A DNA stretch of 64,000 bases, taken from positions 310,001 to 374,000 of the forward strand of contig NZ_FNNG01000002.1 of assembly GCF_900106765.1 (NCBI RefSeq), read 5' to 3'. The translations under genes and the position numbers were made by a program. The stretch's first letter is position 1, and each line of letters opens with the position of its first letter. The stretch is from Tepidimicrobium xylanilyticum. Lineage in GTDB: Bacteria; Bacillota; Clostridia; Tissierellales; Tepidimicrobiaceae. The notes under the pieces were generated by a model. The model was not told the DNA's origin. It did no database searches and worked only from the letters and a program-made list of their open reading frames with translations. Shown here piece by piece: positions 1 through 64,000 of the stretch.

Positions 1-55
1 TATTTTAGAAATGGGTATAGAGACTTTAGGTTATTCTGTAAAGAATTTAGCTTGA
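1..55 (+). CDS. 3' end of an upstream gene (partial, unknown)
   Basis: The second forward frame is open from the window edge to a TGA at 53-55 and reads as a 17-residue tail ending in GYSVKNLA. It lies upstream of the ATP-grasp gene on the same strand, so it may be the last gene before it in one operon. The stretch is too short to assign a family. Frame 1 is also open in this short interval, so the call is tentative. Confidence 0.3.
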   Translation, partial: ILEMGIETLGYSVKNLA

Positions 56-136
56 CTACATTTGTTTTTGATGTATCCTCAATATGATCGTAATTAGCTT
101 ATTTGCTTATAAATAGGGATAAAGGGGGAATGTTTA

Positions 137-1156
137 TTGAAAATTGCAATTGTAACAGATAAATCCAGAATGGATTTTATACCATCGGAAGAAGGTTTTA
201 AGGAAGATGAACAGAAGAGAAAAACCTTAGAAGAACTAAGTTCAATCCTTTCTCGTAAATATGATTGCATCTCCTTAATTGCCGATGACAATATAATTAA
301 CCAGCTGAAAGCTGAGAATGTAGACCTAGTCTTTAATCTGTGTAATGGAATAAAAGGAGATAGTAAACTTGCCCAATTACCCGCTCTTCTAGAATATGCC
401 TGTATACCTTACACCGGTTCTTCTATACTAGGTCATACTCTTGCCATAAATAAAGTTTACTCATCAAAGATTTTCAAGGCAAATGATATACCTATACCCG
501 ACTTCGTTCCAATCTACAATATTGATCAACTTGAGAACTTAAGTATGAAGTTTCCAATTCTGATAAAGCCTAACGATGAAGGCTCCAGTAGGGGGATTCA
601 TCAAGATAGCTTGGTATTCGACATGGATAGCCTAATTAAAAAGGTTTCTGAAGAGTTGGAAATATATAACCCACCTATTATGTTGACTAAGTATATTGAA
701 GGAAGAGAATTTTCTGTAGGCATTATTGGGAATGGAGAAGATTTAATGGTATTGCCCATTCAAGAATTAGACCTTTCTAATCTTCCTGAGAATTTCAATA
801 AATTCTACAGTTTCGAAGTTAAGGCTTATTTAAAAGATAGGACTATATACCATATTCCAGCTAGACTAACCGATGAAGAAAAAAAACTTTTGGAAAACAC
901 CGCGATAAAAGCTTTTAAAGCTTTAGGCTTAAGAGATTATGCTAGAGTGGATATTATACTAAAGGATGGCATTCCTCATGTATTGGAAGTAAACTCACTT
1001 CCTGGACTTATGAAAGGCAAAAGCTCTTTATATAGGATGGCTGAAGCTACCGACTTGGGATATGAGGGTTTAGTATTAAAGATAGTAGAAACTGCCATTA
1101 AAAGATATCAGTTTGAAAACAACACCTTTGATGGCCCAAGGATAGTCAATATTTAA
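137..1156 (+). CDS. D-alanine--D-alanine ligase-like ATP-grasp protein
   Basis: This 339-residue protein has the layout of the D-Ala-D-Ala ligase family. A pre-ATP-grasp domain (about 1-100, with the VDLVFNLCNG and ALLEYACIPYTGSS segments) is followed by an ATP-grasp fold (about 105-320, with FPILIKPNDEGSSRG and the metal-binding stretch VLEVNSLPGLM). Such enzymes join two amino or hydroxy acids using ATP in the cytoplasm, usually for peptidoglycan precursors. The start is a TTG at 137, eight bases after AAAGGGGG; the nearby ATG at 130 is out of frame. The N-terminus departs from classical Ddl, which normally opens with a GGxSxE motif, so this could be a Ddl paralogue with another substrate. 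A VanW-type gene lies convergently downstream. Confidence 0.75.
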   Translation: MKIAIVTDKSRMDFIPSEEGFKEDEQKRKTLEELSSILSRKYDCISLIADDNIINQLKAENVDLVFNLCNGIKGDSKLAQLPALLEYACIPYTGSSILGHTLAINKVYSSKIFKANDIPIPDFVPIYNIDQLENLSMKFPILIKPNDEGSSRGIHQDSLVFDMDSLIKKVSEELEIYNPPIMLTKYIEGREFSVGIIGNGEDLMVLPIQELDLSNLPENFNKFYSFEVKAYLKDRTIYHIPARLTDEEKKLLENTAIKAFKALGLRDYARVDIILKDGIPHVLEVNSLPGLMKGKSSLYRMAEATDLGYEGLVLKIVETAIKRYQFENNTFDGPRIVNI

Positions 1157-1184
1157 TAAAGCTTAGAAGGACACTCCCTTATCC

Positions 1185-2108
1185 CTATCTATTAACTTCT
1201 ATTACATAGGGTAAAGGGAGGTACCTACTAATTCCCAGATTCTTAGTTACTGTAGTGCCATCTTCGTATTTTATGATTACCGTGGATTCTACAGTAGCTC
1301 CGTCTATTCCTTTAAGAATTACCTTTTCCTCTCCTTCTGACAAATACTTGTTGACTTCATAATGAACAGGAGCTTTAACCTTATCTATAATATTGTGATG
1401 CCATTCTACCTTAGGGGGCTTTTTCTGACCATAAAACCCGATATATAGTCTATGCCCTACTAGCTCAGACCATATTAATATAGGGAAATCCTTATTATTC
1501 TTAAATTTAAAATCCTTACTTCCATATGCTACCGTAGCATCCTGACCATAGGGGACATAATTAACAGGCATAGAATGATTATGTCTTTCAATGATTTCTA
1601 AATCGCTTAGTATTGCTACGTTATATAATGTGGATGCAATTTTACATACCCCTCCACCTTCCGACTGAACGATATTTGGTCCTGCAAAGGAGGCTCCCAT
1701 TTTATATCCTCTATCTTTGGTATAGGGTCCGATTTGTTCATTCTGAGAAAATATCTCTTGTGGAGGAATCACTATCCCCTTCACCGATTCTGATGCTAAT
1801 TTTACATTGTATTCTTCTCCAGGTAATGGATCTACTAAGACTGAACAGAAAGCTGCCATCAATACATTAGCATTGTTTTGTCTCTGAGCCTGTAAGAATT
1901 TTTCATCATTAATCCAAGGGAGGTTGTTAACCCTGCCAGATGTATTGGGCACATCTATCTGAATTTCTTCTGGTTTAGCTTCGTCGATTTTTATTTCGAT
2001 ACCCTCCTCTTTTATAGCTTCCACATCCGTTTTTTCAGGTGTATAGGATTCTAAGGCAAGTAGCATGGCTAAATTAGCTAGAAAGGTTGATATTTTATCC
2101 TTAGACAT
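1185..2108 (-). CDS. VanW family protein
   Basis: This 307-residue protein carries a VanW domain (about 95-225). Its typical segments are visible: LPGEEYNVKLAS, the IPPQEIFSQNEQIGPYT stretch, and GGGVCKIASTLYNVAI with its conserved glycine run and cysteine. About 80 C-terminal residues resemble the beta-rich tails of VanW/YoaR proteins. The start region contains one hydrophobic stretch but no convincing cleavable signal. VanW is an accessory gene in some vancomycin-resistance clusters, but most homologues are chromosomal and of unknown biochemical role, probably at the cell envelope. The gene starts at an ATG after a GGAGG and faces the ATP-grasp ligase gene convergently. Confidence 0.8.
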   Translation of the reverse strand: MSKDKISTFLANLAMLLALESYTPEKTDVEAIKEEGIEIKIDEAKPEEIQIDVPNTSGRVNNLPWINDEKFLQAQRQNNANVLMAAFCSVLVDPLPGEEYNVKLASESVKGIVIPPQEIFSQNEQIGPYTKDRGYKMGASFAGPNIVQSEGGGVCKIASTLYNVAILSDLEIIERHNHSMPVNYVPYGQDATVAYGSKDFKFKNNKDFPILIWSELVGHRLYIGFYGQKKPPKVEWHHNIIDKVKAPVHYEVNKYLSEGEEKVILKGIDGATVESTVIIKYEDGTTVTKNLGISRYLPLPYVIEVNR

Positions 2109-2257
2109 TTATTATCCTCCATTTCTTCTTGCTATATATAATAGTTTCTATTAGAAATTAGAAAATATGCATCTATATTTACCTAGCCAAATTAATATGA
2201 TAGAATATTTACAAAATAGTTTTGCTTTTTTTAATCTTCAAATACCGAGGTGGTTTT

Positions 2258-2821
2258 TTGAGAAATTTGTATGATCGAATAATGTCTAATCCAATTATAG
2301 CTGCAATAAAAGACTTAGACCAATTAGAAGACGTTCTAAACTCTCCTTGTGAATTAATATTTTTATTGACTGGGAATATTTTCAATTTAAAGGAGATAGC
2401 TAATAGAATAAAACAAAAAGGCAAAAGCCTTTATATTGCCATAGATTTAATAGACGGATTTTCCAAAGATACCTGGGGATTAGAATATATCATTAAAAAC
2501 ATACATCCAGATGGAATAATAACTGCAAAGGAGAATTTAGTGAAGCTTAGCAAAGATTTAGGCGCTTTTACCATCTTAAGATTATATATAACAGATTCTA
2601 AAACTTTAGAGTCTGGAATAATGTCTATTAAATCGACACGACCTCATGCAGTAGAAATTCTACCTGGAATTATGCCAAAAGTCATAGAAAGAGTATATAG
2701 AAGTACAAATATTCCTATTATTGCTAGTGGGCTCATTATGGATGAAGAAGATGTTGTTAATAGTCTAAATTCAGGAGCTATAGCCGTATCCAGTAGCAAT
2801 AAAGATATATGGTATATTTAA
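2258..2821 (+). CDS. glpP: GlpP family glycerol-3-phosphate-responsive antiterminator
   Basis: This protein of about 187 residues has the TIM-barrel-like GlpP fold. It opens with SNPIIAAIKDLDQLEDVL and continues with the ligand-pocket segments IAIDLIDGFSKD, IITAKENLV, VEILPGIMPKVI and IIASGLI. In Bacillus, GlpP binds the leader of glpD mRNA in the presence of glycerol-3-phosphate and prevents termination. The frame extends upstream to 2222, but the TTG at 2258 sits five to six bases after GAGGTGG and gives the usual N-terminus, so I chose it. No glycerol genes lie nearby, so it must act in trans. A bidirectional hairpin terminator follows at once. Confidence 0.85.
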   Translation: MRNLYDRIMSNPIIAAIKDLDQLEDVLNSPCELIFLLTGNIFNLKEIANRIKQKGKSLYIAIDLIDGFSKDTWGLEYIIKNIHPDGIITAKENLVKLSKDLGAFTILRLYITDSKTLESGIMSIKSTRPHAVEILPGIMPKVIERVYRSTNIPIIASGLIMDEEDVVNSLNSGAIAVSSSNKDIWYI

Positions 2822-2824
2822 AGT

Positions 2825-2856
2825 AAAAACTCCTACCTAAATAGGCGGGAGTTTTT
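2825..2856. terminator. Bidirectional intrinsic terminator between glpP and lytR
   Basis: Inverted arms AAAAACTCC and GGAGTTTTT enclose inner CC/GG pairs and a short A+T loop. Runs of A and T flank both sides, so the hairpin can end glpP on the plus strand and the LytR gene on the minus strand. Confidence 0.85.
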
Positions 2857-2864
2857 ATCATTTC

Positions 2865-3632
2865 TCAACTTATATTCATCAATTCCTTAAATTCCTTCGA
2901 TTGACTTCTGCTTACTGGTATTTTAACATTTGCACCCTTTAAGGTAACATTAAAAGTAGAATTAAACCAAGGCTCTATAACCTCTATCATGTTTAAATTT
3001 ATCAAAAAAGATTTATGAGACCTGAAAAAAGTATATTTGTCTAATTTATCGCTGAGTTGGCTTAATGTATAGTTTACTATGAATTTCCCCTTTGAACTAA
3101 CTATTACCGTATTTTTATCTTCTACCGTGGCATATATAATTTCTTTTGTATCTAATGGAATAAGCCTTCCTTTTTCATAAACACATATCCTAGTAAGGTT
3201 GTTTTCATCCTTATAGTTCATATTGTCGATTAAATTTCTCAATTTATAATAATACTCTTTTCTTTCATTGGCTAAATTCATCATAATCTTTCCCATCCCT
3301 TTTTCCATCCGTTCTTCAGAGACAGGCTTCAATATATAATCTACTGCATTAACTTCAAAAGCTTCTATAGCATATTGTTCGTAAGCTGTTACAAAGACTA
3401 TATAGGGTCTATGGAGACTATCCAATATTCTTCTAGCTACATCTATTCCATTAAGTTTTGGCATTTGAATGTCTAAGAAGAGTAAATCTGGTTTCAACTT
3501 TTCATTTAATTCTAAAGCCTGCTCTCCATGAAATGCCTCCGCTATTATTTCTATTCCTTGAAATTTACCTAAAATATATTTGAGTTCTTCCCGGGCAGGA
3601 GCTTCATCATCTACAATTAATGTTCGTATCAT
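2865..3632 (-). CDS. lytR: LytTR-family response regulator
   Basis: This 255-residue regulator has a receiver domain (1-120) with the acidic pocket DDE at 8-10, phospho-acceptor Asp54 in LFLDIQMP and the conserved Lys in DYILKPV. A LytTR DNA-binding domain (about 150-250) follows, with the signature YTFFRSHKSFLINLNMI. LytTR regulators bind direct repeats upstream of target promoters, commonly for envelope or pyruvate/carbon genes. The start overlaps the end of the sensor kinase gene by four bases, so the pair is translationally coupled. No lrgAB holin-like genes lie next to it, so the target is not evident from context. Confidence 0.9.
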   Translation of the reverse strand: MIRTLIVDDEAPAREELKYILGKFQGIEIIAEAFHGEQALELNEKLKPDLLFLDIQMPKLNGIDVARRILDSLHRPYIVFVTAYEQYAIEAFEVNAVDYILKPVSEERMEKGMGKIMMNLANERKEYYYKLRNLIDNMNYKDENNLTRICVYEKGRLIPLDTKEIIYATVEDKNTVIVSSKGKFIVNYTLSQLSDKLDKYTFFRSHKSFLINLNMIEVIEPWFNSTFNVTLKGANVKIPVSRSQSKEFKELMNIS

Positions 3633-5374
3633 ACTGCTAACCTCCTCTCCTTTTTAGGAATCCTCATCTTCACTCTTGTACCCTGACCTATCTTACTTTC
3701 TATTATTAATCCATACTCTTTGCCATACATGGCTTTTAATCTGTTGTTTACATTATTAAGTCCTATTCCAGTAGAAACTTGGTCATTGAGTAAAGAAGAC
3801 AATAGCTCCTCGCTCATTCCTATTCCGTCATCCTCCACTATCAACTCCGTTTCTCGACCATTATCTATAGCTTTGATCTGTACTGTTCCTCCGTCAACCT
3901 TTTCAAAAATACCATGCTTAACGGCATTTTCCACCAATGGCTGCAATAATAATGGAGGTAAGATGCAATCAATCTTATCTGGAATATCAAAGACTATGTT
4001 TAACTTATCCCCAAATCTAGCCTTTTCGATCTCTAAATATGATTTTATATTCTCCAATTCTTTATATAAATCTACTTCATTGTTGCTCTCTTGAAGATTG
4101 TTTCTAAAATAATTGCTTAAATGGATTAATAATCTCCTAGCATTATCAGGCTGAGTTCTTATTAGAGAGACTATTGTGTTAATAGCATTAAATAGAAAAT
4201 GGGGATTAATCTGGGCTTGTAAAGCTTTTAGTTCAGATTTTGCTAGCAATTCCGACTGATAATCAATTTTGCTAAGTTCTAATTGGGTAGAAAATAGCTG
4301 GCCTAACCCTAAAGCTAGTGCAGATTCCACTTGTGTAATAGAATTTTCTTGATCTTTATACATTTTCAAAGTACCTACTACTTTATCCCCTTCCATTAAA
4401 GGGATTATTATCGCAGATTTAAGCTCGCATTTTGAATTATCACAATCAATTTCCTCCTTGCTGTTGGCAATAATACAGCGACCATTTTGTATTACTTCTT
4501 TTGTCAAATTAGTCCTAATAGGGCTACCAGCTAGATGATGTTCTTCTCCTAAGCCAACATGGGCCAATATCTTTTCTTTATCTGTAATGGCAACGGCTTT
4601 TACCCCTGTCATATTCTTGATGATTTTGACTACTTCCAAGGCTGTCTTTTCGTTTAATCCCTTCCTAAAATACTTTAATGTCTTATTTGCTATTTTTAAT
4701 GCTAGTTGAGCTTGGGATGCTTCTGCTCTTTCCAAGTCTTTAATTACACTATGGATTATGGATATACAGACTGCTATTCCTAGTCCATTAGCAACAATCA
4801 TTGGCAAACCAATTATCTTCACAAGCTCTAATGCATCAGAGAAGGGTTTTGAGAATGTTATTATTATGAGCATCTGCCATACTTCAGCCACCATTCCCGT
4901 TACTAAGGCAAAGAGCATTTTATTATCCGTCTTGTCTATTCCCTTTTTCAAGAATCCAGCCATGATCCCTTCTGTAAAGGTGGAAAGTGAACAAGAAAAA
5001 GCGGTAAAACCACCAATATCTATTAAATATCTATGACCTCCTGCTATGAGCCCTGATAAGGTCCCAACTATAGGTCCTCCTAATAATCCACCTACAAAAA
5101 CTCCTATTACTCTCGCATTAGCAATAGCTCCTCTTATTGGTATTCCGGTATAGGTCCCGATAATTCCATAAAGGCCAAAAATGAAGGCTAAGAGCATTTT
5201 ATCCCTAAAATCTATATTCTGTTTAGCAACTAATCTTCTAAAAGGCTTCATTCGAGTCATTATGAAGGACAGTAACATAATTAGTCCTACCCGACTGAGT
5301 AGGTTTTGAAACATAATCATTAACAGAGGAAACACCCCCACATTAAGGTTCATATCAATTTTATTATAGTCCAC
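3629..5374 (-). CDS. lytS: LytS-type sensor histidine kinase (5TMR-GAF-His kinase)
   Basis: This 581-residue membrane kinase has five to six N-terminal transmembrane segments of the 5TMR-LYT type (about 15-210). They include the typical IPIRGAIANARVIGVFVGGLLGGP region. A GAF-like domain follows (about 235-365), then the His_kinase box QAQINPHFLFNAINT with phospho-acceptor His392, and an HATPase domain ending near 575 (VENAVKHGI, DDGIGM). It is the partner of the LytR gene, which overlaps its 3' end. Related 5TMR kinases such as BtsS of E. coli sense pyruvate; the ligand here is unknown. The longest frame begins at a GTG with no clear ribosome-binding site, and an ATG seven codons later is an alternative start. 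Confidence 0.9.
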   Translation of the reverse strand: MDYNKIDMNLNVGVFPLLMIMFQNLLSRVGLIMLLSFIMTRMKPFRRLVAKQNIDFRDKMLLAFIFGLYGIIGTYTGIPIRGAIANARVIGVFVGGLLGGPIVGTLSGLIAGGHRYLIDIGGFTAFSCSLSTFTEGIMAGFLKKGIDKTDNKMLFALVTGMVAEVWQMLIIITFSKPFSDALELVKIIGLPMIVANGLGIAVCISIIHSVIKDLERAEASQAQLALKIANKTLKYFRKGLNEKTALEVVKIIKNMTGVKAVAITDKEKILAHVGLGEEHHLAGSPIRTNLTKEVIQNGRCIIANSKEEIDCDNSKCELKSAIIIPLMEGDKVVGTLKMYKDQENSITQVESALALGLGQLFSTQLELSKIDYQSELLAKSELKALQAQINPHFLFNAINTIVSLIRTQPDNARRLLIHLSNYFRNNLQESNNEVDLYKELENIKSYLEIEKARFGDKLNIVFDIPDKIDCILPPLLLQPLVENAVKHGIFEKVDGGTVQIKAIDNGRETELIVEDDGIGMSEELLSSLLNDQVSTGIGLNNVNNRLKAMYGKEYGLIIESKIGQGTRVKMRIPKKERRLAV

Positions 5375-5412
5375 TATTTAATTATTTACAATATTCTATA
5401 TTATTGAAAAAA

Positions 5413-5440
5413 ATCAGCAACAAGTAAGTCAGTTGCTGAT
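5413..5440 (-). terminator. Intrinsic terminator of the two-component/lipoprotein operon
   Basis: Perfect arms ATCAGCAAC and GTTGCTGAT (9 bp) overlap the stop codon of the lipoprotein gene. On the minus strand they are followed by a run of seven T residues. Confidence 0.85.
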
Positions 5441-6922
5441 ATTCTTCAAAAATTCATCTTCCCATATTTTAGGATATCTTCCTACAGCCCACTCAGCCAT
5501 TATTACTTTCTCGGCTGGTTTTAATTTAATATTTTCCATTGGCTTTTCGCTAATATTGTCTCCCTCCAGAGTATATATGAAAATATCATTTTGAGTTAAT
5601 ACGATTAAAATATCTTCATTTGGAGAAGTAAATGCATCTAAGGCTTCTGGAATTTTTGCTTTTATCTTATTCCAAGGAATGGCTAATTCATCATAATAGA
5701 CTACCTCTTTTGGAGGTATGGCTTTAATATTGAAATTCTTATAGCTATAAATGCCATTTTCTATAAAATTAACCCTACCATTGAAAATCCAATGGCCATT
5801 CTTCCTGAATAAGCCAAAACTCTCTTCGTCTGGTTTAATATCTATAAGACTGTTTTTATATTCTTCCTTATCAGGCAACACTTCCCTATTAAATCCTTCC
5901 ATGAAAGCTTCTCTTCCCATTTCACCCATCACGTCTAGGATTTGAAGGGGTTTTGATTTTCCAATGCTGTCAACTGGATAAAACTCCAATAACCTCTCCC
6001 CTCTGCTTCTATAATGGATATTTTCAATGGAAATATAATCATTTCCCACATATAATATGTTCTTAATAGTACTATCCAACTTTGCTTCTATTATTAATTT
6101 ATCCTCCTCTTCCACTGCCATAGACTTATTTAGTGGATATACAATTATATTATCATTTATCTTTCCATCTACTACCTGCCTATCTACTTTAACCTTCCAA
6201 AATCCCGTTCTTCTAGGTAACAATATATTTTCCATTTCATATATGCTAACAATCTCCCTATTAACGCTTCTTATAAATAGGGTTCTGTAATTCCATTTTT
6301 CTGCACCTTTTTGGCTATTTTCCAAATCTAAAGATTTTAAACCTAGTAAAACTCCAGTCATTATACTTTCCTCGCTAGTTAATTCAGCAGTTTCAATTGA
6401 AACATTTCCCTCATGAGCTAGAGTATCCATCTGTATAAGCTCCACATCATCTGATGTTTTTTTCAATGTAAAAAATACTCCATTAATATTAACCAATATA
6501 GTATCATCGGAGACCTTTAAAAATTCGTAGAAAAACTGTTCTAATCCGCTAACGGATATTACTTCAATTTCACCTGATTCTAAATTTAATATCTCTGGAA
6601 CAATTTTATAATGATATTTTAAATACTCCTCTACATCTACCTTTTTCAACCTAAAAGATGGCTGGATGCAATTTTCATCGCCTATTGTCACGAATTCTTC
6701 GTGAAATATAGCCTCCAACCCAATATAAGACTGAGCTTTCTCCTCGTCCATATTACTTATGGCATTTAATTTATAGTCGGTAAATACCCATCTGCCACAA
6801 ATAGGTATATTGTTGTTCCTAGGCGATTCTATACTGTCATGTAGCTCAATACTTTTCATACTACATGAAGTCGTTAGAAGCATCATGATAAAAAAGAACA
6901 TTAATGTTAACTTCTTTCTCAT
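5429..6922 (-). CDS. Lipoprotein of unknown function cotranscribed with a sensor kinase
   Basis: This 497-residue protein begins with a lipoprotein signal (basic MRKKLT, hydrophobic stretch, lipobox TTSC with Cys20), so it should be anchored on the outer face of the membrane. The rest is hydrophilic and beta-rich, and I recognise no named domain. Its ATG overlaps the stop of the histidine kinase gene in a TAATGA arrangement, so the two are translationally coupled. That position suggests it may be an accessory that senses an envelope signal or modulates the kinase, which is inference. Repeated short beta-strand segments would fit a propeller or WD-like fold, but I cannot demonstrate repeats. 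Confidence 0.75.
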   Translation of the reverse strand: MRKKLTLMFFFIMMLLTTSCSMKSIELHDSIESPRNNNIPICGRWVFTDYKLNAISNMDEEKAQSYIGLEAIFHEEFVTIGDENCIQPSFRLKKVDVEEYLKYHYKIVPEILNLESGEIEVISVSGLEQFFYEFLKVSDDTILVNINGVFFTLKKTSDDVELIQMDTLAHEGNVSIETAELTSEESIMTGVLLGLKSLDLENSQKGAEKWNYRTLFIRSVNREIVSIYEMENILLPRRTGFWKVKVDRQVVDGKINDNIIVYPLNKSMAVEEEDKLIIEAKLDSTIKNILYVGNDYISIENIHYRSRGERLLEFYPVDSIGKSKPLQILDVMGEMGREAFMEGFNREVLPDKEEYKNSLIDIKPDEESFGLFRKNGHWIFNGRVNFIENGIYSYKNFNIKAIPPKEVVYYDELAIPWNKIKAKIPEALDAFTSPNEDILIVLTQNDIFIYTLEGDNISEKPMENIKLKPAEKVIMAEWAVGRYPKIWEDEFLKNISN

Positions 6923-8325
6923 TAGTTCTCCACTCCTTCTATGGGGATGGTTACCATCACTTTAGTGCCTTCATTTAATCTGCTCTCAATTTGCATGGTA
7001 CCATTATGCAATTTAATTATTTCATCACATATAGATAGACCTAAACCACTACTGGCTTTGCTACTTTTCCCTTTATAGAACTTCTCTTTTATATAAGGTA
7101 AGTCATCTTCACCTATACCACAGCCATTATCTATTACCTCTATTAATAGGTCCTGTCCATTATCTCTAGCATTTAATGTGACCTTTCCCCCTTCAGGAGT
7201 AAACTTAAAGGCATTATCCAATAAATTGATCAATACCTGTTTTATTCTATTCCCATCGGCATAAATAGGAGGTAATTTAAAATCACAATTGACATTGAAT
7301 TCAATGTCTTTGCTTTCCGCATTAAATTGAAATTGCTTGCCAACCTGCCTTATGGATTCTGCTATATTTATCTTTTTCTTCTCTAAAGTAATTCTACCGG
7401 ATACAAATCTAGAAAAATCAAGCAATTCCTCTACCATATTAGATAACCGGTCGCTTTCTTTTTCTATTATATCTAATCCATCCACTAGAAGCTCTTCATC
7501 CCTCGTGTTATCAGATTTTAAAGTTATAGCCCAGCCTTTGATGGAGGTTAAGGGAGTTCTCAATTCATGAGATATGGAAGATATGAAATCATTTTTAAGC
7601 TGTTCTTTTCTAATCAATTCTTCAGCCATATAATTTAAAGTATCAGATAGTTTACCTATCTCATCATCAGATCTTTTTTTGGTTCTAATCTTCAAATTAC
7701 CACCTGCCATTTTTTCAGCCACTTCAGTAACCTCTCTTAATGGATGAATTATGGTATTAGCAAGGAATATACTTATTACTCCAGATATTAAAACTGCTAT
7801 TAATCCTACTATTGTAAAAACTTTGGTAATATTTCCTATAATGATATTTATATTTCTAAGAGTTGAAATAAACCTTAAAACCCCTATTATTTCATCTTCG
7901 ACTATTATAGGATAGGCTACTGCCATTACTGGAGAATTGTCATATTCTACATTCCCAATCCAGGTTCCCTTATTGCCTTCTAAAGCTTTTGCTACATCTA
8001 AGGTGTTGATTGGATCAGAGAAATGTGACACACCAATGGAATCCATTAACACTTTCCCTTCACTGTCTAATATTTGAACTTGAGCTTTAGTCTGTCGCCA
8101 AAAAACATCTATATCATCCATAATAATCTCTTTCAATGAATTAGATGAAAAGTATCGAGAATAAAAATCTGCAGAAAGGGTTATTTGATTGGAGAGTATT
8201 TCCTCTAAACCTTTATAATAATATTGCTTTACTGCATTTGCTAGAAAAACCTCTAATATTAATACTGTCATAATTATTACCAACATAAAATTACCAACTA
8301 ACCTTTTTTTGATGCTAGTTCTCAT
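6922..8325 (-). CDS. HAMP-domain sensor histidine kinase
   Basis: This 467-residue membrane kinase has transmembrane helices at about 11-32 and 168-191 flanking an extracytoplasmic sensor domain of about 135 residues. A HAMP linker follows (190-245), then a HisKA domain with phospho-acceptor His253 in SSISHELRTPLTSI and an HATPase domain with the N, G1, F and G2 boxes (LLDNAFKFT, VIDNGCGIG, SSGLGLSI). It pairs with the OmpR-type regulator 16 bases upstream in the same transcript. The overall layout resembles WalK/PhoR/ResE sensors, but the WalK PAS domain is absent. The ATG follows GGAGGAAC. Confidence 0.92.
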   Translation of the reverse strand: MRTSIKKRLVGNFMLVIIMTVLILEVFLANAVKQYYYKGLEEILSNQITLSADFYSRYFSSNSLKEIIMDDIDVFWRQTKAQVQILDSEGKVLMDSIGVSHFSDPINTLDVAKALEGNKGTWIGNVEYDNSPVMAVAYPIIVEDEIIGVLRFISTLRNINIIIGNITKVFTIVGLIAVLISGVISIFLANTIIHPLREVTEVAEKMAGGNLKIRTKKRSDDEIGKLSDTLNYMAEELIRKEQLKNDFISSISHELRTPLTSIKGWAITLKSDNTRDEELLVDGLDIIEKESDRLSNMVEELLDFSRFVSGRITLEKKKINIAESIRQVGKQFQFNAESKDIEFNVNCDFKLPPIYADGNRIKQVLINLLDNAFKFTPEGGKVTLNARDNGQDLLIEVIDNGCGIGEDDLPYIKEKFYKGKSSKASSGLGLSICDEIIKLHNGTMQIESRLNEGTKVMVTIPIEGVEN

Positions 8326-8341
8326 TCTGTTCCTCCTAGGA

Positions 8342-9040
8342 TTACATTTTCTTTCTCCACCTATATCCTACGCCCCAAACGGTTTCTATATACTGAGGAT
8401 TGCTAGCATCCTCTTCAATCTTCGACCTTAATCTTCTCACGTTTACATCTACTATCTTAGAGTCGCCCATAAAATCGTATCCCCATACAATATTGAGTAT
8501 TTCATCTCTTGTAAAGGCTCTACCAGGATTCTCAATAAAGAGCTGTATTATAGAATATTCTGTTGGGGTTAATTCAATTTCCCTATCTCCCTTATAAAAC
8601 TTTCTGGAATACTTATCTATCCTAAAAGGACCTTCAACTATCGCATCCTGATTCTCATCCTTCTTATAATCCATTCGCCTTAAGAGGGACTTTACCCTTA
8701 GAACCAATTCGATGGGATTGAATGGTTTTACCATATAGTCATCTGAGCCATACTCTAATCCCATTATCTTATCTATGTCCTGGGATTTAGCAGTAAGCAT
8801 TATTATTCCAATAGCAGGATACTTTTCCCTAAGTATTTTACAGACCTGAAATCCATCTATTCCAGGTAGCATAATGTCCAACACTACAACATCTATATCT
8901 GTAGACCCAACTATATCCAAGCCTTCTTCCCCGGTGGTTGCTTCCTCTACAATGAATCCTTCCCTTTCTAAATTGATTCTTACGAATTTTCTAATATGCT
9001 CTTCATCTTCTACCACAAGAATTCTCTTATCAGTTATCAT
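8342..9040 (-). CDS. OmpR/PhoB-family response regulator
   Basis: The protein is 232 residues long from the chosen ATG. It has a receiver domain (1-120) with Asp55 in VVVLDIMLPG and the KPFNPIEL switch region, then a winged-helix domain (about 135-230) with ELTPTEYSIIQLF and the recognition segment VDVNVRRLRSKI. The frame is open 15 codons further upstream, but GGAGGT lies six bases before the internal ATG at 9040 and the protein then opens with the canonical KRILVVEDEE, so the shorter start is chosen. It lies between a polysaccharide deacetylase gene and its kinase, which suggests that the system controls cell-wall functions. Confidence 0.92.
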   Translation of the reverse strand: MITDKRILVVEDEEHIRKFVRINLEREGFIVEEATTGEEGLDIVGSTDIDVVVLDIMLPGIDGFQVCKILREKYPAIGIIMLTAKSQDIDKIMGLEYGSDDYMVKPFNPIELVLRVKSLLRRMDYKKDENQDAIVEGPFRIDKYSRKFYKGDREIELTPTEYSIIQLFIENPGRAFTRDEILNIVWGYDFMGDSKIVDVNVRRLRSKIEEDASNPQYIETVWGVGYRWRKKM

Positions 9041-9085
9041 TTTATTACCTCCAAATGAAAAATACAAAGTAATTGCATATAGCAA

Positions 9086-9973
9086 TTACTTTAAAGTATG
9101 AAATTCATAGCCTTGTTCCTGCAAATATTCGATTATATAGGGTAATGCTTCAGGTGTTGTATATTTAGCATCTGTATCATGCATCAAAATTATCAGTTCC
9201 TTTTGTCCTCTAAAGGTATTTTTGAATCTCTGTATCAATCTTTCTTTAGAAAACAGATAACCTTCTGCATCTCCGTTTAAGGAATTCCAATCATAATAGA
9301 TATATCCCTTTTCCTCTATTGCTTTTCTAAAAGGAGCTCTTTTATCTCCAAAAGAACCCCCAGGAAACCTAAATAATTTGGAATCAAACTCCTCCCCTAA
9401 AACCCTTTTTAAGAGCCTATCTGTGATTTCAACCTCCTTTAACAGATTAGAAGGCTTCCTATATATATAGCCATACCTATGACTATAGGTATGATTTCCA
9501 ATAGCATGTCCATCCTGATAGGTCCTTTTTAATATCTCAGGATATTTTTCCACAGCAGTTCCTACTACAAAAAAGGTAGCTTTTACATCATATTCCTCTA
9601 GGATATCTAGTATTTGGGGAGTAACCTTAGCAGATGGACCATCATCAAAGGTTAGGTAAGCTCTTTTCACATTTTTCTTATCTTCAGTCTCTAGCTCTTC
9701 CTGGCGTTTTTTTTCTAATTCCTCTAATTCTCTAATCCTTTCTCTTTCAGCTTCCTGAATCTGTCTTTCATACTGAAGAGCTAAATTAATAGCTGACTTA
9801 TCTGACATTAAAGAAATGCTCTCTTCAAAATTATCTGCCTCAACTACATCAGTAGCCAACTCCTTATAAAATATATAGGAAGTCCCTAGGAATATCATAA
9901 TAAAAATAATGGCGAAAATTATTACAAATCTGATTATAGCTAATTTTTTATTGTTTTGCTGATTTCCCTTCAT
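9086..9973 (-). CDS. Membrane-anchored polysaccharide deacetylase (CE4/NodB domain)
   Basis: This 295-residue protein has one N-terminal membrane anchor (about 12-36) and a charged coiled-coil linker (about 65-102, rich in Glu and Arg). A NodB/CE4 catalytic domain follows (about 104-292). The visible motifs are TFDDGPS with Asp110/Asp111, the metal-binding HTYSH (His161, His165), RFPGGSFGD, and a late LIILMHDT. CE4 enzymes remove N- or O-acetyl groups from peptidoglycan or other surface glycans outside the cell. It is the first gene of the transcript that continues into the response regulator, kinase and lipoprotein genes, so wall modification and signalling appear to be coupled. The exact substrate is not visible. 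Confidence 0.88.
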   Translation of the reverse strand: MKGNQQNNKKLAIIRFVIIFAIIFIMIFLGTSYIFYKELATDVVEADNFEESISLMSDKSAINLALQYERQIQEAERERIRELEELEKKRQEELETEDKKNVKRAYLTFDDGPSAKVTPQILDILEEYDVKATFFVVGTAVEKYPEILKRTYQDGHAIGNHTYSHRYGYIYRKPSNLLKEVEITDRLLKRVLGEEFDSKLFRFPGGSFGDKRAPFRKAIEEKGYIYYDWNSLNGDAEGYLFSKERLIQRFKNTFRGQKELIILMHDTDAKYTTPEALPYIIEYLQEQGYEFHTLK

Positions 9974-10091
9974 TTAACTACCTCTTTCTCTACATAATCT
10001 CTTCCCTTATAAATAGGATACTACAAATTTCGTTTATTTTCATTACAAAGATGGAAATAAATAATTACAAAATAGTTACAAATAAAGTACT

Positions 10092-10115
10092 AAATAGGCT
10101 AATAGAAGCCTATTT
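10092..10115 (-). terminator. Intrinsic terminator downstream of the small hypothetical gene
   Basis: Perfect arms AAATAGGCT and AGCCTATTT enclose a six-base loop, 14 bases past the stop codon of the minus-strand gene. A moderately T-rich tail follows on that strand. Confidence 0.65.
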
Positions 10116-10128
10116 ATATACTTATAAC

Positions 10129-10452
10129 CTAATAATCTATTCCATAGAAGCCATAAGGATTTACTCGTCTAATTAGTTCCGATATTAGGATTATCGATAT
10201 GATATCTCTAACCAATCTTCTTCTACCATAAAAGGGCCTTTGGGTTATTCTATATCTACTCCTTCTTTCTATTGGATCCTCATCTATCTCGGGACATTCA
10301 TAGGCCATCTTCTCATAAATTTCATCAATCATAGATTCCATGTCCTCTTTTGGAATATTTCTTATCTCTTTATTCTTATTCATATATTTATTCACCGAGT
10401 CCATGACCTTAGGATAAATCCTATAATATAGTTCTGGATAGTTGTAATCCAT
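10129..10452 (-). CDS. Small hypothetical protein (107 aa)
   Basis: I do not recognise the family. The protein is rich in Tyr, Arg, Ile and acidic residues, with a basic patch around RRSRYRITQRPFYGRRR (about 63-79) followed by a hydrophobic amphipathic stretch (IISIILISELI) and an aromatic tail NPYGFYGIDY. The Tyr/Gly-rich tail is reminiscent of spore-coat or envelope-associated small proteins, but that is a guess. The gene lies 62 bases after an ABC exporter gene. Its ribosome-binding site GGGAGG is perfectly complementary to an upstream AACCTCCC, so its translation may be controlled by RNA folding. Confidence 0.7.
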   Translation of the reverse strand: MDYNYPELYYRIYPKVMDSVNKYMNKNKEIRNIPKEDMESMIDEIYEKMAYECPEIDEDPIERRSRYRITQRPFYGRRRLVRDIISIILISELIRRVNPYGFYGIDY

Positions 10453-10456
10453 AATA

Positions 10457-10501
10457 AAACCTCCCTTACATATTCAATATATAATATGCATTGGGAGGTT
10501 T
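10457..10501 (-). promoter_or_regulatory. Hairpin that buries the ribosome-binding site of the 107-aa gene
   Basis: On the minus strand the transcript reads AAACCTCCC, then 27 bases, then GGGAGGTTT directly before TATT-ATG. The two 9-base arms are perfectly complementary, and inside the loop a second pair, CATATT/AATATG, extends the structure. The right arm is the Shine-Dalgarno sequence itself. The hairpin lies 13 bases past the exporter stop codon and is followed by TTTTATT, so it may act both as a weak terminator of the exporter operon and as a block on translation of the next gene. Confidence 0.6.
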
Positions 10502-10514
10502 GATTGATACTTTT

Positions 10515-12242
10515 TTATGATACTAATCCTCTAAATTGGGATCTATATAGTTTGGCGTATATGTAGCCTCTACGCAGTAATTCTTCATGAGTTCCCCTTT
10601 CTTCAATTCCTTCATTGGTCAGTACCACTATTTCATCTGCATTCTTTATGGTAGACAATCTATGAGCTATTATTAAAGTAGTCCTACCCTTTGCTAACTC
10701 CTCTAAGGATTCTTGAATCAACATTTCAGTTTCATTGTCCAAAGAAGAAGTTGCTTCATCCAGAATCAGTATTGGAGGGTCTTTTAAGAATAGTCTTGCT
10801 ATGGAAATCCTCTGTTTCTGTCCACCTGATAGCTTAACTCCCTTTTCCCCTATATAGGTATCATAACCATTAGGAAGGGTCATGATAAAATCATGGATTC
10901 TTGCTTTTTTCGCTGCTTCTATTATTTCTGCTTCAGATTTTGAAGGGTCTCCATAGGAAATATTGTCCATTATTGTACCAGTAAACAAGAATACATCTTG
11001 TTGAACTATTCCAATATTCTTTCTTAATGATTTAAGGGTAATATCCTGTATATTCTTGCCATCAACCAAAATCTCTCCTTCATTTATATCATAAAAACGA
11101 GGTATTAGATGGCATAGTGTAGTTTTACCTGCTCCCGATGGTCCAACTATTGCTACGGTTTTGCCTGCTTCAATCTTTAGATTCAAATTGGATAATATCC
11201 TGTTTTCTCCATTAGTATAACTAAAAGAAACATTCTTAAATTCGATATCCCCTTTAACATGGGTCAATTCAATAGCATCTTCCTTATCCTTTATATCTGG
11301 TTCTATATTCATTACTTCTATAAACCGTTCAAATCCAGTCATACCGTCTTGATACTGTTGCATGAAATCTGCAAGCCTCCTTATAGGCTGCATAAAAAAG
11401 TTAATATATAGGGTATATGCAAGTAAGTCTCCAATGGTAAGATACCCCCTATATACAAAGTAGCCACCTGCACTTATAACTATAAGGTTTAAAACATTAG
11501 TCATAAGTCCCATACCTGCTACAAATTCTGCCATAGCTTTGTAGGACTCTTTTCTAGCTTCTTTATATTGACTATTGCCATCCTGGAATTTTTCTATTTC
11601 ATAGTCCTCGTTGGTAAAAGACTTGGCTACTCTTATTCCCGATATGCTGTTTTCTAATTGGGCATTTACATTGGCAATTTTCCTTCTAACTTCTCTGAAA
11701 GAATCCTCCATTTTAAGTCTTTTTCTCATTGCAAATAACACTATTAGTGGAATAAAGGCAAATATGATCAAGGTTAATCTCCATTCAATCCTTACCAACA
11801 GGATGAAAGAACCCATTAACATTACTGATGAAATAAACAAATCTTCCGGTCCATGATGAGACAATTCAGTAATATCCCTTAAATCATTTACTATTCTCGA
11901 CATTATATGACCAGTTTTAGTATTGTCGTAATAGCTGAAAGGTAATGTTTGTAAATGGGTAAAAAGGTCTCTTCTCATATCATGCTCAATATAAACTCCT
12001 AGTACATGCCCCCAATAAGAAACTATATAATAACTGATATATCTAAAACCAAACAATATAACCATTATAATAGTCCATTTAAGCAACAAGTCCATCCTTC
12101 CAGCAGGTATTATCTCATTGACAATAGTTCTTGATACCATAGGAAATATCAAATCAAAAGCAGAGATTAAAAAAGCAAAAAACATATCTATGAAAAACAG
12201 CTTTTTATGGGGTTTGTAATAAGAAATAAATCGCCTTAACAT
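10515..12242 (-). CDS. ABC exporter (permease-ATPase fusion, MsbA/LmrA type)
   Basis: This 575-residue half-transporter has six transmembrane helices in residues 1-310 and a nucleotide-binding domain in about 325-565. Visible motifs are Walker A GPSGAGKTT, the Q-loop IVQQDVFLF, signature LSGGQKQR, Walker B PPILILDEATSSLD and the H-loop IIAHRLSTI. Such proteins dimerise and export lipids, peptides or drugs. It begins one base after the stop codon of a MarR-type gene, after a strong GGGAGGAGG, so regulator and pump form one operon. This arrangement is typical of drug or lipid efflux systems under local control. The substrate is unknown. Confidence 0.93.
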   Translation of the reverse strand: MLRRFISYYKPHKKLFFIDMFFAFLISAFDLIFPMVSRTIVNEIIPAGRMDLLLKWTIIMVILFGFRYISYYIVSYWGHVLGVYIEHDMRRDLFTHLQTLPFSYYDNTKTGHIMSRIVNDLRDITELSHHGPEDLFISSVMLMGSFILLVRIEWRLTLIIFAFIPLIVLFAMRKRLKMEDSFREVRRKIANVNAQLENSISGIRVAKSFTNEDYEIEKFQDGNSQYKEARKESYKAMAEFVAGMGLMTNVLNLIVISAGGYFVYRGYLTIGDLLAYTLYINFFMQPIRRLADFMQQYQDGMTGFERFIEVMNIEPDIKDKEDAIELTHVKGDIEFKNVSFSYTNGENRILSNLNLKIEAGKTVAIVGPSGAGKTTLCHLIPRFYDINEGEILVDGKNIQDITLKSLRKNIGIVQQDVFLFTGTIMDNISYGDPSKSEAEIIEAAKKARIHDFIMTLPNGYDTYIGEKGVKLSGGQKQRISIARLFLKDPPILILDEATSSLDNETEMLIQESLEELAKGRTTLIIAHRLSTIKNADEIVVLTNEGIEERGTHEELLRRGYIYAKLYRSQFRGLVS

Positions 12243-12243
12243 A

Positions 12244-12684
12244 TTAAACCTCCTCCCTTAAATATTTATACAGCTTGCTAAGATTGATTAATAAATTTTC
12301 TATTTCTTGTCCCTCCATTTTTTCTAAGGCTTGATAAATAACCCTAGTACTCCTCTCTCTTTTAATGGTCTGAATTAGGTCTAATCCCTTTTCTGTCAAT
12401 ATGACTCTAGTAATCCTTCTATCCTCTGGATCTCCAACCCTTTTAACAAGCTCCTTTTCTTCAAGGCGGGAAATTTTTTCTGATATAGTGTTTTGTGCTC
12501 TGCTAAATTTACTAGATATTTCATTGATGGTGGGAGTACCTTTTTTGCACAAAAAAATCAATATGTGAAATTGATCATAAGTTAAACCGTATTCTTGAGC
12601 TATTTTATGTCCTTTTTTATGAATAATATCGTTACAGCCTTTGATATAATCTGCAATCATTTCCGACGTTTCTTTTAATTCCAT
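12244..12684 (-). CDS. MarR-family transcriptional regulator
   Basis: This 146-residue protein has the MarR winged-helix layout. N- and C-terminal dimerisation helices flank a DNA-binding core (about 35-105) with the recognition region INEISSKFSRAQNTISEKI and the wing VKRVGDPEDRRITRVILTEKG. MarR proteins usually repress their own operon and release DNA on binding small hydrophobic ligands. It precedes the ABC exporter with only one base between the genes. A palindrome overlapping its promoter -10 box is the likely autoregulatory operator. Confidence 0.92.
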   Translation of the reverse strand: MELKETSEMIADYIKGCNDIIHKKGHKIAQEYGLTYDQFHILIFLCKKGTPTINEISSKFSRAQNTISEKISRLEEKELVKRVGDPEDRRITRVILTEKGLDLIQTIKRERSTRVIYQALEKMEGQEIENLLINLSKLYKYLREEV

Positions 12685-12714
12685 AATATCAACCCCACAT
12701 TTAGACTTGCTAAT

Positions 12715-12758
12715 ATATCGTATAACGATATTATATCACCTTTGCTCCCTCTTTTCAA
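12715..12758 (-). promoter_or_regulatory. Promoter and palindromic operator of the marR-exporter operon
   Basis: On the minus strand TTGAAA (12758-12753) and TATAAT (12735-12730) are separated by 17 bases, a near-consensus housekeeping promoter. A palindrome with 7-bp arms, ATATCGT-ATA-ACGATAT (12715-12731), overlaps the downstream part of the -10 box. Its size and position fit MarR autorepression. Confidence 0.7.
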
Positions 12759-12780
12759 TCCTTATATATAAAAATTCAAA

Positions 12781-12805
12781 ATCCCTTCTAGGAACCAGAA
12801 GGGAT
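12781..12805 (-). terminator. Intrinsic terminator of the addA-to-membrane-protein run
   Basis: Perfect arms ATCCCTTCT and AGAAGGGAT with a seven-base loop overlap the stop of the 630-residue membrane protein gene. TTTTGAATTTTT follows on the minus strand. Confidence 0.8.
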
Positions 12806-14680
12806 TTCTTCATGCTGGATTATGAATGAAACTAGATAGTGAATCATATAAATAAAAGTAATATTTCCTGTATCATTAAGCATGAATCCTACAATACTAG
12901 TTATTAGAATGGTATAGGTTTCCTTTTCTAAGTTTTTAGCATTTGTAAACAAGCTCTTAAGAGTTATTATCTGCGATATTATGGTAATGCTAAAGGGAGG
13001 CAGAATTGTTAACTTTGCCAATTCCTTAGCTTTGATAATCAACATATCAACGAATTCCCTTACCCCATTGTTCCTTATTCTAATGAAAAAGTTTATTGCA
13101 TGGCTCTTCTCGTTGCTATAATAGTCTAGATACATATTAATGCTAAATATTATAATAGCAATTACTACAAGGGTAATTAATTTTTTGATATGCCATTGAC
13201 CTTTGAAAAATCTGAAATATGAAGTCATTAAAAACAGTATTAGGGCTGTTAAAAAACCTCCTGTGTTAGCGCCATACCTTGCAGATAGTGCAACCATATT
13301 AGTAAGCTGGAACAAAAAGCAAATTAAATCATTAATAGGCTTTTTATTAATAAGCTCCATTATAAAGTGACAACTTATTATGGAACAAACCAATAGAACC
13401 CCCATTATTCCATTGTTAAATCCGTAATATCTGGCACCATAGAATAGATTGTTAAAACCTATATAGGAATTATAAATAAGTTCTGGTGAAAAAAAAATTC
13501 CATATAGAATTATTCCATAGGTCAATGCAGCAAATAATCCTATGATATTAACGCCCTTTTCAGTCACAAATAGGGTTATAGCATAGGTCGTTAATAGGTT
13601 TACTATAAAGTATAGAACAAAGTTTACATGTAAATTTGATAAACCCATTAATAGCCCTATAAATATATTAATAATAGTAAAATTAGTAATAAACTTTATA
13701 GTTTCAAGTTTATCACTTCTATTTTTATATATATGATAAGCAGTATAAACCTGCACAGAATATACTATACCATGGAATAAATAAGTCAATAACATTAAAT
13801 TTATGGATTTATTAAATAGATTTTTAATGTATTCAATATTATCCTTTTCTTCAGTTATATTTATATTATTGCCTATAATAGAAACATGCTGCCTCCCATA
13901 AATGGATAACAGTTCTCCATATATATCTTCTAATGCTATAAACCCATCCCTCTTAGTAGACAAGCTATTTATTATGCCATTAGTCTTTTCATTGATATAA
14001 ACAATAGGTACTATAGTTTTATTCATCATATAATTTACACTTTTAGATACGTCCTTGGGAACTATTAATATATTATAATTTCTATACTCATTAACAAACT
14101 CTTTTAACAACTGTATCCTTTCATCTCTATTTTCTAATTGTAGCGACAGTACTAATATATTAGAGCTAGATAGATGATAATTGGCTTTATCAATTAACCA
14201 CTTCTTTTCATAAACTACTTCGACTTCTCCTCTTTCTATGATGCCATTCTTATCTGCCGCTATAATAGCAGCAGAATTATCACCAATATAAGATATGCCG
14301 ACATCCTTTAATTTTTCCCCCAACAAACAGTTTTCTACATTAGCTGTTAAAGTATTTAGATTTTTTAACATGTCATCAAAGCCAGATATTATTATGTATC
14401 CTTCAGGAGCTCTATAGAGGCCTTTATAGTATTCCTTTTTTACTCCTACTTTCCTGCCCGTAGCAATCGAAAAATAAAGGCTTTCATTTCCTTGAGGGTT
14501 TCTTGTTTTAATATTTATAAAACCAGCTCCAAAATCAATCCCTTGGGTTATTTTTTCAATGGTATTAAATTTTAATTCATCTAACATTATCAAAATAGTT
14601 TTTTCCCCTTGGGCAACAGAAATATTACTAAATAAGAACAGGATAATAATAGTAATTATTATTACATTTAATTTTTTCAT
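12788..14680 (-). CDS. Alkaline-phosphatase-like multi-pass membrane protein
   Basis: This 630-residue protein starts with a signal-like hydrophobic segment (about 5-23). An extracellular domain of about 260 residues follows, and its opening TILIMLDELKF plus the later GNESLYFSIATGRKVG resembles the metal-binding start and nucleophile region of the alkaline phosphatase/sulfatase superfamily. From about residue 300 on there are roughly nine or ten transmembrane helices. I know of related Clostridia proteins with this layout but no assigned function. It is the last gene of a run containing an XRE-TPR regulator and a small membrane protein, with spacings of about 10 bases. A role in envelope polymer or lipid chemistry is only inference. 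Confidence 0.65.
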   Translation of the reverse strand: MKKLNVIIITIIILFLFSNISVAQGEKTILIMLDELKFNTIEKITQGIDFGAGFINIKTRNPQGNESLYFSIATGRKVGVKKEYYKGLYRAPEGYIIISGFDDMLKNLNTLTANVENCLLGEKLKDVGISYIGDNSAAIIAADKNGIIERGEVEVVYEKKWLIDKANYHLSSSNILVLSLQLENRDERIQLLKEFVNEYRNYNILIVPKDVSKSVNYMMNKTIVPIVYINEKTNGIINSLSTKRDGFIALEDIYGELLSIYGRQHVSIIGNNINITEEKDNIEYIKNLFNKSINLMLLTYLFHGIVYSVQVYTAYHIYKNRSDKLETIKFITNFTIINIFIGLLMGLSNLHVNFVLYFIVNLLTTYAITLFVTEKGVNIIGLFAALTYGIILYGIFFSPELIYNSYIGFNNLFYGARYYGFNNGIMGVLLVCSIISCHFIMELINKKPINDLICFLFQLTNMVALSARYGANTGGFLTALILFLMTSYFRFFKGQWHIKKLITLVVIAIIIFSINMYLDYYSNEKSHAINFFIRIRNNGVREFVDMLIIKAKELAKLTILPPFSITIISQIITLKSLFTNAKNLEKETYTILITSIVGFMLNDTGNITFIYMIHYLVSFIIQHEEIPSGS

Positions 14681-14690
14681 AGGTTCACCT

Positions 14691-14903
14691 TTAATAAATA
14701 ATATAGTTTAAAATGCTAAACATCCCTAGCACGATGGAAAAAACACCCAAAAGCATTTTATATTTGAAAAAATTGCTGTTTTTATTCAATGTTCTTTGCA
14801 CTATATGCCTTTGATTCCCTACTTTAGCAATTCTATATCTTTCGCTCAATATTAAATATAAACCTAAAGTCAAAAATAAGATTCCTATCAGTAGCAAATT
14901 CAT
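14691..14903 (-). CDS. Small two-helix membrane protein (70 aa)
   Basis: Two hydrophobic segments (about 2-18 and 48-68) flank a basic linker containing RYRIAKVGNQRHIVQRTLNK, so it is probably a small bitopic or hairpin membrane protein. It fits tightly between the XRE-TPR regulator gene (8 bases upstream) and the large membrane protein gene (10 bases downstream). No family was recognised. Good ribosome-binding context (GAGG) and conserved spacing support it as a real gene. Confidence 0.7.
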   Translation of the reverse strand: MNLLLIGILFLTLGLYLILSERYRIAKVGNQRHIVQRTLNKNSNFFKYKMLLGVFSIVLGMFSILNYIIY

Positions 14904-14911
14904 CGCCTCAT

Positions 14912-15646
14912 TTATACAATATTAGATATATTTTTCTCCAGTTTCAAAACTCTTTCATCCTTAAATATAATCTTATCTATTATGTTTCTAGCTATTTTAT
15001 AATGCCCCAGCTTGTAATGACACAAAGCTCTATAGTAGAGTATATTATCTTCATTTCCATAGGCACTAGCCAGATTAAAGTATGCTATTGCAGCTTCATA
15101 GTTTTCATCCATAAAATGGATTTGACCTATAGCCAAATAACAATTATATATACCCTCCTTATTGCCTTCTTGGAAATAGTACAATAGACTCTTTGATAAA
15201 TGAGTCATAGCACAAAAATACAGCCCTTCTCTAAAGAGAGTTTTACCTTTAAATTCTAAGGCCTGCGCTAATAAGTCTATAAAACCGTATTGACTAGATA
15301 TATATATTGCTTTATATAAGTTCTTATATTTACTGTACTTGTTCATTTGATTCTGAGAGACTTCCTCAATGATCTCTAAACACATTTCCCTTGCAATATC
15401 TCTTTCATTTTTTATAAAATAGGATGGTTTTATAAATATATCTATATTTTTCTCCTTAGCTTTTTGATTTATTGCTTCAGCTAGGTAAGTTGCATTTATC
15501 ACGTTAATAGGCCTTTTTCCATTTTCAAACATGGAAATGTAATTTTTAGATATATTGTCACTTGCCAATTCAGCCTGGGTCATCCCTAATTTCTTTCTCA
15601 GTTTTCTTAACCGTTGCCCTGGGCTTAATATAATAAAATCTTCCAT
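14912..15646 (-). CDS. XRE-family regulator with C-terminal TPR-like repeats
   Basis: This 244-residue protein has an N-terminal helix-turn-helix domain (about 9-65: GQRLRKLRKKLGMTQAELAS, then NYISMFENGKRPIN). About 170 alpha-helical residues follow, with TPR-like motifs such as YEAAIAYFNLASAYGNE and LYYRALCHYKLGHYKIARN. This layout is shared by the Rgg/PlcR/PrgX-like (RRNPP) peptide-sensing regulators and by some sporulation-related proteins. I saw no small secreted signal-peptide gene beside it. It lies between an alpha/beta hydrolase gene and two membrane-protein genes in one run. Confidence 0.85.
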   Translation of the reverse strand: MEDFIILSPGQRLRKLRKKLGMTQAELASDNISKNYISMFENGKRPINVINATYLAEAINQKAKEKNIDIFIKPSYFIKNERDIAREMCLEIIEEVSQNQMNKYSKYKNLYKAIYISSQYGFIDLLAQALEFKGKTLFREGLYFCAMTHLSKSLLYYFQEGNKEGIYNCYLAIGQIHFMDENYEAAIAYFNLASAYGNEDNILYYRALCHYKLGHYKIARNIIDKIIFKDERVLKLEKNISNIV

Positions 15647-15677
15647 GTTTACCTCCTATACAAATGAACTATTCTCA

Positions 15678-16502
15678 TTAATCTATTCTGTTATACACCC
15701 AATTGATTATATCTAATAAAATTCTATCTTTTTCATTTTCGTTCAATATTTCATGATATATATTATCATAAATTTTAATCTCCTTATCTTTGGATTTAAT
15801 ATTATTATATAGAAATATAGATGCCTCTCTAGGAACTATTCTATCCATTTCACCGTGTAGTATTAAACAGGGATAGTCGTATTTAGAAATATTACTACCT
15901 ATCCATCTAATGCCCTTTACTAAAAACTGCACATAAAAATTTAATGTAGCTTCTTTTAATACTAGTGGATCCATTTCATAGTCCTCTACCACTTCTTTTA
16001 CACTACAAATATCTTTGCTTACCGGATTTTTAATCTTCAATTTAGGTAGAATTAAATTTACAAGACTAAAAATATCCCCCTTGATTCCTTCCACCTGTGG
16101 AATTTTCGTAATAGCCGCTCCAGAAAAAATTTGCCCCTTAAGCTTATTCGGATATTTTATTCCATATAAGCAGGTGATAAATCCTCCCATGCTATGCCCT
16201 AGCATAAATATAGGTAAATTAGAGTATTCACTTTTTACTAAATCCACCATTACGTCTACATCTTCAGCAAAATCCATAAAATCATCAATATGTCCTTTAG
16301 GTCCTTTACTCCTTCCATGACCTCTTAGGTCATATCTATAAACTCCAATTTTGGCTTCGTTCAATTTTTTCGTAACATAATCATACCTATTTAAATGTTC
16401 TGCAAACCCGTGATTTATGATTATATTAGCTTTTACATCTTTTGGCACATCTTTTCTCATATAGAGTTTTGTTTTGTCTTTACTATCGATGTAATTTTCC
16501 AT
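15678..16502 (-). CDS. Alpha/beta hydrolase, monoacylglycerol-lipase-like
   Basis: This 274-residue soluble hydrolase has the oxyanion region INHGFAEHLNRYDYV, the DLRGHGRSKG segment and the nucleophile elbow GHSMGG (Ser near 105). The later acid HGEMDRIV and base YHEIL complete the triad. These match the monoacylglycerol lipase/lysophospholipase group (serine aminopeptidase S33 fold). It acts in the cytoplasm, probably on monoglycerides or lysophospholipids; the substrate cannot be read from sequence. It starts 12 bases after the AddA-like gene and precedes the XRE regulator by 31 bases. Confidence 0.88.
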   Translation of the reverse strand: MENYIDSKDKTKLYMRKDVPKDVKANIIINHGFAEHLNRYDYVTKKLNEAKIGVYRYDLRGHGRSKGPKGHIDDFMDFAEDVDVMVDLVKSEYSNLPIFMLGHSMGGFITCLYGIKYPNKLKGQIFSGAAITKIPQVEGIKGDIFSLVNLILPKLKIKNPVSKDICSVKEVVEDYEMDPLVLKEATLNFYVQFLVKGIRWIGSNISKYDYPCLILHGEMDRIVPREASIFLYNNIKSKDKEIKIYDNIYHEILNENEKDRILLDIINWVYNRID

Positions 16503-16514
16503 TCCAATATCCCC

Positions 16515-19500
16515 CTAATTCATAGTACATAATATATTATATCGACAATAGGTTTCACATGCATCTGTTTTTTCATACTGTCTTATGGAATTGTTTGAGT
16601 TTATAAATCTAATAAATTCCCTTAAATCCTCATAGTTTTTTTCTAAGCTTTCCTTATCGGTTCTAATTTCCACCATTTCTCCTGTTTCTAGAAAAACTAT
16701 AGCTGCCCTTTCAATTTCCATATTGGCAATCCTTTTAAAGGCATTAGCATAAAGCTGTATTTGGGGTTCGTACATCTTCACTAAATTCTCTTTATTACAG
16801 ACTCTATTAGTTTTAAAATCTAATATTTCAGCTTTGCCATCTCTAATGTTAATCCTGTCTATTTTACCTCTAATATAGACATCATCTACTTTTAAATAGA
16901 ACTCCTTCTCTGTATAAAAAATATCGTAATCTTCGCTACAGTGTTTAATATAATTTTCCATATATACTTTCAATTCTTGTTCTATATCCCTCTTATACTC
17001 CAGCCCAAAGGAATTTACAATTCTTTCCATAAGTCTAGCAGGGTTTATACCCTTTTTATAATACTGACAAAATTTATGTATTATCTCGCCTTTAGTAATG
17101 GAATCTATAATAGGTGATTCTGTCTCTATCTCATCAGAATCTATCTCTATAGAAAGTCTTGTATAATAATTTAAAAAGAATTTCCTTCTACACTGGTTGA
17201 ATTCTACAAACTGAGATGGACTAACCCTAGTAAAAACCTTCTGGTCATATCCCTTTAGCGTTTTTAAAAGTAAAAACTCCTCCTGTTGAGCTTCCCCTTC
17301 TATTGACAGTTTTTTTGGAAGCCCTTTTACAATCTGTCTAGAATTAATTATATTATCTATCCTATCTACCACCTTTATCTTATCATAATCTAGCAGGCCT
17401 TTTACCAACCTTTTAAAACCGATATCATCCCCTTGGTTACCTATTATTAACCTGTCTTTTGCCCTTGTCATAGCCACATAGAGCAATCGCTTATGTTCCT
17501 CTTCTTCCAGATATTTTAAATCTGCTTTTATTTTGTCATAAGAAGGAGATATTCTATCGTATTTAAATCCTATTCCTTTTTCTTTATCAAATAATATATT
17601 AGGTCTATTATAGTTAAAACCGCTGGCCATTTGGGGAATTATAACTACTGGAAATTGTAGTCCCTTTGACTTATGAATAGTCATCAACTTCACTACATTT
17701 GCTTTCTCAGAATAAATCTTTGCTTGAGACTCGTTACTATCCTTAATCGCTTCAATATAATCTATAAAATCCTCCAAAGAACTAGTATTATGCTTATCAA
17801 AGTCTTGAGCTATCTCCAAAAACTTATAAACATTAGATACCATCTGCCTACCCGATGCATACAGCATAAGACTTTCAAGATAATAGGTTGTATCTATTAA
17901 CTCGCTTAATAGTTCTCCTATCCCATAAAAGCCTTTTTTTATCATAAAGTTATGGATTAATTTGCTTGCTTTTTTGAGTTTTTCTTTTTCAGCAGGGTCT
18001 ATTTGTTCTATTTCCTTATCCATAGTTTCCAATAAAGAACTTTCCTTACCCCGCAAAAGCCAATAGATAGTTGCGTCTGAAACCCCTACCATAGGACTTC
18101 TTAAGAAACCTATGGTAGATATAGTATCAAATCTATTACTTATAGTTTTAAGCCCATTGATTAAATCCAAAATCTCCTGTCTGCGGTAAAATCCTTTGCC
18201 TCCAGTATTGTAATAGGGAATACCATACTCCATCAGTCCATCTTCATAGATGTAATCTAAGGTAGTAGCTCTAAATAATAGAGTAAAATCTCCATATTTA
18301 AACTCACCCTTATCTACCAGTTCCTTGATTCTGCTGGCTATTAACCTGCTTTCATAGTAAGCATAATACTCTTTTTTTTCAAGATTGGGAGAAGGTGTTA
18401 AACCCTCCTTCTCTAGTATCTCTACATCTATCTGGTTAGGTGATTTGCGATTAAATATTAAATCTACATATCTACTACCCATCAGCTTATCAAATAGTGA
18501 GTTTACAAAATCCAGTATGGAATCTACAGTCCTAAAATTTCTATTCAGAGTAATGAGCTTCCCTCTTAATGATTTTTTTATATCTTCAATAACATCATAG
18601 AAGACTTCCAAATCTGCACCTCTAAACCCATATATGGATTGTTTAGGGTCTCCTACTACAAACAGATTATTTCTATCTAATGGATTTTCATTGGAGCAGA
18701 GTCTATAAAATATCTTTTTTTGCAATTCGTTGGTATCCTGAAACTCGTCCACCATAATATACTTAAACTTGTTTTGAAGTTTTTCTCTAATGGATTCATC
18801 TTCCAATAAATGTAGTACCAATATTTGCAGGTCGTCATAGTCAAGACTACCCAGCTTATATTTTTTATCTGTATACCTTTCGTCAATTTCCAACAACAAT
18901 TTAAAAATTCCCTTATAAGCCCATAGATACTCCTTTTCTTTAATTAAGAGTACATTATGTATTCTTTCCTGTAAATTCTCTATCCTTTCTCCCTCCTTAG
19001 CATTGGTTCCAATGTTTTTACTTAAGCTTTCGAGTATAGAAACTAAATTACTCTCTTCATAATTTCCTTTATAAAAATCACCCCAGGTAGGATCATCCTT
19101 TAATTTATAGATCTTAGAATTCTTTCTGGAATTCTCCATTAAATATATTAAACTGTCCTTAATATATTGTAAATCTGCAGAATCAACCTCTAAGCCTGAA
19201 ATATAAGTTAAGGTCCTATTTTTTACTTCTTCAATGGAATAACCTACAGTCCTAATCTTATAATAGATGGTCTTAAAATCCATAGCTATTCTATCCAAAT
19301 CATCACTATTAAACATTTTAATAAGGTTATATATATCCTCATCTTTTTCAATAAATTCCAATAAAACTTCCAATGTGGTTTCCTCAAGTAGAAAATCTGC
19401 TTCTTCCTGTTCTAGTACGTAGAACATTGGATCAATTCCTATATTTAAAGGATTTTCCCTTAAAATATTAGCACAAAAGCTATGAATGGTAGAAATGTTA

Positions 19501-19784
19501 GCTTTTTCCATGTCCCTATAGAATCTAACCCATTTTCCCCCTAGGGGAAATCTTTTCTTTAATTCTTCCCTTATTCTTTCTTTCATCTCCTGAGTAGCTT
19601 TTTTAGTAAAGGTTATAGCTACAATAGACTCAATTTCCTTATTCTCTTCCAAATCCCCATTCTCCAATATATAGATATACCTTTCCGTAAGCACTTTTGT
19701 TTTCCCTGTACCTGCCCCTGCATTCACTGCTAGATTTCTATCTATGGTAGTAATGGCTAAATCCTGTTCTTTAGTATTGCCCAT
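16515..19784 (-). CDS. addA: AddA-like UvrD helicase-nuclease
   Basis: About 1089 residues. An SF1A helicase core shows Walker A NAGAGTGKT (near 18-26), Walker B VDEFQDTNELQ, motif III-like GDPKQSIYGFRGAD, motif V MTIHKSKGLQFPVV and motif VI LLYVAMTRAKDR. A C-terminal PD-(D/E)XK nuclease follows (about 855-1089) with KIDRIN and ILDFKTN. AddAB processes double-strand breaks for recombination. Four cysteines, one near 865 and a C-x3-C-x5-C set near 1076-1086, flank the nuclease and look like a 4Fe-4S staple, which is normally a feature of AddB. It is shorter than typical AddA (about 1200). ATG 19784, after AGGAGGT, is preferred over the GTG one codon earlier. AddB is encoded 5 kb away beyond a sugar operon. 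Confidence 0.9.
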   Translation of the reverse strand: MGNTKEQDLAITTIDRNLAVNAGAGTGKTKVLTERYIYILENGDLEENKEIESIVAITFTKKATQEMKERIREELKKRFPLGGKWVRFYRDMEKANISTIHSFCANILRENPLNIGIDPMFYVLEQEEADFLLEETTLEVLLEFIEKDEDIYNLIKMFNSDDLDRIAMDFKTIYYKIRTVGYSIEEVKNRTLTYISGLEVDSADLQYIKDSLIYLMENSRKNSKIYKLKDDPTWGDFYKGNYEESNLVSILESLSKNIGTNAKEGERIENLQERIHNVLLIKEKEYLWAYKGIFKLLLEIDERYTDKKYKLGSLDYDDLQILVLHLLEDESIREKLQNKFKYIMVDEFQDTNELQKKIFYRLCSNENPLDRNNLFVVGDPKQSIYGFRGADLEVFYDVIEDIKKSLRGKLITLNRNFRTVDSILDFVNSLFDKLMGSRYVDLIFNRKSPNQIDVEILEKEGLTPSPNLEKKEYYAYYESRLIASRIKELVDKGEFKYGDFTLLFRATTLDYIYEDGLMEYGIPYYNTGGKGFYRRQEILDLINGLKTISNRFDTISTIGFLRSPMVGVSDATIYWLLRGKESSLLETMDKEIEQIDPAEKEKLKKASKLIHNFMIKKGFYGIGELLSELIDTTYYLESLMLYASGRQMVSNVYKFLEIAQDFDKHNTSSLEDFIDYIEAIKDSNESQAKIYSEKANVVKLMTIHKSKGLQFPVVIIPQMASGFNYNRPNILFDKEKGIGFKYDRISPSYDKIKADLKYLEEEEHKRLLYVAMTRAKDRLIIGNQGDDIGFKRLVKGLLDYDKIKVVDRIDNIINSRQIVKGLPKKLSIEGEAQQEEFLLLKTLKGYDQKVFTRVSPSQFVEFNQCRRKFFLNYYTRLSIEIDSDEIETESPIIDSITKGEIIHKFCQYYKKGINPARLMERIVNSFGLEYKRDIEQELKVYMENYIKHCSEDYDIFYTEKEFYLKVDDVYIRGKIDRINIRDGKAEILDFKTNRVCNKENLVKMYEPQIQLYANAFKRIANMEIERAAIVFLETGEMVEIRTDKESLEKNYEDLREFIRFINSNNSIRQYEKTDACETYCRYNILCTMN

Positions 19785-19883
19785 CACTCTACCTCCTAGG
19801 CCTCCCTGAAGTATATATTTAATTATATCAGAAATCTACTTAAATTGGTTAGTCCTGAAAGAATTTTATGGGACAATAAGAAA

Positions 19884-19943
19884 AGAGCTTCAACTTTGTT
19901 AAAAAGTAGTTATCAAAATGTAACAAAACAAAGGAGAAGCTCT
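19884..19943 (-). terminator. Long inverted repeat, probable terminator of the PTS operon
   Basis: Outer arms AGAGCTTC and GAAGCTCT are perfect, and inner arms TTTGTTA/TAACAAA extend the stem around an 18-base loop. On the minus strand the stem is followed by TTTTCTTATT, which fits a terminator 118 bases past the PTS IIA stop codon. The length and imperfect inner symmetry would also fit a small mobile-element relic. Apart from this repeat, I see nothing else in the 19788-20060 gap. Confidence 0.5.
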
Positions 19944-20060
19944 ATACTTATATATTTCTATATTATTTATATTAATTAACCCCAATTGAAACCCATAATG
20001 AAACCTAATAAGTTCAATGACAAAATTATAATCTTTGAGTTGCCCATTAACAAAAAGTCT

Positions 20061-20516
20061 TTAATCTCCTATTCCACAAACTAACTTATAGATAGCTGAA
20101 GGCTCTTCTGCTTTTAATAATTTTTTTCTAAAATCTTCATGCATAAGTTTTCCTGATAAGTTTGCCAACGCTTTTAAATGAAGATTATTTTCTCCTTCCT
20201 TTACAGCTATCATAAACACCATGAACACTTTTTCTCCATCTATAGAATCATAATCTATCCCTTCCTTACTTATACCTATAGCTATTTTGGACGTATTTAC
20301 AGTTTTTGATTTAGCATGAGGTATTGCAATACCAAAACCAATACCTGTAGTACTTAGGTTTTCTCTCATGTATATCTCTTTTTTAAATTGTGCTTTATCC
20401 CTTATTACATTATTTTGTTCCAAAAGTTCTATCATTTCATCAATTACATCATCCTTAGTTTTTGATTCTAGCTTTAGCTTTATCAACTTTTCATCAATTA
20501 ATTCGTTCATATTCAT
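20061..20516 (-). CDS. PTS fructose-type EIIA component
   Basis: This 151-residue protein is a stand-alone PTS EIIA of the fructose/mannitol class. The phospho-accepting His67 is in the canonical GIAIPHAKSKTV, preceded by RENLSTTGIGFG. It takes phosphate from HPr and passes it to the IIB domain of the membrane component encoded two genes upstream. It is the last gene of the operon, 104 bases after the aldolase gene, and its ATG follows GAGGTGG. Confidence 0.92.
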   Translation of the reverse strand: MNMNELIDEKLIKLKLESKTKDDVIDEMIELLEQNNVIRDKAQFKKEIYMRENLSTTGIGFGIAIPHAKSKTVNTSKIAIGISKEGIDYDSIDGEKVFMVFMIAVKEGENNLHLKALANLSGKLMHEDFRKKLLKAEEPSAIYKLVCGIGD

Positions 20517-20620
20517 ATGCTTTCCACCTCTTAATCATTACAACACAACATACATTACAACATACATTTATCACTAATTTTGACATGATAACATAAACAA
20601 AATATTATTAAAAACAATAG

Positions 20621-21466
20621 CTATGCTTTATTATATGATTTACAAGCTTTTATCTTTTTTATCACTACTTCTTTCATAGCAATTCTACAAGGTTTAAATA
20701 CCTTTCTTATGTCGTATATATTTGGATTTTCCTCTATAAACTTCCTCATAGCCTTTAAATTTGCAAGTTTAAGTTCTGTATCGAAGTTTATTTTATTAAT
20801 ACCAGACTCTACTGCTTTGCCAAGCATATCTTCTGGCACCCCAGAAGAGCCGTGAAGCACTAAAGGTATATTTATCTCCTGTTTTATTTCTCTAATTCTA
20901 TCAAAATCAATTTTTACCTCTCCTTTGTAAATTCCATGAGCTGTTCCCACCGCTATGGCTAATGAATCACAATTGGTCTCATTATAAAATTTTACTGCAT
21001 CATGAACTTCTGTATATATTGAAATATCTGATTCAATATCGTCTTCTTTGCCTGCTATCACGCCAAGTTCTGCTTCAACAGATATGTCTAGAACATGAGC
21101 AATTTTAACAACCTGTCTAACTATATTCACATTTGTTTCAAAATCACATTTAGAAGCATCAATCATGAGAGAAGTCCATCCTAATCTTATAGCTTTCAAA
21201 TGGTACTCCAAATCCGTACCATGATCTAAATGGAGAGCTACAGGTACTTTAGCCCTTTTGGCTGCCCCTTTTCCTAAATCAGCTAAATATTCAAAACCCG
21301 CATATTCTATAGCGCCTTGGGTTGTTTGAATGATTACTGGAGAATTCATTTCTTCTGCCCCATCAATTATCGCTTGTAAATTCTCCATATTTGTAAAATT
21401 AAAAGCAGGAACAGCATATTTTTTCTCTAGTGCATCACGTAAAATTTCCTTTCCTGATACAAGCAT
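20621..21466 (-). CDS. Class II fructose/tagatose-bisphosphate aldolase
   Basis: This 281-residue zinc-dependent aldolase shows the class II signatures VALHLDHGTDLEYH (metal ligand His and catalytic Asp), AELGVIAGKED, the zinc-binding LAIAVGTAHG region and LVLHGSSGVPE. It splits a ketohexose 1,6-bisphosphate into dihydroxyacetone phosphate and glyceraldehyde-3-phosphate. The GatY/KbaY (tagatose) and Fba (fructose) branches are hard to separate by eye. Its presence beside a 1-phosphofructokinase-type kinase and a PTS makes a dedicated aldolase for tagatose or a similar sugar plausible. The ATG overlaps the IIBC stop codon (TAATG). Confidence 0.88.
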   Translation of the reverse strand: MLVSGKEILRDALEKKYAVPAFNFTNMENLQAIIDGAEEMNSPVIIQTTQGAIEYAGFEYLADLGKGAAKRAKVPVALHLDHGTDLEYHLKAIRLGWTSLMIDASKCDFETNVNIVRQVVKIAHVLDISVEAELGVIAGKEDDIESDISIYTEVHDAVKFYNETNCDSLAIAVGTAHGIYKGEVKIDFDRIREIKQEINIPLVLHGSSGVPEDMLGKAVESGINKINFDTELKLANLKAMRKFIEENPNIYDIRKVFKPCRIAMKEVVIKKIKACKSYNKA

Positions 21467-22854
21467 TACAACATCTCTCCCATTTTACGGCGTCTATTAC
21501 GTCTATATAGCCCATATAATATGGCTCCTGTTATAGATCCTACAAATATGGCAAGTACCCATTGAAATGGTTTTGTGACTAATGGAAGTATTAAAAATCC
21601 TCCATGTGGCGCTGGAACCTGTACATGCATCATATATGTTAATATAGATGAAACTGAAGAACCTATCATTAATATTGGTATTACTCTTAATGGGTCTTTT
21701 GCTGCAAATGGTATAGCTCCTTCTGTTATATGAGTAAAGCCTAAAATATAATTTACTAAACCTGCAGCTCTTTCATCCTGAGTAAATTCCTGTTTAAATA
21801 TGGTTGTTGCTAAAGCAATTATTAAAGGTGGAGTAATACAAGCTGCAGAAACACCTGCCATAAAATAATAATTACCTTGTCCTAAAAGAATTGTACCTGT
21901 TACATAAGCAGCTTTGTTTACTGGTCCTCCAAAATCAAAAGCTGACATACAACCTATTACTATACCTAATAGTATCGGATTTGCATTTTGTAAAGATGAT
22001 AACCAATTCATCATAGAATCATTTATCTGAGCAACTGGTTTCCCTAAAATAGTCATTAAAGTTCCAGTTAATAATACTCCAAGTAGTGGCAATAAAAATA
22101 TTGATTTTAATCCCTCAAATTCTCTTGGTAATCTTGATAATACTTTTGTCAACCATAACATAAAATAACCTGCAAAAAATCCCGCTATAATACCTCCCAG
22201 AAATCCTGCTCCTGTTTCATTTGCAATAATTCCTCCTATAAAACCAGCTATCATACCTGGTCTGTTAGAAATTGAAGCTGCAATAAAAGCTGTAAAAATA
22301 GGAACCATAAGGCCAAAAGCATGTCCTCCAATAGCATTCAACATAGCTGCTATTTCATTATACTGCTCTGAATTTGGATCTGCTGAATATATTCCCCAAA
22401 AAAATGATACTGCTATAAGGACCCCTCCTGCTACAACAAATGGAAGCATATTAGAAACACCATTCATAAGGTGTCTATAAATTTGCCTTCCTACGGATTG
22501 TTTTTCTTCTTCTTTTCTTGTAAATTTAACTTCGTCTTTTCTTATTGGTACATTACCATCTAAAATTTTTTGAATTAATTCTTTTGGTCTTCTAATACCA
22601 TCTTGCACTGAAGTTTCTATAACAGGTTTACCATTGAATCTTTCAACATCTACATGTTTATCAGATGCAACTATAACCCCTATAGCTTCTTCAATATCCT
22701 TTTTTGTAAGTTCATTTTCTACTCCCGCTGCCCCATTTGTTTCAACTTTTATTTCTATACCTAATTCTTTTGCTGCATTTTTTAAAGCTTCTTCAGCCAT
22801 GAAAGTATGGGCAATACCTGTAGGACAACCTGTAACTGCAATAATTTTTTTCAT
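21466..22854 (-). CDS. PTS fructose-type EIIBC component
   Basis: This 462-residue protein has an N-terminal IIB domain (1-100) with the phospho-acceptor Cys10 in VTGCPTGIAHTFMAEEAL. A basic linker follows (about 110-125), then a IIC channel domain with about nine transmembrane helices (130-450). The IIC motif FDFGGPVNKAAY is typical of the fructose family, as is ITEGAIPFAAKDP. It imports and phosphorylates a ketohexose at carbon 1. The ribosome-binding site lies within the last codons of the kinase gene, and the stop overlaps the aldolase start, so the three genes are tightly coupled. The ligand is predicted to be fructose or tagatose. Confidence 0.92.
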   Translation of the reverse strand: MKKIIAVTGCPTGIAHTFMAEEALKNAAKELGIEIKVETNGAAGVENELTKKDIEEAIGVIVASDKHVDVERFNGKPVIETSVQDGIRRPKELIQKILDGNVPIRKDEVKFTRKEEEKQSVGRQIYRHLMNGVSNMLPFVVAGGVLIAVSFFWGIYSADPNSEQYNEIAAMLNAIGGHAFGLMVPIFTAFIAASISNRPGMIAGFIGGIIANETGAGFLGGIIAGFFAGYFMLWLTKVLSRLPREFEGLKSIFLLPLLGVLLTGTLMTILGKPVAQINDSMMNWLSSLQNANPILLGIVIGCMSAFDFGGPVNKAAYVTGTILLGQGNYYFMAGVSAACITPPLIIALATTIFKQEFTQDERAAGLVNYILGFTHITEGAIPFAAKDPLRVIPILMIGSSVSSILTYMMHVQVPAPHGGFLILPLVTKPFQWVLAIFVGSITGAILYGLYRRNRRRKMGEML

Positions 22855-23772
22855 TTATTTTACCTCCTTCACATTTAATATTTTCACATAATCCTTTACA
22901 TTTTCCAAAGTACCTAATCCTTGGGATTCTGCCACATTTGCTCCTGTAGCAGATGCCTTTTTTAAAGCAAATTCTAAATCTCCTTTAAACAGCCATTCAC
23001 TCAAGAAAGCTGCTAATGATGAATCTCCTGCACAAGCAGAACTTAAAAGCTTTATTCTAGGAGCATCACAATAATATAATTTGTAACCATCATAAAAATA
23101 TAATCCATGTTCTCCCATAGTAAGAAGTATATTTCGCGCTCCCATTTCATATAATTTTTTTACCACAAATTTAACATCTTTTTCATTGTTTATCCTATAA
23201 CCAAATATCGCCTCCACTTCCTCATCATTTGGTTTTATCAATAATGGATTATACTTTAACAATTCTTTTAGTTTTTTTGAACTTATATCTAATATCACTT
23301 CAATTGATTTCTCCTGGCATATTTGAAATATTTCACAATAATAATCTTCTTCTATACCCTTGGGCAAACTACCACTTATTACTAAATATTTACAATCTCT
23401 CAATCCTTTAATAATATTTATCAATTCAGATTGAGCTTCTATTGATACAAAGGGTCCTTCGTTAACAAACTTGAACTCATTTTTCTCATCATTTATAAAA
23501 ATATTTATTCGAGTAGGCTCGTTTACCCATATAGGTATGGTTTTTACATCCCTTTTGCTTAACTCTTCAACAATATATTTCCCAGTAAACCCACCAAAAA
23601 ATCCAAGTGCTACTGATGGAATACCATAATGTTTTAATATTAGTGAAACATTAATACCTTTTCCATTTGGTGAATATTTAGCGTCTTCAGTTCTATTAAC
23701 AACTGAAGGTTCAAAAGTTTTAGAGAAAAAATTTATATCTATTGCTGGATTTGTTGTTAATGTATATATCAT
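22855..23772 (-). CDS. fruK: 1-phosphofructokinase / tagatose-6-phosphate kinase family sugar kinase
   Basis: This 305-residue PfkB-family kinase opens with MIYTLTTNPAIDINFF and has the substrate segment SPNGKGINVSLIL, the NEPTRINIFI lid strand, and the C-terminal catalytic CAGDSSLAAFL with base Asp250. In a PTS context it phosphorylates the ketohexose 1-phosphate to the 1,6-bisphosphate, which the aldolase encoded two genes downstream then cleaves. It is the first structural gene after a promoter region carrying an RpiR-type palindrome. FruK and LacC are close relatives, so the substrate is inferred from context. Confidence 0.87.
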   Translation of the reverse strand: MIYTLTTNPAIDINFFSKTFEPSVVNRTEDAKYSPNGKGINVSLILKHYGIPSVALGFFGGFTGKYIVEELSKRDVKTIPIWVNEPTRINIFINDEKNEFKFVNEGPFVSIEAQSELINIIKGLRDCKYLVISGSLPKGIEEDYYCEIFQICQEKSIEVILDISSKKLKELLKYNPLLIKPNDEEVEAIFGYRINNEKDVKFVVKKLYEMGARNILLTMGEHGLYFYDGYKLYYCDAPRIKLLSSACAGDSSLAAFLSEWLFKGDLEFALKKASATGANVAESQGLGTLENVKDYVKILNVKEVK

Positions 23773-23807
23773 TACTTCAGCTCCTACCTAATTATTTTAT
23801 TAAATTT

Positions 23808-23840
23808 ATTATATGACAGATTAAAATGAAAATCTTTTCA
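23808..23840 (-). promoter_or_regulatory. Putative promoter and RpiR/MurR operator of the PTS operon
   Basis: On the minus strand a TATAAT box occupies 23813-23808. A perfect palindrome with TGAAAA/TTTTCA arms and a two-base centre (23827-23840) lies over the -35 region, which otherwise matches the consensus poorly. MurR/RpiR proteins typically bind TGAAA-n-TTTCA palindromes, and such a regulator is encoded immediately upstream. Confidence 0.55.
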
Positions 23841-23927
23841 CATTTTTAAAACCTGGTTTTAGTAAAAACACTATATTAAACTGTTTAAACCCCTTGTTAC
23901 CATTAATCTATTTATGAAAATAAAAAA

Positions 23928-23946
23928 AGGGATTTTCAAAATCCCT
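23928..23946 (-). terminator. Intrinsic terminator after the RpiR regulator gene
   Basis: Perfect arms AGGGATTTT and AAAATCCCT are separated by one base, and TTTTTTTATTTT follows on the minus strand. It separates the regulator from the structural PTS genes, so the latter need their own promoter. Confidence 0.8.
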
Positions 23947-24685
23947 AACTTATAGCTAAATAATCTATTATTACCCTAGATATAATATAAAGAGGAAGTC
24001 TAGACGTAACCTCAAACTTTTTTATTGAAATGTGAGAATGCTTATAACCATTTAAAAATATGTGGGAAAACTCTTTTAATTCAGTATTACTTGAGCCACA
24101 ACAACTTACTACATTGCAACCTAACTCAAAGGCATTCTTAGCTGATGTTATAAGCTCAGGAGTTTTACCATTTAATGAAAAAATAATTATTAATTCATCT
24201 TTTTTTAACCCTTTTGAAATTTCTATCATTATATTAGGATCAGAAATTTCAAATGCATTGTACCCCATAAGCAGAAGTTTTAGAGAGAATTCAGCTGCTA
24301 CTAATTCTGTAAGTCCTCTAGCTAGTATATATATCCTATTAGATTTTTTTATAAGTTCTACTACCTGCAATATATTACTCACAGATATTTGTTCAAGAGT
24401 ATAAGTAGCTTCCATAAGAGACTTTCCTAATATAGCATTAACCTGTTTTGAATCCTTGTTTAGAATATCTTTTTTAGAAAGAATATATCTTAATTCAGTA
24501 AATCCATCCAAGCCACATTTCTTTATAGTTCGCGAAACAGTCGCTGGAGAAGTAAAGGTTTCTTCTGCTACATCTACTATAGACATACTTGGAAGTTTGT
24601 CTGTATTCGAATTAATGTAATTTACCACAGATTTTTCTGTTTCAGTCAACTTTTCTAAAATATCATTACTTATGGGAATTATCAA
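23945..24685 (-). CDS. RpiR/MurR-family transcriptional regulator
   Basis: This 246-residue protein has an N-terminal HTH_6 domain (about 1-75, with LTETEKSVVNYINSN and TFTSPATVSRTIKKCGLDGF) and a C-terminal SIS domain (about 100-235, with IYILARGLTELVAAEFSLKL and IIFSLNGKTPEL) that binds phosphosugars. It is encoded directly upstream of, and in line with, the ketohexose PTS genes and is the likely local regulator. The start is a TTG after AAAGGAAG. In Bacillus licheniformis a MurR-type gene heads a comparable tagatose cluster, which supports this role by analogy. Confidence 0.88.
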   Translation of the reverse strand: MIIPISNDILEKLTETEKSVVNYINSNTDKLPSMSIVDVAEETFTSPATVSRTIKKCGLDGFTELRYILSKKDILNKDSKQVNAILGKSLMEATYTLEQISVSNILQVVELIKKSNRIYILARGLTELVAAEFSLKLLLMGYNAFEISDPNIMIEISKGLKKDELIIIFSLNGKTPELITSAKNAFELGCNVVSCCGSSNTELKEFSHIFLNGYKHSHISIKKFEVTSRLPLYIISRVIIDYLAIS

Positions 24686-24825
24686 TTTAATCAGCTTCCT
24701 TTCTTAAAAAATACTTTCTACTTTTAAATTGAATACTTTTTGTCACATAGAAACAGTGGTTAATTCTAAGAAGTATCATATATGATCAGTAGCAGTTCTA
24801 TTATTAAAAATCTTTAAATCTAGTC

Positions 24826-27800
24826 CTAAAGTAAAGAAATTTTCGGTTTGTATCTACATATGTTCTTATAAGTACAATAGGGCAGACATTCCTTTGGATC
24901 TACTGAAAAATTTCCTTTGTGAATGGATTCTATATAAGATCTAATAAAACCCTTGGTAATATTTAATAGTTCATCCAACTCCTCTTCAGTCAATGCTCCT
25001 TTGTTTTTCTTATTTATTAAATTCTTTTCATCTACAATACCAATTTTCACTTGGAATTCTCCCGTAGAAATGATCCCATATAAAGCACCAACTATTTTGC
25101 TTTTTTGAGATAATATATAGATAGGCAATTGTAGCGATGTTCCAGCAATCATATCTTCTATATTCCTGATACTATAGCTGCTATTTTTATAATCAATTAT
25201 TATATATTTGTCCTCACCTACATACTTGTCCAGCCTATCGATAACACCAGTAAAGGGGATTTTCACACCATCTATTTCTATTTCAAAAGGTTCCCTTCTA
25301 CCAAAGTCTATTTCATATCCAACAGGTATAAGCTTTTTCTTCATCTTAGTAAGTCTATTTAAATCCGATTTGATGAACTCCAATATTCTATTTGTATTAT
25401 TTTCTATCCTGAGTTGCCATAATTTAGAGTTCAAATCTACGCCGAGTTGATTCATATTTTCCTTTATCTTATTAAGAATAAAGTCATAAGTTTCTTCAGG
25501 GTCAAATGTTTCGATTCCTAAAATATACTTTCTTATTTGATCTTCATAATTATAGTAATACACCTTCAAAACCTCATGGTTTATCTTCCCTCGGTCTAGA
25601 GGAGTAAAATCTTCAAACTCTCTTTCCATCTCCTCTACATTCAATAGATTGTTTAATAGGAAATAATAGGGGCATTTCCCATAGGATTCTAAATAGCTTA
25701 TGGAGAAAATCTTTCCTTTATGGATATTCTTAATATCTTCACTTATGTGCTCATCATTAATATTACCACTGTATTTACTAAATTTCTTCGTATTCCTTTC
25801 TATTTCACATGTAATCTTATCGTCTATTTCACTGAAAACATTTTTATCCAAATCTGTAGAAATAGACAAGCCTTCCCCTTCATATTGGCTTAAAGCATAT
25901 TTCTCTAAAATGTATTGAAGTAACTCCCTTTTGGTAGTCAATTCGTTATGATTGTTCTTTATTAGATAATCTATGTCTACAGTGATTAAATCTACCTTTT
26001 CTTCACTTTTATCGCCTTCTATAGCATTAAGTATCTCATCTAAGAACATGGAAGGTATATCCTTTTCATCCTCAGTAGCATTTTCAGAATAGGATAGGTA
26101 TAAGTTTTCTCCACATGCGGCAATAGCAGTTGTAAATAATATAGATTCTTTATCCAACCTTTGATGGTAATTTTTTATATCCAATCCAATTTCCTTTAAT
26201 TTAAGGTAATTATCCTCTTTGAAAAAAAAGTTTTCTTCAATGAGATTTGGATAATTTCCTTGTGAAAGACCTACTAAGAATAATGCTCTGTATTTCTTTC
26301 CACGTACGGTTACAGGAGATAATATATTAATTCCATTTCTGTTTCCCATTGTCTCTATTACGCTTTCCTCATCAAGGTAATTTGATAATAGGTTTATATA
26401 ATCTCTAAAAGTAATTTCCTCTTTAATTATCTTATTAAGGGATGAAATCTTATTTAATATATCCTTTAATCTATTAATAGCAGAAATATCTCGGTAAAAC
26501 AGCTTAAAATCTTTAATTTCATTATAGATATGTAAAATTTTTTCTTCTATATTATATTTTTTTATGAAATCCATAAGGATTAGAGTATAGTCATTTATAC
26601 TAGCTTTAGCAGGAATTAAGTTAAATTCCTCTTCTAAAGTTTTGAGAATAAAGTCTAAATTAGGCATATGGAACTTAGTATTTGAGCCTGTCCTCTCCAT
26701 TAAATCTTCTAAAGATTTAAAAGCCAACTTCCTTAGATAATACTCCAATTTATCCCTTTCTTCAGTATTACATAGGCTAAAGTAATTACTCTTAATTCTA
26801 TTTATAATGGACTTCTTTGTATTCTCTTTGACCTGAAAAATATATGTCAATTCCTTTATCAGGGGCAATTGGATTAACTTAATCTCCTTATTTAAAGAAC
26901 AGGGTATTTTCTCTTCTTCAAACACTTTAAACAACTTATCCTTATACTCACTTGGATTTAATAGAACCACTGCCATATCCTTTAATTGGGCGCCTTCAAG
27001 GATGTGGCCTTTTATTATTTCCACAATCTTTTTTAGTTCCAAATAGTTATCAGCAGCCTTTAAAACATGAATATTTGAATTTGGTTTCAATTGTCCTTTA
27101 ACGCTGCTAAACAGATTATTTGCTAACTTTTCATAATAAGTCAGTTTCCCCTCTTCTTCCCTTTCTACTCTATAACCTAGATCCTCAAGAAACTCAATGG
27201 TTTCCAAAAGGGTCTTGAAATTATCGTTTCTACCAAAAGGCATATTGATAAAAATTGAACAATCTGCTCTGCTCATTTCCCTTAATAGTTCCATTTCCTG
27301 AGGCCTAAAATCGAAAAATCCATCTATTATGATGAAGTCTAAATCGTTAAAAAAACTATTATTTCCCTTAAGCATTTTCAAGGATTTGAAGAAGCTTTCT
27401 TCCCGGTCTATAAAGCCATGGGAATTAAGATTTTTTTCGTATTCATCATAGATAAGCCCTATTTCAGTATAAAAAGGCTCCTTGGGGCATCTTTCTAAAT
27501 ACATATCCACTGTTACTAAAGATCTTTTTATTTCTCCAATTATCCTAATTAAACTATAGATAAAGCCTCTTTTATTGGAGATGTTTCTATAAAAATTCAG
27601 TTTATTATATTGCTTTAACCTACTTATTATCTGATAGAGGAGTATTTCTTTAGTATTTGCATCTATAAATATATAGAATTCATCCTCTAATAACCTATCT
27701 ACAATATCGTCAAAGGTGAATAGATTAATATCGAAGGCTCCTCCCACCTTTTCAATTATCCTTCGCCTATAATCTTCTAAAAGTATACCATTTGGCAATA

Positions 27801-27912
27801 TGTAGTAAAACTTATTTCCTTTGCCCTGTTTTAAATAGTCGATTGCTTTATTAAATAATTGATTAGATTTTGTATTATTATAAGGCCCTAAATAGACTAT
27901 CCTATCCGCCAT
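24826..27912 (-). CDS. addB: AddB-like PD-(D/E)XK nuclease subunit
   Basis: This 1028-residue protein has the AddB layout: an inactive UvrD-like helicase half and a C-terminal RecB-family nuclease (about 735-1028). Nuclease residues are visible in GVIDRLDKY (Asp892) and IIIDYKNSS (Asp907, Lys909). Cys747 in YGKCPYYF and the C-x3-C-x5-C set at 1009, 1013 and 1019 form the 4Fe-4S staple of the family. The N-terminal site where many AddB proteins have a Walker A reads GPYNNTKSN here and lacks the GK[ST] core. It works with AddA in break resection. The gene follows nagZ by 22 bases, and an unrelated PTS operon separates it from addA. Confidence 0.85.
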   Translation of the reverse strand: MADRIVYLGPYNNTKSNQLFNKAIDYLKQGKGNKFYYILPNGILLEDYRRRIIEKVGGAFDINLFTFDDIVDRLLEDEFYIFIDANTKEILLYQIISRLKQYNKLNFYRNISNKRGFIYSLIRIIGEIKRSLVTVDMYLERCPKEPFYTEIGLIYDEYEKNLNSHGFIDREESFFKSLKMLKGNNSFFNDLDFIIIDGFFDFRPQEMELLREMSRADCSIFINMPFGRNDNFKTLLETIEFLEDLGYRVEREEEGKLTYYEKLANNLFSSVKGQLKPNSNIHVLKAADNYLELKKIVEIIKGHILEGAQLKDMAVVLLNPSEYKDKLFKVFEEEKIPCSLNKEIKLIQLPLIKELTYIFQVKENTKKSIINRIKSNYFSLCNTEERDKLEYYLRKLAFKSLEDLMERTGSNTKFHMPNLDFILKTLEEEFNLIPAKASINDYTLILMDFIKKYNIEEKILHIYNEIKDFKLFYRDISAINRLKDILNKISSLNKIIKEEITFRDYINLLSNYLDEESVIETMGNRNGINILSPVTVRGKKYRALFLVGLSQGNYPNLIEENFFFKEDNYLKLKEIGLDIKNYHQRLDKESILFTTAIAACGENLYLSYSENATEDEKDIPSMFLDEILNAIEGDKSEEKVDLITVDIDYLIKNNHNELTTKRELLQYILEKYALSQYEGEGLSISTDLDKNVFSEIDDKITCEIERNTKKFSKYSGNINDEHISEDIKNIHKGKIFSISYLESYGKCPYYFLLNNLLNVEEMEREFEDFTPLDRGKINHEVLKVYYYNYEDQIRKYILGIETFDPEETYDFILNKIKENMNQLGVDLNSKLWQLRIENNTNRILEFIKSDLNRLTKMKKKLIPVGYEIDFGRREPFEIEIDGVKIPFTGVIDRLDKYVGEDKYIIIDYKNSSYSIRNIEDMIAGTSLQLPIYILSQKSKIVGALYGIISTGEFQVKIGIVDEKNLINKKNKGALTEEELDELLNITKGFIRSYIESIHKGNFSVDPKECLPYCTYKNICRYKPKISLL

Positions 27913-27934
27913 TTTATTCCTCCAAACTGTCAGA

Positions 27935-29188
27935 TCACTGATTTATCTTATCTAAAAACTGCTGGGTTTCACTATTTAACAACTCTAGGTCTATACCCTC
28001 AAGAATCTTATCCTCTAATTTATATCTATTCTTAATTCCAATTATTCTATATAGCTTTTCATCTATTTCTCCTTCCGATAAATTGCCTTTTTTAACTTCT
28101 TCCTTTATCTGTTCAAAAACCTTTATATAGTTTTCATAACCATGACATATTAATAATATGTCGCCACCAGCCTTTAAGAACCTACTCGCTGCATCTTCTA
28201 TGGAGTAATTTCTCATTATTGCTCCCATAGTCATATCATCGGAAAAAATTAACCCTTCATAACCTAATCTTTCCCTGAGCAATTGGCTTATTATCTTATC
28301 AGATAGGGTGGAAGGAAATTCTTCATCTAATTTGGGAAACAGAATATGGGCAACCATTATACCATCTACCCCTTTCCTTATAGCTTCAATGAAAGGGGTT
28401 AATTCCAAATCCTCCAACTGAGTTAAATCCTTTTCTATAACTGGTAAGTCTACATGGGAATCTAGATTTGCATCCCCATGACCTGGGAAATGTTTAACCA
28501 CTGATATAATTCCTTCCTGGTTTATTCCTTCCATTACCTTCAAACTATGACCTATGACTGTATTCTTATCTGAACCAAAAGCCCTGTCCCCAATTACAGG
28601 GTTGTTTGGATTAGAGTCTATATCTAAAACAGGTGCAAAATTTATGTTAAATCCTAAGGATTTTATTCTCTTGCCAATTATTTTCCCATACTGTAAGGAT
28701 ATGGATTCATCATTTACTTTACCAATCTCTTTAGCTGGAGGCAGCTTTGGAAAAGTATTAGGTAATCTGGATACCCGGCCGCCTTCTTCATCGATGGATA
28801 AGAATAAGGGGATTGGATTCTTTTTATTGAGGCTTTTTAAAGAATTAAGCAATTCTGTAGCTTGGTCTACATTTGATATATTATGTTTAAATAAAATGAA
28901 ACCTCCTACTTTATATTCCTCAATCATTTTCATTACATGGTCATCTACTTCCGTATCCTCAATTCCTATTATCAACAGTTGGCCTATCTTTTCCTCAAGG
29001 GTCATATTACCTATTATTTTTTTAATATTATCCTTCCTTTCTTCTGACATGTCTTCTTCAGTTTTATCTTCTTCATCTATAATCACATCTTCATTTCGTT
29101 TTTCTATGCCCATATTATTAGAATTATTAGACCTTGTACAACCCGATAGAATAACTACTAGTAGTATAAAAATACATATTTTCTTCAT
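27935..29188 (-). CDS. nagZ: Beta-N-acetylhexosaminidase NagZ-type (GH3) lipoprotein
   Basis: This 417-residue protein starts with a lipoprotein signal (lipobox LSGC, Cys17) and a charged linker (about 20-55). A single GH3 TIM barrel follows (about 60-400). It contains the NagZ signature KHFPGHGDANLDSH with the His/Asp general acid-base pair, and the nucleophile Asp in IFSDDMTMGAI. Gram-positive NagZ releases N-acetylglucosamine from muropeptides outside the cell. It lies just downstream of the muropeptide-peptide uptake operon, so the two may serve the same wall-recycling pathway. A terminator separates them. Confidence 0.92.
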   Translation of the reverse strand: MKKICIFILLVVILSGCTRSNNSNNMGIEKRNEDVIIDEEDKTEEDMSEERKDNIKKIIGNMTLEEKIGQLLIIGIEDTEVDDHVMKMIEEYKVGGFILFKHNISNVDQATELLNSLKSLNKKNPIPLFLSIDEEGGRVSRLPNTFPKLPPAKEIGKVNDESISLQYGKIIGKRIKSLGFNINFAPVLDIDSNPNNPVIGDRAFGSDKNTVIGHSLKVMEGINQEGIISVVKHFPGHGDANLDSHVDLPVIEKDLTQLEDLELTPFIEAIRKGVDGIMVAHILFPKLDEEFPSTLSDKIISQLLRERLGYEGLIFSDDMTMGAIMRNYSIEDAASRFLKAGGDILLICHGYENYIKVFEQIKEEVKKGNLSEGEIDEKLYRIIGIKNRYKLEDKILEGIDLELLNSETQQFLDKINQ

Positions 29189-29262
29189 GGTGACATCATC
29201 CTCTTATTGTTAATTTAATTCTATAATAGTATTCCCCATTTTGCAACATTGACCCATGAAAA

Positions 29263-29283
29263 AACCTGCTCTTAAAGCAGGTT
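29263..29283 (-). terminator. Intrinsic terminator at the end of the dpp operon
   Basis: Perfect arms AACCTGCT and AGCAGGTT with a five-base loop begin at the stop codon of the YkfC-like gene. A TTTTTT run follows on the minus strand. Confidence 0.85.
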
Positions 29284-30094
29284 AAAACACAGTTCCAAAT
29301 TCTTTTACATCAGCTAAATCCTCCCTGTAATCATCGTGTTCTGGATTTAGGCTATTTATTACCACACCCCCTGAAGCCCCAGTTGAATGGATATATTTAT
29401 CATTACCAATATAAATGGCTACATGACCGGGCCAATACAATAGGTCTCCTATCTTAATTTGATCTCTTGTAATCCTCTTCATACCAAACTCCTCTTTTAT
29501 TTTAGCATCCCTATATATTATAACTCCATTGATTAAGTATGATATGGATGCAAGGCCTGAACAATCAATGCCCAAAGGCGTTTTCCCACCCCATCGATAT
29601 TGGGTGCCCAGATAGGTTAGGGCTGTCTCTACTACCTTTTTTCTAAAGGAATTTTCATCTATTTCAGTTCCTGGTTTAATCCTTTTTCCTATTAGTTCCT
29701 TTCTAACCCATCCTTTTTCATCATTAGGCAATTCTACTTCTGCCCAGTTTTCCTCTTCATTTCCTGTTAATTTAATAACTGCACCTCTGGTTAAAAGCTT
29801 AATATTATAGCTTTGATATTTTGGCTCCTTCATCACATCTACAATACCCCAATTTATAATGTAATTAGCTTCCTCATCCCATTTCTTAGCCTTTTCACTA
29901 TCTATCAATAGATAACTCTCATGAACATAGCCTCTGTACTTATAATCCGTTTCCACATAGTACCAATTGTCCCTTTCCTCTCTTAATATGGTTACCAATC
30001 TTCCAAAAACCGACTCGTCAGCAGCCTCCTTATCAAAGCCTATTTCCTGTTTTAAAGGTCCTATGGTATCAATAATAATTGCTAGTTTATTCAT
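29282..30094 (-). CDS. ykfC: NlpC/P60 endopeptidase, YkfC-like (gamma-D-glutamyl-L-diamino acid peptidase)
   Basis: This 270-residue protein has two SH3-like domains (about 1-75 and 85-140) and a C-terminal NlpC/P60 domain. The catalytic Cys178 is in LGIDCSGLASISY, His224 is in PGHVAIYIG, and His236 lies in IHSTG. It lacks a signal peptide, so it acts in the cytoplasm on imported peptides, as Bacillus YkfC and Lysinibacillus dipeptidyl-peptidase VI do. They cut gamma-D-Glu-diaminopimelate bonds after a free L-Ala-D-Glu end. It is the last gene of the transporter operon, one base after the DppF stop codon. Confidence 0.88.
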   Translation of the reverse strand: MNKLAIIIDTIGPLKQEIGFDKEAADESVFGRLVTILREERDNWYYVETDYKYRGYVHESYLLIDSEKAKKWDEEANYIINWGIVDVMKEPKYQSYNIKLLTRGAVIKLTGNEEENWAEVELPNDEKGWVRKELIGKRIKPGTEIDENSFRKKVVETALTYLGTQYRWGGKTPLGIDCSGLASISYLINGVIIYRDAKIKEEFGMKRITRDQIKIGDLLYWPGHVAIYIGNDKYIHSTGASGGVVINSLNPEHDDYREDLADVKEFGTVF

Positions 30095-30095
30095 A

Positions 30096-31055
30096 TTATA
30101 CCTCCACTCTTATTTTTTCTAATCTCTTTTTATATCCTTCTAATTCTTCATCGTTACCTAGAACAAAATGTTCTGGTTCTATTTCTATCCACTTAGGAGG
30201 ATTGTTATCATAATTATGGCAACTTGGGTCATAAACCTCCAGTACTTTTTGCTTTTCCAATAATGGATCTGGCAAAGGAATAGCTGAAAGCAATGCTCTT
30301 GTATAGGGGTGTAATGGATTGTTATATAGTTTTTCCGTTTCGGCCAATTCCACTATTTTCCCCTTGTGAATTACTGCTACTCTATCGGTAATAAATCTAA
30401 CTACTGACAAGTCGTGAGCTATAAATAAATAGGTTAATCCCTTTTCCCTTTGAAGTTTAGACAATAGGTTTAATACCTGGGCTCGGATGGAAACATCTAA
30501 TGCGGATATGGGTTCATCAGCAATGATGAATTCAGGCTCCATTATAAGTGCACGAGCAACCCCAATCCTCTGCCTTTGTCCTCCTGAGAATTCATGAGGG
30601 AATCGACTAGCAAACTCTGGCAATAAACCAACATCTAATAAGGCTCTTTCAACCTTCCTCTTCCTATCCTCTTCGTCCTTATAGTTCTTTGTATTGTACA
30701 ATCCTTCAGAAACAATATAATCCACCTTAGCCCTTTCATTTAAAGAAGCCATAGGATCTTGGAATATCATTTGGATTTTCCTTGTCAGTTCTTTATCCAA
30801 TTCCTTATCAATTTTACCATTTATCTTCTTTCCTTTAAATAATACCTCCCCTCCAGCGGTTTCCACTAATCTACAAATGGCCCTACCAATGGTGGTCTTT
30901 CCTGAACCAGATTCACCTACCAGCCCAAAGGTCTCACCTTTATAAATATGGAAACTTACATCGTCTACTGCAACAAATCTATCCCTTTTTTTCTTGCCAA
31001 ATTCAACTCGCAAATTTTTCACTTCCAATATTGCTTCCCTTTTAGTATTATTCAT
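30096..31055 (-). CDS. dppF: Oligopeptide/dipeptide ABC transporter ATPase (DppF/OppF)
   Basis: This 319-residue ATPase has Walker [10 protein letters not shown], the Q-loop [11 protein letters not shown], signature [14 protein letters not shown], Walker [15 protein letters not shown] and an H-loop FIAHDLS. It ends with the oligopeptide-transporter C-terminal extension ([20 protein letters not shown]), which confirms the Opp/Dpp class. It forms a heterodimer with DppD to power peptide import. Its ATG overlaps the dppD stop region by eight bases. Confidence 0.93.
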
Positions 31056-32097
31056 TGGACATCACCTGCCATTTTTTTCGTAAAAATTTAATGGATTCTG
31101 GCGGTTCTACCTTTGGTGCTTTTGGATGTAGCAACCAAGTTTTAGCCTTATGGGTAGGGCTAACATGAAAATAGGGAGGCCTTTTTACAAAATCTATTTT
31201 TAATGCCCTCTCATTTCGAGGCGCAAAAGCATCACCTTTTATTTCATTAAATAGGTTTGGCGGCGTTCCCTTGATAGAATACAAATCTTCTCCCTTTACG
31301 CCTAGTTGAGGTAAAGAGGAGAGCAAGGCCCAAGTATAAGGATGTTGCGCATTATAGAATACCTCTTCACAGGTACCTATTTCTATTATATCCCCTGCAT
31401 ACATAACTGCTATTCTATCTGCCACATTTGCCACTACTCCTAAATCGTGGGTAATATATATGATAGTCAATTTATATTTTTTCTGCAATTTCTTTAATAG
31501 ATTCAATATTTGAGCTTGTATGGTTACATCCAGGGCAGTAGTCGGTTCATCGCATATTAAAATCTTAGGATTGCAGGCTACTGCAATTGCAATAACCACT
31601 CTTTGCCTCATACCACCTGAAAATTCATGGGGATACTGATAATACCTTTTCTCTGGATTTACTATACCTACATCATTTAATATTTCGATTACCTTTTGCT
31701 TAGCTTCATCTCCCCTTAGTCTTTGGTGGAGAGTAACAGCTTCTTCTACTTGGCTTCCTATACTTCTCAAAGGATTTAAGGATGTCATAGGTTCTTGAAA
31801 TACCATAGCAAATTCTTTACCTCGAATTTTTATCCAATCATCTTCTCTTTTATATTTAGCCAAATCTTCTCCTTTATATAGAATACTACCTGATTCTATC
31901 CAACCATTGGCATCTAATAATCCCATGAAAGCTTTAGTAAAAACGGATTTTCCAGAGCCAGATTCCCCTACAATTGCCAAGCTCTCTCCTTCATATAAAT
32001 CCAAAGAGGCTCCTCTTATAGCTGTCAAAACATTTCCTCTTAAATTGAATTTTACAACCAAATCCTTGACAGACAATATCACATTTGAATCATTCAT
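31048..32097 (-). CDS. dppD: Oligopeptide/dipeptide ABC transporter ATPase (DppD/OppD)
   Basis: This 349-residue ATPase has Walker [10 protein letters not shown], the Q-loop [12 protein letters not shown], signature [14 protein letters not shown] and Walker [15 protein letters not shown]. The C-terminal oligopeptide extension is present, but its usual Cys-rich Fe-S-type motif appears reduced, and the tail instead continues about 60 residues ([27 protein letters not shown]). It pairs with DppF. The start lies 12 bases after dppC behind AGGAGGTGG. Confidence 0.93.
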
Positions 32098-32109
32098 CTA
32101 AGCCACCTC

Positions 32110-33108
32110 CTATACGTGATTTCTTGGATCAGAAGCATCTGCAAAGACATTTCCTATTACATAAAAGGAGATAGTTATTATGGATAAAACAGCTGCTGGG
32201 AATATCAATTGATATCTGAGAGATGGTACACCCATTACCCTTCTTCCTTCATTGATCAAGTTTCCCAAAGAAGGAATGCTTACAGGAAGACCTAAGCCTA
32301 TATAGGTTAAAAATACTTCATAGCCTATAGCAGCAGGTATGGCTAAAGCCATTCTTAACATGATAACGGATACTAAATAGGGCAATAAATTTTTGGTTAT
32401 AATTCTCCTTGTAGGAGTTCCTAAACATCTAGATGCTAAATTGTACTCCCTATCTCTAATTATTATTATCAAATTCCTTACAAAACGGGCCATGTTTAAC
32501 CAGCCTGTCATACACATAGCAAATATCATTGTAAATACACTGGGTTTCATTATATAGGTTAAGAGTATTAGAAGTATCGTTGTAGGAATATTGTTCAAAA
32601 CATTGTATATTCCAGTTATAGCTGACTCCAACCTTCTAACATAACCCCATACAGTTCCTACTATGATTCCTATTATGGCTTCCCAAAGGCCTACAAAAAA
32701 ACCTATCAATAAGGATGTTCTAGTACCGCTCCAGATGCGTGCCCATAAGTCCTGACCAATAGAATTAGTCCCAAACCAGAATTCTTTATCAGGCGGATGG
32801 TTCCTAAGTTGCATTCCAGTATTTTCATCTATATATATTTTAGTAGGAGACTTTTGCCCAGGTAAATAAGGTTGAATCATCGTAAAAGCAAGCAAGCCAA
32901 TCATTAGAAATAAAAGAAATTTTGCTACTTTATTTTGCATGAATACTTGAAAAGTAGATCTCCAATAGGAATAATTGGAATATCCAGTTTTTTCAGCTTC
33001 AATTTCATCAAAATCTGCAAATTCGAATAATGATTCATCTATATCATCTATTGTATCCTTTGTATTGTCTACTGAACCATTTACTAAATTATCCATTGAA
33101 TTAGCCAT
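32110..33108 (-). CDS. dppC: Dipeptide ABC transporter permease (DppC/OppC)
   Basis: This 332-residue permease has a long acidic cytoplasmic N-terminus (about 1-45), a first helix near 58-75, an extracellular OppC_N segment (DKEFWFGTNSIGQDLWARIW) and the five-helix permease core (about 130-325). The core carries the EAA-type coupling motif ASRCLGTPTRRIITKNLLPY. It forms the translocation channel with DppB. Its ATG overlaps the dppB stop codon by one base. Confidence 0.93.
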   Translation of the reverse strand: MANSMDNLVNGSVDNTKDTIDDIDESLFEFADFDEIEAEKTGYSNYSYWRSTFQVFMQNKVAKFLLFLMIGLLAFTMIQPYLPGQKSPTKIYIDENTGMQLRNHPPDKEFWFGTNSIGQDLWARIWSGTRTSLLIGFFVGLWEAIIGIIVGTVWGYVRRLESAITGIYNVLNNIPTTILLILLTYIMKPSVFTMIFAMCMTGWLNMARFVRNLIIIIRDREYNLASRCLGTPTRRIITKNLLPYLVSVIMLRMALAIPAAIGYEVFLTYIGLGLPVSIPSLGNLINEGRRVMGVPSLRYQLIFPAAVLSIITISFYVIGNVFADASDPRNHV

Positions 33109-34052
33109 TATCTTGCACCTTCCTTTCTGTCCAGCTTAATTCTTGGATCTAAGGTAGCCATTAGTATATCACCTAAGAATAGTCCAATTATACCTATGGA
33201 CGAATAAATCAAAACCAGCGCTTGCACTAAGGTATTATCCTGCCTTTGAATAGCATCTACTAATAGCCCACCCATTCCTGGAATGGAGTACAAGGACTCT
33301 ATATATATAGACCCAGATACGGTGTACAAAAGTGAGGTTGGAAGATACTGTACCATTGGAACGATAGCATTTTTTAATACATGTTTTACCATTATGGTCT
33401 TTTCTCTCAATCCCTTTGCTCTTGCCAATTTAACGTAATCTTTATTAATCTCGTCTACCATATAGCGTCTCATCCACATGGCATAGGATGCAGTTCCTCC
33501 TAAGGACATGGATATGGTTGGTAAAATCCAACTTGCTGGCCTATCTGGATTAAAGAGGATTGGAAGCTTGAAAATATCCGTTACGTACAGCTGAAGGAAA
33601 AGATAATAAACAGCAGCTGGAACTGCATTTATGAATACTATATAACCGGTTCCTAATTTGTCCCAAAATTTATTCTTACTTCTAGCCATGGTTACTCCCA
33701 AAGGTACCCCTACAATTAGTGAAAGTGCCATGGCAGCAAGTCCGAATTTAACTGAATAAGGAATTTTAGCTTTGAGTATATCCACAATAGGCACCTTAGG
33801 CCTATAAATAATAGATTCACCTAACTCCCCTGAAAATAGGTCTATATAGAAGTTTATTAATTGTATATGTATAGGGTCCCTTAACCCCATACTTGTAAGT
33901 ATTGCTTCTCTCTGAGCTTCATCTAATTTCTCATATCCTTCTCCAAAATATCCTTCTTCTGGCATCAATCGCATGAGAAGAAATACTATGGTTACTACAA
34001 CAAATAGTGTTACTACAGATTGAAGTAGTCTTTTTACCGTATACTTTAGCAT
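33108..34052 (-). CDS. dppB: Dipeptide ABC transporter permease (DppB/OppB)
   Basis: The permease is 314 residues long from the chosen ATG. It has the typical N-terminal helix (LKYTVKRLLQSVVTLFVVV), the conserved extracellular LGESIIYRPKVPIVDIL segment, and the permease core with KDYVKLARAKGLREKTIMVKH. An upstream frame extension of 11 codons exists, but the AAGGAGGAGG site lies just before the ATG at 34052. A strong GC hairpin lies between dppA and this gene, probably holding permease output below that of the binding protein. Confidence 0.92.
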   Translation of the reverse strand: MLKYTVKRLLQSVVTLFVVVTIVFLLMRLMPEEGYFGEGYEKLDEAQREAILTSMGLRDPIHIQLINFYIDLFSGELGESIIYRPKVPIVDILKAKIPYSVKFGLAAMALSLIVGVPLGVTMARSKNKFWDKLGTGYIVFINAVPAAVYYLFLQLYVTDIFKLPILFNPDRPASWILPTISMSLGGTASYAMWMRRYMVDEINKDYVKLARAKGLREKTIMVKHVLKNAIVPMVQYLPTSLLYTVSGSIYIESLYSIPGMGGLLVDAIQRQDNTLVQALVLIYSSIGIIGLFLGDILMATLDPRIKLDRKEGAR

Positions 34053-34075
34053 ACTCCTCCTCCTTATTAGTTGAT

Positions 34076-34094
34076 AGGCGGCCAAAGGCCGCCT
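34076..34094 (-). other. GC-rich intercistronic hairpin between dppA and dppB
   Basis: Perfect 8-bp arms AGGCGGCC and GGCCGCCT enclose a three-base loop, 13 bases past the dppA stop codon. No T run follows on the transcribed strand, so this is not a typical terminator. Its all-GC stem stands out in an A+T-rich genome and fits an mRNA-protecting hairpin that favours dppA over the permease genes. Confidence 0.6.
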
Positions 34095-34107
34095 TAACTT
34101 ATTTCCA

Positions 34108-35955
34108 TTATTGATTAGCTGCTTTCTTTAATGCTTCTGCCCTTTCCTTTTCCCATTGTTCAAGGGCTTCTGTAAACTCTTGTGAATTCATTGGCTTTGC
34201 TAGTACCTTTTGCCCCTTGAATCTCTCTCCTGAAACTCCAAAAGGTGAATATAGGGATTCAAATGGATTAAGTCTTGAAGCTGAATAACCTCCTCCACCA
34301 ACTGCATAAGGAATTACGAAAGCTTCTTCTATAAAAAATGCTTCAGCTTCTGCAAATAGTTTATATCGTTTTTCGATATCAAGTCTCTCAGCTTTAGCTT
34401 CATTTACCATGTTCTCATAAGTATTCTTTCCATTAGCTTCCTTATACCCTTCTGCTAAATGAGGCCAATTATAGGTTCCATCTGGGCTAAACGGATCCGT
34501 ATAGGTTTCAGGGTCTGCATAATCTGGTCCCCAGTTACACTCTAGGAATGCATAGTTCCCAGACCTTCTTACTTCTTGTAGGAATCCTGTTGGTGGTTTT
34601 GGATCGATTATAATATCTATATAATCGGTGCCCAATAGGTTTTCCATTTGCTGTTCTATTACTTGAGCTCTATTTGCCCAATCGCTTACACCTGTGTTAT
34701 AAGGCATTAGTATCTTAACTGGGAATTTTGCTTTACCTTCTAATTCCTGTAAGGCCTTTTCCTTATATTCTAAAGCTAATTTTTCATTAAAGGAATCCGT
34801 ATTTGCAAATTTAGCTAAACTTTTCAATTGAGTATAATCTACACCATTTAGGTCAACAAAGTTCTTAGGAGTTATGGTATTGCTAAGTCTCTTTTCAGGA
34901 TCATAGGGTTCAGCTGTTAACATAGCAGCTTTCCTATCTAAGGCATGGAATAAGGATTTGCGGAAATTTTTATTGTTTACTACTACTTTCCAATTATCAG
35001 GTTCATACTCTTCTGGGAATCTTGGGTCGAAGTTGAAACAATAGAAATAGGAATAGAAACTAGTTCTATTTGGTCTTACCATAGCTTCTTTTTCCGGATC
35101 TGACATCCACTCATCTAATATATCAGATGAAATAGTAGCATAATCTACTTCTCCGCGTAAAAATAGTTCTGGCGCTAAAGTAGCTGCTTCCTTGTTATAG
35201 GTCTGAACCAGTTTCTTAATATGAACATTTTCCTTATCCCAGTAGCTATCATTAGCAATTAATACCCTTCTATTTTGTGGTTCGAAAATCTCCATTATAT
35301 ATGCTCCATTATATAGAAAATTAACATTGTCGGTTCCAAATTTATCTCCTACTTCTTCTAAGAACTGTCCATTAGCTGGGAAGAAACATACATAAGTAAG
35401 CATGGATAAGAAATAAGGTGTTGGTTCTTTTAATGTATATTGAAGAGTATATTTATCTACAGCTTTTACACCCACTTGGTCAAAATCTGTTATCTCTCCA
35501 TTATAGTATTCTTCAGCATTTTTAAGTACACTATATGCAATATTGGCAGTCCCCGACCCATTGGAAGGGTTTAAAATATACTTCATTGCATCTACAAAGT
35601 CTTGAGCTGTAACTTCTGCATATTCTTCTCCCTCATGGGTTACCCATTTAACGTCTTCCCTTAGTTTAAAGGTCCATACTAATCCATCTTCAGAAACTTC
35701 CCACTCAGTAGCAAGACATGGTTGTGGTACACCATACTTATCATAATCAATTAAGGTATCTACTAAGTTTGCAGCTAATGCAAATTCATTGGTAGTAGAA
35801 GTTACTAAATAGTTTAAAGTTGTGATTTCCCCTGAATAGACTGTTCTATATTCTTGTACTTCTGCCACATTACCTCCCGAAGTCTGAGTTCCACCTTTAG
35901 AACAGCCAGAAATAATCATAAACATGGTCAAAGCCAAAGCAATTAACCTCTTCAT
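34108..35955 (-). CDS. dppA: Dipeptide/oligopeptide ABC transporter substrate-binding lipoprotein
   Basis: The precursor is 615 residues long, with a lipoprotein signal (MKRLIALALTMFMIISGCSK, lipobox ISGC, Cys18). It is a family-5 solute-binding protein: ATEWEVSEDGLVWTFKLREDVKW is the family signature region, followed by VTAQDFVDAMKYIL and KYTLQYTLKEPTPYFLSML. The frame extends upstream to 36009, but GAGGAGGG precedes the ATG at 35955 and gives a proper signal peptide. It captures peptides outside the membrane for the DppBCDF complex. The operon context points to L-Ala-D-Glu-containing wall peptides, which is inference. A sigma-54 promoter lies upstream. Confidence 0.93.
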   Translation of the reverse strand: MKRLIALALTMFMIISGCSKGGTQTSGGNVAEVQEYRTVYSGEITTLNYLVTSTTNEFALAANLVDTLIDYDKYGVPQPCLATEWEVSEDGLVWTFKLREDVKWVTHEGEEYAEVTAQDFVDAMKYILNPSNGSGTANIAYSVLKNAEEYYNGEITDFDQVGVKAVDKYTLQYTLKEPTPYFLSMLTYVCFFPANGQFLEEVGDKFGTDNVNFLYNGAYIMEIFEPQNRRVLIANDSYWDKENVHIKKLVQTYNKEAATLAPELFLRGEVDYATISSDILDEWMSDPEKEAMVRPNRTSFYSYFYCFNFDPRFPEEYEPDNWKVVVNNKNFRKSLFHALDRKAAMLTAEPYDPEKRLSNTITPKNFVDLNGVDYTQLKSLAKFANTDSFNEKLALEYKEKALQELEGKAKFPVKILMPYNTGVSDWANRAQVIEQQMENLLGTDYIDIIIDPKPPTGFLQEVRRSGNYAFLECNWGPDYADPETYTDPFSPDGTYNWPHLAEGYKEANGKNTYENMVNEAKAERLDIEKRYKLFAEAEAFFIEEAFVIPYAVGGGGYSASRLNPFESLYSPFGVSGERFKGQKVLAKPMNSQEFTEALEQWEKERAEALKKAANQ

Positions 35956-36040
35956 AATTTCCCTCCTCAATAATATTAATAGGTTAGAAGATGAGTTTAA
36001 AGGGTCCATCCTCTCCTTTAAAATATTATTATATTAATAT

Positions 36041-36056
36041 GGCAAAATGCATGCCA
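36041..36056 (-). promoter_or_regulatory. Sigma-54 (-24/-12) promoter of the dpp operon
   Basis: On the minus strand the sequence reads TGGCAT-GCATT-TTGCC, against the consensus TGGCAC-N5-TTGCW. The GG and GC doublets have the exact required spacing. It lies 86 bases upstream of the dppA start codon, downstream of the gene for a sigma-54 activator, so the predicted transcript starts near 36030. Confidence 0.75.
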
Positions 36057-36098
36057 TGTTCTCATCTGTATGATTTTACCTGTTTGTACAATTCTAAA

Positions 36099-36134
36099 CG
36101 GAATATTCATTTTTGCCCTTTTAAAAATATTCCG
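36099..36134 (-). promoter_or_regulatory. Putative enhancer site for the sigma-54 activator
   Basis: Perfect 9-bp inverted arms CGGAATATT (36099-36107) and AATATTCCG (36126-36134) are separated by 18 bases. They lie about 45-80 bp upstream of the -24 element, where enhancer-binding proteins normally bind. A related ACCGGAAAATTCC lies further upstream near 36222-36234. The assignment rests on position and symmetry only. Confidence 0.5.
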
Positions 36135-36253
36135 AATAATAGAACCAAACATAGAGAAATAGGAAACGCTTACTTCTCTTGTTTTGCAATCAGAAGAAGA
36201 TTTTCTTTCATTTTTCCAAATTACCGGAAAATTCCTACAATATGGATTGTATC

Positions 36254-38107
36254 TTAAATCCTATACTTTTTCAATTTTTCATAAAATGTGGTTTTACTTA
36301 TACCTAAAGCTTTCATAGTTTTCTTTTTATCCCCCTTAAAGTAATCTAGAGCTTTTTTTATAGCATCCCTTTCACAACTCATTACAGCCTCTTTTAATGT
36401 GGTAATCTTACCCCTTCGATTATCCTTTTCCTTCACATATATCATGATATGTTTCGTCAAAATTGTATTGCTTTCAGAAAGGTTAACAGCTCTTTCAAGT
36501 ATATTTTCCAATTCCCTAACATTTCCTGGCCAATTATATCTAGTTAATAGATTAAGGGCTTCTCCAGAAATCCTCTTTTGCTCAACTCCAACTTCCTTAC
36601 ATATTTTAGGTAGTAACATTTCCACCAAAGGATATATATCTTCTATTCTTTCTCTTAGAGGAGGTATCCAAATGGGAAATACATTAATCCTATAATATAG
36701 GTCTTCCCTGAACCTTCCTGCCACCATTTCCTCTTCTAGGTTCTTATTTGTAGCAGCAATAATTCTTACATTTACATTTATTTTATCAGTGCCACCAACT
36801 CTATAAAAACTTTTATCCTGCAAAACTTGAAGTAATTTCACCTGCAAATTTAACGGTATATCTCCCAATTCATCTAAAAATATGGTACCCCCATTAGCCC
36901 TTTCAAAAAATCCAATCTTTCCTCCACTTCTAGCACCTGTAAAAGCCCCTTTTTCATACCCGAATAGTTCAGATTCCAATAGGGTGGCTGGTATAGAGCC
37001 ACAATTTACATGGACAAAGGGCTTATCTTTAAATTTGCTATTATCGTGGATTGCCTTTGCAAGCAGAGTTTTACCAGTACCACTTTCTCCTAAAATGAGA
37101 ACGGTAGAATTGGTCTTTGATGCTTTCACAGCAAGTCTTTTTACTTGATTTATCTCCTTACTTTCCCCTATGAAACTTGGAAATGCCTTTTTTAATAACT
37201 TCTCTTCATTAAGCTGTCTTTCGATCTTGTCCAACTCTGAAAGGGCCTTATCCCTTTCTTTAATAACACGCCTTATTTCGGAAATATCTTCTACCTTTAA
37301 AGCTGCACCAATCCTTTTACCATCCTTATCCACAGGTAGTAGGGTACACATGGTTGGTATTCCGTTTATTTCCTTAAATTCATCTACATAAGTTATATTT
37401 TCTCCCCTTGCCACCCTATAGAAATCTTCTATAGTAGAACTTCCTTTATGTATTTCAAATATATCTTTTCCAATTACATCGAGTATAGTATTATCCTTCC
37501 CTTTTGCTCTAAAATCGTTACCTTTCAAAAGCTCATTTATGCTTTCCCCTCTAGCAGTATAACCTTGGGACTGGTAAAACTTCATTTTTTTAGTCTTTTC
37601 ATCCAACACCACCATATGACCAATGGCGTTCATGTAACTCATGGAATACTTTTCTCCATCTACTTCTATGGTAATGACCTTATGAGCAAAATCTATAACA
37701 ACCCTTATATCTATGCCTAGGAATTTTGCGTTTAATTTCAGCGTATCCTCCATATTTTCAGGTCTTACATATCTATATATGGGTGGAATGCCTTCCTCTT
37801 TATATAATCCAACAGCTACTAATCCATCCCCTTTTTTTATATTTTTATCCCTTATTCCCAGACATTCCAAGGATTTAGAATTTAAATCACCATCATCCCT
37901 ACCTAAGGAATTGTCACCTATTATAACTATATCTCCTCTATTTATTTTGCCTCCATCGTGGCTTATTTGTTGATTATTGATTATACCAAATATTTCTTTT
38001 GCTTTATTATTATAAATTTGAATTATCCCATTATTATCAATGACCATTAAACCTTCAGACATTATGTCTGTAAATAGCTTTACATAGTCATCAGAGTTAA
38101 CAAGCAT
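36254..38107 (-). CDS. Sigma-54-dependent activator (PAS-AAA+-Fis HTH)
   Basis: This 617-residue enhancer-binding protein has an N-terminal PAS domain (about 5-60), a second sensory region (about 130-285, PAS-like, ending [12 protein letters not shown]), a short coiled coil, and the sigma-54 AAA+ domain (about 318-550). The domain shows Walker [13 protein letters not shown], the sigma-54-contacting GAFTGA loop, Walker [14 protein letters not shown] and the R-finger region [12 protein letters not shown] Fis-type HTH ends the protein ([16 protein letters not shown]). It has no receiver domain, so it probably senses a small ligand. It lies downstream of the epimerase gene (11 bases) and just upstream of a sigma-54 promoter for dppA. 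Confidence 0.94.
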
Positions 38108-38118
38108 TTAACCACCCT

Positions 38119-39213
38119 TTAATCGTAAATGATATTTCCTATACTTTCAAATCCAAACCCAGGTTTTTCAGATAATCTTATTTGGTATTCGTTATATTGG
38201 GCTCCGCCAATAATAGGATCTTCAGCCAGTAGATTTGGACTATCTAAATCGTATCTAGAGATAATTTTTTTAGCTGCTGCTAAATGGGAAGCGGCAGTTA
38301 AACCAATTTTACTTTCCATCATACAGCCAACCATACATTCTACTCCGAAACTTTCAGCTATACTGCATATCTTAAGCGCATTATATATTCCTCCAGTCTT
38401 CATAAGCTTAATATTTATCATATCAGCTGCTCTATTTTGTATAATCTTCAAAGCATCTAAAGGCGAGAAACAGCTTTCATCAGCTAATATTGGTGTTATA
38501 ACATTATCCGTTACATATTTAAGGCCTTCTATGTCATAGGCTTTGACGGGCTGTTCTACAAGCTCCAAATCCAAGCCTGCATCCTCCATCTTTCGTATAA
38601 CCATTACAGCTTCTTTAGGATTCCAACCCTGATTAGCATCAGCCCTAATTTTTACATTGTATCCTATAGCCTCTCTAATGGCTTTTATCCTTTTTAGATC
38701 TTTTTTCCAATCCTTGCCTACCTTTATCTTTAGAGTTTTATAGCCCTTTTCTACAGCTTTAATGCTATCTTCAACCATTTCTTCTGGTTCATTTACACTT
38801 ATAGTTATATCTGTGATTATTTCATTCCTATATCCACCTAGTAGTTTATATACAGGAGCATTATATTGCTGGCCAAAGAGGTCGTATAAGGCCATATCTA
38901 TAGCTGCTTTTGGGCTTGTATTATTTACTAATGAATTGTGTAGCAAGTCTATTATACTTTCAAAATCCTCTATGGATCTACCAATCAATTTAGGCCCTAT
39001 TTCATCGATTATAGCACCTTTAATGGAACCCATAAAATCTCCAGTAATTACCTGAGTAATTGCAGCTTCTCCGTAACCTATATGACCAGTATCTGTTGTA
39101 ATCTTTACTACTACATTTTCTAATACCCTAACCTCTCGCAAGGCAGTTTTAAAAGGTTTCTTTAAAGGTATTTTTATTTTCCCTACTTGAACTTGTGCAA
39201 TCTTCACAGTCAA
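38119..39213 (-). CDS. ykfB: L-Ala-D/L-Glu epimerase (enolase superfamily)
   Basis: This protein of about 364 residues belongs to the muconate-lactonizing subgroup. The first catalytic lysine pair is in TLKIKVGKDW, and metal ligands are in IRADANQGW, LELVEQPV and ILADESCFSP. The second lysine is in NIKLMKTGG. The family enzyme converts L-Ala-D-Glu from peptidoglycan to L-Ala-L-Glu so that ordinary peptidases can use it. It is cotranscribed with the sigma-54 activator gene and neighbours the dpp-ykfC operon, matching the Bacillus ykfB/ykfC/dpp association. The start is TTG 39213, but a GTG two codons later has better spacing from AAAGGTGGG. Confidence 0.9.
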   Translation of the reverse strand: MTVKIAQVQVGKIKIPLKKPFKTALREVRVLENVVVKITTDTGHIGYGEAAITQVITGDFMGSIKGAIIDEIGPKLIGRSIEDFESIIDLLHNSLVNNTSPKAAIDMALYDLFGQQYNAPVYKLLGGYRNEIITDITISVNEPEEMVEDSIKAVEKGYKTLKIKVGKDWKKDLKRIKAIREAIGYNVKIRADANQGWNPKEAVMVIRKMEDAGLDLELVEQPVKAYDIEGLKYVTDNVITPILADESCFSPLDALKIIQNRAADMINIKLMKTGGIYNALKICSIAESFGVECMVGCMMESKIGLTAASHLAAAKKIISRYDLDSPNLLAEDPIIGGAQYNEYQIRLSEKPGFGFESIGNIIYD

Positions 39214-39352
39214 ATCCCACCTTTTCCATATATTATTAAGATTATATCACTATATCAATTTTCCTCCTAGTATAAATTTATATTGAATGATTGATGAATT
39301 TTCAATTAATTTATTAATTTATCAAGTTAATAACTCAATTTATATGGAATTA

Positions 39353-40705
39353 TCATTTTTTTACAAATTCCTTACAGATTACAATATTTTCTAGATAGGT
39401 TTTTCCAGTAGATGTTTTTATGGTTATGGGTGTTACTATGGTTTTCATGGCTTCCACGTATTTTAATCCTTCCCCACTTTCTTCGTAGTATCCTGCTACT
39501 TGGTGTAGAATATACCCTATTCCTTCATCTTCTCCCAAGTACAGCATAATATGCCCAGGCATATATAATACGCTAGCAGGAGGAAAATTCCCCTTATCGT
39601 AAACCTTTCCTAGAGAGTCCATACCTTGCTCAATAGAGTTTCTAGGAAGCTTTATGCCAAAGGTTCTATGAATATCCATGATTAAGGCTGAACAATCCCT
39701 TGTATTATTCATTCCTCCCCAGCCATATTCCTCTCCTAGAAATTTAAAACCCTGCTTGATAATATTTGCTTTGGTGTAGGGAAGATAACCCTTGTAAAAG
39801 GATTTCGAAGTAGGAAGTTTTTTCTCTAAAACCTCAAACTTTCCTTCTTCACTCCTAATAGGCATCAAGACCTTATAACCCTCTTCATCTTCGCCTATTA
39901 AGGGAATCCTAACCCCCATATCCAAAACTACTCCATCTAAATTTACTTGCCTATCTATAACAACTAAAAAAGGCTCCCAGTTTACATAGTAGAAAATATT
40001 TTCTTTATCTCCAATTGCCACATCCTTTTTAGGTATCCAGCCTAAATAATTATATATCCTTCCAAAATACCATTCTCCATCGGCGGATTCTATATAAATT
40101 GCTAATGGTTCCCAAGGATAGATGGCTGTTTCCATAAATCTATCGAATTCAATATTTCCTTCCTTCTTATAGGATGGTTCGTAGGTTGGAAAGGTTCTCA
40201 ACACCGTCCTATTAACCGTTACTCCATACTTCATACTCACTTTATGGGGAATGGATTCAAGGTTTAGGTTCTTCATTAGCCCATTAAAATAGCCTTCATC
40301 CATTACATTCCCTTGGCTATCGAATCTAAGTTCTGCGGGTTTTTTGCTCACCATTTTAATAATTTCTTCCAATTGGGTCTTTTCTATAGTATCTTTGTGA
40401 TTTTCTATGTCTACCAGATAATCTAATTGGTGAAAATTATCTTTATTATAATCTTTTATCTCTGATGAATTCATTAAAAGCAAATCACTCTGAACTATTC
40501 TTTCTATCCAATATTCTGGGTCTTCTATAGTATATAGCCCAACTTCCTTATGAACTTCTAGTGTATCAACATTGACCTCTTCATCAGTTTCTGCATTAAA
40601 CTTATATCCCGTTTCTTTTCCGTTAAGTTTCTGGTCCACCTTGAAAAGCACAAAGGCTATTAAAAACAATGTAATGATGACTATTACTTTCCATTTTTCC
40701 TTCAC
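39353..40705 (-). CDS. SH3-domain NlpC/P60 cell-wall hydrolase, membrane-anchored
   Basis: This 450-residue protein has an N-terminal membrane segment (about 6-22), a helical domain (about 55-150), two SH3-like domains (about 160-310, including WYFGRIYNYLGWIPKKDV) and an NlpC/P60 domain. The catalytic residues are Cys338 in NTRDCSALIMD, His385 in PGHIMLYLG and His401. It should cleave wall peptides outside the cell. The layout matches the SH3b1/SH3b2-type NlpC/P60 proteins. The start is a GTG after GGGGGT. It lies next to the wall-peptide salvage block but is separated from the epimerase by 139 bases with no clear element. Confidence 0.87.
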   Translation of the reverse strand: MKEKWKVIVIITLFLIAFVLFKVDQKLNGKETGYKFNAETDEEVNVDTLEVHKEVGLYTIEDPEYWIERIVQSDLLLMNSSEIKDYNKDNFHQLDYLVDIENHKDTIEKTQLEEIIKMVSKKPAELRFDSQGNVMDEGYFNGLMKNLNLESIPHKVSMKYGVTVNRTVLRTFPTYEPSYKKEGNIEFDRFMETAIYPWEPLAIYIESADGEWYFGRIYNYLGWIPKKDVAIGDKENIFYYVNWEPFLVVIDRQVNLDGVVLDMGVRIPLIGEDEEGYKVLMPIRSEEGKFEVLEKKLPTSKSFYKGYLPYTKANIIKQGFKFLGEEYGWGGMNNTRDCSALIMDIHRTFGIKLPRNSIEQGMDSLGKVYDKGNFPPASVLYMPGHIMLYLGEDEGIGYILHQVAGYYEESGEGLKYVEAMKTIVTPITIKTSTGKTYLENIVICKEFVKK

Positions 40706-40736
40706 CCATATACCCCCAGTTCAATAAAACCTTTTT

Positions 40737-41651
40737 TCAGCTAAATAGGCTTAAATTTAGATGATTGGATAAATCCTTCAAAAGTTCCATACCTGCTACG
40801 GAATTTCCATGTCCGTCTAAAGCAGGACCATAAACACCTATTCCAAATCGATTAGGCACTACAGCTAAAATTCCTCCAGAAACCCCACTTTTGGATGGAA
40901 TACCTACATGGGATAAATATTCACCACTATAATCATACATGCCACAAGTAGTCATAATTGCTAAAGCGTAATTTATTGTCTTCTCATCCACTATCTTTTC
41001 ATTTGTCTCTAAGATTCGTCCCTTATTGGCAAGAAATATTCCAATTTTTGCTAGATCTACACAGTCCACCTCAATGGAGCACTGTTTGAAATAAACATCA
41101 AGTATTTCTTCCACGTCTTCTTCAATAAGGCCTTTATTTTTTAATAGATATGCGATAGCTCTATTTTTATCGGCTGTAGTCTTTTCTGACTGGAATACCT
41201 CCACATTATATTTAAGCGATTTATTAGACGTAATTTTCTTCAATAACTCCAATAATCGGTTAAATTTCTCTTCTCCATTCCCCTTTATTAGAGAGGTAGT
41301 AACTATGGCGCCAGCGTTTATCATGGGATTAGCAGGTTTAACCCCATGGGGCAGGTCTAATTTATAAAGGGAATTAAAAGGTTCATCAGTTGCTTTCATG
41401 TCTACCTTATTAAATATACTTTCTCCATTATCCATCAATGCTAATATCAATGCTACTACTTTGGATATACTCTGCATTGTAAATTTCTTATTATAATCTC
41501 CCCCAGTACATATATTACCACTCATATCAAGTATACATATACCTAAATCCCGCGGATCCGCTTTTTTTAAAGCAGGTATATAATCAGCTATCTGCCCTTT
41601 ATTTGCAGTAGGACGGTTCTTTTCAATTAATCTAACCAATAATTCCTTCAA
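40737..41651 (-). CDS. glsA: Glutaminase A
   Basis: This protein of about 304 residues is a serine-dependent beta-lactamase-like glutaminase that deaminates L-glutamine to glutamate and ammonia in the cytoplasm. The catalytic Ser-x-x-Lys is in MQSISKVVAL (Ser near 61, Lys near 64). Other family segments are PANPMINAGAIVT, CSIEVDCVDLAKIG and SGVSGGILAVVP. The reading frame starts at a GTG embedded in AGGGGGTGATT. That sequence is an excellent Shine-Dalgarno for the TTG at 41651, so I chose the latter. It lies eight to sixteen bases after the nucleoside kinase gene. Confidence 0.93.
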   Translation of the reverse strand: MKELLVRLIEKNRPTANKGQIADYIPALKKADPRDLGICILDMSGNICTGGDYNKKFTMQSISKVVALILALMDNGESIFNKVDMKATDEPFNSLYKLDLPHGVKPANPMINAGAIVTTSLIKGNGEEKFNRLLELLKKITSNKSLKYNVEVFQSEKTTADKNRAIAYLLKNKGLIEEDVEEILDVYFKQCSIEVDCVDLAKIGIFLANKGRILETNEKIVDEKTINYALAIMTTCGMYDYSGEYLSHVGIPSKSGVSGGILAVVPNRFGIGVYGPALDGHGNSVAGMELLKDLSNHLNLSLFS

Positions 41652-41667
41652 CTTAATCACCCCCTAT

Positions 41668-43332
41668 TTAGTGAACACTAATATCAGCACCACCTATAAA
41701 CTCCCTCAATATCGAATTAGGTGGAATCAAGCTTTCGTCTTCAATATCGATAAAATACTTTAAAAATTGTAATAATCTTCTGGCTTCCGAATAGTAGAGG
41801 CTGCTATTGTCCACAGTGCTTAAAAGAGGAATAGCGTGTTTCTTCAGAACTGATAGTTCGTATACTAAAGCTGAATCGAACATGACATCTGCCTCTTCCT
41901 GGTATGGGAATATGTTTTTTTCTTCCCCTTTAATAACCCCTCCCCATAATTCAAAGGTCCTAAATACATCATTACCTCTAAATTTACTATCTCTTACTAA
42001 TCTTCTAATAAACCGAGTATCGGTGGTAGTAATCCTATTATGGGCATCTATGTTAAGCTGTGTTAAGGCTGAAATATAAATTTTAAACTTATTCTTTTCC
42101 GGAATATGTTCTGTCAATCTGGGATTTAATCCATGGATTCCCTCAACTATAATAGGATGATCTTTATCCACTCTGATTTTAACACCAGAATTTTCGCTTT
42201 TCCCGGTGATGAAATTGTATTTTGGCAGTTCAATCTCCTGCCCTTCCAACAATCTTACTAAATCTTCATTTAACCTTTCCAAATCTATGGCCTCAATAGA
42301 TTCAAAGTCGAATTCTCCTTTTTCATTCAATGGAGTCTTATCCCTGTCCACAAAATAGTCGTCTACAGAGATAGCTATCGGTCTTTTCCCATTGACTTTT
42401 AAGTGTATCGCCAACCTTTGAGCAAAGGTAGTTTTCCCTGAAGATGAAGGACCCGCTATTAAGATTATATTAATATCATCATCTTTACAAATTTCATCTG
42501 CTATATGCCCAATCTTTTTTTCATGTAAGGCTTCTGATATTCGAATAACTTCTCCAATTTCTCCATTTAATACTTTCTCATTTAAGGAACCTAAAAAAGC
42601 TAAATCTAATATACTAGCCCATTCATTGGCTTCTTTAAATACCTTTGCTAATTTTTTATGCTCCTTAAATTTAGGGATATTGTCTATGGAGTCCTTATTT
42701 GGAAATAGAATTATAACCCCAGGATAATAATATTTTAAATCGAATAATCTTACATAACCGGTAGAAGGAGCTAAATAGCCATGAAACCCATCGATGTGAT
42801 CTCCAATCCTATAAATTTGAATCTCTTCCCTTTCTAATGTCTTATAAAGCCTAACCTTATCATAATAGCCTTGTTTTTCAAACAAGGCAATACCTTCCTC
42901 TGCAGGTACCTTTTCTCTAATTATAGGTAGATCCTTTTCTATTATAGCCACCATTTTATCCTTTATCATCTCAATCTCACTAAAACCTATGGATTTTCCC
43001 CCTTGTAATTCAGCATAAAGACCATCCCCTATAGAATGTTCTATTTTAACTGTACATTGGGGAAATATCTCTTCGCATGCCATTATGAATATGGCAGATA
43101 TGGTCCTAGCATATATCTTATTTCCATCTTCATCTTTCAGGGATAAAAATTTTATATTCACATTTTCGTGAATTTTCTTCTGTAGATGGTATATTTGATT
43201 ATTAATTCTTGCGCCTAGATAATTCTTATAATCCTTTCCAAAAAGCTGTTTAGATATGTCCTCTAGTTTAATTCCCCTTTCTACTACAAATTCCCCTTTT
43301 CCTTCAACATTTACTTTAATCCTTTCATTCAT
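41668..43332 (-). CDS. Nucleoside (uridine) kinase with TGS/ThrRS-like N-terminus
   Basis: The protein is 554 residues long from the ATG at 43332, which follows GGAGGTAGG; the frame extends five codons further. It has an N-terminal TGS-like domain (about 1-60), a region related to the second additional domain of threonyl-tRNA synthetase (about 60-235), and a phosphoribulokinase/uridine kinase domain (about 285-480). The kinase domain shows P-loop IAGPSSSGKTTFAQRL, the ISVDDYFVDRDKTP segment and FEGIHGLNP-like VEGIHGLNPRL. Such proteins are common in Clostridia and Thermotogae and are annotated as nucleoside kinases; the physiological substrate is not certain. Confidence 0.88.
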   Translation of the reverse strand: MNERIKVNVEGKGEFVVERGIKLEDISKQLFGKDYKNYLGARINNQIYHLQKKIHENVNIKFLSLKDEDGNKIYARTISAIFIMACEEIFPQCTVKIEHSIGDGLYAELQGGKSIGFSEIEMIKDKMVAIIEKDLPIIREKVPAEEGIALFEKQGYYDKVRLYKTLEREEIQIYRIGDHIDGFHGYLAPSTGYVRLFDLKYYYPGVIILFPNKDSIDNIPKFKEHKKLAKVFKEANEWASILDLAFLGSLNEKVLNGEIGEVIRISEALHEKKIGHIADEICKDDDINIILIAGPSSSGKTTFAQRLAIHLKVNGKRPIAISVDDYFVDRDKTPLNEKGEFDFESIEAIDLERLNEDLVRLLEGQEIELPKYNFITGKSENSGVKIRVDKDHPIIVEGIHGLNPRLTEHIPEKNKFKIYISALTQLNIDAHNRITTTDTRFIRRLVRDSKFRGNDVFRTFELWGGVIKGEEKNIFPYQEEADVMFDSALVYELSVLKKHAIPLLSTVDNSSLYYSEARRLLQFLKYFIDIEDESLIPPNSILREFIGGADISVH

Positions 43333-43353
43333 TTTACCTACCTCCAATTCCCA

Positions 43354-44325
43354 TTATAAACCAAATAGTTCTCTTTCTATCTGAGTAAACTTTTTACCCG
43401 GTTCTGCTGTAAATTCCCTGCCATTTAAATAGCTTAATGGTTCACCTATTTCATTAAATTTAATTTTATTGCTATGGAGTAATTGGTAGTTCAGTCCATA
43501 TTTTTTCATAAAATATTCATTAATACTTTTGCTACCATACTTCACATCTCCAATTATTGGATTGCCAATAGAAGCCAAATGTGCTCTAATCTGGTGGGTT
43601 CTACCCGTTATAAGCTGCACTTCAAGTAAAGTATAGGGGGGTGAAAAGGCAATAACTTTTATACTCGTTGTTATTTTCTTTGAATCCTCCTTTTTCCCAA
43701 GGGTTACTTCCACCTTATTTAATTCAGCATCTTTTACCAAATACCCTTCCATAATCCCATCTTTTTTTATTTCCCCTTTGACTATGGTTTTATAATACCT
43801 TTCGATATTTCTATCCTTAATTGCTTGGTTGATTAGCTTTAAAGCTCCATAATTTTTGGCCCCTATAATTATCCCACTGGTGTTTCTATCTAACCTATTA
43901 CAAATAGCTGGGGTAAAAGTCTTTTCAATCCTAGGACAGTATTCTCCCTTTTTATAAAGGTAATGAACCATACCATCTACTATATTGTTACCATACTCCT
44001 TATTAGCAGAGTGAGATAAAATCCCCACTGGCTTATTTATCAAAATTATATTCTCATCTTCATAGATTATGTTGAGCCTTAAAGAACTTTTATCCATTTG
44101 ATCTTTTTCTATGAATTTTTCTATAGTATTATCGGATAAGTATAACTGTATGGTATCTCCTTCATAGATTATTGTGTCAGGAGTAGTTTTGCTGTTGTTC
44201 AATTTAATATTTTTCTTTCGAATCATCTTATAAATAAAACTTAATGGTGCTTTAGATAGGTATTTTTTTAAGAATCTATCTATTCTTTGACCACTATCAT
44301 TCTTGCTAATATTTAACTCTTTCAA
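43354..44325 (-). CDS. RluA-family pseudouridine synthase
   Basis: This 323-residue enzyme has an N-terminal S4 RNA-binding domain (about 10-60, RIDRFLKKYLSKAP) and an RluA catalytic domain (about 85-300). The catalytic Asp is in CNRLDRNTSGIIIGAK, and the GRTHQIRAHLASIGNPIIGD segment follows. It isomerises uridine in rRNA or tRNA; by length and S4 domain it is closest to the RluC/RluD group. The start is a TTG after AGGTGAGG. It lies 21 bases upstream of the nucleoside kinase gene on the same strand. Confidence 0.92.
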   Translation of the reverse strand: MKELNISKNDSGQRIDRFLKKYLSKAPLSFIYKMIRKKNIKLNNSKTTPDTIIYEGDTIQLYLSDNTIEKFIEKDQMDKSSLRLNIIYEDENIILINKPVGILSHSANKEYGNNIVDGMVHYLYKKGEYCPRIEKTFTPAICNRLDRNTSGIIIGAKNYGALKLINQAIKDRNIERYYKTIVKGEIKKDGIMEGYLVKDAELNKVEVTLGKKEDSKKITTSIKVIAFSPPYTLLEVQLITGRTHQIRAHLASIGNPIIGDVKYGSKSINEYFMKKYGLNYQLLHSNKIKFNEIGEPLSYLNGREFTAEPGKKFTQIERELFGL

Positions 44326-44428
44326 ACTTTCCTCACCTTTTTCTATTTCTTATGTTATAATTATATTATAAACAATAAAATAAGAAAACATATTCTCCAT
44401 ATAAAACGGATTAAAAGAGGTGGACTCT

Positions 44429-44929
44429 GTGAAAAACTTTATTGAAAAATTAAAGGATCTGCTATACGATGGTATTGATTACATAGTAATGGTTTTCATA
44501 ATTGTAACGGTTGTACTAATAATAAATTGGCGATTAGATGGGTTGTTTGCTAAGGACGCTGTTGATGACATTGTAAATAAGCCTACCAACGAGATTGAAA
44601 ACAATCTGGATGATGAGAATAGACATACTGACATTGAAGAAAATCCAAATAATGATGTTATAGATAATAGAAATAAAAACACAGGTGACAATGGGCAGAA
44701 TAATATAGATGCAGAGGAAATTAAGGAGTTGGTAAAGATAACTATCCCTTCAGGGACTTTACCTCCAGAAATAGGTGATATTCTGGTAGCTAATGGTTTA
44801 ATCAATAATAAGAATGAATTTTTAAATAAAGTTATTGAATTAAAGATGGAAACAAAGTTAAAATCTGGAGAGTACGAAATAGAAAGAGGTCTTTCTATAG
44901 AAGATATAATAGGAATCCTAACAAAATAA
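44429..44929 (+). CDS. Short MltG-like protein lacking the catalytic domain
   Basis: The protein is 166 residues long from the GTG at 44429, five bases after AGAGGTGG; an in-frame GTG at 44420 lies inside that site and is rejected. One transmembrane helix (about 15-33) is followed by a low-complexity Asn/Asp/Glu-rich linker (about 45-100). A C-terminal segment (about 103-166, VKITIPSGTLPPEIGDILVANGLI to GLSIEDIIGIL) matches the LysM-like subdomain that opens the YceG/MltG fold. The catalytic half of MltG is absent. It may localise to or modulate wall-synthesis complexes. The gene is convergent with the symporter gene and divergent from the pseudouridine synthase gene. Confidence 0.75.
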   Translation: MKNFIEKLKDLLYDGIDYIVMVFIIVTVVLIINWRLDGLFAKDAVDDIVNKPTNEIENNLDDENRHTDIEENPNNDVIDNRNKNTGDNGQNNIDAEEIKELVKITIPSGTLPPEIGDILVANGLINNKNEFLNKVIELKMETKLKSGEYEIERGLSIEDIIGILTK

Positions 44930-44954
44930 GGATGAAGGCAAAACCTTCATCCTT
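44928..44954. terminator. Bidirectional intrinsic terminator
   Basis: Perfect 11-bp arms AAGGATGAAGG and CCTTCATCCTT enclose a five-base loop between convergent genes. TATTATT follows on the plus strand and ATTTTG on the minus strand. Confidence 0.8.
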
Positions 44955-44958
44955 ATTA

Positions 44959-46212
44959 TTATGCTTTTTCTCCTTTGGTTAGCTTCTTTTGCAGCCAATC
45001 CTTTCCTTCGATAATCCTTGTTACCATCATGGAAGCCACTGTGTCTCCTGTTACATTTATCATAGTGGCTGGTGGGTCTACTAGGTAGCCAATGGTTGCA
45101 ATAATTGGAAAGGCTTCTGGGGGAAATCCATATAGGTTGACTATTAGCATTTCTCCAATTAATCCACCACCGGGTACTCCTGACATTACCACTCCACTTA
45201 ATACAGAAATTACTATGGAGGTTATAAAAGTTCCCAATCCTTTATAGGGTATGCCAAATATACCAAATAAAAATGATATCTTTAATATGGCACTCAAGCA
45301 GGAGCCATCCATATGGGCAGTAGCCCCAATGGGAATTACAATATCTCTAATGTCCTTTGGTACTCCTATTCTCTTTGCTGCACTTAAATTTACGGGTACT
45401 GTAGCAATACTACTTTGGGTTGCTATTGAAGTAATTGCTACGGGAAATATGTTTTTAAAATAAACCTTAACTCCTTCCATTCCACCAGCAAAGTAGGAAT
45501 AGAAGAAAAAGGCAATAAAAAAGTACAGAATGCAAATTGGATAATAAACAACCATGGCCCTTGCATAGGAACCCAATAGTTCAGGTCCAAATTCCCCTAT
45601 TAACGCTGCAAAATAGGCTCCCAAACCAATAGGTGCATAGTACATAATAAGGGATACCATTTTTAAGAATACATCGGACAATAGATTTAATAAATCTGAA
45701 ATAGATTTTGCTTTTTCCCCTAATAAGCTAATACATATCCCAAAGAAGATCGAAAATATTATCAATGGAAGCATATTCCTCCTAGATATTAATTCGGGAA
45801 AATCGCTAACCGTTATAGCCTTAACTATTTGTTCTCCCGTCTTCAAGGGAGCTATCTCCTCTGTTGCCTCTAAAGCGATATTTACTCCTTTAGCAGGAGG
45901 ATATACATTCACTACAACTATCATTATTATTGAAGCTATAAGTCCAGTAACCATAAATACCAAAAGCATATTTCCTATAATTTTACCTAACCTTTTCATG
46001 TCTACTATACTGGATACTGCACTTGATATGGTTACGAACACCAATGGTACTACTATTGTAAACATGATGTTTAAAAAAATATCTCCAAAGGGTTTAAAAA
46101 TAGAGGCTTTTTCACCCATAATAAGGCCTATTATACTGCCTATTATTATAGATGATAACAATATAATGGGAAACCTATAATAAGTCCAAAAACTCTTTTT
46201 AGTCTCTGTCAT
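44959..46212 (-). CDS. Dicarboxylate/amino acid:cation symporter (DAACS)
   Basis: This 417-residue carrier has eight transmembrane helices plus two re-entrant loops. The family signatures are visible: the serine-rich hairpin TSIATQSSIATVPVNL, PIGATAHMDGSCL and the second hairpin SGVVMSGVPGGGLIGEML. It couples uptake of glutamate, aspartate, serine or C4-dicarboxylates to Na+ or H+. The MDGS where glutamate carriers usually have M-D/N-G-T, together with VTGDTVASMMV near the C-terminus, keeps the substrate open. It is a single-gene unit. Confidence 0.93.
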   Translation of the reverse strand: MTETKKSFWTYYRFPIILLSSIIIGSIIGLIMGEKASIFKPFGDIFLNIMFTIVVPLVFVTISSAVSSIVDMKRLGKIIGNMLLVFMVTGLIASIIMIVVVNVYPPAKGVNIALEATEEIAPLKTGEQIVKAITVSDFPELISRRNMLPLIIFSIFFGICISLLGEKAKSISDLLNLLSDVFLKMVSLIMYYAPIGLGAYFAALIGEFGPELLGSYARAMVVYYPICILYFFIAFFFYSYFAGGMEGVKVYFKNIFPVAITSIATQSSIATVPVNLSAAKRIGVPKDIRDIVIPIGATAHMDGSCLSAILKISFLFGIFGIPYKGLGTFITSIVISVLSGVVMSGVPGGGLIGEMLIVNLYGFPPEAFPIIATIGYLVDPPATMINVTGDTVASMMVTRIIEGKDWLQKKLTKGEKA

Positions 46213-46331
46213 ACAGATACCTCCTATTTCTAGTAGTTTTACATTGCAAATAATTACTGATTTGATAATCCCAAATTGCTTTAAGGCTATAATCCTTCAA
46301 TATATAGCCCAAAACTTACATATTATCCAAT

Positions 46332-47165
46332 TTAAATTAAAAACCTTCCATCACATATTCTATTAGCACCACCTTTCATATAGATTTCTCCATTATTTCC
46401 TAGTTCCACTTGTAATTCTCCACCTTCAGTTTTAACATGGACTTTTTTCCCCAATTTCCCTAAATAGTTTCCTACAACCACACTGGCACAGGAACCAGTT
46501 CCACATCCTAAAGTTCTTCCAGCCCCCCTTTCCCAAGTATATATGTCTATGTTATTTTTATCTACTATTTTTACAAAGTTTACATTGATTTTTGATGGAA
46601 ACAGGGGATGATTCTCTAATTTACTACCAATCCCATTTATATCTATATTATCTACGTAATCAATGAATATGACCAAATGGGGAACCCCTAGAAGAACTGC
46701 AGAAAATACAAAATCCTTCCCATCTACATTAATAGCTTCTTCTATCACTTTATCCCTATCCATGTTTACAGGAATATCTTTTGGATTGAAATTTGGCCTT
46801 CCCATGTTTACTCTAATGCTTTTTACTAAACCTCTTGTATCCGTTTCCAGCCATATAGTTTTAATCCCAGCTAAAGTCTCTACCTGAAATACCTCTCTAT
46901 CTACCAATCCTTCTTCATAAGCATATTTAGAAAAACACCTTATTCCATTTCCACACATTTCCCCTTCTGAACCATCGGAGTTATAATAAATCATTTTAAT
47001 ATCAGCCACATCCGATTTTTCACAAACTAGTATTCCATCTCCTCCTACGGAAAAATGTCTATGACAATATCGTTTTGCTAAACTCCCATAGTCTTCAATT
47101 CTATACTTAAATCCATTAAATACAATAAAATCGTTGCCCGCAGCTTCCATTTTTGTAAACTCCAT
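46332..47165 (-). CDS. dapF: Diaminopimelate epimerase
   Basis: This 277-residue enzyme interconverts LL- and meso-diaminopimelate for lysine and peptidoglycan synthesis. The two catalytic cysteines are clear: Cys71 in EMCGNGIRC and Cys221 in LGCGTGSCAS. The opening FTKMEAAGNDFIVF is canonical, as is GRPNF. The ATG follows AAAGGAG. It stands alone, with no other dap gene nearby. A weak hairpin (46285-46309) lies downstream. Confidence 0.96.
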   Translation of the reverse strand: MEFTKMEAAGNDFIVFNGFKYRIEDYGSLAKRYCHRHFSVGGDGILVCEKSDVADIKMIYYNSDGSEGEMCGNGIRCFSKYAYEEGLVDREVFQVETLAGIKTIWLETDTRGLVKSIRVNMGRPNFNPKDIPVNMDRDKVIEEAINVDGKDFVFSAVLLGVPHLVIFIDYVDNIDINGIGSKLENHPLFPSKINVNFVKIVDKNNIDIYTWERGAGRTLGCGTGSCASVVVGNYLGKLGKKVHVKTEGGELQVELGNNGEIYMKGGANRICDGRFLI

Positions 47166-47237
47166 TTTTATCTCCTTTCTAAGGGTACATCCAAAATTAA
47201 CTAAATAATACTTCCCATATAGAATCTTTACAATCTT

Positions 47238-47263
47238 AAAATAGCAGCTTTTGCTGCTATTTT
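47238..47263 (-). terminator. Intrinsic terminator of the 183-aa hypothetical gene
   Basis: Perfect 11-bp arms AAAATAGCAGC and GCTGCTATTTT with a TTTT loop overlap the stop codon. The arm itself ends in an A/T run. Confidence 0.8.
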
Positions 47264-47813
47264 AATATTTTTCGTTGATATATTCATCTATAAGTGACTT
47301 TTTTTTCTCATCAATAAAAACCCCTTCCTCCTTTAATATATCCAATAACCAAGAACTGGTTGAATGGAATATAGCATCTTTATAATCTAGTAATACGATT
47401 TCGTATAGTTTATCCTGTAAATACTTAGACTCTACCTGAATAAAATAGGCTTCCACATTCTTAAATTCCAAAAATCGCAATAATTCCAAGGTTGCTTTAT
47501 CCTTTAAGTGATAGTATTCATTACCAATATTTTTATAATGAATATGGTATTTATCATGTTTTCTAAACTTTTTTATATCCTTGGATAGCATAATATAATA
47601 CTTAGCTAATACATTATAGTATTGATAGTTATACATACCTTTTTCAAAGCTATCGATTTTTGAAAAGGGCTTAATATTCATTGATTGCACAAAGTTAAAA
47701 TTATACTCCAAAAATTCTTTTTTAGAAATATCCCCATTTGTATATTGGATTATCAGGGAAGTCCTATTTTGAAAAAAAGTTTCAAATAATCCCCTTCTTT
47801 TAAACTGTGCCAA
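47262..47813 (-). CDS. Conserved-looking hypothetical protein (183 aa)
   Basis: This is a soluble, Lys/Tyr/Phe-rich helical protein with no signal peptide or membrane segment. It opens with RRGLFETFFQNRTSLI and contains GMYNYQYYNVLAKYYIML and HIHYKNIGNEYYHLKD. I recall similar uncharacterised proteins in Clostridia but cannot name the family with confidence. The start is a TTG, six bases after AGGGTG. It has its own terminator and lies between dapF and a pseudouridine synthase gene, neither of which suggests a role. Confidence 0.75.
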   Translation of the reverse strand: MAQFKRRGLFETFFQNRTSLIIQYTNGDISKKEFLEYNFNFVQSMNIKPFSKIDSFEKGMYNYQYYNVLAKYYIMLSKDIKKFRKHDKYHIHYKNIGNEYYHLKDKATLELLRFLEFKNVEAYFIQVESKYLQDKLYEIVLLDYKDAIFHSTSSWLLDILKEEGVFIDEKKKSLIDEYINEKY

Positions 47814-47862
47814 TTATAACACCCTATCTAAATTAAAGCTTTTAATTGATTATATCACAATT

Positions 47863-48588
47863 TTATTTTTTTTCCTTCAGTAATTTAATTTCTTCTTCTA
47901 TTAATTCCCTATACTGACCTAATTTCAAGCTTTTATCTAGTTCTATTGGGCCAAACTTAATTCTTTTGAGATAAACCACCTCCATATTTAATGCTTTGAA
48001 CATCCTTTTCACCTGATGAAATTTTCCTTCTTTGATAGTCAATTCTACCTTAGAAATAAAGCCTGGTTCTAATATTTTCAATCTAGAAGGTAATGTTTTA
48101 TATCCATCTTCCAATATTAGGCCCTCTTGAAATTGAATTATATGTTTTTCATCAACAAATCCTTCTACCTCCACATAATAAGTCTTATCCACTCCCTTTT
48201 TAGGTGATAATAATTCATGGACCAATTTCCCATCATTAGTTAAAATCAATAATCCTTCTGTATCCTTATCCAGCCTTCCTGCAGGAAAGAGATTAAAACT
48301 CAAGTATTCATCTTCTAGAAGATCTATTACAGTCCTATTTATTGGATCAAAAGTTGATGAGATTACACCCTTTGGCTTATTCATCATAATATAAATATAT
48401 TTTCTATACTCTATTTCTATTCCATCTACTACTATACTATCATTATATGGGTCGATTTTGTAATCATTCTTATCTATTGCTTCACCATTTATTAATACCC
48501 TACCTTCCTTTATTATCCTCTTTACATCTTTTCTGCTCCCATATCCCATATGGGATAAAATTTTATCTAATCTTTCAAATTTACTCAT
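47863..48588 (-). CDS. RsuA-family pseudouridine synthase
   Basis: This 241-residue enzyme has an N-terminal S4 domain (about 1-60, RLDKILSHMGYGSRKDVKRII) and the RsuA/RluB catalytic domain. Asp105 is in AGRLDKDTEGLLILTNDG, and the later GKFHQVKRMFKAL matches. It converts a uridine of 16S or 23S rRNA to pseudouridine. Its length is closer to RsuA than to RluB, which carries a basic tail. The ATG follows AAGGAG. Confidence 0.92.
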   Translation of the reverse strand: MSKFERLDKILSHMGYGSRKDVKRIIKEGRVLINGEAIDKNDYKIDPYNDSIVVDGIEIEYRKYIYIMMNKPKGVISSTFDPINRTVIDLLEDEYLSFNLFPAGRLDKDTEGLLILTNDGKLVHELLSPKKGVDKTYYVEVEGFVDEKHIIQFQEGLILEDGYKTLPSRLKILEPGFISKVELTIKEGKFHQVKRMFKALNMEVVYLKRIKFGPIELDKSLKLGQYRELIEEEIKLLKEKK

Positions 48589-48691
48589 AGTATTCTCCTT
48601 GAATAGATTTTTAAGTATAAATCATTTATAAAATCACAAACTAATTATAGTCAAAATAAATTATATTTTAAATAAAGGAGAGAATGTAAAC

Positions 48692-48886
48692 ATGCGTGTA
48701 GAGAAAAATAATGAACCTTTAGAAGGAGTAAAATGTGTTGTAAATACCTGCCATTATTATGTTTCCGGTGACCAATGTAGTGCTGCAAAAATAGAAATTC
48801 AACCTAGAAATGCTAGCTCAACCGAAGAAACAGATTGTGCAACCTTTAGGCCTGGAAACACTAACAACACTCAATCCATCCACTGA
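48692..48886 (+). CDS. DUF1540 small cysteine-containing protein
   Basis: This 64-residue protein has the DUF1540 pattern: VKCVVNTCHYYVSGDQCSAAKIEI followed by DCATF, with four cysteines in C-x6-C-x8-C arrangement plus a late one. That suggests metal binding or disulfides. Members are common in spore-forming Clostridia, often with no assigned function. The ATG follows AAAGGAGAG. A strong hairpin terminator shared with the convergent radical SAM gene follows. Confidence 0.88.
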   Translation: MRVEKNNEPLEGVKCVVNTCHYYVSGDQCSAAKIEIQPRNASSTEETDCATFRPGNTNNTQSIH

Positions 48887-48892
48887 TAGAGA

Positions 48893-48918
48893 TTAAGGCA
48901 GGAAACATCCTGCCTTAA
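48893..48918. terminator. Bidirectional intrinsic terminator
   Basis: Perfect 11-bp arms TTAAGGCAGGA and TCCTGCCTTAA with a four-base loop lie between the convergent DUF1540 and radical SAM genes. The hairpin overlaps the stop codon of the latter. Confidence 0.8.
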
Positions 48919-49874
48919 TACTTTAAATCTTTTCCTCTTAAGGCTTTCCCATTTAAATAATTGCATTTAGTTCCCTGTTTTGTATTCCTTTTTTTCATCT
49001 CCTCTACTATTTCGTCTCTTATCTTCCACCAGCTTTCATTCCAATTAACAAATATTGTATCTTCTTCAGGAGCTCTTCCAATAATCCTTTGAATTATTAT
49101 ATCTTCATCAAGATACTCTAAAAATGTAATTACCCTTTCCTTATATTCTTCCTTGGAAATTAATTCTATTTTACCTTCTTCATATATCTTTCCTAATTCA
49201 GTATTTTTCACTATATATAAAGCATGTAATTTTACTTCATCTACAGCTAAAGCAGATAAAATCTTTGCATTTTCAATTACATCCTCCATATTATCCCAAG
49301 GAAGATTCAATATTAGATGAACACAAGTCCTAATCCCATATCTTTTACATCGGATTACAGCATCTATAAATTCAGCTAAGGAATGTCCTCGATTGATCCT
49401 CTTTAATGTATGGTAATTTACAGTTTGTAGTCCTAATTCCAAGGTTATTTCCATATCCCATTCCTCTTTAATAAGGGCTAGATATTCGAGATACTTATCG
49501 TTAATACAATCGGGTCTAGTGGATATGGATATTCCCACTACTCCCTCTATCATGGATTCTTCAATATACTTTTTGAATTTCTCAAAAGGCAAGTAAGTAT
49601 TAGTAAAACTTTGAAAGTAGGAAATAAATTTTCGAGCCTTATACTTTTTGCTAATATACTCCTTATTCTTTTCCACCTGTTCCCTAACAGAAAGGATATT
49701 AGGAAGATTTTCAAAGGAACCTCCCTCTTCCCCACAAAAAATGCATCCTCTTTTTCCTACACATCCATCCCTATTAGGACAGGTAAGGGGAAGACTTATA
49801 GGGAGTTTATATACCTTTTCACCAAACCTTTTCATTAGATATTTTGAATAAACGTTATATACAGTTATTTCCAC
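48915..49874 (-). CDS. Radical SAM protein, TIGR01212/YhcC family
   Basis: This 319-residue protein carries the spaced cluster motif of this family, Cys32, Cys44 and Cys47 in TCPNRDG and KRGCIFCGEE, where the first gap is longer than the classic CxxxCxxC. It also has the radical SAM barrel with GISISTRPDCI and the SAM-contact LELGLQTVNYHTLKRINRGH. The family is related to Elp3-type enzymes, and its substrate was long unassigned; a tRNA-modification link is discussed. The start is a GTG after AAAGGTGG. It lies 40 bases downstream of the peroxiredoxin gene. Confidence 0.9.
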   Translation of the reverse strand: MEITVYNVYSKYLMKRFGEKVYKLPISLPLTCPNRDGCVGKRGCIFCGEEGGSFENLPNILSVREQVEKNKEYISKKYKARKFISYFQSFTNTYLPFEKFKKYIEESMIEGVVGISISTRPDCINDKYLEYLALIKEEWDMEITLELGLQTVNYHTLKRINRGHSLAEFIDAVIRCKRYGIRTCVHLILNLPWDNMEDVIENAKILSALAVDEVKLHALYIVKNTELGKIYEEGKIELISKEEYKERVITFLEYLDEDIIIQRIIGRAPEEDTIFVNWNESWWKIRDEIVEEMKKRNTKQGTKCNYLNGKALRGKDLKY

Positions 49875-49914
49875 TTATTCCACCTTTCTAATTATTTGTC
49901 TTATCTAATCAATC

Positions 49915-50370
49915 TTAGAATTCCAATTCATTCCTTATAAAATATAATACCTCTTCAGCATGACCTTTAGCCTTAACATTCCTAAATTCCTTTACCAATT
50001 TCCCACTTTTATCGAATACGAAAGTAGACCGTTCTACACCTATATATTCCCTTCCATACATCTTCTTTAGCTTCATAACTCCAAATAGATTATGGACTTC
50101 TTCCATTGGATCGCTTAAAAGAAGAAAGGGTATATTTTGCTTTTCCCTAAATTTAGCATGAGATTTTAAACTATCCCTACTTATACCCAGTATAACCGTA
50201 TTCAATTTTTGAAACTCATCATACAAATCTCGAAACTCAACAGCTTCAGTGGTGCAACCTGCTGTATTATCTCTTGAATAAAAATATAATACCACATTTT
50301 TACCTTTAAAATCCTCTAGGGAAATATCCTTCCCATCGGTTTCTTTTAAAGTAAAATTATATTTTGACAT
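49915..50370 (-). CDS. bcp: Peroxiredoxin, BCP type
   Basis: This 151-residue peroxiredoxin has the peroxidatic Cys39 in SRDNTAGCTTEAVEFRD. It is the only cysteine in the protein: the resolving cysteine five positions later in many BCP proteins is Val here, so it should work as a 1-Cys enzyme with an external thiol. It detoxifies peroxides in the cytoplasm. The ATG follows GGAGGGG, ten bases after the HAD phosphatase gene. Confidence 0.93.
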   Translation of the reverse strand: MSKYNFTLKETDGKDISLEDFKGKNVVLYFYSRDNTAGCTTEAVEFRDLYDEFQKLNTVILGISRDSLKSHAKFREKQNIPFLLLSDPMEEVHNLFGVMKLKKMYGREYIGVERSTFVFDKSGKLVKEFRNVKAKGHAEEVLYFIRNELEF

Positions 50371-50379
50371 ACTCCCCTC

Positions 50380-51213
50380 CTAAAGATCTAAAATTTTCCT
50401 CAATTCATAAGCTACTCCCGATTCATTGTTATCCTTTTCCGTAATGATATCTGCTACTTCTTTAACTCCTTCAGAAGCATTTTTCATGGCTATGCCACAA
50501 CCTGCATTTTTTATCATTTGAATGTCATTATTATCATCACCAATAGCAATAATTTCATCATAAGATATCCCTTGCTCTTTAGCATATTCAGATAGGCTTA
50601 ACCATTTATTACCTAACGGATTCATTATTTCCAATAGTGCTTCTGCTATTGCAATATTTTCCATTATATGAGAGTTATATCGGTTGGGATACCTATCATT
50701 TATATCCAAATGGAAAGATTCCAGCTCTTTTTTTCTTCCAGCATAGACTACTGCTAATATTCTATCCTCTTCCATTTCCAAATAACTCTCTACTTTCCTA
50801 TATCTTTCTTCTCCCTTGGGTACATAATTATTATAGTTTTCATTGGTTTTATCCATTTCGATAATAAGGTCTATGTTCTCTTCAAATCCATCTACATGAA
50901 CTATAGGATGTAACCCCCTATTTTTGCCTTCTTGAATTAAGGTCCTAAAATCGTTTAAATCCAAATATTTCTTGATTATTATACTATCATTCTTTGTAGT
51001 CCTCACAATATTCCCATTGTTAGCCAAAATCACCAAAGGCCTATTTATATCTTTTACCAATTGCTTAGCAGACCAATACCTTCTGCCAGTTGCAATTACA
51101 ACTTCATACCCCTTATCTATTAATTCTACAACCAATTCTATATTATCCTGTGAAATATTTTTACTATCATCAAGTAAAGTGCCGTCTAAATCCATAGCAA
51201 TTAGCTTATACAT
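50380..51213 (-). CDS. Cof-type HAD-IIB phosphatase
   Basis: The protein is 277 residues long from the ATG at 51213. HAD motif I is LIAMDLDGTLLDD, motif II is ATGR, the IIB cap lies between about 85 and 190, and motif IV is AIGDDNNDIQMI. These enzymes dephosphorylate small sugar phosphates or flavin/PLP-type cofactors; the substrate is unknown. The frame begins three codons earlier, but that ATG touches GAGGTGA, whereas the chosen one has normal spacing and gives the canonical N-terminus. Confidence 0.92.
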   Translation of the reverse strand: MYKLIAMDLDGTLLDDSKNISQDNIELVVELIDKGYEVVIATGRRYWSAKQLVKDINRPLVILANNGNIVRTTKNDSIIIKKYLDLNDFRTLIQEGKNRGLHPIVHVDGFEENIDLIIEMDKTNENYNNYVPKGEERYRKVESYLEMEEDRILAVVYAGRKKELESFHLDINDRYPNRYNSHIMENIAIAEALLEIMNPLGNKWLSLSEYAKEQGISYDEIIAIGDDNNDIQMIKNAGCGIAMKNASEGVKEVADIITEKDNNESGVAYELRKILDL

Positions 51214-51280
51214 TTTGTACATTCACCTCTACTAAATACTTAGTTTAATTATACCAGATTTAGCCCAACTAAAAAGAAAA

Positions 51281-51308
51281 AAATATAGGCTCAAAAGAAC
51301 CTATATTT
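51281..51308 (-). terminator. Intrinsic terminator of the DUF1292 gene
   Basis: Perfect arms AAATATAGG and CCTATATTT enclose a short A-rich loop. On the minus strand a long T-rich run (TTTTTTTCTTTTT) follows. Confidence 0.85.
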
Positions 51309-51660
51309 CATCCTCTTCGTCATAGTCTTCATATAATTCGTCATCATATTCAAAATCATCATCCAAGTCATCAACAAAGAGAGAATAAAAAGCTTCTGAT
51401 ACTATGTCGAATTCTTCATCATCTTCGATATTAATCAGGTCAAATCCATCTTCGTATTCCTCATAACGGTATAGAAATACTTGATCATCACCAACTGGCG
51501 CCAGGGCAATGTATTCAACATCGTCTACTTCAAATAGTCCAATAACTTCACATTCTAATTCTGTACCATCATCCAAAGTGAGATAGATAATATCCTCATG
51601 GTGATCATGATCACAGCCTTCATGGTTGCAGCAATGGTTTTCATCATAATTTTTGGTCAT
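51301..51660 (-). CDS. DUF1292 acidic protein with His/Cys-rich N-terminus
   Basis: This 119-residue protein contains a DUF1292/YrzB domain (about 22-85: DIIYLTLDDGTELECEVIGL, then EYIALAPVGDDQVFLYRY). Its C-terminal tail is almost wholly Asp/Glu/Tyr. The N-terminal residues 7-22 are rich in His and Cys (ENHCCNHEGCDHDHHED) and look able to bind metal. YrzB is usually encoded with ruvX and alaS, but not here, so this may be a paralogue. The function is unknown. Confidence 0.88.
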   Translation of the reverse strand: MTKNYDENHCCNHEGCDHDHHEDIIYLTLDDGTELECEVIGLFEVDDVEYIALAPVGDDQVFLYRYEEYEDGFDLINIEDDEEFDIVSEAFYSLFVDDLDDDFEYDDELYEDYDEEDEI

Positions 51661-51740
51661 ATTTATTCTCCTTTCAAGGAATTATTTGGCTATATGCTAA
51701 TAATATACTATATTATTTAAAATGTATATATAATTTTTAA

Positions 51741-53204
51741 CTATTTTATCTCTTTTAATACATTTAATAATAAATCATAAACCCTTTCAGTTGAAGAAAT
51801 ACTTAATTTTTCATCTGGTGTATGTACTCCGTACATATTTGGACCAAAGGATATCATATCCATATCAGGGATTTTTTCAGCAAATATGCCACATTCTAAT
51901 CCAGCATGGATGGCTGTAACCTTTATATCGGTACCATATAAGTCTTTATAAACCTTTTCAAATATTTCTCGTATCTTAGAATCCTCTTTATACTCCCAAG
52001 CAGGATAGGAACCATAGCTTTCCCACTCAGCTCTTATTATATCTGCTACCGTTTTTATTTGCTTGCTAATATTGCTTTTCAATACTTCTTTTGAACTCCT
52101 TATAGAGGACTCTACTATAATTTCGTTTTCTTCTATTCTTACTATAGCCAAATTACATGAGCTTTCCACTAAACCTTCTATTTCCCTACTCATAGATTCA
52201 ACTCCAGTTGGAATTAAAGTCAGCATAGATATAAGCCTATTAAAAGTATCCTCTGATAACACTTTATCAATCTTAGTTTCTACCCTTTCCACTATTAATT
52301 TAAAATCTGGGTCCGTATTTCTTAATTCCATTTGAATTAGCTCATTTACAGCTTTTATGGCCTTTAAAATTCTGTCTTCATTTTCTTTTTCAAAAATTAT
52401 TATGGCATTTCCATTCCTTGGTATTGCATTAGCTTTAGAGCCTCCTTCTATATGTGCTAAGCATAAAGAATCGCATTCATCTTTTATAAAGGACAAAGCC
52501 CTTGCCATTATTTTATTGGCATTCCCTCTTCCCTTATCAATCTCCATCCCAGAATGCCCTCCCAAAAGTCCGGAAACGGTAATGGAGTATATTGCTTTAT
52601 TTTTTAAATCTAAAACTTCCCAGCTTATGGGAAGTCTTACTTTATTTCTTTCCCCACCAGCACAGCCTGCCAAAATAACCCCTTCTTCTTCTGAATCAAT
52701 ATTTATTAATATCCTTCCATTGATTAATTTGGGATCTAAAGCTTTAGCTCCATCCATTCCCGATTCTTCATTGCTAGTTATAAGTACTTCCAAGGGAGGA
52801 TGGGGTATGTCTTCCGATTCTAATATAGCTAGGGCCATGGCCACAGCTATGCCGTTATCTCCTCCTAGGGTAGTACCTTGGGCTTTTACGAAATCGCCTT
52901 CAACCTTTAGCTTGATAGGGTCTTTAGAAAAGTCATGGTTCACTTCATCTTCCTTTTCACATACCATGTCCATATGGCCTTGCAGCACCACTGTAGGGCT
53001 GTTTTCATATCCTTTTGTCCCTGGCTTTTTGATGATTATATTTAAGGCTCCATCCTGATAGGTTTCAAGCTTATGGCTTTCTCCAAATTTCTTTAAGAAA
53101 TTGCTTATTTTCTCCTCCTTAAAGGAGCAGCGAGGAATTTTAGAAATTTCCTCAAAGTAGTAAAAAACCCTTTCAGGCTTTAATCCTTCTAGTACTCTTG
53201 TCAT
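51741..53204 (-). CDS. pepD: Aminoacyl-histidine dipeptidase (PepD, M20)
   Basis: This 487-residue M20 metallopeptidase has the zinc ligands in LQGHMDMVCEKE (His and Asp), the bridging Asp in LGGDNGIAVAMAL, and TSNEESGMDGAKAL with the catalytic Glu. The lid domain segment GLLGGHSGMEIDKGRGNA and the last His in SFGPNMYGVHTPDEKL follow. It hydrolyses Xaa-His and many other dipeptides in the cytoplasm. An ATG at 53204 after AAAGGATGA is preferred to the TTG one codon earlier. Confidence 0.94.
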   Translation of the reverse strand: MTRVLEGLKPERVFYYFEEISKIPRCSFKEEKISNFLKKFGESHKLETYQDGALNIIIKKPGTKGYENSPTVVLQGHMDMVCEKEDEVNHDFSKDPIKLKVEGDFVKAQGTTLGGDNGIAVAMALAILESEDIPHPPLEVLITSNEESGMDGAKALDPKLINGRILINIDSEEEGVILAGCAGGERNKVRLPISWEVLDLKNKAIYSITVSGLLGGHSGMEIDKGRGNANKIMARALSFIKDECDSLCLAHIEGGSKANAIPRNGNAIIIFEKENEDRILKAIKAVNELIQMELRNTDPDFKLIVERVETKIDKVLSEDTFNRLISMLTLIPTGVESMSREIEGLVESSCNLAIVRIEENEIIVESSIRSSKEVLKSNISKQIKTVADIIRAEWESYGSYPAWEYKEDSKIREIFEKVYKDLYGTDIKVTAIHAGLECGIFAEKIPDMDMISFGPNMYGVHTPDEKLSISSTERVYDLLLNVLKEIK

Positions 53205-53405
53205 CAAATCATCCTTTCATCCCAGTTTTAATTCCTAATACATATCATACCCTAAAATAACCCTAAAGATGGATAAAATTTTATCGCCAGCAATCAATAT
53301 TTTTAAACTTTCCTGTTTTATAAAACAAACTTAATATTTGTTGGTACAATTGATATGCTATAAATGTAAAGATCGCATTACATCATTTGAAAGGAACTAT
53401 AAATT

Positions 53406-53615
53406 GTGAAAAACAATTTACTAGAAACTAAGAAAAGAAAGAGGTATTAAACAAGAAAAATTAGCAAAGGATTAAAGATATCTCGTCAAACTATCAGCTC
53501 AATTGAAAATAAAAGATATAATCCATTGCTTATTTTAGCCTTTAAAATTGCAAGATATTTTTATAAAAAAATTGAAGATATCTTTATTTATGAGGAGATT
53601 GAAGAATTAGTATAA
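53406..53615 (+). pseudogene. XRE-family regulator pseudogene with two frameshifts
   Basis: The plus strand can be read as a normal small XRE regulator only by changing frame twice. The first part is KNNLLE, then LRKERGIKQEKLAKD, then KISRQTISSIENKRYNP through to IEDIFIYEEIEELV and a TAA at 53613-53615. Each single frame is broken by stops. The combined sequence matches the usual 65-70-residue cytoplasmic regulators found in Clostridia. It forms a decayed pair with the membrane-protein remnant immediately downstream. The rest of the 53205-53405 stretch holds no recognisable gene. Confidence 0.75.
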
Positions 53616-53876
53616 AAAAAAGTAAAAGTACTAATACTATTTTCCTAATAGCAGGTATTATTATCGTAATATTTGGATTAACTTTTGGAAAAATAGTAAA
53701 TTTGAATAATGTAAGAATAACTATAAGCGGTTTACTTGGAATAGGGGGGTCATTTACCCTACTTAGCAGTATAAATTTATATAGAATAAAATACAGCCTC
53801 AAAGTATGAGGAAGAAATGTTTGCCAAATACGATGAGCACAATATCTTTATAAGAAATAGTGCCAGACTCCCATAA
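53612..53876 (+). pseudogene. Remnant of a small membrane protein (XRE partner)
   Basis: The frame opening at ATA 53612 reads a small two-helix membrane protein (TIFLIAGIIIVIFGLTFG, then ISGLLGIGGSFTLLSSI) to a TGA at 53807-53809. A one-base shift just before that stop continues it into a charged tail, EEEMFAKYDEHNIFIRNSAR, ending at TAA 53874-53876. That tail is typical of the membrane partners encoded beside XRE regulators (DUF2178/DUF3796-like). There is no usable start codon, so both the start and the 3' frame are lost. The interval 53877-53999 shows nothing I can name. Confidence 0.65.
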
Positions 53877-53999
53877 GCTTATATATTACATGTTTATAAT
53901 CTCAATTCCCAATTGATGCCAATTTTATTTATCTTAGCCTTCCAACAATATTCTAAAAAATATAAAGCCAGTAGATTACTCAGTCTACTGGGTTAGTGC

Positions 54000-54680
54000 T
54001 TATTTTAAGCTGCTGTTTAAATGAGATTTATTCAGTTTCTGATCTAGCTCATCAAAATAATCTATTAACTTATTCTTGTCTATAATTCCTGCTCCCCAAA
54101 TATAGAGGTAGTTAAGCACCTTAGGGTGATAGGATATGTTTAAAAACTTTTTAGCAAAAATATTTGCTCCTATATCGCTGGTTTTTACTATGGGATAGAA
54201 TTTTTTGAGAGGTCCTAATTTGAATATATTGATATCCTCTAATTTTTCATAGGTCTTCCCAATTTCCTTGACTTCTATAAGATGAAACACTTCATGGGCT
54301 AGTAATATCTTATAGATGGTATCGTAGTTTAAAAAGTTAATTCCCAATTCATTATAGGCTATTTCCATCCTCTTTATAGAATTATGATACATTATGATAG
54401 TTTCCTTTTCCTCATTATATTTTCCCCTAAGCTTTATCATTTCAAAGCCATATTCATCTGTATCCAATTCTATTTTAACCTTTTTATCTTCACAGAACTC
54501 CTCTAGAGAGTTATATTTTCCCATAAATTTTTGGGCGGTTTCAATACCTATTTTAATGGATTCATTGATGAAATAACCTATCTTATTTTTAGGTATTTTA
54601 TTAAAATAGCTATCCTCCGTTAGCTCAGCCATGGCCATAAGCCTATCGTTTGCTCTTTCTATGATCTTCTTGTATGACAA
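54000..54680 (-). CDS. HExxH-motif protein of unknown function
   Basis: This protein of about 226 residues has a zincin-like helix KILLAHEVFHLIEVKEIG (HEVFH near residue 130), followed about 30 residues later by SDIGANIFAKKFL, which may supply a third ligand. It has no signal peptide or membrane helix. I do not recognise a named family; the layout recalls ImmA/IrrE-like or DUF955-like metallopeptidases. The longest frame starts at TTG 54698 without a ribosome-binding site, while TTG 54680 follows GGAAAGGG and is chosen. It lies 38 bases after the DNA methyltransferase gene on the same strand, so the two probably form one operon. Confidence 0.7.
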   Translation of the reverse strand: MSYKKIIERANDRLMAMAELTEDSYFNKIPKNKIGYFINESIKIGIETAQKFMGKYNSLEEFCEDKKVKIELDTDEYGFEMIKLRGKYNEEKETIIMYHNSIKRMEIAYNELGINFLNYDTIYKILLAHEVFHLIEVKEIGKTYEKLEDINIFKLGPLKKFYPIVKTSDIGANIFAKKFLNISYHPKVLNYLYIWGAGIIDKNKLIDYFDELDQKLNKSHLNSSLK

Positions 54681-54718
54681 AGTATCAACCCTTTCCAAAT
54701 AGCTTTTACATTCTAATT

Positions 54719-56119
54719 CTAGTTCAATACATTTAAAATGGTTTTGTCATTGCCAATTTTATATATCATGAAGTTGTCGTTACCAAAAACGTCCACATAC
54801 CTAATAAATATCTTCTGGCCTTCTTTAATTTCATCGATTTTTATATTAATAATAGAATCTAAATTTCGCTTATTATTTCTATAGTACTGCCATCTTAAAT
54901 TTGGTGAATTGCCTTTATAATCTGTATCGATACCAATAAAGTCCAATAATGATAGGGAATTTTTCGTCCATATCTCATTTATACGCTCTCTATCCTTATC
55001 TTTTATATTGATTTTGCTTAAATCCACTTCATATCTATCCAACTCTATATGTAATCCATTAATTCCTTTATTTTTTTCAATTCCTATTCTTTTTAAACAT
55101 AATTTTCCTACTTTCTCTTCTCTTATATTGGGTTTATATATGTAAAAAGGAGTGGAATTATTCTCAACTAATCTTTTCACTGTGGTCAAGGAGGATTGGG
55201 CACCCATATCAGCCATTATCCACTTTCTATTGAGTCTATCTGCGACCACTCCGGTGGTTCCACTACCTGCAAAAAAATCTGCTACTAATGAATCTTCACT
55301 AGAGGATGTTAGTATTATCCTCTCCAAAAGCTTTTCTGGCTTCTGGGTGTCATAACCTACCCTTTCTTTTGAGGTCCTGCCTACCATATCAATTTGCCAC
55401 ACATCTTTTAAGTTGACCAAGGTATACCAGCCTAGTTCATCTTTATATTCCTTAACCCCTTTAAAACCATAAGGCTTAAAACCTCTATTATAAGACTTTT
55501 CCTTTTGAGGATTAAATATATAATTCTTACCCTTTGTATAAACCAATATATTATCATGTTTTCTGGAATAATATCGTTTACTCACGCCTCCAGATTTATA
55601 TGCCCATATTATTTCATTTAGAAAATTTTCTCCTCCAAATATTTGATCCATTATAATTTTTACATAATGAACAGTTCTATAGTCTAAATGGACGTATATA
55701 GTTCCCTTATTGCTTAGTAGCTCTTTCATTAAAAATAGTCTAGTACATAACATTTTAAGGTAAGAAGAGAGCCCATCTTCCCAAGTATCATCATAGGCAA
55801 AATACTCTATTATGTCTTCTCCTTCCTCATGGTATAAAAATACTTTACTATTATACTTGGTTTTAGTGAAAAAGGGTGGGTCTATGTAGATTAGGTCTAT
55901 TTTCCCCATATACCCTTCTTCTAAAAGCTTTTTCATTACTATTAGATTATCTTCTTGATAGAATTGATTTATCCAAGAATTATTAGATATAATTCCATCT
56001 CCTTTAGGTGAGATTCTTTCCCTTTGAAAAAAAACATCCACATAAGGTTCTATCAAAAGTTTTTCGGCTTCTTTACTACTAGTAGCAAGTATTTCAGCCA
56101 ATTTTTCGATTGTTACCAT
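54719..56119 (-). CDS. Site-specific DNA adenine methyltransferase (beta class, Mod-like)
   Basis: The protein is 466 residues long from the ATG at 56119 (AAAGGAG, six bases spacing; the earlier ATG touches that site). Motif IV IYIDPPFFT (near 80) precedes the SAM-binding motif I DFFAGSGTTGVVADRL (near 281-296), the beta-class order found in type III Mod and CcrM-like enzymes. QKPEKLLERII is the usual segment before motif I. It should methylate adenine (N6) or possibly cytosine (N4). No restriction gene or specificity subunit lies nearby, so it looks like an orphan. The only partner is the HExxH gene downstream. Confidence 0.9.
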   Translation of the reverse strand: MVTIEKLAEILATSSKEAEKLLIEPYVDVFFQRERISPKGDGIISNNSWINQFYQEDNLIVMKKLLEEGYMGKIDLIYIDPPFFTKTKYNSKVFLYHEEGEDIIEYFAYDDTWEDGLSSYLKMLCTRLFLMKELLSNKGTIYVHLDYRTVHYVKIIMDQIFGGENFLNEIIWAYKSGGVSKRYYSRKHDNILVYTKGKNYIFNPQKEKSYNRGFKPYGFKGVKEYKDELGWYTLVNLKDVWQIDMVGRTSKERVGYDTQKPEKLLERIILTSSSEDSLVADFFAGSGTTGVVADRLNRKWIMADMGAQSSLTTVKRLVENNSTPFYIYKPNIREEKVGKLCLKRIGIEKNKGINGLHIELDRYEVDLSKINIKDKDRERINEIWTKNSLSLLDFIGIDTDYKGNSPNLRWQYYRNNKRNLDSIINIKIDEIKEGQKIFIRYVDVFGNDNFMIYKIGNDKTILNVLN

Positions 56120-56198
56120 AATCATCTCCTTTAAGTTGTTTTATTATTTTTATTATACTACACTTTAAAGGATAAAAAAACTTACTATATACTAAAAA

Positions 56199-56239
56199 CC
56201 AGCCATTTGGCTTTTACAACCTTGTTACCAAATAGCTGG
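56199..56239 (-). terminator. Intrinsic terminator after nrdJ
   Basis: Arms CCAGCCATTTGG and CCAAATAGCTGG pair over 12 positions with one mismatch around a 17-base loop. TTTTTAG follows on the minus strand. It begins nine bases past the reductase stop codon. Confidence 0.8.
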
Positions 56240-56248
56240 CCATTATCT

Positions 56249-58381
56249 TTAAATAGAACAAGGGCTATATCCGCAATCTTGACACTCGGAGCACCCACCA
56301 CTATGAATTAGTTTGCCTCCACACATAGGACAGGTATCCGGATCTTCCTTTAATTGTTCTACCAATAATTCATCTAATTCCTTTCTTAACCTCTCGATCC
56401 TTTCCAATTTAGATAATTTGCTCTTATCCGTTATAAGTATCCCTTCTCTTGCACAACCATCTCTATAGATTGTAATTCCCTTTAATCCTTTTTCCCATGC
56501 ATATATATATAAATCCTCCACTTCTTCTACGGTAAATTCATTGGGAACATTTACTGTAGAAGAAATACTAGCATCTATATATTGCTGCCAAGCTGCTTGT
56601 ATATCTATCCTTTCCCTATAATTTAAGTTAGATGTGGTTACAAAGAAATCGGGCAAATCTTCTTCTCTTGAAATGCCATGTCTATCCATATATTCTTTCA
56701 CTATTGGTGTAAATACTTTATAATAGGTGTCTTCATGATGCAAGGACTCAGACTTTCTAGTATATGATATTTGAAATATAGGCTCTAAACCATTGCTACA
56801 GCCTATTAATGTGGAAATACTTCCCGTTGGTGCAATAGTTAACAGTTGGCTATTTCTCAACCCATATTTCTCAATAAGGTCTAATACATCCTCATCTGCA
56901 TTAGAAAGTAAGAACGGGGATTTTAATACTGCTTCTTTTCTATATCTTGGAAATGGTCCATGTTCCTTAGCTAATAGGGCTGATTGTCTTAATGCTTCAT
57001 TTACCAATACCCTCCCAATTTTATGAATTAAATCTAAAGATTCTTGACTGCCATATCTAATACCCATTTTAATGAACATATCAGCAACTCCCATAAGTCC
57101 AAGACCAATTTGTCTTAATTCCCTTGCCATCTCTCTTTGCTGAGGTAGTGGATGAAGATTCATGTTTTCGTCTAATACCTCATTTAAGAATATTACCCCT
57201 TCCCTAACCATTTCTTTAAACCTTGCATAATCAAATTCGGCTTTAGCGGTAAATGGGTTTTTGACGAATTCGCTTAAGTTTATTGAGGATAGATTACAGC
57301 TTCCAAAAGGAGGTAAAGTTTCTTCAGCACAGGGATTAACTCCTGCAAATTCAAAGGTATCATCTTCACTCATCAAATGCCATGAATTTATTCTATCTAT
57401 AAAAAGCATTCCTGGCTCCGCCATATTCCAATTATTTTTTGCAATCTTCCTGAATAGATCTTTAGCTCTTATTCTTCTTCTAATTTCTTCCCCTGTAGCC
57501 TCCACATAAAAATACAGTTCATATTCCTTATCATCAACTACCGCTTCCATAAATTCATTGGTCACATTTACAGATATATTTGCAAATCTGACCTTGCTTA
57601 GGTCGTTTTTAACATTTATGAAATCCTCAATATCTGGATGATTGCAATCTAGGTTAAGCATTAAAGCTCCTCGCCTTCCCCTCATACCTATTAACCCAGT
57701 AACTAGAGAATATAATTCCATAAAGGAAACTGCCCCCGTAGTAGTACTAGCTGCATTATTTACTTTAGCTCCCTTAGGTCTAAGTTTGGATAAAGTTAAG
57801 CCTACTCCACCTCCATAGGAATAGGTTCGGGCCATATATTTTGCAGTATCAAATATAGATTCTATATTGTCCTCTACCTTAGGCATTACATAACAATTGC
57901 TCAAGGTCATCTTTTTGCCGTACTTATCCATTCCTCTTCCAGCCAATATTCTTCCTGCCGGCATGAACTTCTTATCCTTAATGGCCTTCTTTATATAATT
58001 ATTTCCTCCACTTACCCTGGTTAGGAATTCATCAAAACTCTCGTTTTCAAATCTATACTTCTTCTCATAGATATCCCTTTGGAGATCGGTCATATCCCAA
58101 CCATGTTTTCTAAGCCTTGCCCTTTCTTCCCTATATAGAATATATTTTTTAGCTACATCGGGTCTTAATTTCATCAGCTGTACTTCTACGAAGTCCTGAA
58201 TCTTTTCGATGTGTACTATATCTAAGTCCTTAAAGGTTTCGTAGGCTTCCTGGGCTATCTTATTTGCTATTCCCTCATCTATCCCTTCTTCCGTCTCTAC
58301 CATAGCTTTGCATACAGCATTAATAATCTTTTTCCCATCAAAGTCAACTATCATACCATTTCTTTTTTCAACCTTAAGCAT
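56249..58381 (-). CDS. nrdJ: Adenosylcobalamin-dependent ribonucleotide reductase (class II)
   Basis: This 710-residue enzyme has an N-terminal ATP-cone (1-90, VEKRNGMIVDFDGKKI) for allosteric control. The ten-stranded RNR barrel shows substrate-binding LSNCYVMPKVED, NPCAEETLPPFGSCNLSSINL with the thiyl-radical cysteine, and the phosphate loop APTGSISTL. The C-terminus has the Cys-rich CPMCGGKLIHSGGCSECQDC typical of bacterial NrdJ. It reduces ribonucleotides to deoxyribonucleotides using vitamin B12 and needs no separate radical subunit. Two NrdR-like boxes lie upstream, so it is probably repressed by NrdR, which is not encoded in this window. Confidence 0.95.
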   Translation of the reverse strand: MLKVEKRNGMIVDFDGKKIINAVCKAMVETEEGIDEGIANKIAQEAYETFKDLDIVHIEKIQDFVEVQLMKLRPDVAKKYILYREERARLRKHGWDMTDLQRDIYEKKYRFENESFDEFLTRVSGGNNYIKKAIKDKKFMPAGRILAGRGMDKYGKKMTLSNCYVMPKVEDNIESIFDTAKYMARTYSYGGGVGLTLSKLRPKGAKVNNAASTTTGAVSFMELYSLVTGLIGMRGRRGALMLNLDCNHPDIEDFINVKNDLSKVRFANISVNVTNEFMEAVVDDKEYELYFYVEATGEEIRRRIRAKDLFRKIAKNNWNMAEPGMLFIDRINSWHLMSEDDTFEFAGVNPCAEETLPPFGSCNLSSINLSEFVKNPFTAKAEFDYARFKEMVREGVIFLNEVLDENMNLHPLPQQREMARELRQIGLGLMGVADMFIKMGIRYGSQESLDLIHKIGRVLVNEALRQSALLAKEHGPFPRYRKEAVLKSPFLLSNADEDVLDLIEKYGLRNSQLLTIAPTGSISTLIGCSNGLEPIFQISYTRKSESLHHEDTYYKVFTPIVKEYMDRHGISREEDLPDFFVTTSNLNYRERIDIQAAWQQYIDASISSTVNVPNEFTVEEVEDLYIYAWEKGLKGITIYRDGCAREGILITDKSKLSKLERIERLRKELDELLVEQLKEDPDTCPMCGGKLIHSGGCSECQDCGYSPCSI

Positions 58382-58394
58382 AATCCCCCTCCAA

Positions 58395-58442
58395 TCTCAA
58401 TATATTGTGTTTCATCTTTGGTCAGTACACTATATATGCTCA
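58395..58442 (-). promoter_or_regulatory. Tandem NrdR-like boxes upstream of nrdJ
   Basis: Two partial palindromes lie upstream of the nrdJ start. CAATATATTGTGT (within 58395-58410) matches ACACAATATATTGTGT at 14 of 16 positions, and ACACTATATAT (within 58427-58442) matches its consensus half and core. Their starts are 32 bp apart, about three helical turns, as is normal for NrdR boxes. No cobalamin riboswitch fits in this short leader. Confidence 0.6.
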
Positions 58443-58590
58443 ATTTATCATATAATATACAAAAAATCAATCGATATTTTAGCACTATTTCTTCGATATT
58501 AAAGATAAAAGCCTTTTCTAGCATATATACTTTTATTTTCTGCTAATTTTCTATATAATATATAAAAATATAATATTTGGAGGGTTATTA

Positions 58591-59940
58591 ATGAATAAAT
58601 TGGAGTCCTTAATGGTAGGTTTACCAGAAGATGTAGAACGGTTAGTCATATATGGTCACTATTCAAAGGCACTAGAATTGATTAACCTATATATGACAAG
58701 GAATATCCCCGAAATATTAAAGGACAGGCTTAACTTTGAAAAAGATAGAATTAGAAGGCTTAAACAAGATTACATATATACCTTTGATGAAGCCCTATCT
58801 TTAGCAGAAAGCAAAATAAAGAATTTTACCAAGGAAGAATTGGAATATTTAATGGATAATAGATATGCTGATTGGATTTACATAGATGGTAAAATTACCC
58901 TTCATAAGAGATTCTTACAAAACTCCTTAAGAGTCCATCCTACTTTAAAGTCTAGGCTTCTTGAGCCTATAGAAGAACCAGCTAGCATACTTGATGAAAC
59001 CATAGATGAAATAATGAATAAAGGTGAAGTTAAATATTTCTTCCATGTTAAAACTGGTTTAAAACTAAAAAGGAATTTGGCTAGAAAAGGAGAAAAAATA
59101 TTAGTCCACTTGCCTATACCAAGAAAAGCTCAACAGATAAAAAATATTAATATAATTAGCACATCCCATGAACCAAAGGCTATCTCCTACGAAGAACACC
59201 CTCAAAGAACCATTTTTTTTGAAGAGATTGTCAAAGGTGACGATGAGTTTACCGTTGAATATTCCTATGAAAGCTATATCAAATATAGGAAACTAGAGAA
59301 AGCTAAGGTTTCTGAAAATCAGCCAACCTTTTATACAGAAGAGTATCTACCCCATATTCGATTTTCTCCTTTTCTAAGGGAGTTAGCTAAAGAAATTGTT
59401 GGCAGTGAAAGCAACCCATTGGTTAAAGCTAGGAAAATTTACGACTATATAACTAAAAATGTTCAATACTCCTATGTTAGACAATATGCCGCCATTATCA
59501 ATGTTCCTGAATATGCAGCTTATAATCTAAAAGGAGATTGTGGCATTCAAGCCATGTTATTTATTACCCTATGTAGAATAGTTGGAATCCCTGCAAGATG
59601 GCAATCTGGGTTGGTAGTAAATCCTAATTATATAGGCTGTCATGACTGGGCAGAGTTTTATATTGAACCTTATGGCTGGCTGTTTGCTGACCCTTCCTTC
59701 GGTGGAAGTGGGCTTAGAAATAAGAATGAAAAGCGATGGAATTTCTATTTTGGACATGTAGATCCCTTTAGGATGGTAGCCAATTCTGAATTCCATTACA
59801 ATTTCTATCCAAAAAAGAAATTCTTAAGGCAAGACCCCTATGATAATCAAGAAGGGGAGATGGAATATTTAGATAGACCCGTATTCCATGACGAATATGA
59901 TGTAATACAAGAGATTGTTGAGGTTAGGAAAATAGAGTAA
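58591..59940 (+). CDS. Transglutaminase-like domain protein
   Basis: This 449-residue soluble protein has an N-terminal helical region (about 1-130), a beta-rich domain (about 145-240) and a transglutaminase-like domain (about 265-400). The full triad is present: Cys317 in KGDCGIQAMLF, His351 in CHDWAEFYI and Asp367 in FADPSFGG. Family members act as cysteine peptidases or cross-linking enzymes. No signal peptide or membrane helix is visible, so it seems cytoplasmic. The ATG follows TTGGAGGG. It is transcribed away from nrdJ as a single gene. Confidence 0.87.
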   Translation: MNKLESLMVGLPEDVERLVIYGHYSKALELINLYMTRNIPEILKDRLNFEKDRIRRLKQDYIYTFDEALSLAESKIKNFTKEELEYLMDNRYADWIYIDGKITLHKRFLQNSLRVHPTLKSRLLEPIEEPASILDETIDEIMNKGEVKYFFHVKTGLKLKRNLARKGEKILVHLPIPRKAQQIKNINIISTSHEPKAISYEEHPQRTIFFEEIVKGDDEFTVEYSYESYIKYRKLEKAKVSENQPTFYTEEYLPHIRFSPFLRELAKEIVGSESNPLVKARKIYDYITKNVQYSYVRQYAAIINVPEYAAYNLKGDCGIQAMLFITLCRIVGIPARWQSGLVVNPNYIGCHDWAEFYIEPYGWLFADPSFGGSGLRNKNEKRWNFYFGHVDPFRMVANSEFHYNFYPKKKFLRQDPYDNQEGEMEYLDRPVFHDEYDVIQEIVEVRKIE

Positions 59941-59959
59941 TGTGTAGCTCATCTACACA
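59941..59959 (+). terminator. Short hairpin directly after the transglutaminase gene
   Basis: Perfect 7-bp arms TGTGTAG and CTACACA with a five-base loop begin at the base after the stop codon. No T run follows, so it is a weak terminator candidate or a 3' stabilising hairpin. Confidence 0.45.
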
Positions 59960-60036
59960 AATTATGCATTTCGAATCGCAACAGTGACACTTGTGTTTAT
60001 AAATTGTGAATTATCTATATATAAATATCAAAACTT

Positions 60037-60242
60037 GGTGGTAGTCACAACATATTTGAGAAGAACACCACCTCCAATTAAAGATTCAAAAAGTATCCAA
60101 CTAAGGGAAAAAATTGTCTAGGTTTGTACTGTTTGAGCGAAGCAAGTTTACAAACCTATTTTTCCCTTATCGTGATATTGGCCAAATCTGGAGCCGAAAA
60201 TGCTGTTCTTTATAAGTATGCCTAGGACTACCACCTTTTTCT
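60037..60242 (+). ncRNA. Candidate structured noncoding RNA (about 200 nt), unnamed
   Basis: Nested complementary segments form one long rod. A 10-bp closing stem, GGTGGTAGTC (60037-60046) with GACTACCACC (60226-60235), is followed inward by five further helices. CATATTT pairs with AAGTATG (60051/60214), AAGAACA with TGTTCTT (60061/60204), CTCC with GGAG and AGATT with AATCT. TAAGGGAAAAA then pairs with TTTTTCCCTTA (60102/60159), and TAGGTTTGTA with TACAAACCTA (60119/60149). A GCGAAGC mini-hairpin caps it. Helices are separated by balanced internal loops, and the closing stem is followed by TTTTT on the plus strand. No ORF fits. A DNA-level palindrome such as a MITE is the alternative. Confidence 0.6.
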
Positions 60243-60247
60243 ATTGA

Positions 60248-60745
60248 CTAAACATTGTTCCAATCGATGTATTCGTTTAAAATATTCACAAATTTTATAA
60301 AGTATTCCTTCTCTAATTCTGTAAATCTACCTTTTTCTGGACTATCTAAGTCTAGTACTCCATAAACCCTATCTTCCTTAATAATTGGGATGACCAATTC
60401 AGAATTAGAAGCTTCGTCACAAGCAATATGTCCTGGGAATTGATGAACATCTGGAACCAATTGGATTTCTTTTGTTTTTACAGCTGTTCCACATACTCCT
60501 TTACCTATTCCTATCCTATTACAAGCAGGAAGGCCTTGGAATGGTCCTAAAACTAGCTCTCCATCTCTTAATATGTAGAATCCAGCCCAATTTAGCCTTT
60601 CTACACAGGCCATGATAATAGCTGATGCATTAGATAAATTGGCTATATCATCTTTCTCTGAACTCAATTGGGATTTTAATAGCATATTCATATATTTTAG
60701 TCTTTCCTCTTCATTCATCTTTTTAATAGGATCTAATTTAAACAT
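60248..60745 (-). CDS. msrC: Free methionine-(R)-sulfoxide reductase (GAF domain)
   Basis: This 165-residue GAF protein has the fRMsr signatures NWAGFYILRDGELVLGPFQG, the cysteines in PACNRIGIGKGVCG and HIACDEASNSELVIPI, and GVLDLDSP. It reduces free methionine-R-sulfoxide in the cytoplasm using three conserved cysteines, all visible. The ATG follows AAAGGAGAG. It ends six bases from the structured element on the opposite strand and lies 15 bases after a lipoprotein gene. Confidence 0.92.
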   Translation of the reverse strand: MFKLDPIKKMNEEERLKYMNMLLKSQLSSEKDDIANLSNASAIIMACVERLNWAGFYILRDGELVLGPFQGLPACNRIGIGKGVCGTAVKTKEIQLVPDVHQFPGHIACDEASNSELVIPIIKEDRVYGVLDLDSPEKGRFTELEKEYFIKFVNILNEYIDWNNV

Positions 60746-60760
60746 AGAGACTCTCCTTTA

Positions 60761-61114
60761 CTATTCAATTATTATAATTTCTTTAGCAGTCCCTTGAACT
60801 GGATAAGATTCTGCTACCGGCCCATCGAATACGACTTCAACCGTTAACCCCTCTTCTAAATAATCCACTGTTACCTCTTGCTCATCTTTCAGTATCTTAG
60901 TATCGTCATTTATGGTTACATTAGCACTATCATATATGGTATCTTCTTCAACTTCCCCTTCTACTAGAATTCCTTGAATAAATAGATTTTCTTCATCTAT
61001 ATAGATTTCCGTTATCTGACCCCTTATGCCAATTTTCTCTGCTACTTCCTTGCTACATGCTGCAATTGCTAAAAGAATTATTAAAAAAAACGATATAAAT
61101 ATTATCCTCTTCAT
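60761..61114 (-). CDS. Small lipoprotein with beta-rich domain
   Basis: The precursor is 117 residues long from the ATG at 61114, which follows AGAGGG. The frame runs ten codons further upstream but lacks a ribosome-binding site there. The signal has a hydrophobic stretch and lipobox AIAAC (Cys20). The mature part (GQITEIYIDEENLFIQGILV, then VTINDDTKIL and LTVEVVFDGPVAESYPVQGTA) resembles the DUF3221/OB-like small lipoproteins of Firmicutes. Its function is unknown, outside the membrane. Confidence 0.82.
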   Translation of the reverse strand: MKRIIFISFFLIILLAIAACSKEVAEKIGIRGQITEIYIDEENLFIQGILVEGEVEEDTIYDSANVTINDDTKILKDEQEVTVDYLEEGLTVEVVFDGPVAESYPVQGTAKEIIIIE

Positions 61115-61156
61115 AATTACCCTCTTTTCTGACTCATATGTCAAATGAAGATCATT

Positions 61157-62134
61157 CTACTTAAGCAATCCCCTTTGTTCCCTATTCCAACCAAATATTC
61201 CCCCAGTGTGCATGAATAGAATATTTTCATGTTTATCAAAAGAGCCCTTTTTTATCTCCTCCACCAATCCATACATGGCCTTTCCAGTATATACTGGATC
61301 TAATATTATTCCCTCTAACTTTGCAATATAATTGATGAATTCTATTTCCTCAGGTCTATTTAAAGCATATCCTAAACCTGGATATCCATCTATTATATGT
61401 AGTTCATCTTCATTTACATCGATGCCTTTTCCAGTATATATAGCTATTTCATCTAGTAATTTTAGGACTATCTGTTGGAAATGTTCCTTCGTATCACAGA
61501 TGTTAAACCCATAGATAGTTGCAGGGTTATTATTTACGCGATTCCCATAATATAGGCCTGCATAGGTGCCACCAGAGCCTACTGTAACTACTATTGCATC
61601 AAATTTAATATCTATCTGTTTTTCCTGTTCTAAAATTTCCTCCATGGCATTTACATATCCCAAAGAACCCATCCCATTAGAAGCTCCTTCAGGGATTATA
61701 TATGCCTTATGACCTTCCACTTCTAAAGATTTCCTTATGTCCTCCATTATTTCTTTTCTATTATATTTATATTCCCCTTTGGTTACAAATTTTATCTTTG
61801 CGCCTAATAATTTATCTAAGAATAAATTCCCCTCTGCTTCCTCATTTTCATCGCCTTTTAATACTAGATAAGAACCTAAGCCTAATTTTGCTGCTACAGC
61901 TGCTGTAGCTCTTGCATGGTTTGATTGAATTCCACCACAGGTAATTAAATAGTCACAATTATTTTCTAGAGCCTCTCCTACTGAAAATTCTAGTTTCCTA
62001 ATCTTATTTCCTGATATCTCCATCCCTGTTTCATCATCCCTCTTAATATAGATATTTCTTCCCAGTTCCTTACTTAATCTATTTAATCTTTCAATCCTAG
62101 TAGGTAGGTTAGCAAATCTAATCCTATTTACCAT
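61157..62134 (-). CDS. dcyD: D-cysteine desulfhydrase / ACC deaminase family PLP enzyme
   Basis: This 325-residue fold-type II PLP enzyme has the cofactor lysine (Lys44) in ISGNKIRKLEFSVGEAL, the carboxylate-binding GGIQSNHARATA, the phosphate loop TVGSGGTYAGL and DPVYTGKAMYGL. D-cysteine desulfhydrase releases sulfide, pyruvate and ammonia from D-cysteine. ACC deaminase differs only at a few active-site residues that I cannot resolve by eye. The ATG follows GGAGGTGG. Confidence 0.88.
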   Translation of the reverse strand: MVNRIRFANLPTRIERLNRLSKELGRNIYIKRDDETGMEISGNKIRKLEFSVGEALENNCDYLITCGGIQSNHARATAAVAAKLGLGSYLVLKGDENEEAEGNLFLDKLLGAKIKFVTKGEYKYNRKEIMEDIRKSLEVEGHKAYIIPEGASNGMGSLGYVNAMEEILEQEKQIDIKFDAIVVTVGSGGTYAGLYYGNRVNNNPATIYGFNICDTKEHFQQIVLKLLDEIAIYTGKGIDVNEDELHIIDGYPGLGYALNRPEEIEFINYIAKLEGIILDPVYTGKAMYGLVEEIKKGSFDKHENILFMHTGGIFGWNREQRGLLK

Positions 62135-62232
62135 ATTGCCACCTCCAATTATTGCTATTATATAGCCTGATCATATTATATCATAAAGATAGTAAAAAAT
62201 CATTTGTACTAAGTGGAGAAGATAATAATACT

Positions 62233-62262
62233 AAAAAACCCGTTTAAACAAACGGGTTTTTT
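62233..62262. terminator. Strong intrinsic terminator after cstA
   Basis: Arms AAAAAACCCGTTT and AAACGGGTTTTTT are perfectly complementary around a four-base loop, 13 bases past the cstA stop codon. Flanking A and T runs make it usable on both strands. Confidence 0.9.
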
Positions 62263-62275
62263 AGTATATTAATAA

Positions 62276-63766
62276 TTATGCTAATACATTTTGTAGTATT
62301 TCATCTTTATTTGTATCGCTACGCTTTTTGATAAGATATACATAAGCTACAGTTAGAATGGCAGCTACTGCATAGGATAATACATAACTATTAGGATCAA
62401 GTCCAAGCCTTGACTCCAATCCAAAACCTATAGGCGCATGGAGTATGAAACTAGCAGTAATAAATGTATAGAACACTCCAGGTATAAGGGTTATAAAATA
62501 ATTCCTTCCGTGAATTCTTAGATAAATGGTTGACATTGCTAAAGCGAAAATTGCAACAAACTGATTTGTAAAGGCGAAATACCTCCACAATACATTGAAC
62601 CCACTCGGACTAGCCTTTGCCCAAATTAATATGAAAAATGCAGGAATAAATATCCCTAGAGTTAATGAAAGTCTCCTTTTAATATTCTTTTGATCGATTT
62701 TAAATTGTTCTGCAATCATAAGTCTTAATCCTCTAAAAGCTGTATCTCCTGAAGTTATAGGAAGAACGATTACTCCTAGAATTGCAAGCATTCCACCTAT
62801 GCTGCCTAAAAATTCTTTTGAAATAATTCCAACCATTAATGTAGGTGCAGTTGCTATATCTGTTCCTTTGTTGAACATGATCATTGCACCTGCAGCCCAG
62901 CACATAGCTATGAAACCTTCTACAAGCATCATATTGAAGAAAGTAGTCCTACCTTCTTTTTCAGATTTCACAGTTCTAGATATCATCGTATTTTGAGTTG
63001 CATGGAACCCTGAAAGAATTCCACAAGCTACAGTTATGAAAAATACTGGTATAAATGGTAATCCATTGGGATGATGCCCAAATAATCCTGATGATAAGGA
63101 TATATTAGTTAAATATTGTCCCTGTCCTCCTAGTATAATTCCGCCAAAGATTCCAACGGCTGAAATTACTAGTATTGCTCCAAATATAGGATAGATTCTT
63201 CCTATGATTGCATCTATTGGGAATAATGTAGATAATAGATAGTATGCAAATATTCCAACATATACAACCCAAGTTACAGGATTGTCAAATAGTGGTGCTT
63301 GTCCGATTATTTCATTAACGATTAAGTCTCCAGGTGTATATACGAATACAACACCTACTAATAACATTAAAATCCAAATTACAATGTTGTAGAAGTTAAA
63401 AACTTTGTCTCCTAAATACTTTCTAATAAGGCTTGGCATTTGAGCTCCACCATTTCTCATGGAGATCATTCCTGCAAAATAATCATGGGCTGAACCTGCC
63501 AAAATACATCCAATGGGGATAGTAAGAAAGGCTATAGGCCCAAACAAAATTCCTTGTATAGGCCCTAAAACAGGTCCAGTCCCAGCAATATTTAACAAAT
63601 TTACCAATGAGTTTTTCCACTTGCTCATTACTACAAAGTCTACTCCGTCCGTTTTAGTAATAGCTGGAGTAGGTCTGTCATCTGGTCCAAATGCCTTTTC
63701 ACAGTACGCACCATATATAAAACCACCAACAACAAGTATGATGATACCGATGATAAACGTTAACAT
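62276..63766 (-). CDS. cstA: Carbon starvation protein CstA (peptide/pyruvate transporter family)
   Basis: This 496-residue membrane protein has about 13 transmembrane helices. The family signatures are visible: GTGPVLGPIQGILFGPIAFL, AGSAHDYFAGMISMRNGG, GFHATQNTMISRTVKSE and the AFTNQFVAIFALAM stretch. Homologues import peptides or pyruvate; E. coli CstA and BtsT are induced in carbon starvation or by BtsSR. It is shorter than E. coli CstA (about 700) but normal for Firmicutes. The ATG follows AAGGAGGT. A LytS/LytR pair of the class that controls such genes is encoded at the other end of the window, a possible but unproven link. Confidence 0.93.
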   Translation of the reverse strand: MLTFIIGIIILVVGGFIYGAYCEKAFGPDDRPTPAITKTDGVDFVVMSKWKNSLVNLLNIAGTGPVLGPIQGILFGPIAFLTIPIGCILAGSAHDYFAGMISMRNGGAQMPSLIRKYLGDKVFNFYNIVIWILMLLVGVVFVYTPGDLIVNEIIGQAPLFDNPVTWVVYVGIFAYYLLSTLFPIDAIIGRIYPIFGAILVISAVGIFGGIILGGQGQYLTNISLSSGLFGHHPNGLPFIPVFFITVACGILSGFHATQNTMISRTVKSEKEGRTTFFNMMLVEGFIAMCWAAGAMIMFNKGTDIATAPTLMVGIISKEFLGSIGGMLAILGVIVLPITSGDTAFRGLRLMIAEQFKIDQKNIKRRLSLTLGIFIPAFFILIWAKASPSGFNVLWRYFAFTNQFVAIFALAMSTIYLRIHGRNYFITLIPGVFYTFITASFILHAPIGFGLESRLGLDPNSYVLSYAVAAILTVAYVYLIKKRSDTNKDEILQNVLA

Positions 63767-63954
63767 ACCATTTAAACCTCCTTATTATTTAAAATAATTA
63801 TAAATAATAATGCAAATTGAAGCAATTTATTAAATAGTCCATCATTAATAATGATATATGAAAATATTTTTTTTATTGGATTTTTTTGCTAAAATGTCAT
63901 AATTAGCATCTAAAATGCATATTTAAAAGATGAATTACATAATTCCCACTGGAT

Positions 63955-63984
63955 TTTTTGAATGTTCTAAAATACATTCAAAAA
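63955..63984. terminator. Inverted repeat at the right edge, probable terminator
   Basis: Perfect 11-bp arms TTTTTGAATGT and ACATTCAAAAA with an eight-base loop and flanking A/T runs lie about 190 bases upstream of cstA. It probably ends transcription from the gene beyond the window. The interval 63767-63954 has no gene and no clear riboswitch. Confidence 0.55.
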
Positions 63985-64000
63985 TTAACAGATTCGCTTT

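Follow-up and report, generated by a model that had tools for sequence, protein, structure and literature searches.

A folded element between convergent genes of Tepidimicrobium xylanilyticum is probably a collapsed copy of a mobile DNA hairpin present in about one fifth of sampled genomes of its order

The gap between two convergent genes of Tepidimicrobium xylanilyticum contains a long folded element, and the question raised by this locus is whether the fold is maintained as RNA or as DNA. The window, that is, the whole stretch of 64,000 nucleotides that was analysed (contig NZ_FNNG01000002.1, positions 310,001 to 374,000 of the forward strand), had been given an initial annotation in which this element was described as a rod of 200 nt with nested helices, internal loops and a GCGAAGC tip and taken for a structured RNA, with a dispersed mobile element (MITE) named as the alternative. 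The features of the locus, in positions of the window, are the following.

58591-59940, plus strand: transglutaminase-like gene (PF01841), the convergent left neighbour.
59941-60247, no strand assigned: 307-nt intergenic region bounded by the stop codons of the two convergent genes; its counterpart in the sister genome G001, which lacks the element here, measures 33 nt.
59941-59959, no strand assigned: small hairpin TGTGTAGCTCATCTACACA; a hairpin occupies the same position in the empty site of G001, and the insertion lies just beyond it.
60037-60235, no strand assigned: whole hairpin element, delimited by its fold and by a two-piece alignment to a double rod of G001.
60037-60046, plus strand: left side of the closing stem, GGTGGTAGTC, from sequence and fold.
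60226-60235, plus strand: right side of the closing stem, GACTACCACC, from sequence and fold, followed by TTTTT at 60236-60240.
60137-60143, plus strand: tip GCGAAGC, from the sequence, belonging to the DNA mini-hairpin class GC-GN(N)A-GC, which is found on this strand in 53 of 74 family tips.
60049-60222, minus strand: match to the covariance model R1, at 76.5 bits on the minus strand versus 31.3 bits on the plus strand.
60248-60745, minus strand: GAF-domain gene (PF13185), the convergent right neighbour.

The rod is present where it had been annotated. Its closing stem, GGTGGTAGTC paired with GACTACCACC, encloses nested helices and internal loops up to the tip, and its fold is more stable than that of every shuffled sequence: RNA folding of 60020-60260 yields -68.9 kcal/mol versus a shuffle mean of -43.1 (z -5.6), a value that none of 200 shuffles attains, and DNA folding of 60037-60236 yields z values of -5.1 and -5.3 for the two strands (0 of 200 shuffles each). 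The promoter-like boxes proposed beside it find no support in a scan of 59900-60320, which returns three sites, all on the minus strand, compared with 2.0 ± 1.5 in shuffled sequences. Of the proposed terminator-like end, the TTTTT after the closing stem is confirmed, and a scan of the same interval returns no simple terminator-like site, a result that covers simple sites only, as a long rod preceding a T-run falls outside its reach. Membership of the raiA-motif RNA had been suggested from the length of that RNA, near 200 nt and similar to that of the window element; the rods are unlike that RNA in being dispersed and mobile with pairing statistics of the DNA type, and an Rfam scan of the whole window returned no family at the gathering cut-off, raiA included. 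At permissive E-values the window copy and six family loci matched Rfam only far below the cut-off, for the most part to microRNA precursors of plants or animals. A search for the rod in viral contigs, phages and plasmids gave no match, and no described repeat of this kind was found in the open-access literature among the matches listed.

The model R1, with 66 pairs, was derived from an alignment of 30 rods (A1) and applied with thresholds of E ≤ 0.01 in genomes of the window's family and E ≤ 0.001 in genomes of the order. Matches are found in 15 of the 20 genomes of the family and, across the order, in 37 of 199 genomes representing 26 of 78 genera, 15 of the 37 belonging to the window's own family. 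A single genome, the window's own, is matched among 391 drawn from the class, in a draw that also held order members without a match and in which stricter filters were used. At the DNA level, G001 (the sister genome) and 16 of the 20 genomes in the family contain relatives, some as short matches only; apart from the window copy itself, no full-length DNA match occurs in its genome, where R1 finds eight places. Matches to the rod pattern were also found in Clostridium sp. Cult1 and Cult3 and in Tissierellia MAGs (seven stretches). On the preferred reading, the folded element of the window is a collapsed copy of a mobile DNA hairpin, and that hairpin is present in about one fifth of the sampled order genomes.

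Covariation among the homologues, a check that the initial annotation had itself proposed, is strong and identifies a conserved folded element. RNAalifold on A1 reports changes on both sides in 34 of 45 pairs, and in the 66-pair structure 48 pairs (249 cells) have changed on both sides, a level that 0 of 500 shuffles reached. RNA helices, however, tolerate G-U pairs and do not tolerate A-C. Mismatches of the two kinds were counted in 74 rods, obtained from 125 matches in 69 sources (a selection among loci already collected) after removal of opposite-strand overlaps and identical sequences, and the 4571 paired cells contain 103 G-T and 101 A-C. A G-T pair read from the opposite strand is an A-C, so the parity speaks against RNA for both strands alike. 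The counts are 48 versus 44 in the 40 best rods, 55 versus 57 in the 34 others, and 49 versus 42 in the 48 best-kept pairs; the strictest subset, consisting of the best-kept pairs of the 40 best rods, leans towards G-T (23 versus 14, P 0.19), and the counts are compatible with parity in every subset (P 0.19 to 1.0). Alignment A2 was fitted to the R1 structure and A1 was not. By the same route through MAFFT and alifold, A1 gives 36 versus 29 (45 pairs) and TPP riboswitches of the same order give 70 versus 0 (19 pairs), the control being 30 high-scoring sequences of one RNA family with only 19 consensus pairs. With departures counted solely at pairs dominated by Watson-Crick combinations, the figures are 20 versus 0 for TPP and 36 versus 29 for A1.

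The tips agree with the pairing counts. On the strand running from inner to outer arm, 53 of 74 have the form GC-GNA-GC or GC-GNNA-GC, compared with one on the other strand, and the motif occurs 0 times in 16292 nt of arms with both strands counted. The loops comprise 26 GNA and 27 GNNA; the GNRA form accounts for five of the 27 and a pyrimidine stands at the third position in the other 22, so these are not GNRA loops. GNA and GNNA loops closed by two G-C pairs are described, in the available part of one study, as exceptionally stable DNA mini-hairpins (PMC4686876). As far as sequence comparison can tell, the pairing pattern says that the rod is kept as folded DNA and not as RNA, and the annotation of the window element as a structured RNA is not supported, since its helices lack any preference for G-U over A-C and its tip loops obey the DNA mini-hairpin rule.

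A rod unit of about 176 nt consists of outer arm, tip hairpin and inner arm, and its helices are separated by unpaired bases that are conserved; over the 74 rods the mean conservation is 1.03 bits in 43 unpaired columns and 0.95 bits in 132 paired columns. Eleven pairs of neighbours closer than 400 bp occur among 83 places in 15 genomes, a list copied by hand from the R1 matches in family genomes with the best strand only, and ten of them are +/- with the outer arms outside. The eleventh is a same-strand combination of two short matches in G009, and none is -/+. Inverted pairs, counted with members that are partial or cut by a contig end, number three in G009, two each in G001 and G004, and one each in G000, G002 and G003. 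Two other arrangements were observed. In locus L065 (G004:C152), hairpins near 272-287 and 976-991 containing TGTTTCACGTGAAACA, which we take to be a match to the parS site, bracket a double rod; in locus L196 (387-559 and 2140-2312; G077:C88), two similar rods in the same orientation have one gene between them and are flanked by what we read as flagellar genes.

The window copy is aligned to a double rod of G001 in two pieces, as follows.

60037-60097, plus strand: piece of one rod's outer arm (bases 1-61 of the window copy), 82% identical to bases 1-61 of the G001 double rod.
60094-60235, plus strand: piece of the other rod, with inner half-arm, tip and complete outer arm (bases 58-199 of the window copy), 86% identical to bases 312-454 of the G001 double rod.
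60094-60097, no strand assigned: TATC, contained in both pieces where the two alignments overlap and the likely deletion junction; a second comparison gives the same breakpoint.

The overlap of the two pieces at TATC implies that about 250 bp between two TATC copies were lost. On this alignment the window copy is an inverted pair of rods collapsed by deletion, and its ends are both ends of the pair.

The site between the transglutaminase and GAF genes was compared in ten genomes, with the presence of a rod judged by eye. In G001 the 33-nt gap contains only the small hairpin; rods are found in the gap of G000, G002 and G018, and the other seven genomes lack one. The GAF gene beyond the rod of G018 (87% identical) identifies it as an occupied case of the same gap. 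Because position and orientation differ among these three rods, they are read as separate insertions; alternatively, old inheritance with loss could account for rods in the same gap of three of ten genomes. The rod-free region that follows the transglutaminase gene in G019 (locus L241) contains CGTGGCAGTTT, which resembles the outer flank of that genus' rods and may be what a lost copy left behind. A second site is occupied by a double rod in each of G001 and G009. Its matched flanks are separated by only 23 to 146 bp in ten other genomes; elsewhere they are more widely spaced, lie on different contigs or match only in part, and the 642 bp present at this place in G004 contain no match to the model. 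In G081, which belongs to another family, at least six rods are near-identical but differ in their left flanks; four of these rods are complete and two are cut by contig ends. One rod lies inside an element of about 575 bp with both inverted ends visible (L183:4063-4637), namely GAATATGTCGTC and the reverse complement of GACACATTATTC. In this element a second motif, GTCATCCTGAG...GAAGGATCTTGA, adjoins the rod, and a similar motif is seen beside the rods of L180 and L181. Several contigs end in rods or beside them. In the gap between fabG and acpP, gene names that are our reading of the sequences, the rods of G076 and G109 (L187:4292-4465 and L189:4189-4366; two genera) are opposite relative to the genes, and a second orientation flip at a shared site is observed between G088 and G109. 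Inversion of the hairpin in place was considered for these flips and set aside: the same stem sequence is found at other loci too, and independent insertion is thus equally possible.

On the observed structure, DNA-type covariation, dispersal, empty site, inverted pairs and the two-piece match behind the deletion origin, the window element is probably a copy of a miniature mobile DNA element, non-autonomous and functioning as a folded hairpin of DNA. A trans-acting enzyme would recognise the hairpin as single-stranded DNA or as an extruded cruciform and move the rod, the compensatory changes would reflect selection for the DNA fold, and template switching between the arms perhaps helps to keep them matched. 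The alternative of the initial annotation, a dispersed mobile element, is the better reading; the target-site duplication expected of it is recognisable by eye neither in G081 nor at the window site, where the copy is diverged and collapsed.

The alternative that survives best, although it is doubtful, is that the rod is an ordinary MITE, a deletion derivative of an IS, in which template switching or arm conversion alone keeps the palindrome and no fold is selected. Bacterial MITEs are dispersed, lack coding capacity, and have inverted ends and a palindromic fold. The rods share these properties: their copies are dispersed and non-coding, with empty sites in relatives, inverted ends are visible in the one G081 copy, and sequences like ATGTGTCGT occur outside rods of the window's family. 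Template switching, a published route to compensatory changes in the part of the source available (PMC8794818), could by itself yield pairing without a selected fold. By itself, however, it or arm conversion should erase the unpaired bases, yet these are conserved, and the tips keep one strand-specific, DNA-stable loop class, two properties in which the rods are unlike MITEs. A longer autonomous copy, which an ordinary MITE would lead one to expect alongside a duplicated target, was not found in either search: in ten genomes, end patterns gave 67 matches versus 83 in a reversed control, and in four genomes the G081 end sequence gave only further rod copies and weak matches. The rod family agrees with MITEs only in part, and it resembles REPINs in its doublets and departs from them in size and tag.

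It is unlikely that the rod belongs with REPIN-like elements and owes its mobility to a REP-associated tyrosine transposase (RAYT). In the available parts of the accounts consulted, REPs are 20-40 bp long with a GTAG or CGTC tag at one end (PMC3733652) or 21-65 nt long (PMC6006769), some classes having bulged stems as the rods do, and REPINs are inverted REP doublets linked to RAYT transposases (PMC3116915). According to the same parts, the rods resemble REPs and REPINs in being intergenic, non-autonomous, arranged as inverted doublets (ten of the eleven close neighbours, outer arms outside, with a spacer) and predicted to form hairpins in single-stranded DNA (PMC3116915, PMC3733652, PMC6006769). 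A GTGG consensus is also present outside the outer arm in the window's family. Against this, a rod spans about 176 positions instead of 20-65 nt, and GTGG lies about ten bases off the stem, in place of a GTAG or GT[AG]G at its foot, and yields no consensus over all 74 rods. Because REPINs are linked to Y1 transposases, Y1 (PF01797) was tested as the partner. Matches occur in 29 of 37 rod-bearing genomes versus 105 of 162 without rods (P 0.12), and weak-scoring Y1 proteins occur in most genomes of the window's family; however, eight of the 37, among them G081 with its recent copies, have no Y1 match, and a Y1 transposase as a required partner is not supported by this distribution. No transposase or recombinase was thus linked to the rods.

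The surroundings of the rods were tabulated from a hand-made list of 64 sites with flanks at hand, in which double rods are counted once and the orthologous sites of G121 and G139 separately. The genes on either side are tandem at 36 sites, convergent at 17 and divergent at two, with five further sites in short, probably spurious frames and four at the edges of contigs. Rods mostly follow closely on a gene: for the 53 sites that have a neighbouring stop codon, the nearest lies a median of 58 nt away. Background gaps of at least 60 bp in wide loci (n = 92) are tandem in 70 cases, convergent in seven and divergent in 15, so that rods show an excess of convergent (P 0.0004) and a deficit of divergent settings (P 0.03). 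These P values are rough, because the background consists of 26 wide loci chosen for rods or rod-pattern matches, with reading frames called crudely. At tandem sites the outer-to-inner strand has the coding sense in 25 of 36 cases (P 0.03), a bias for which a transcribed function could be an alternative cause. In two species of one genus a rod (L180:4705-4880 and L181:4232-4407) lies within a glycolytic gene cluster, between genes that we take, from protein reading, to be pgk and tpiA.

Selection as RNA, whether of a structured noncoding RNA or of a cis-regulatory one in operons or 3' regions, would fit the strong covariation, the location of copies near gene ends and inside gene clusters, the sense bias at tandem sites and the TTTTT after the window copy. 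It is nevertheless very unlikely: G-T equals A-C, so that wobble is tolerated on neither strand, the tip tetraloops are mostly GNYA and not GNRA, Rfam yields nothing at its cut-off for the window copy or six family loci, sister genomes differ in whether the rod is present, and copies adjoin unrelated genes. Equally improbable is that the rods are dispersed terminators acting in both directions, or hairpins that stabilise transcripts, selected at the 3' ends of genes: the excess of convergent sites (17 of 55 classified, with two divergent, versus seven and 15 of 92) may only mark where insertion is harmless, the same convergent pair lacks a rod in the sister genome, and T-runs downstream of rods are not general by eye.

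The mobile DNA hairpin thus remains the preferred reading, within which the window copy is probably inert, with a possible role as a terminator or transcript stabiliser between its convergent genes. A more specific proposal can be put forward tentatively, with the odds somewhat against it: the rods may be strand-specific, folded single-stranded DNA substrates of a putative Tissierellia recombinase or transposase, a giant Gram-positive system of the REPIN or attC kind in which paired 176-nt hairpins with fixed unpaired bases and an exceptionally stable DNA tip would be the form recognised. The attC sites of integrons are recognised as a folded single DNA strand, and it is in this respect, by analogy only, that the rods are likened to them. 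Strong covariation is the usual test for such elements, and by that test the rod would be filed as a new structured RNA. The count of G-T versus A-C separates it at once from the riboswitch control, and the same check is applicable to further orphan candidates with covariation. Discovery of the enzyme would make the family an example of large folded DNA hairpins acting as mobile units in Firmicutes.
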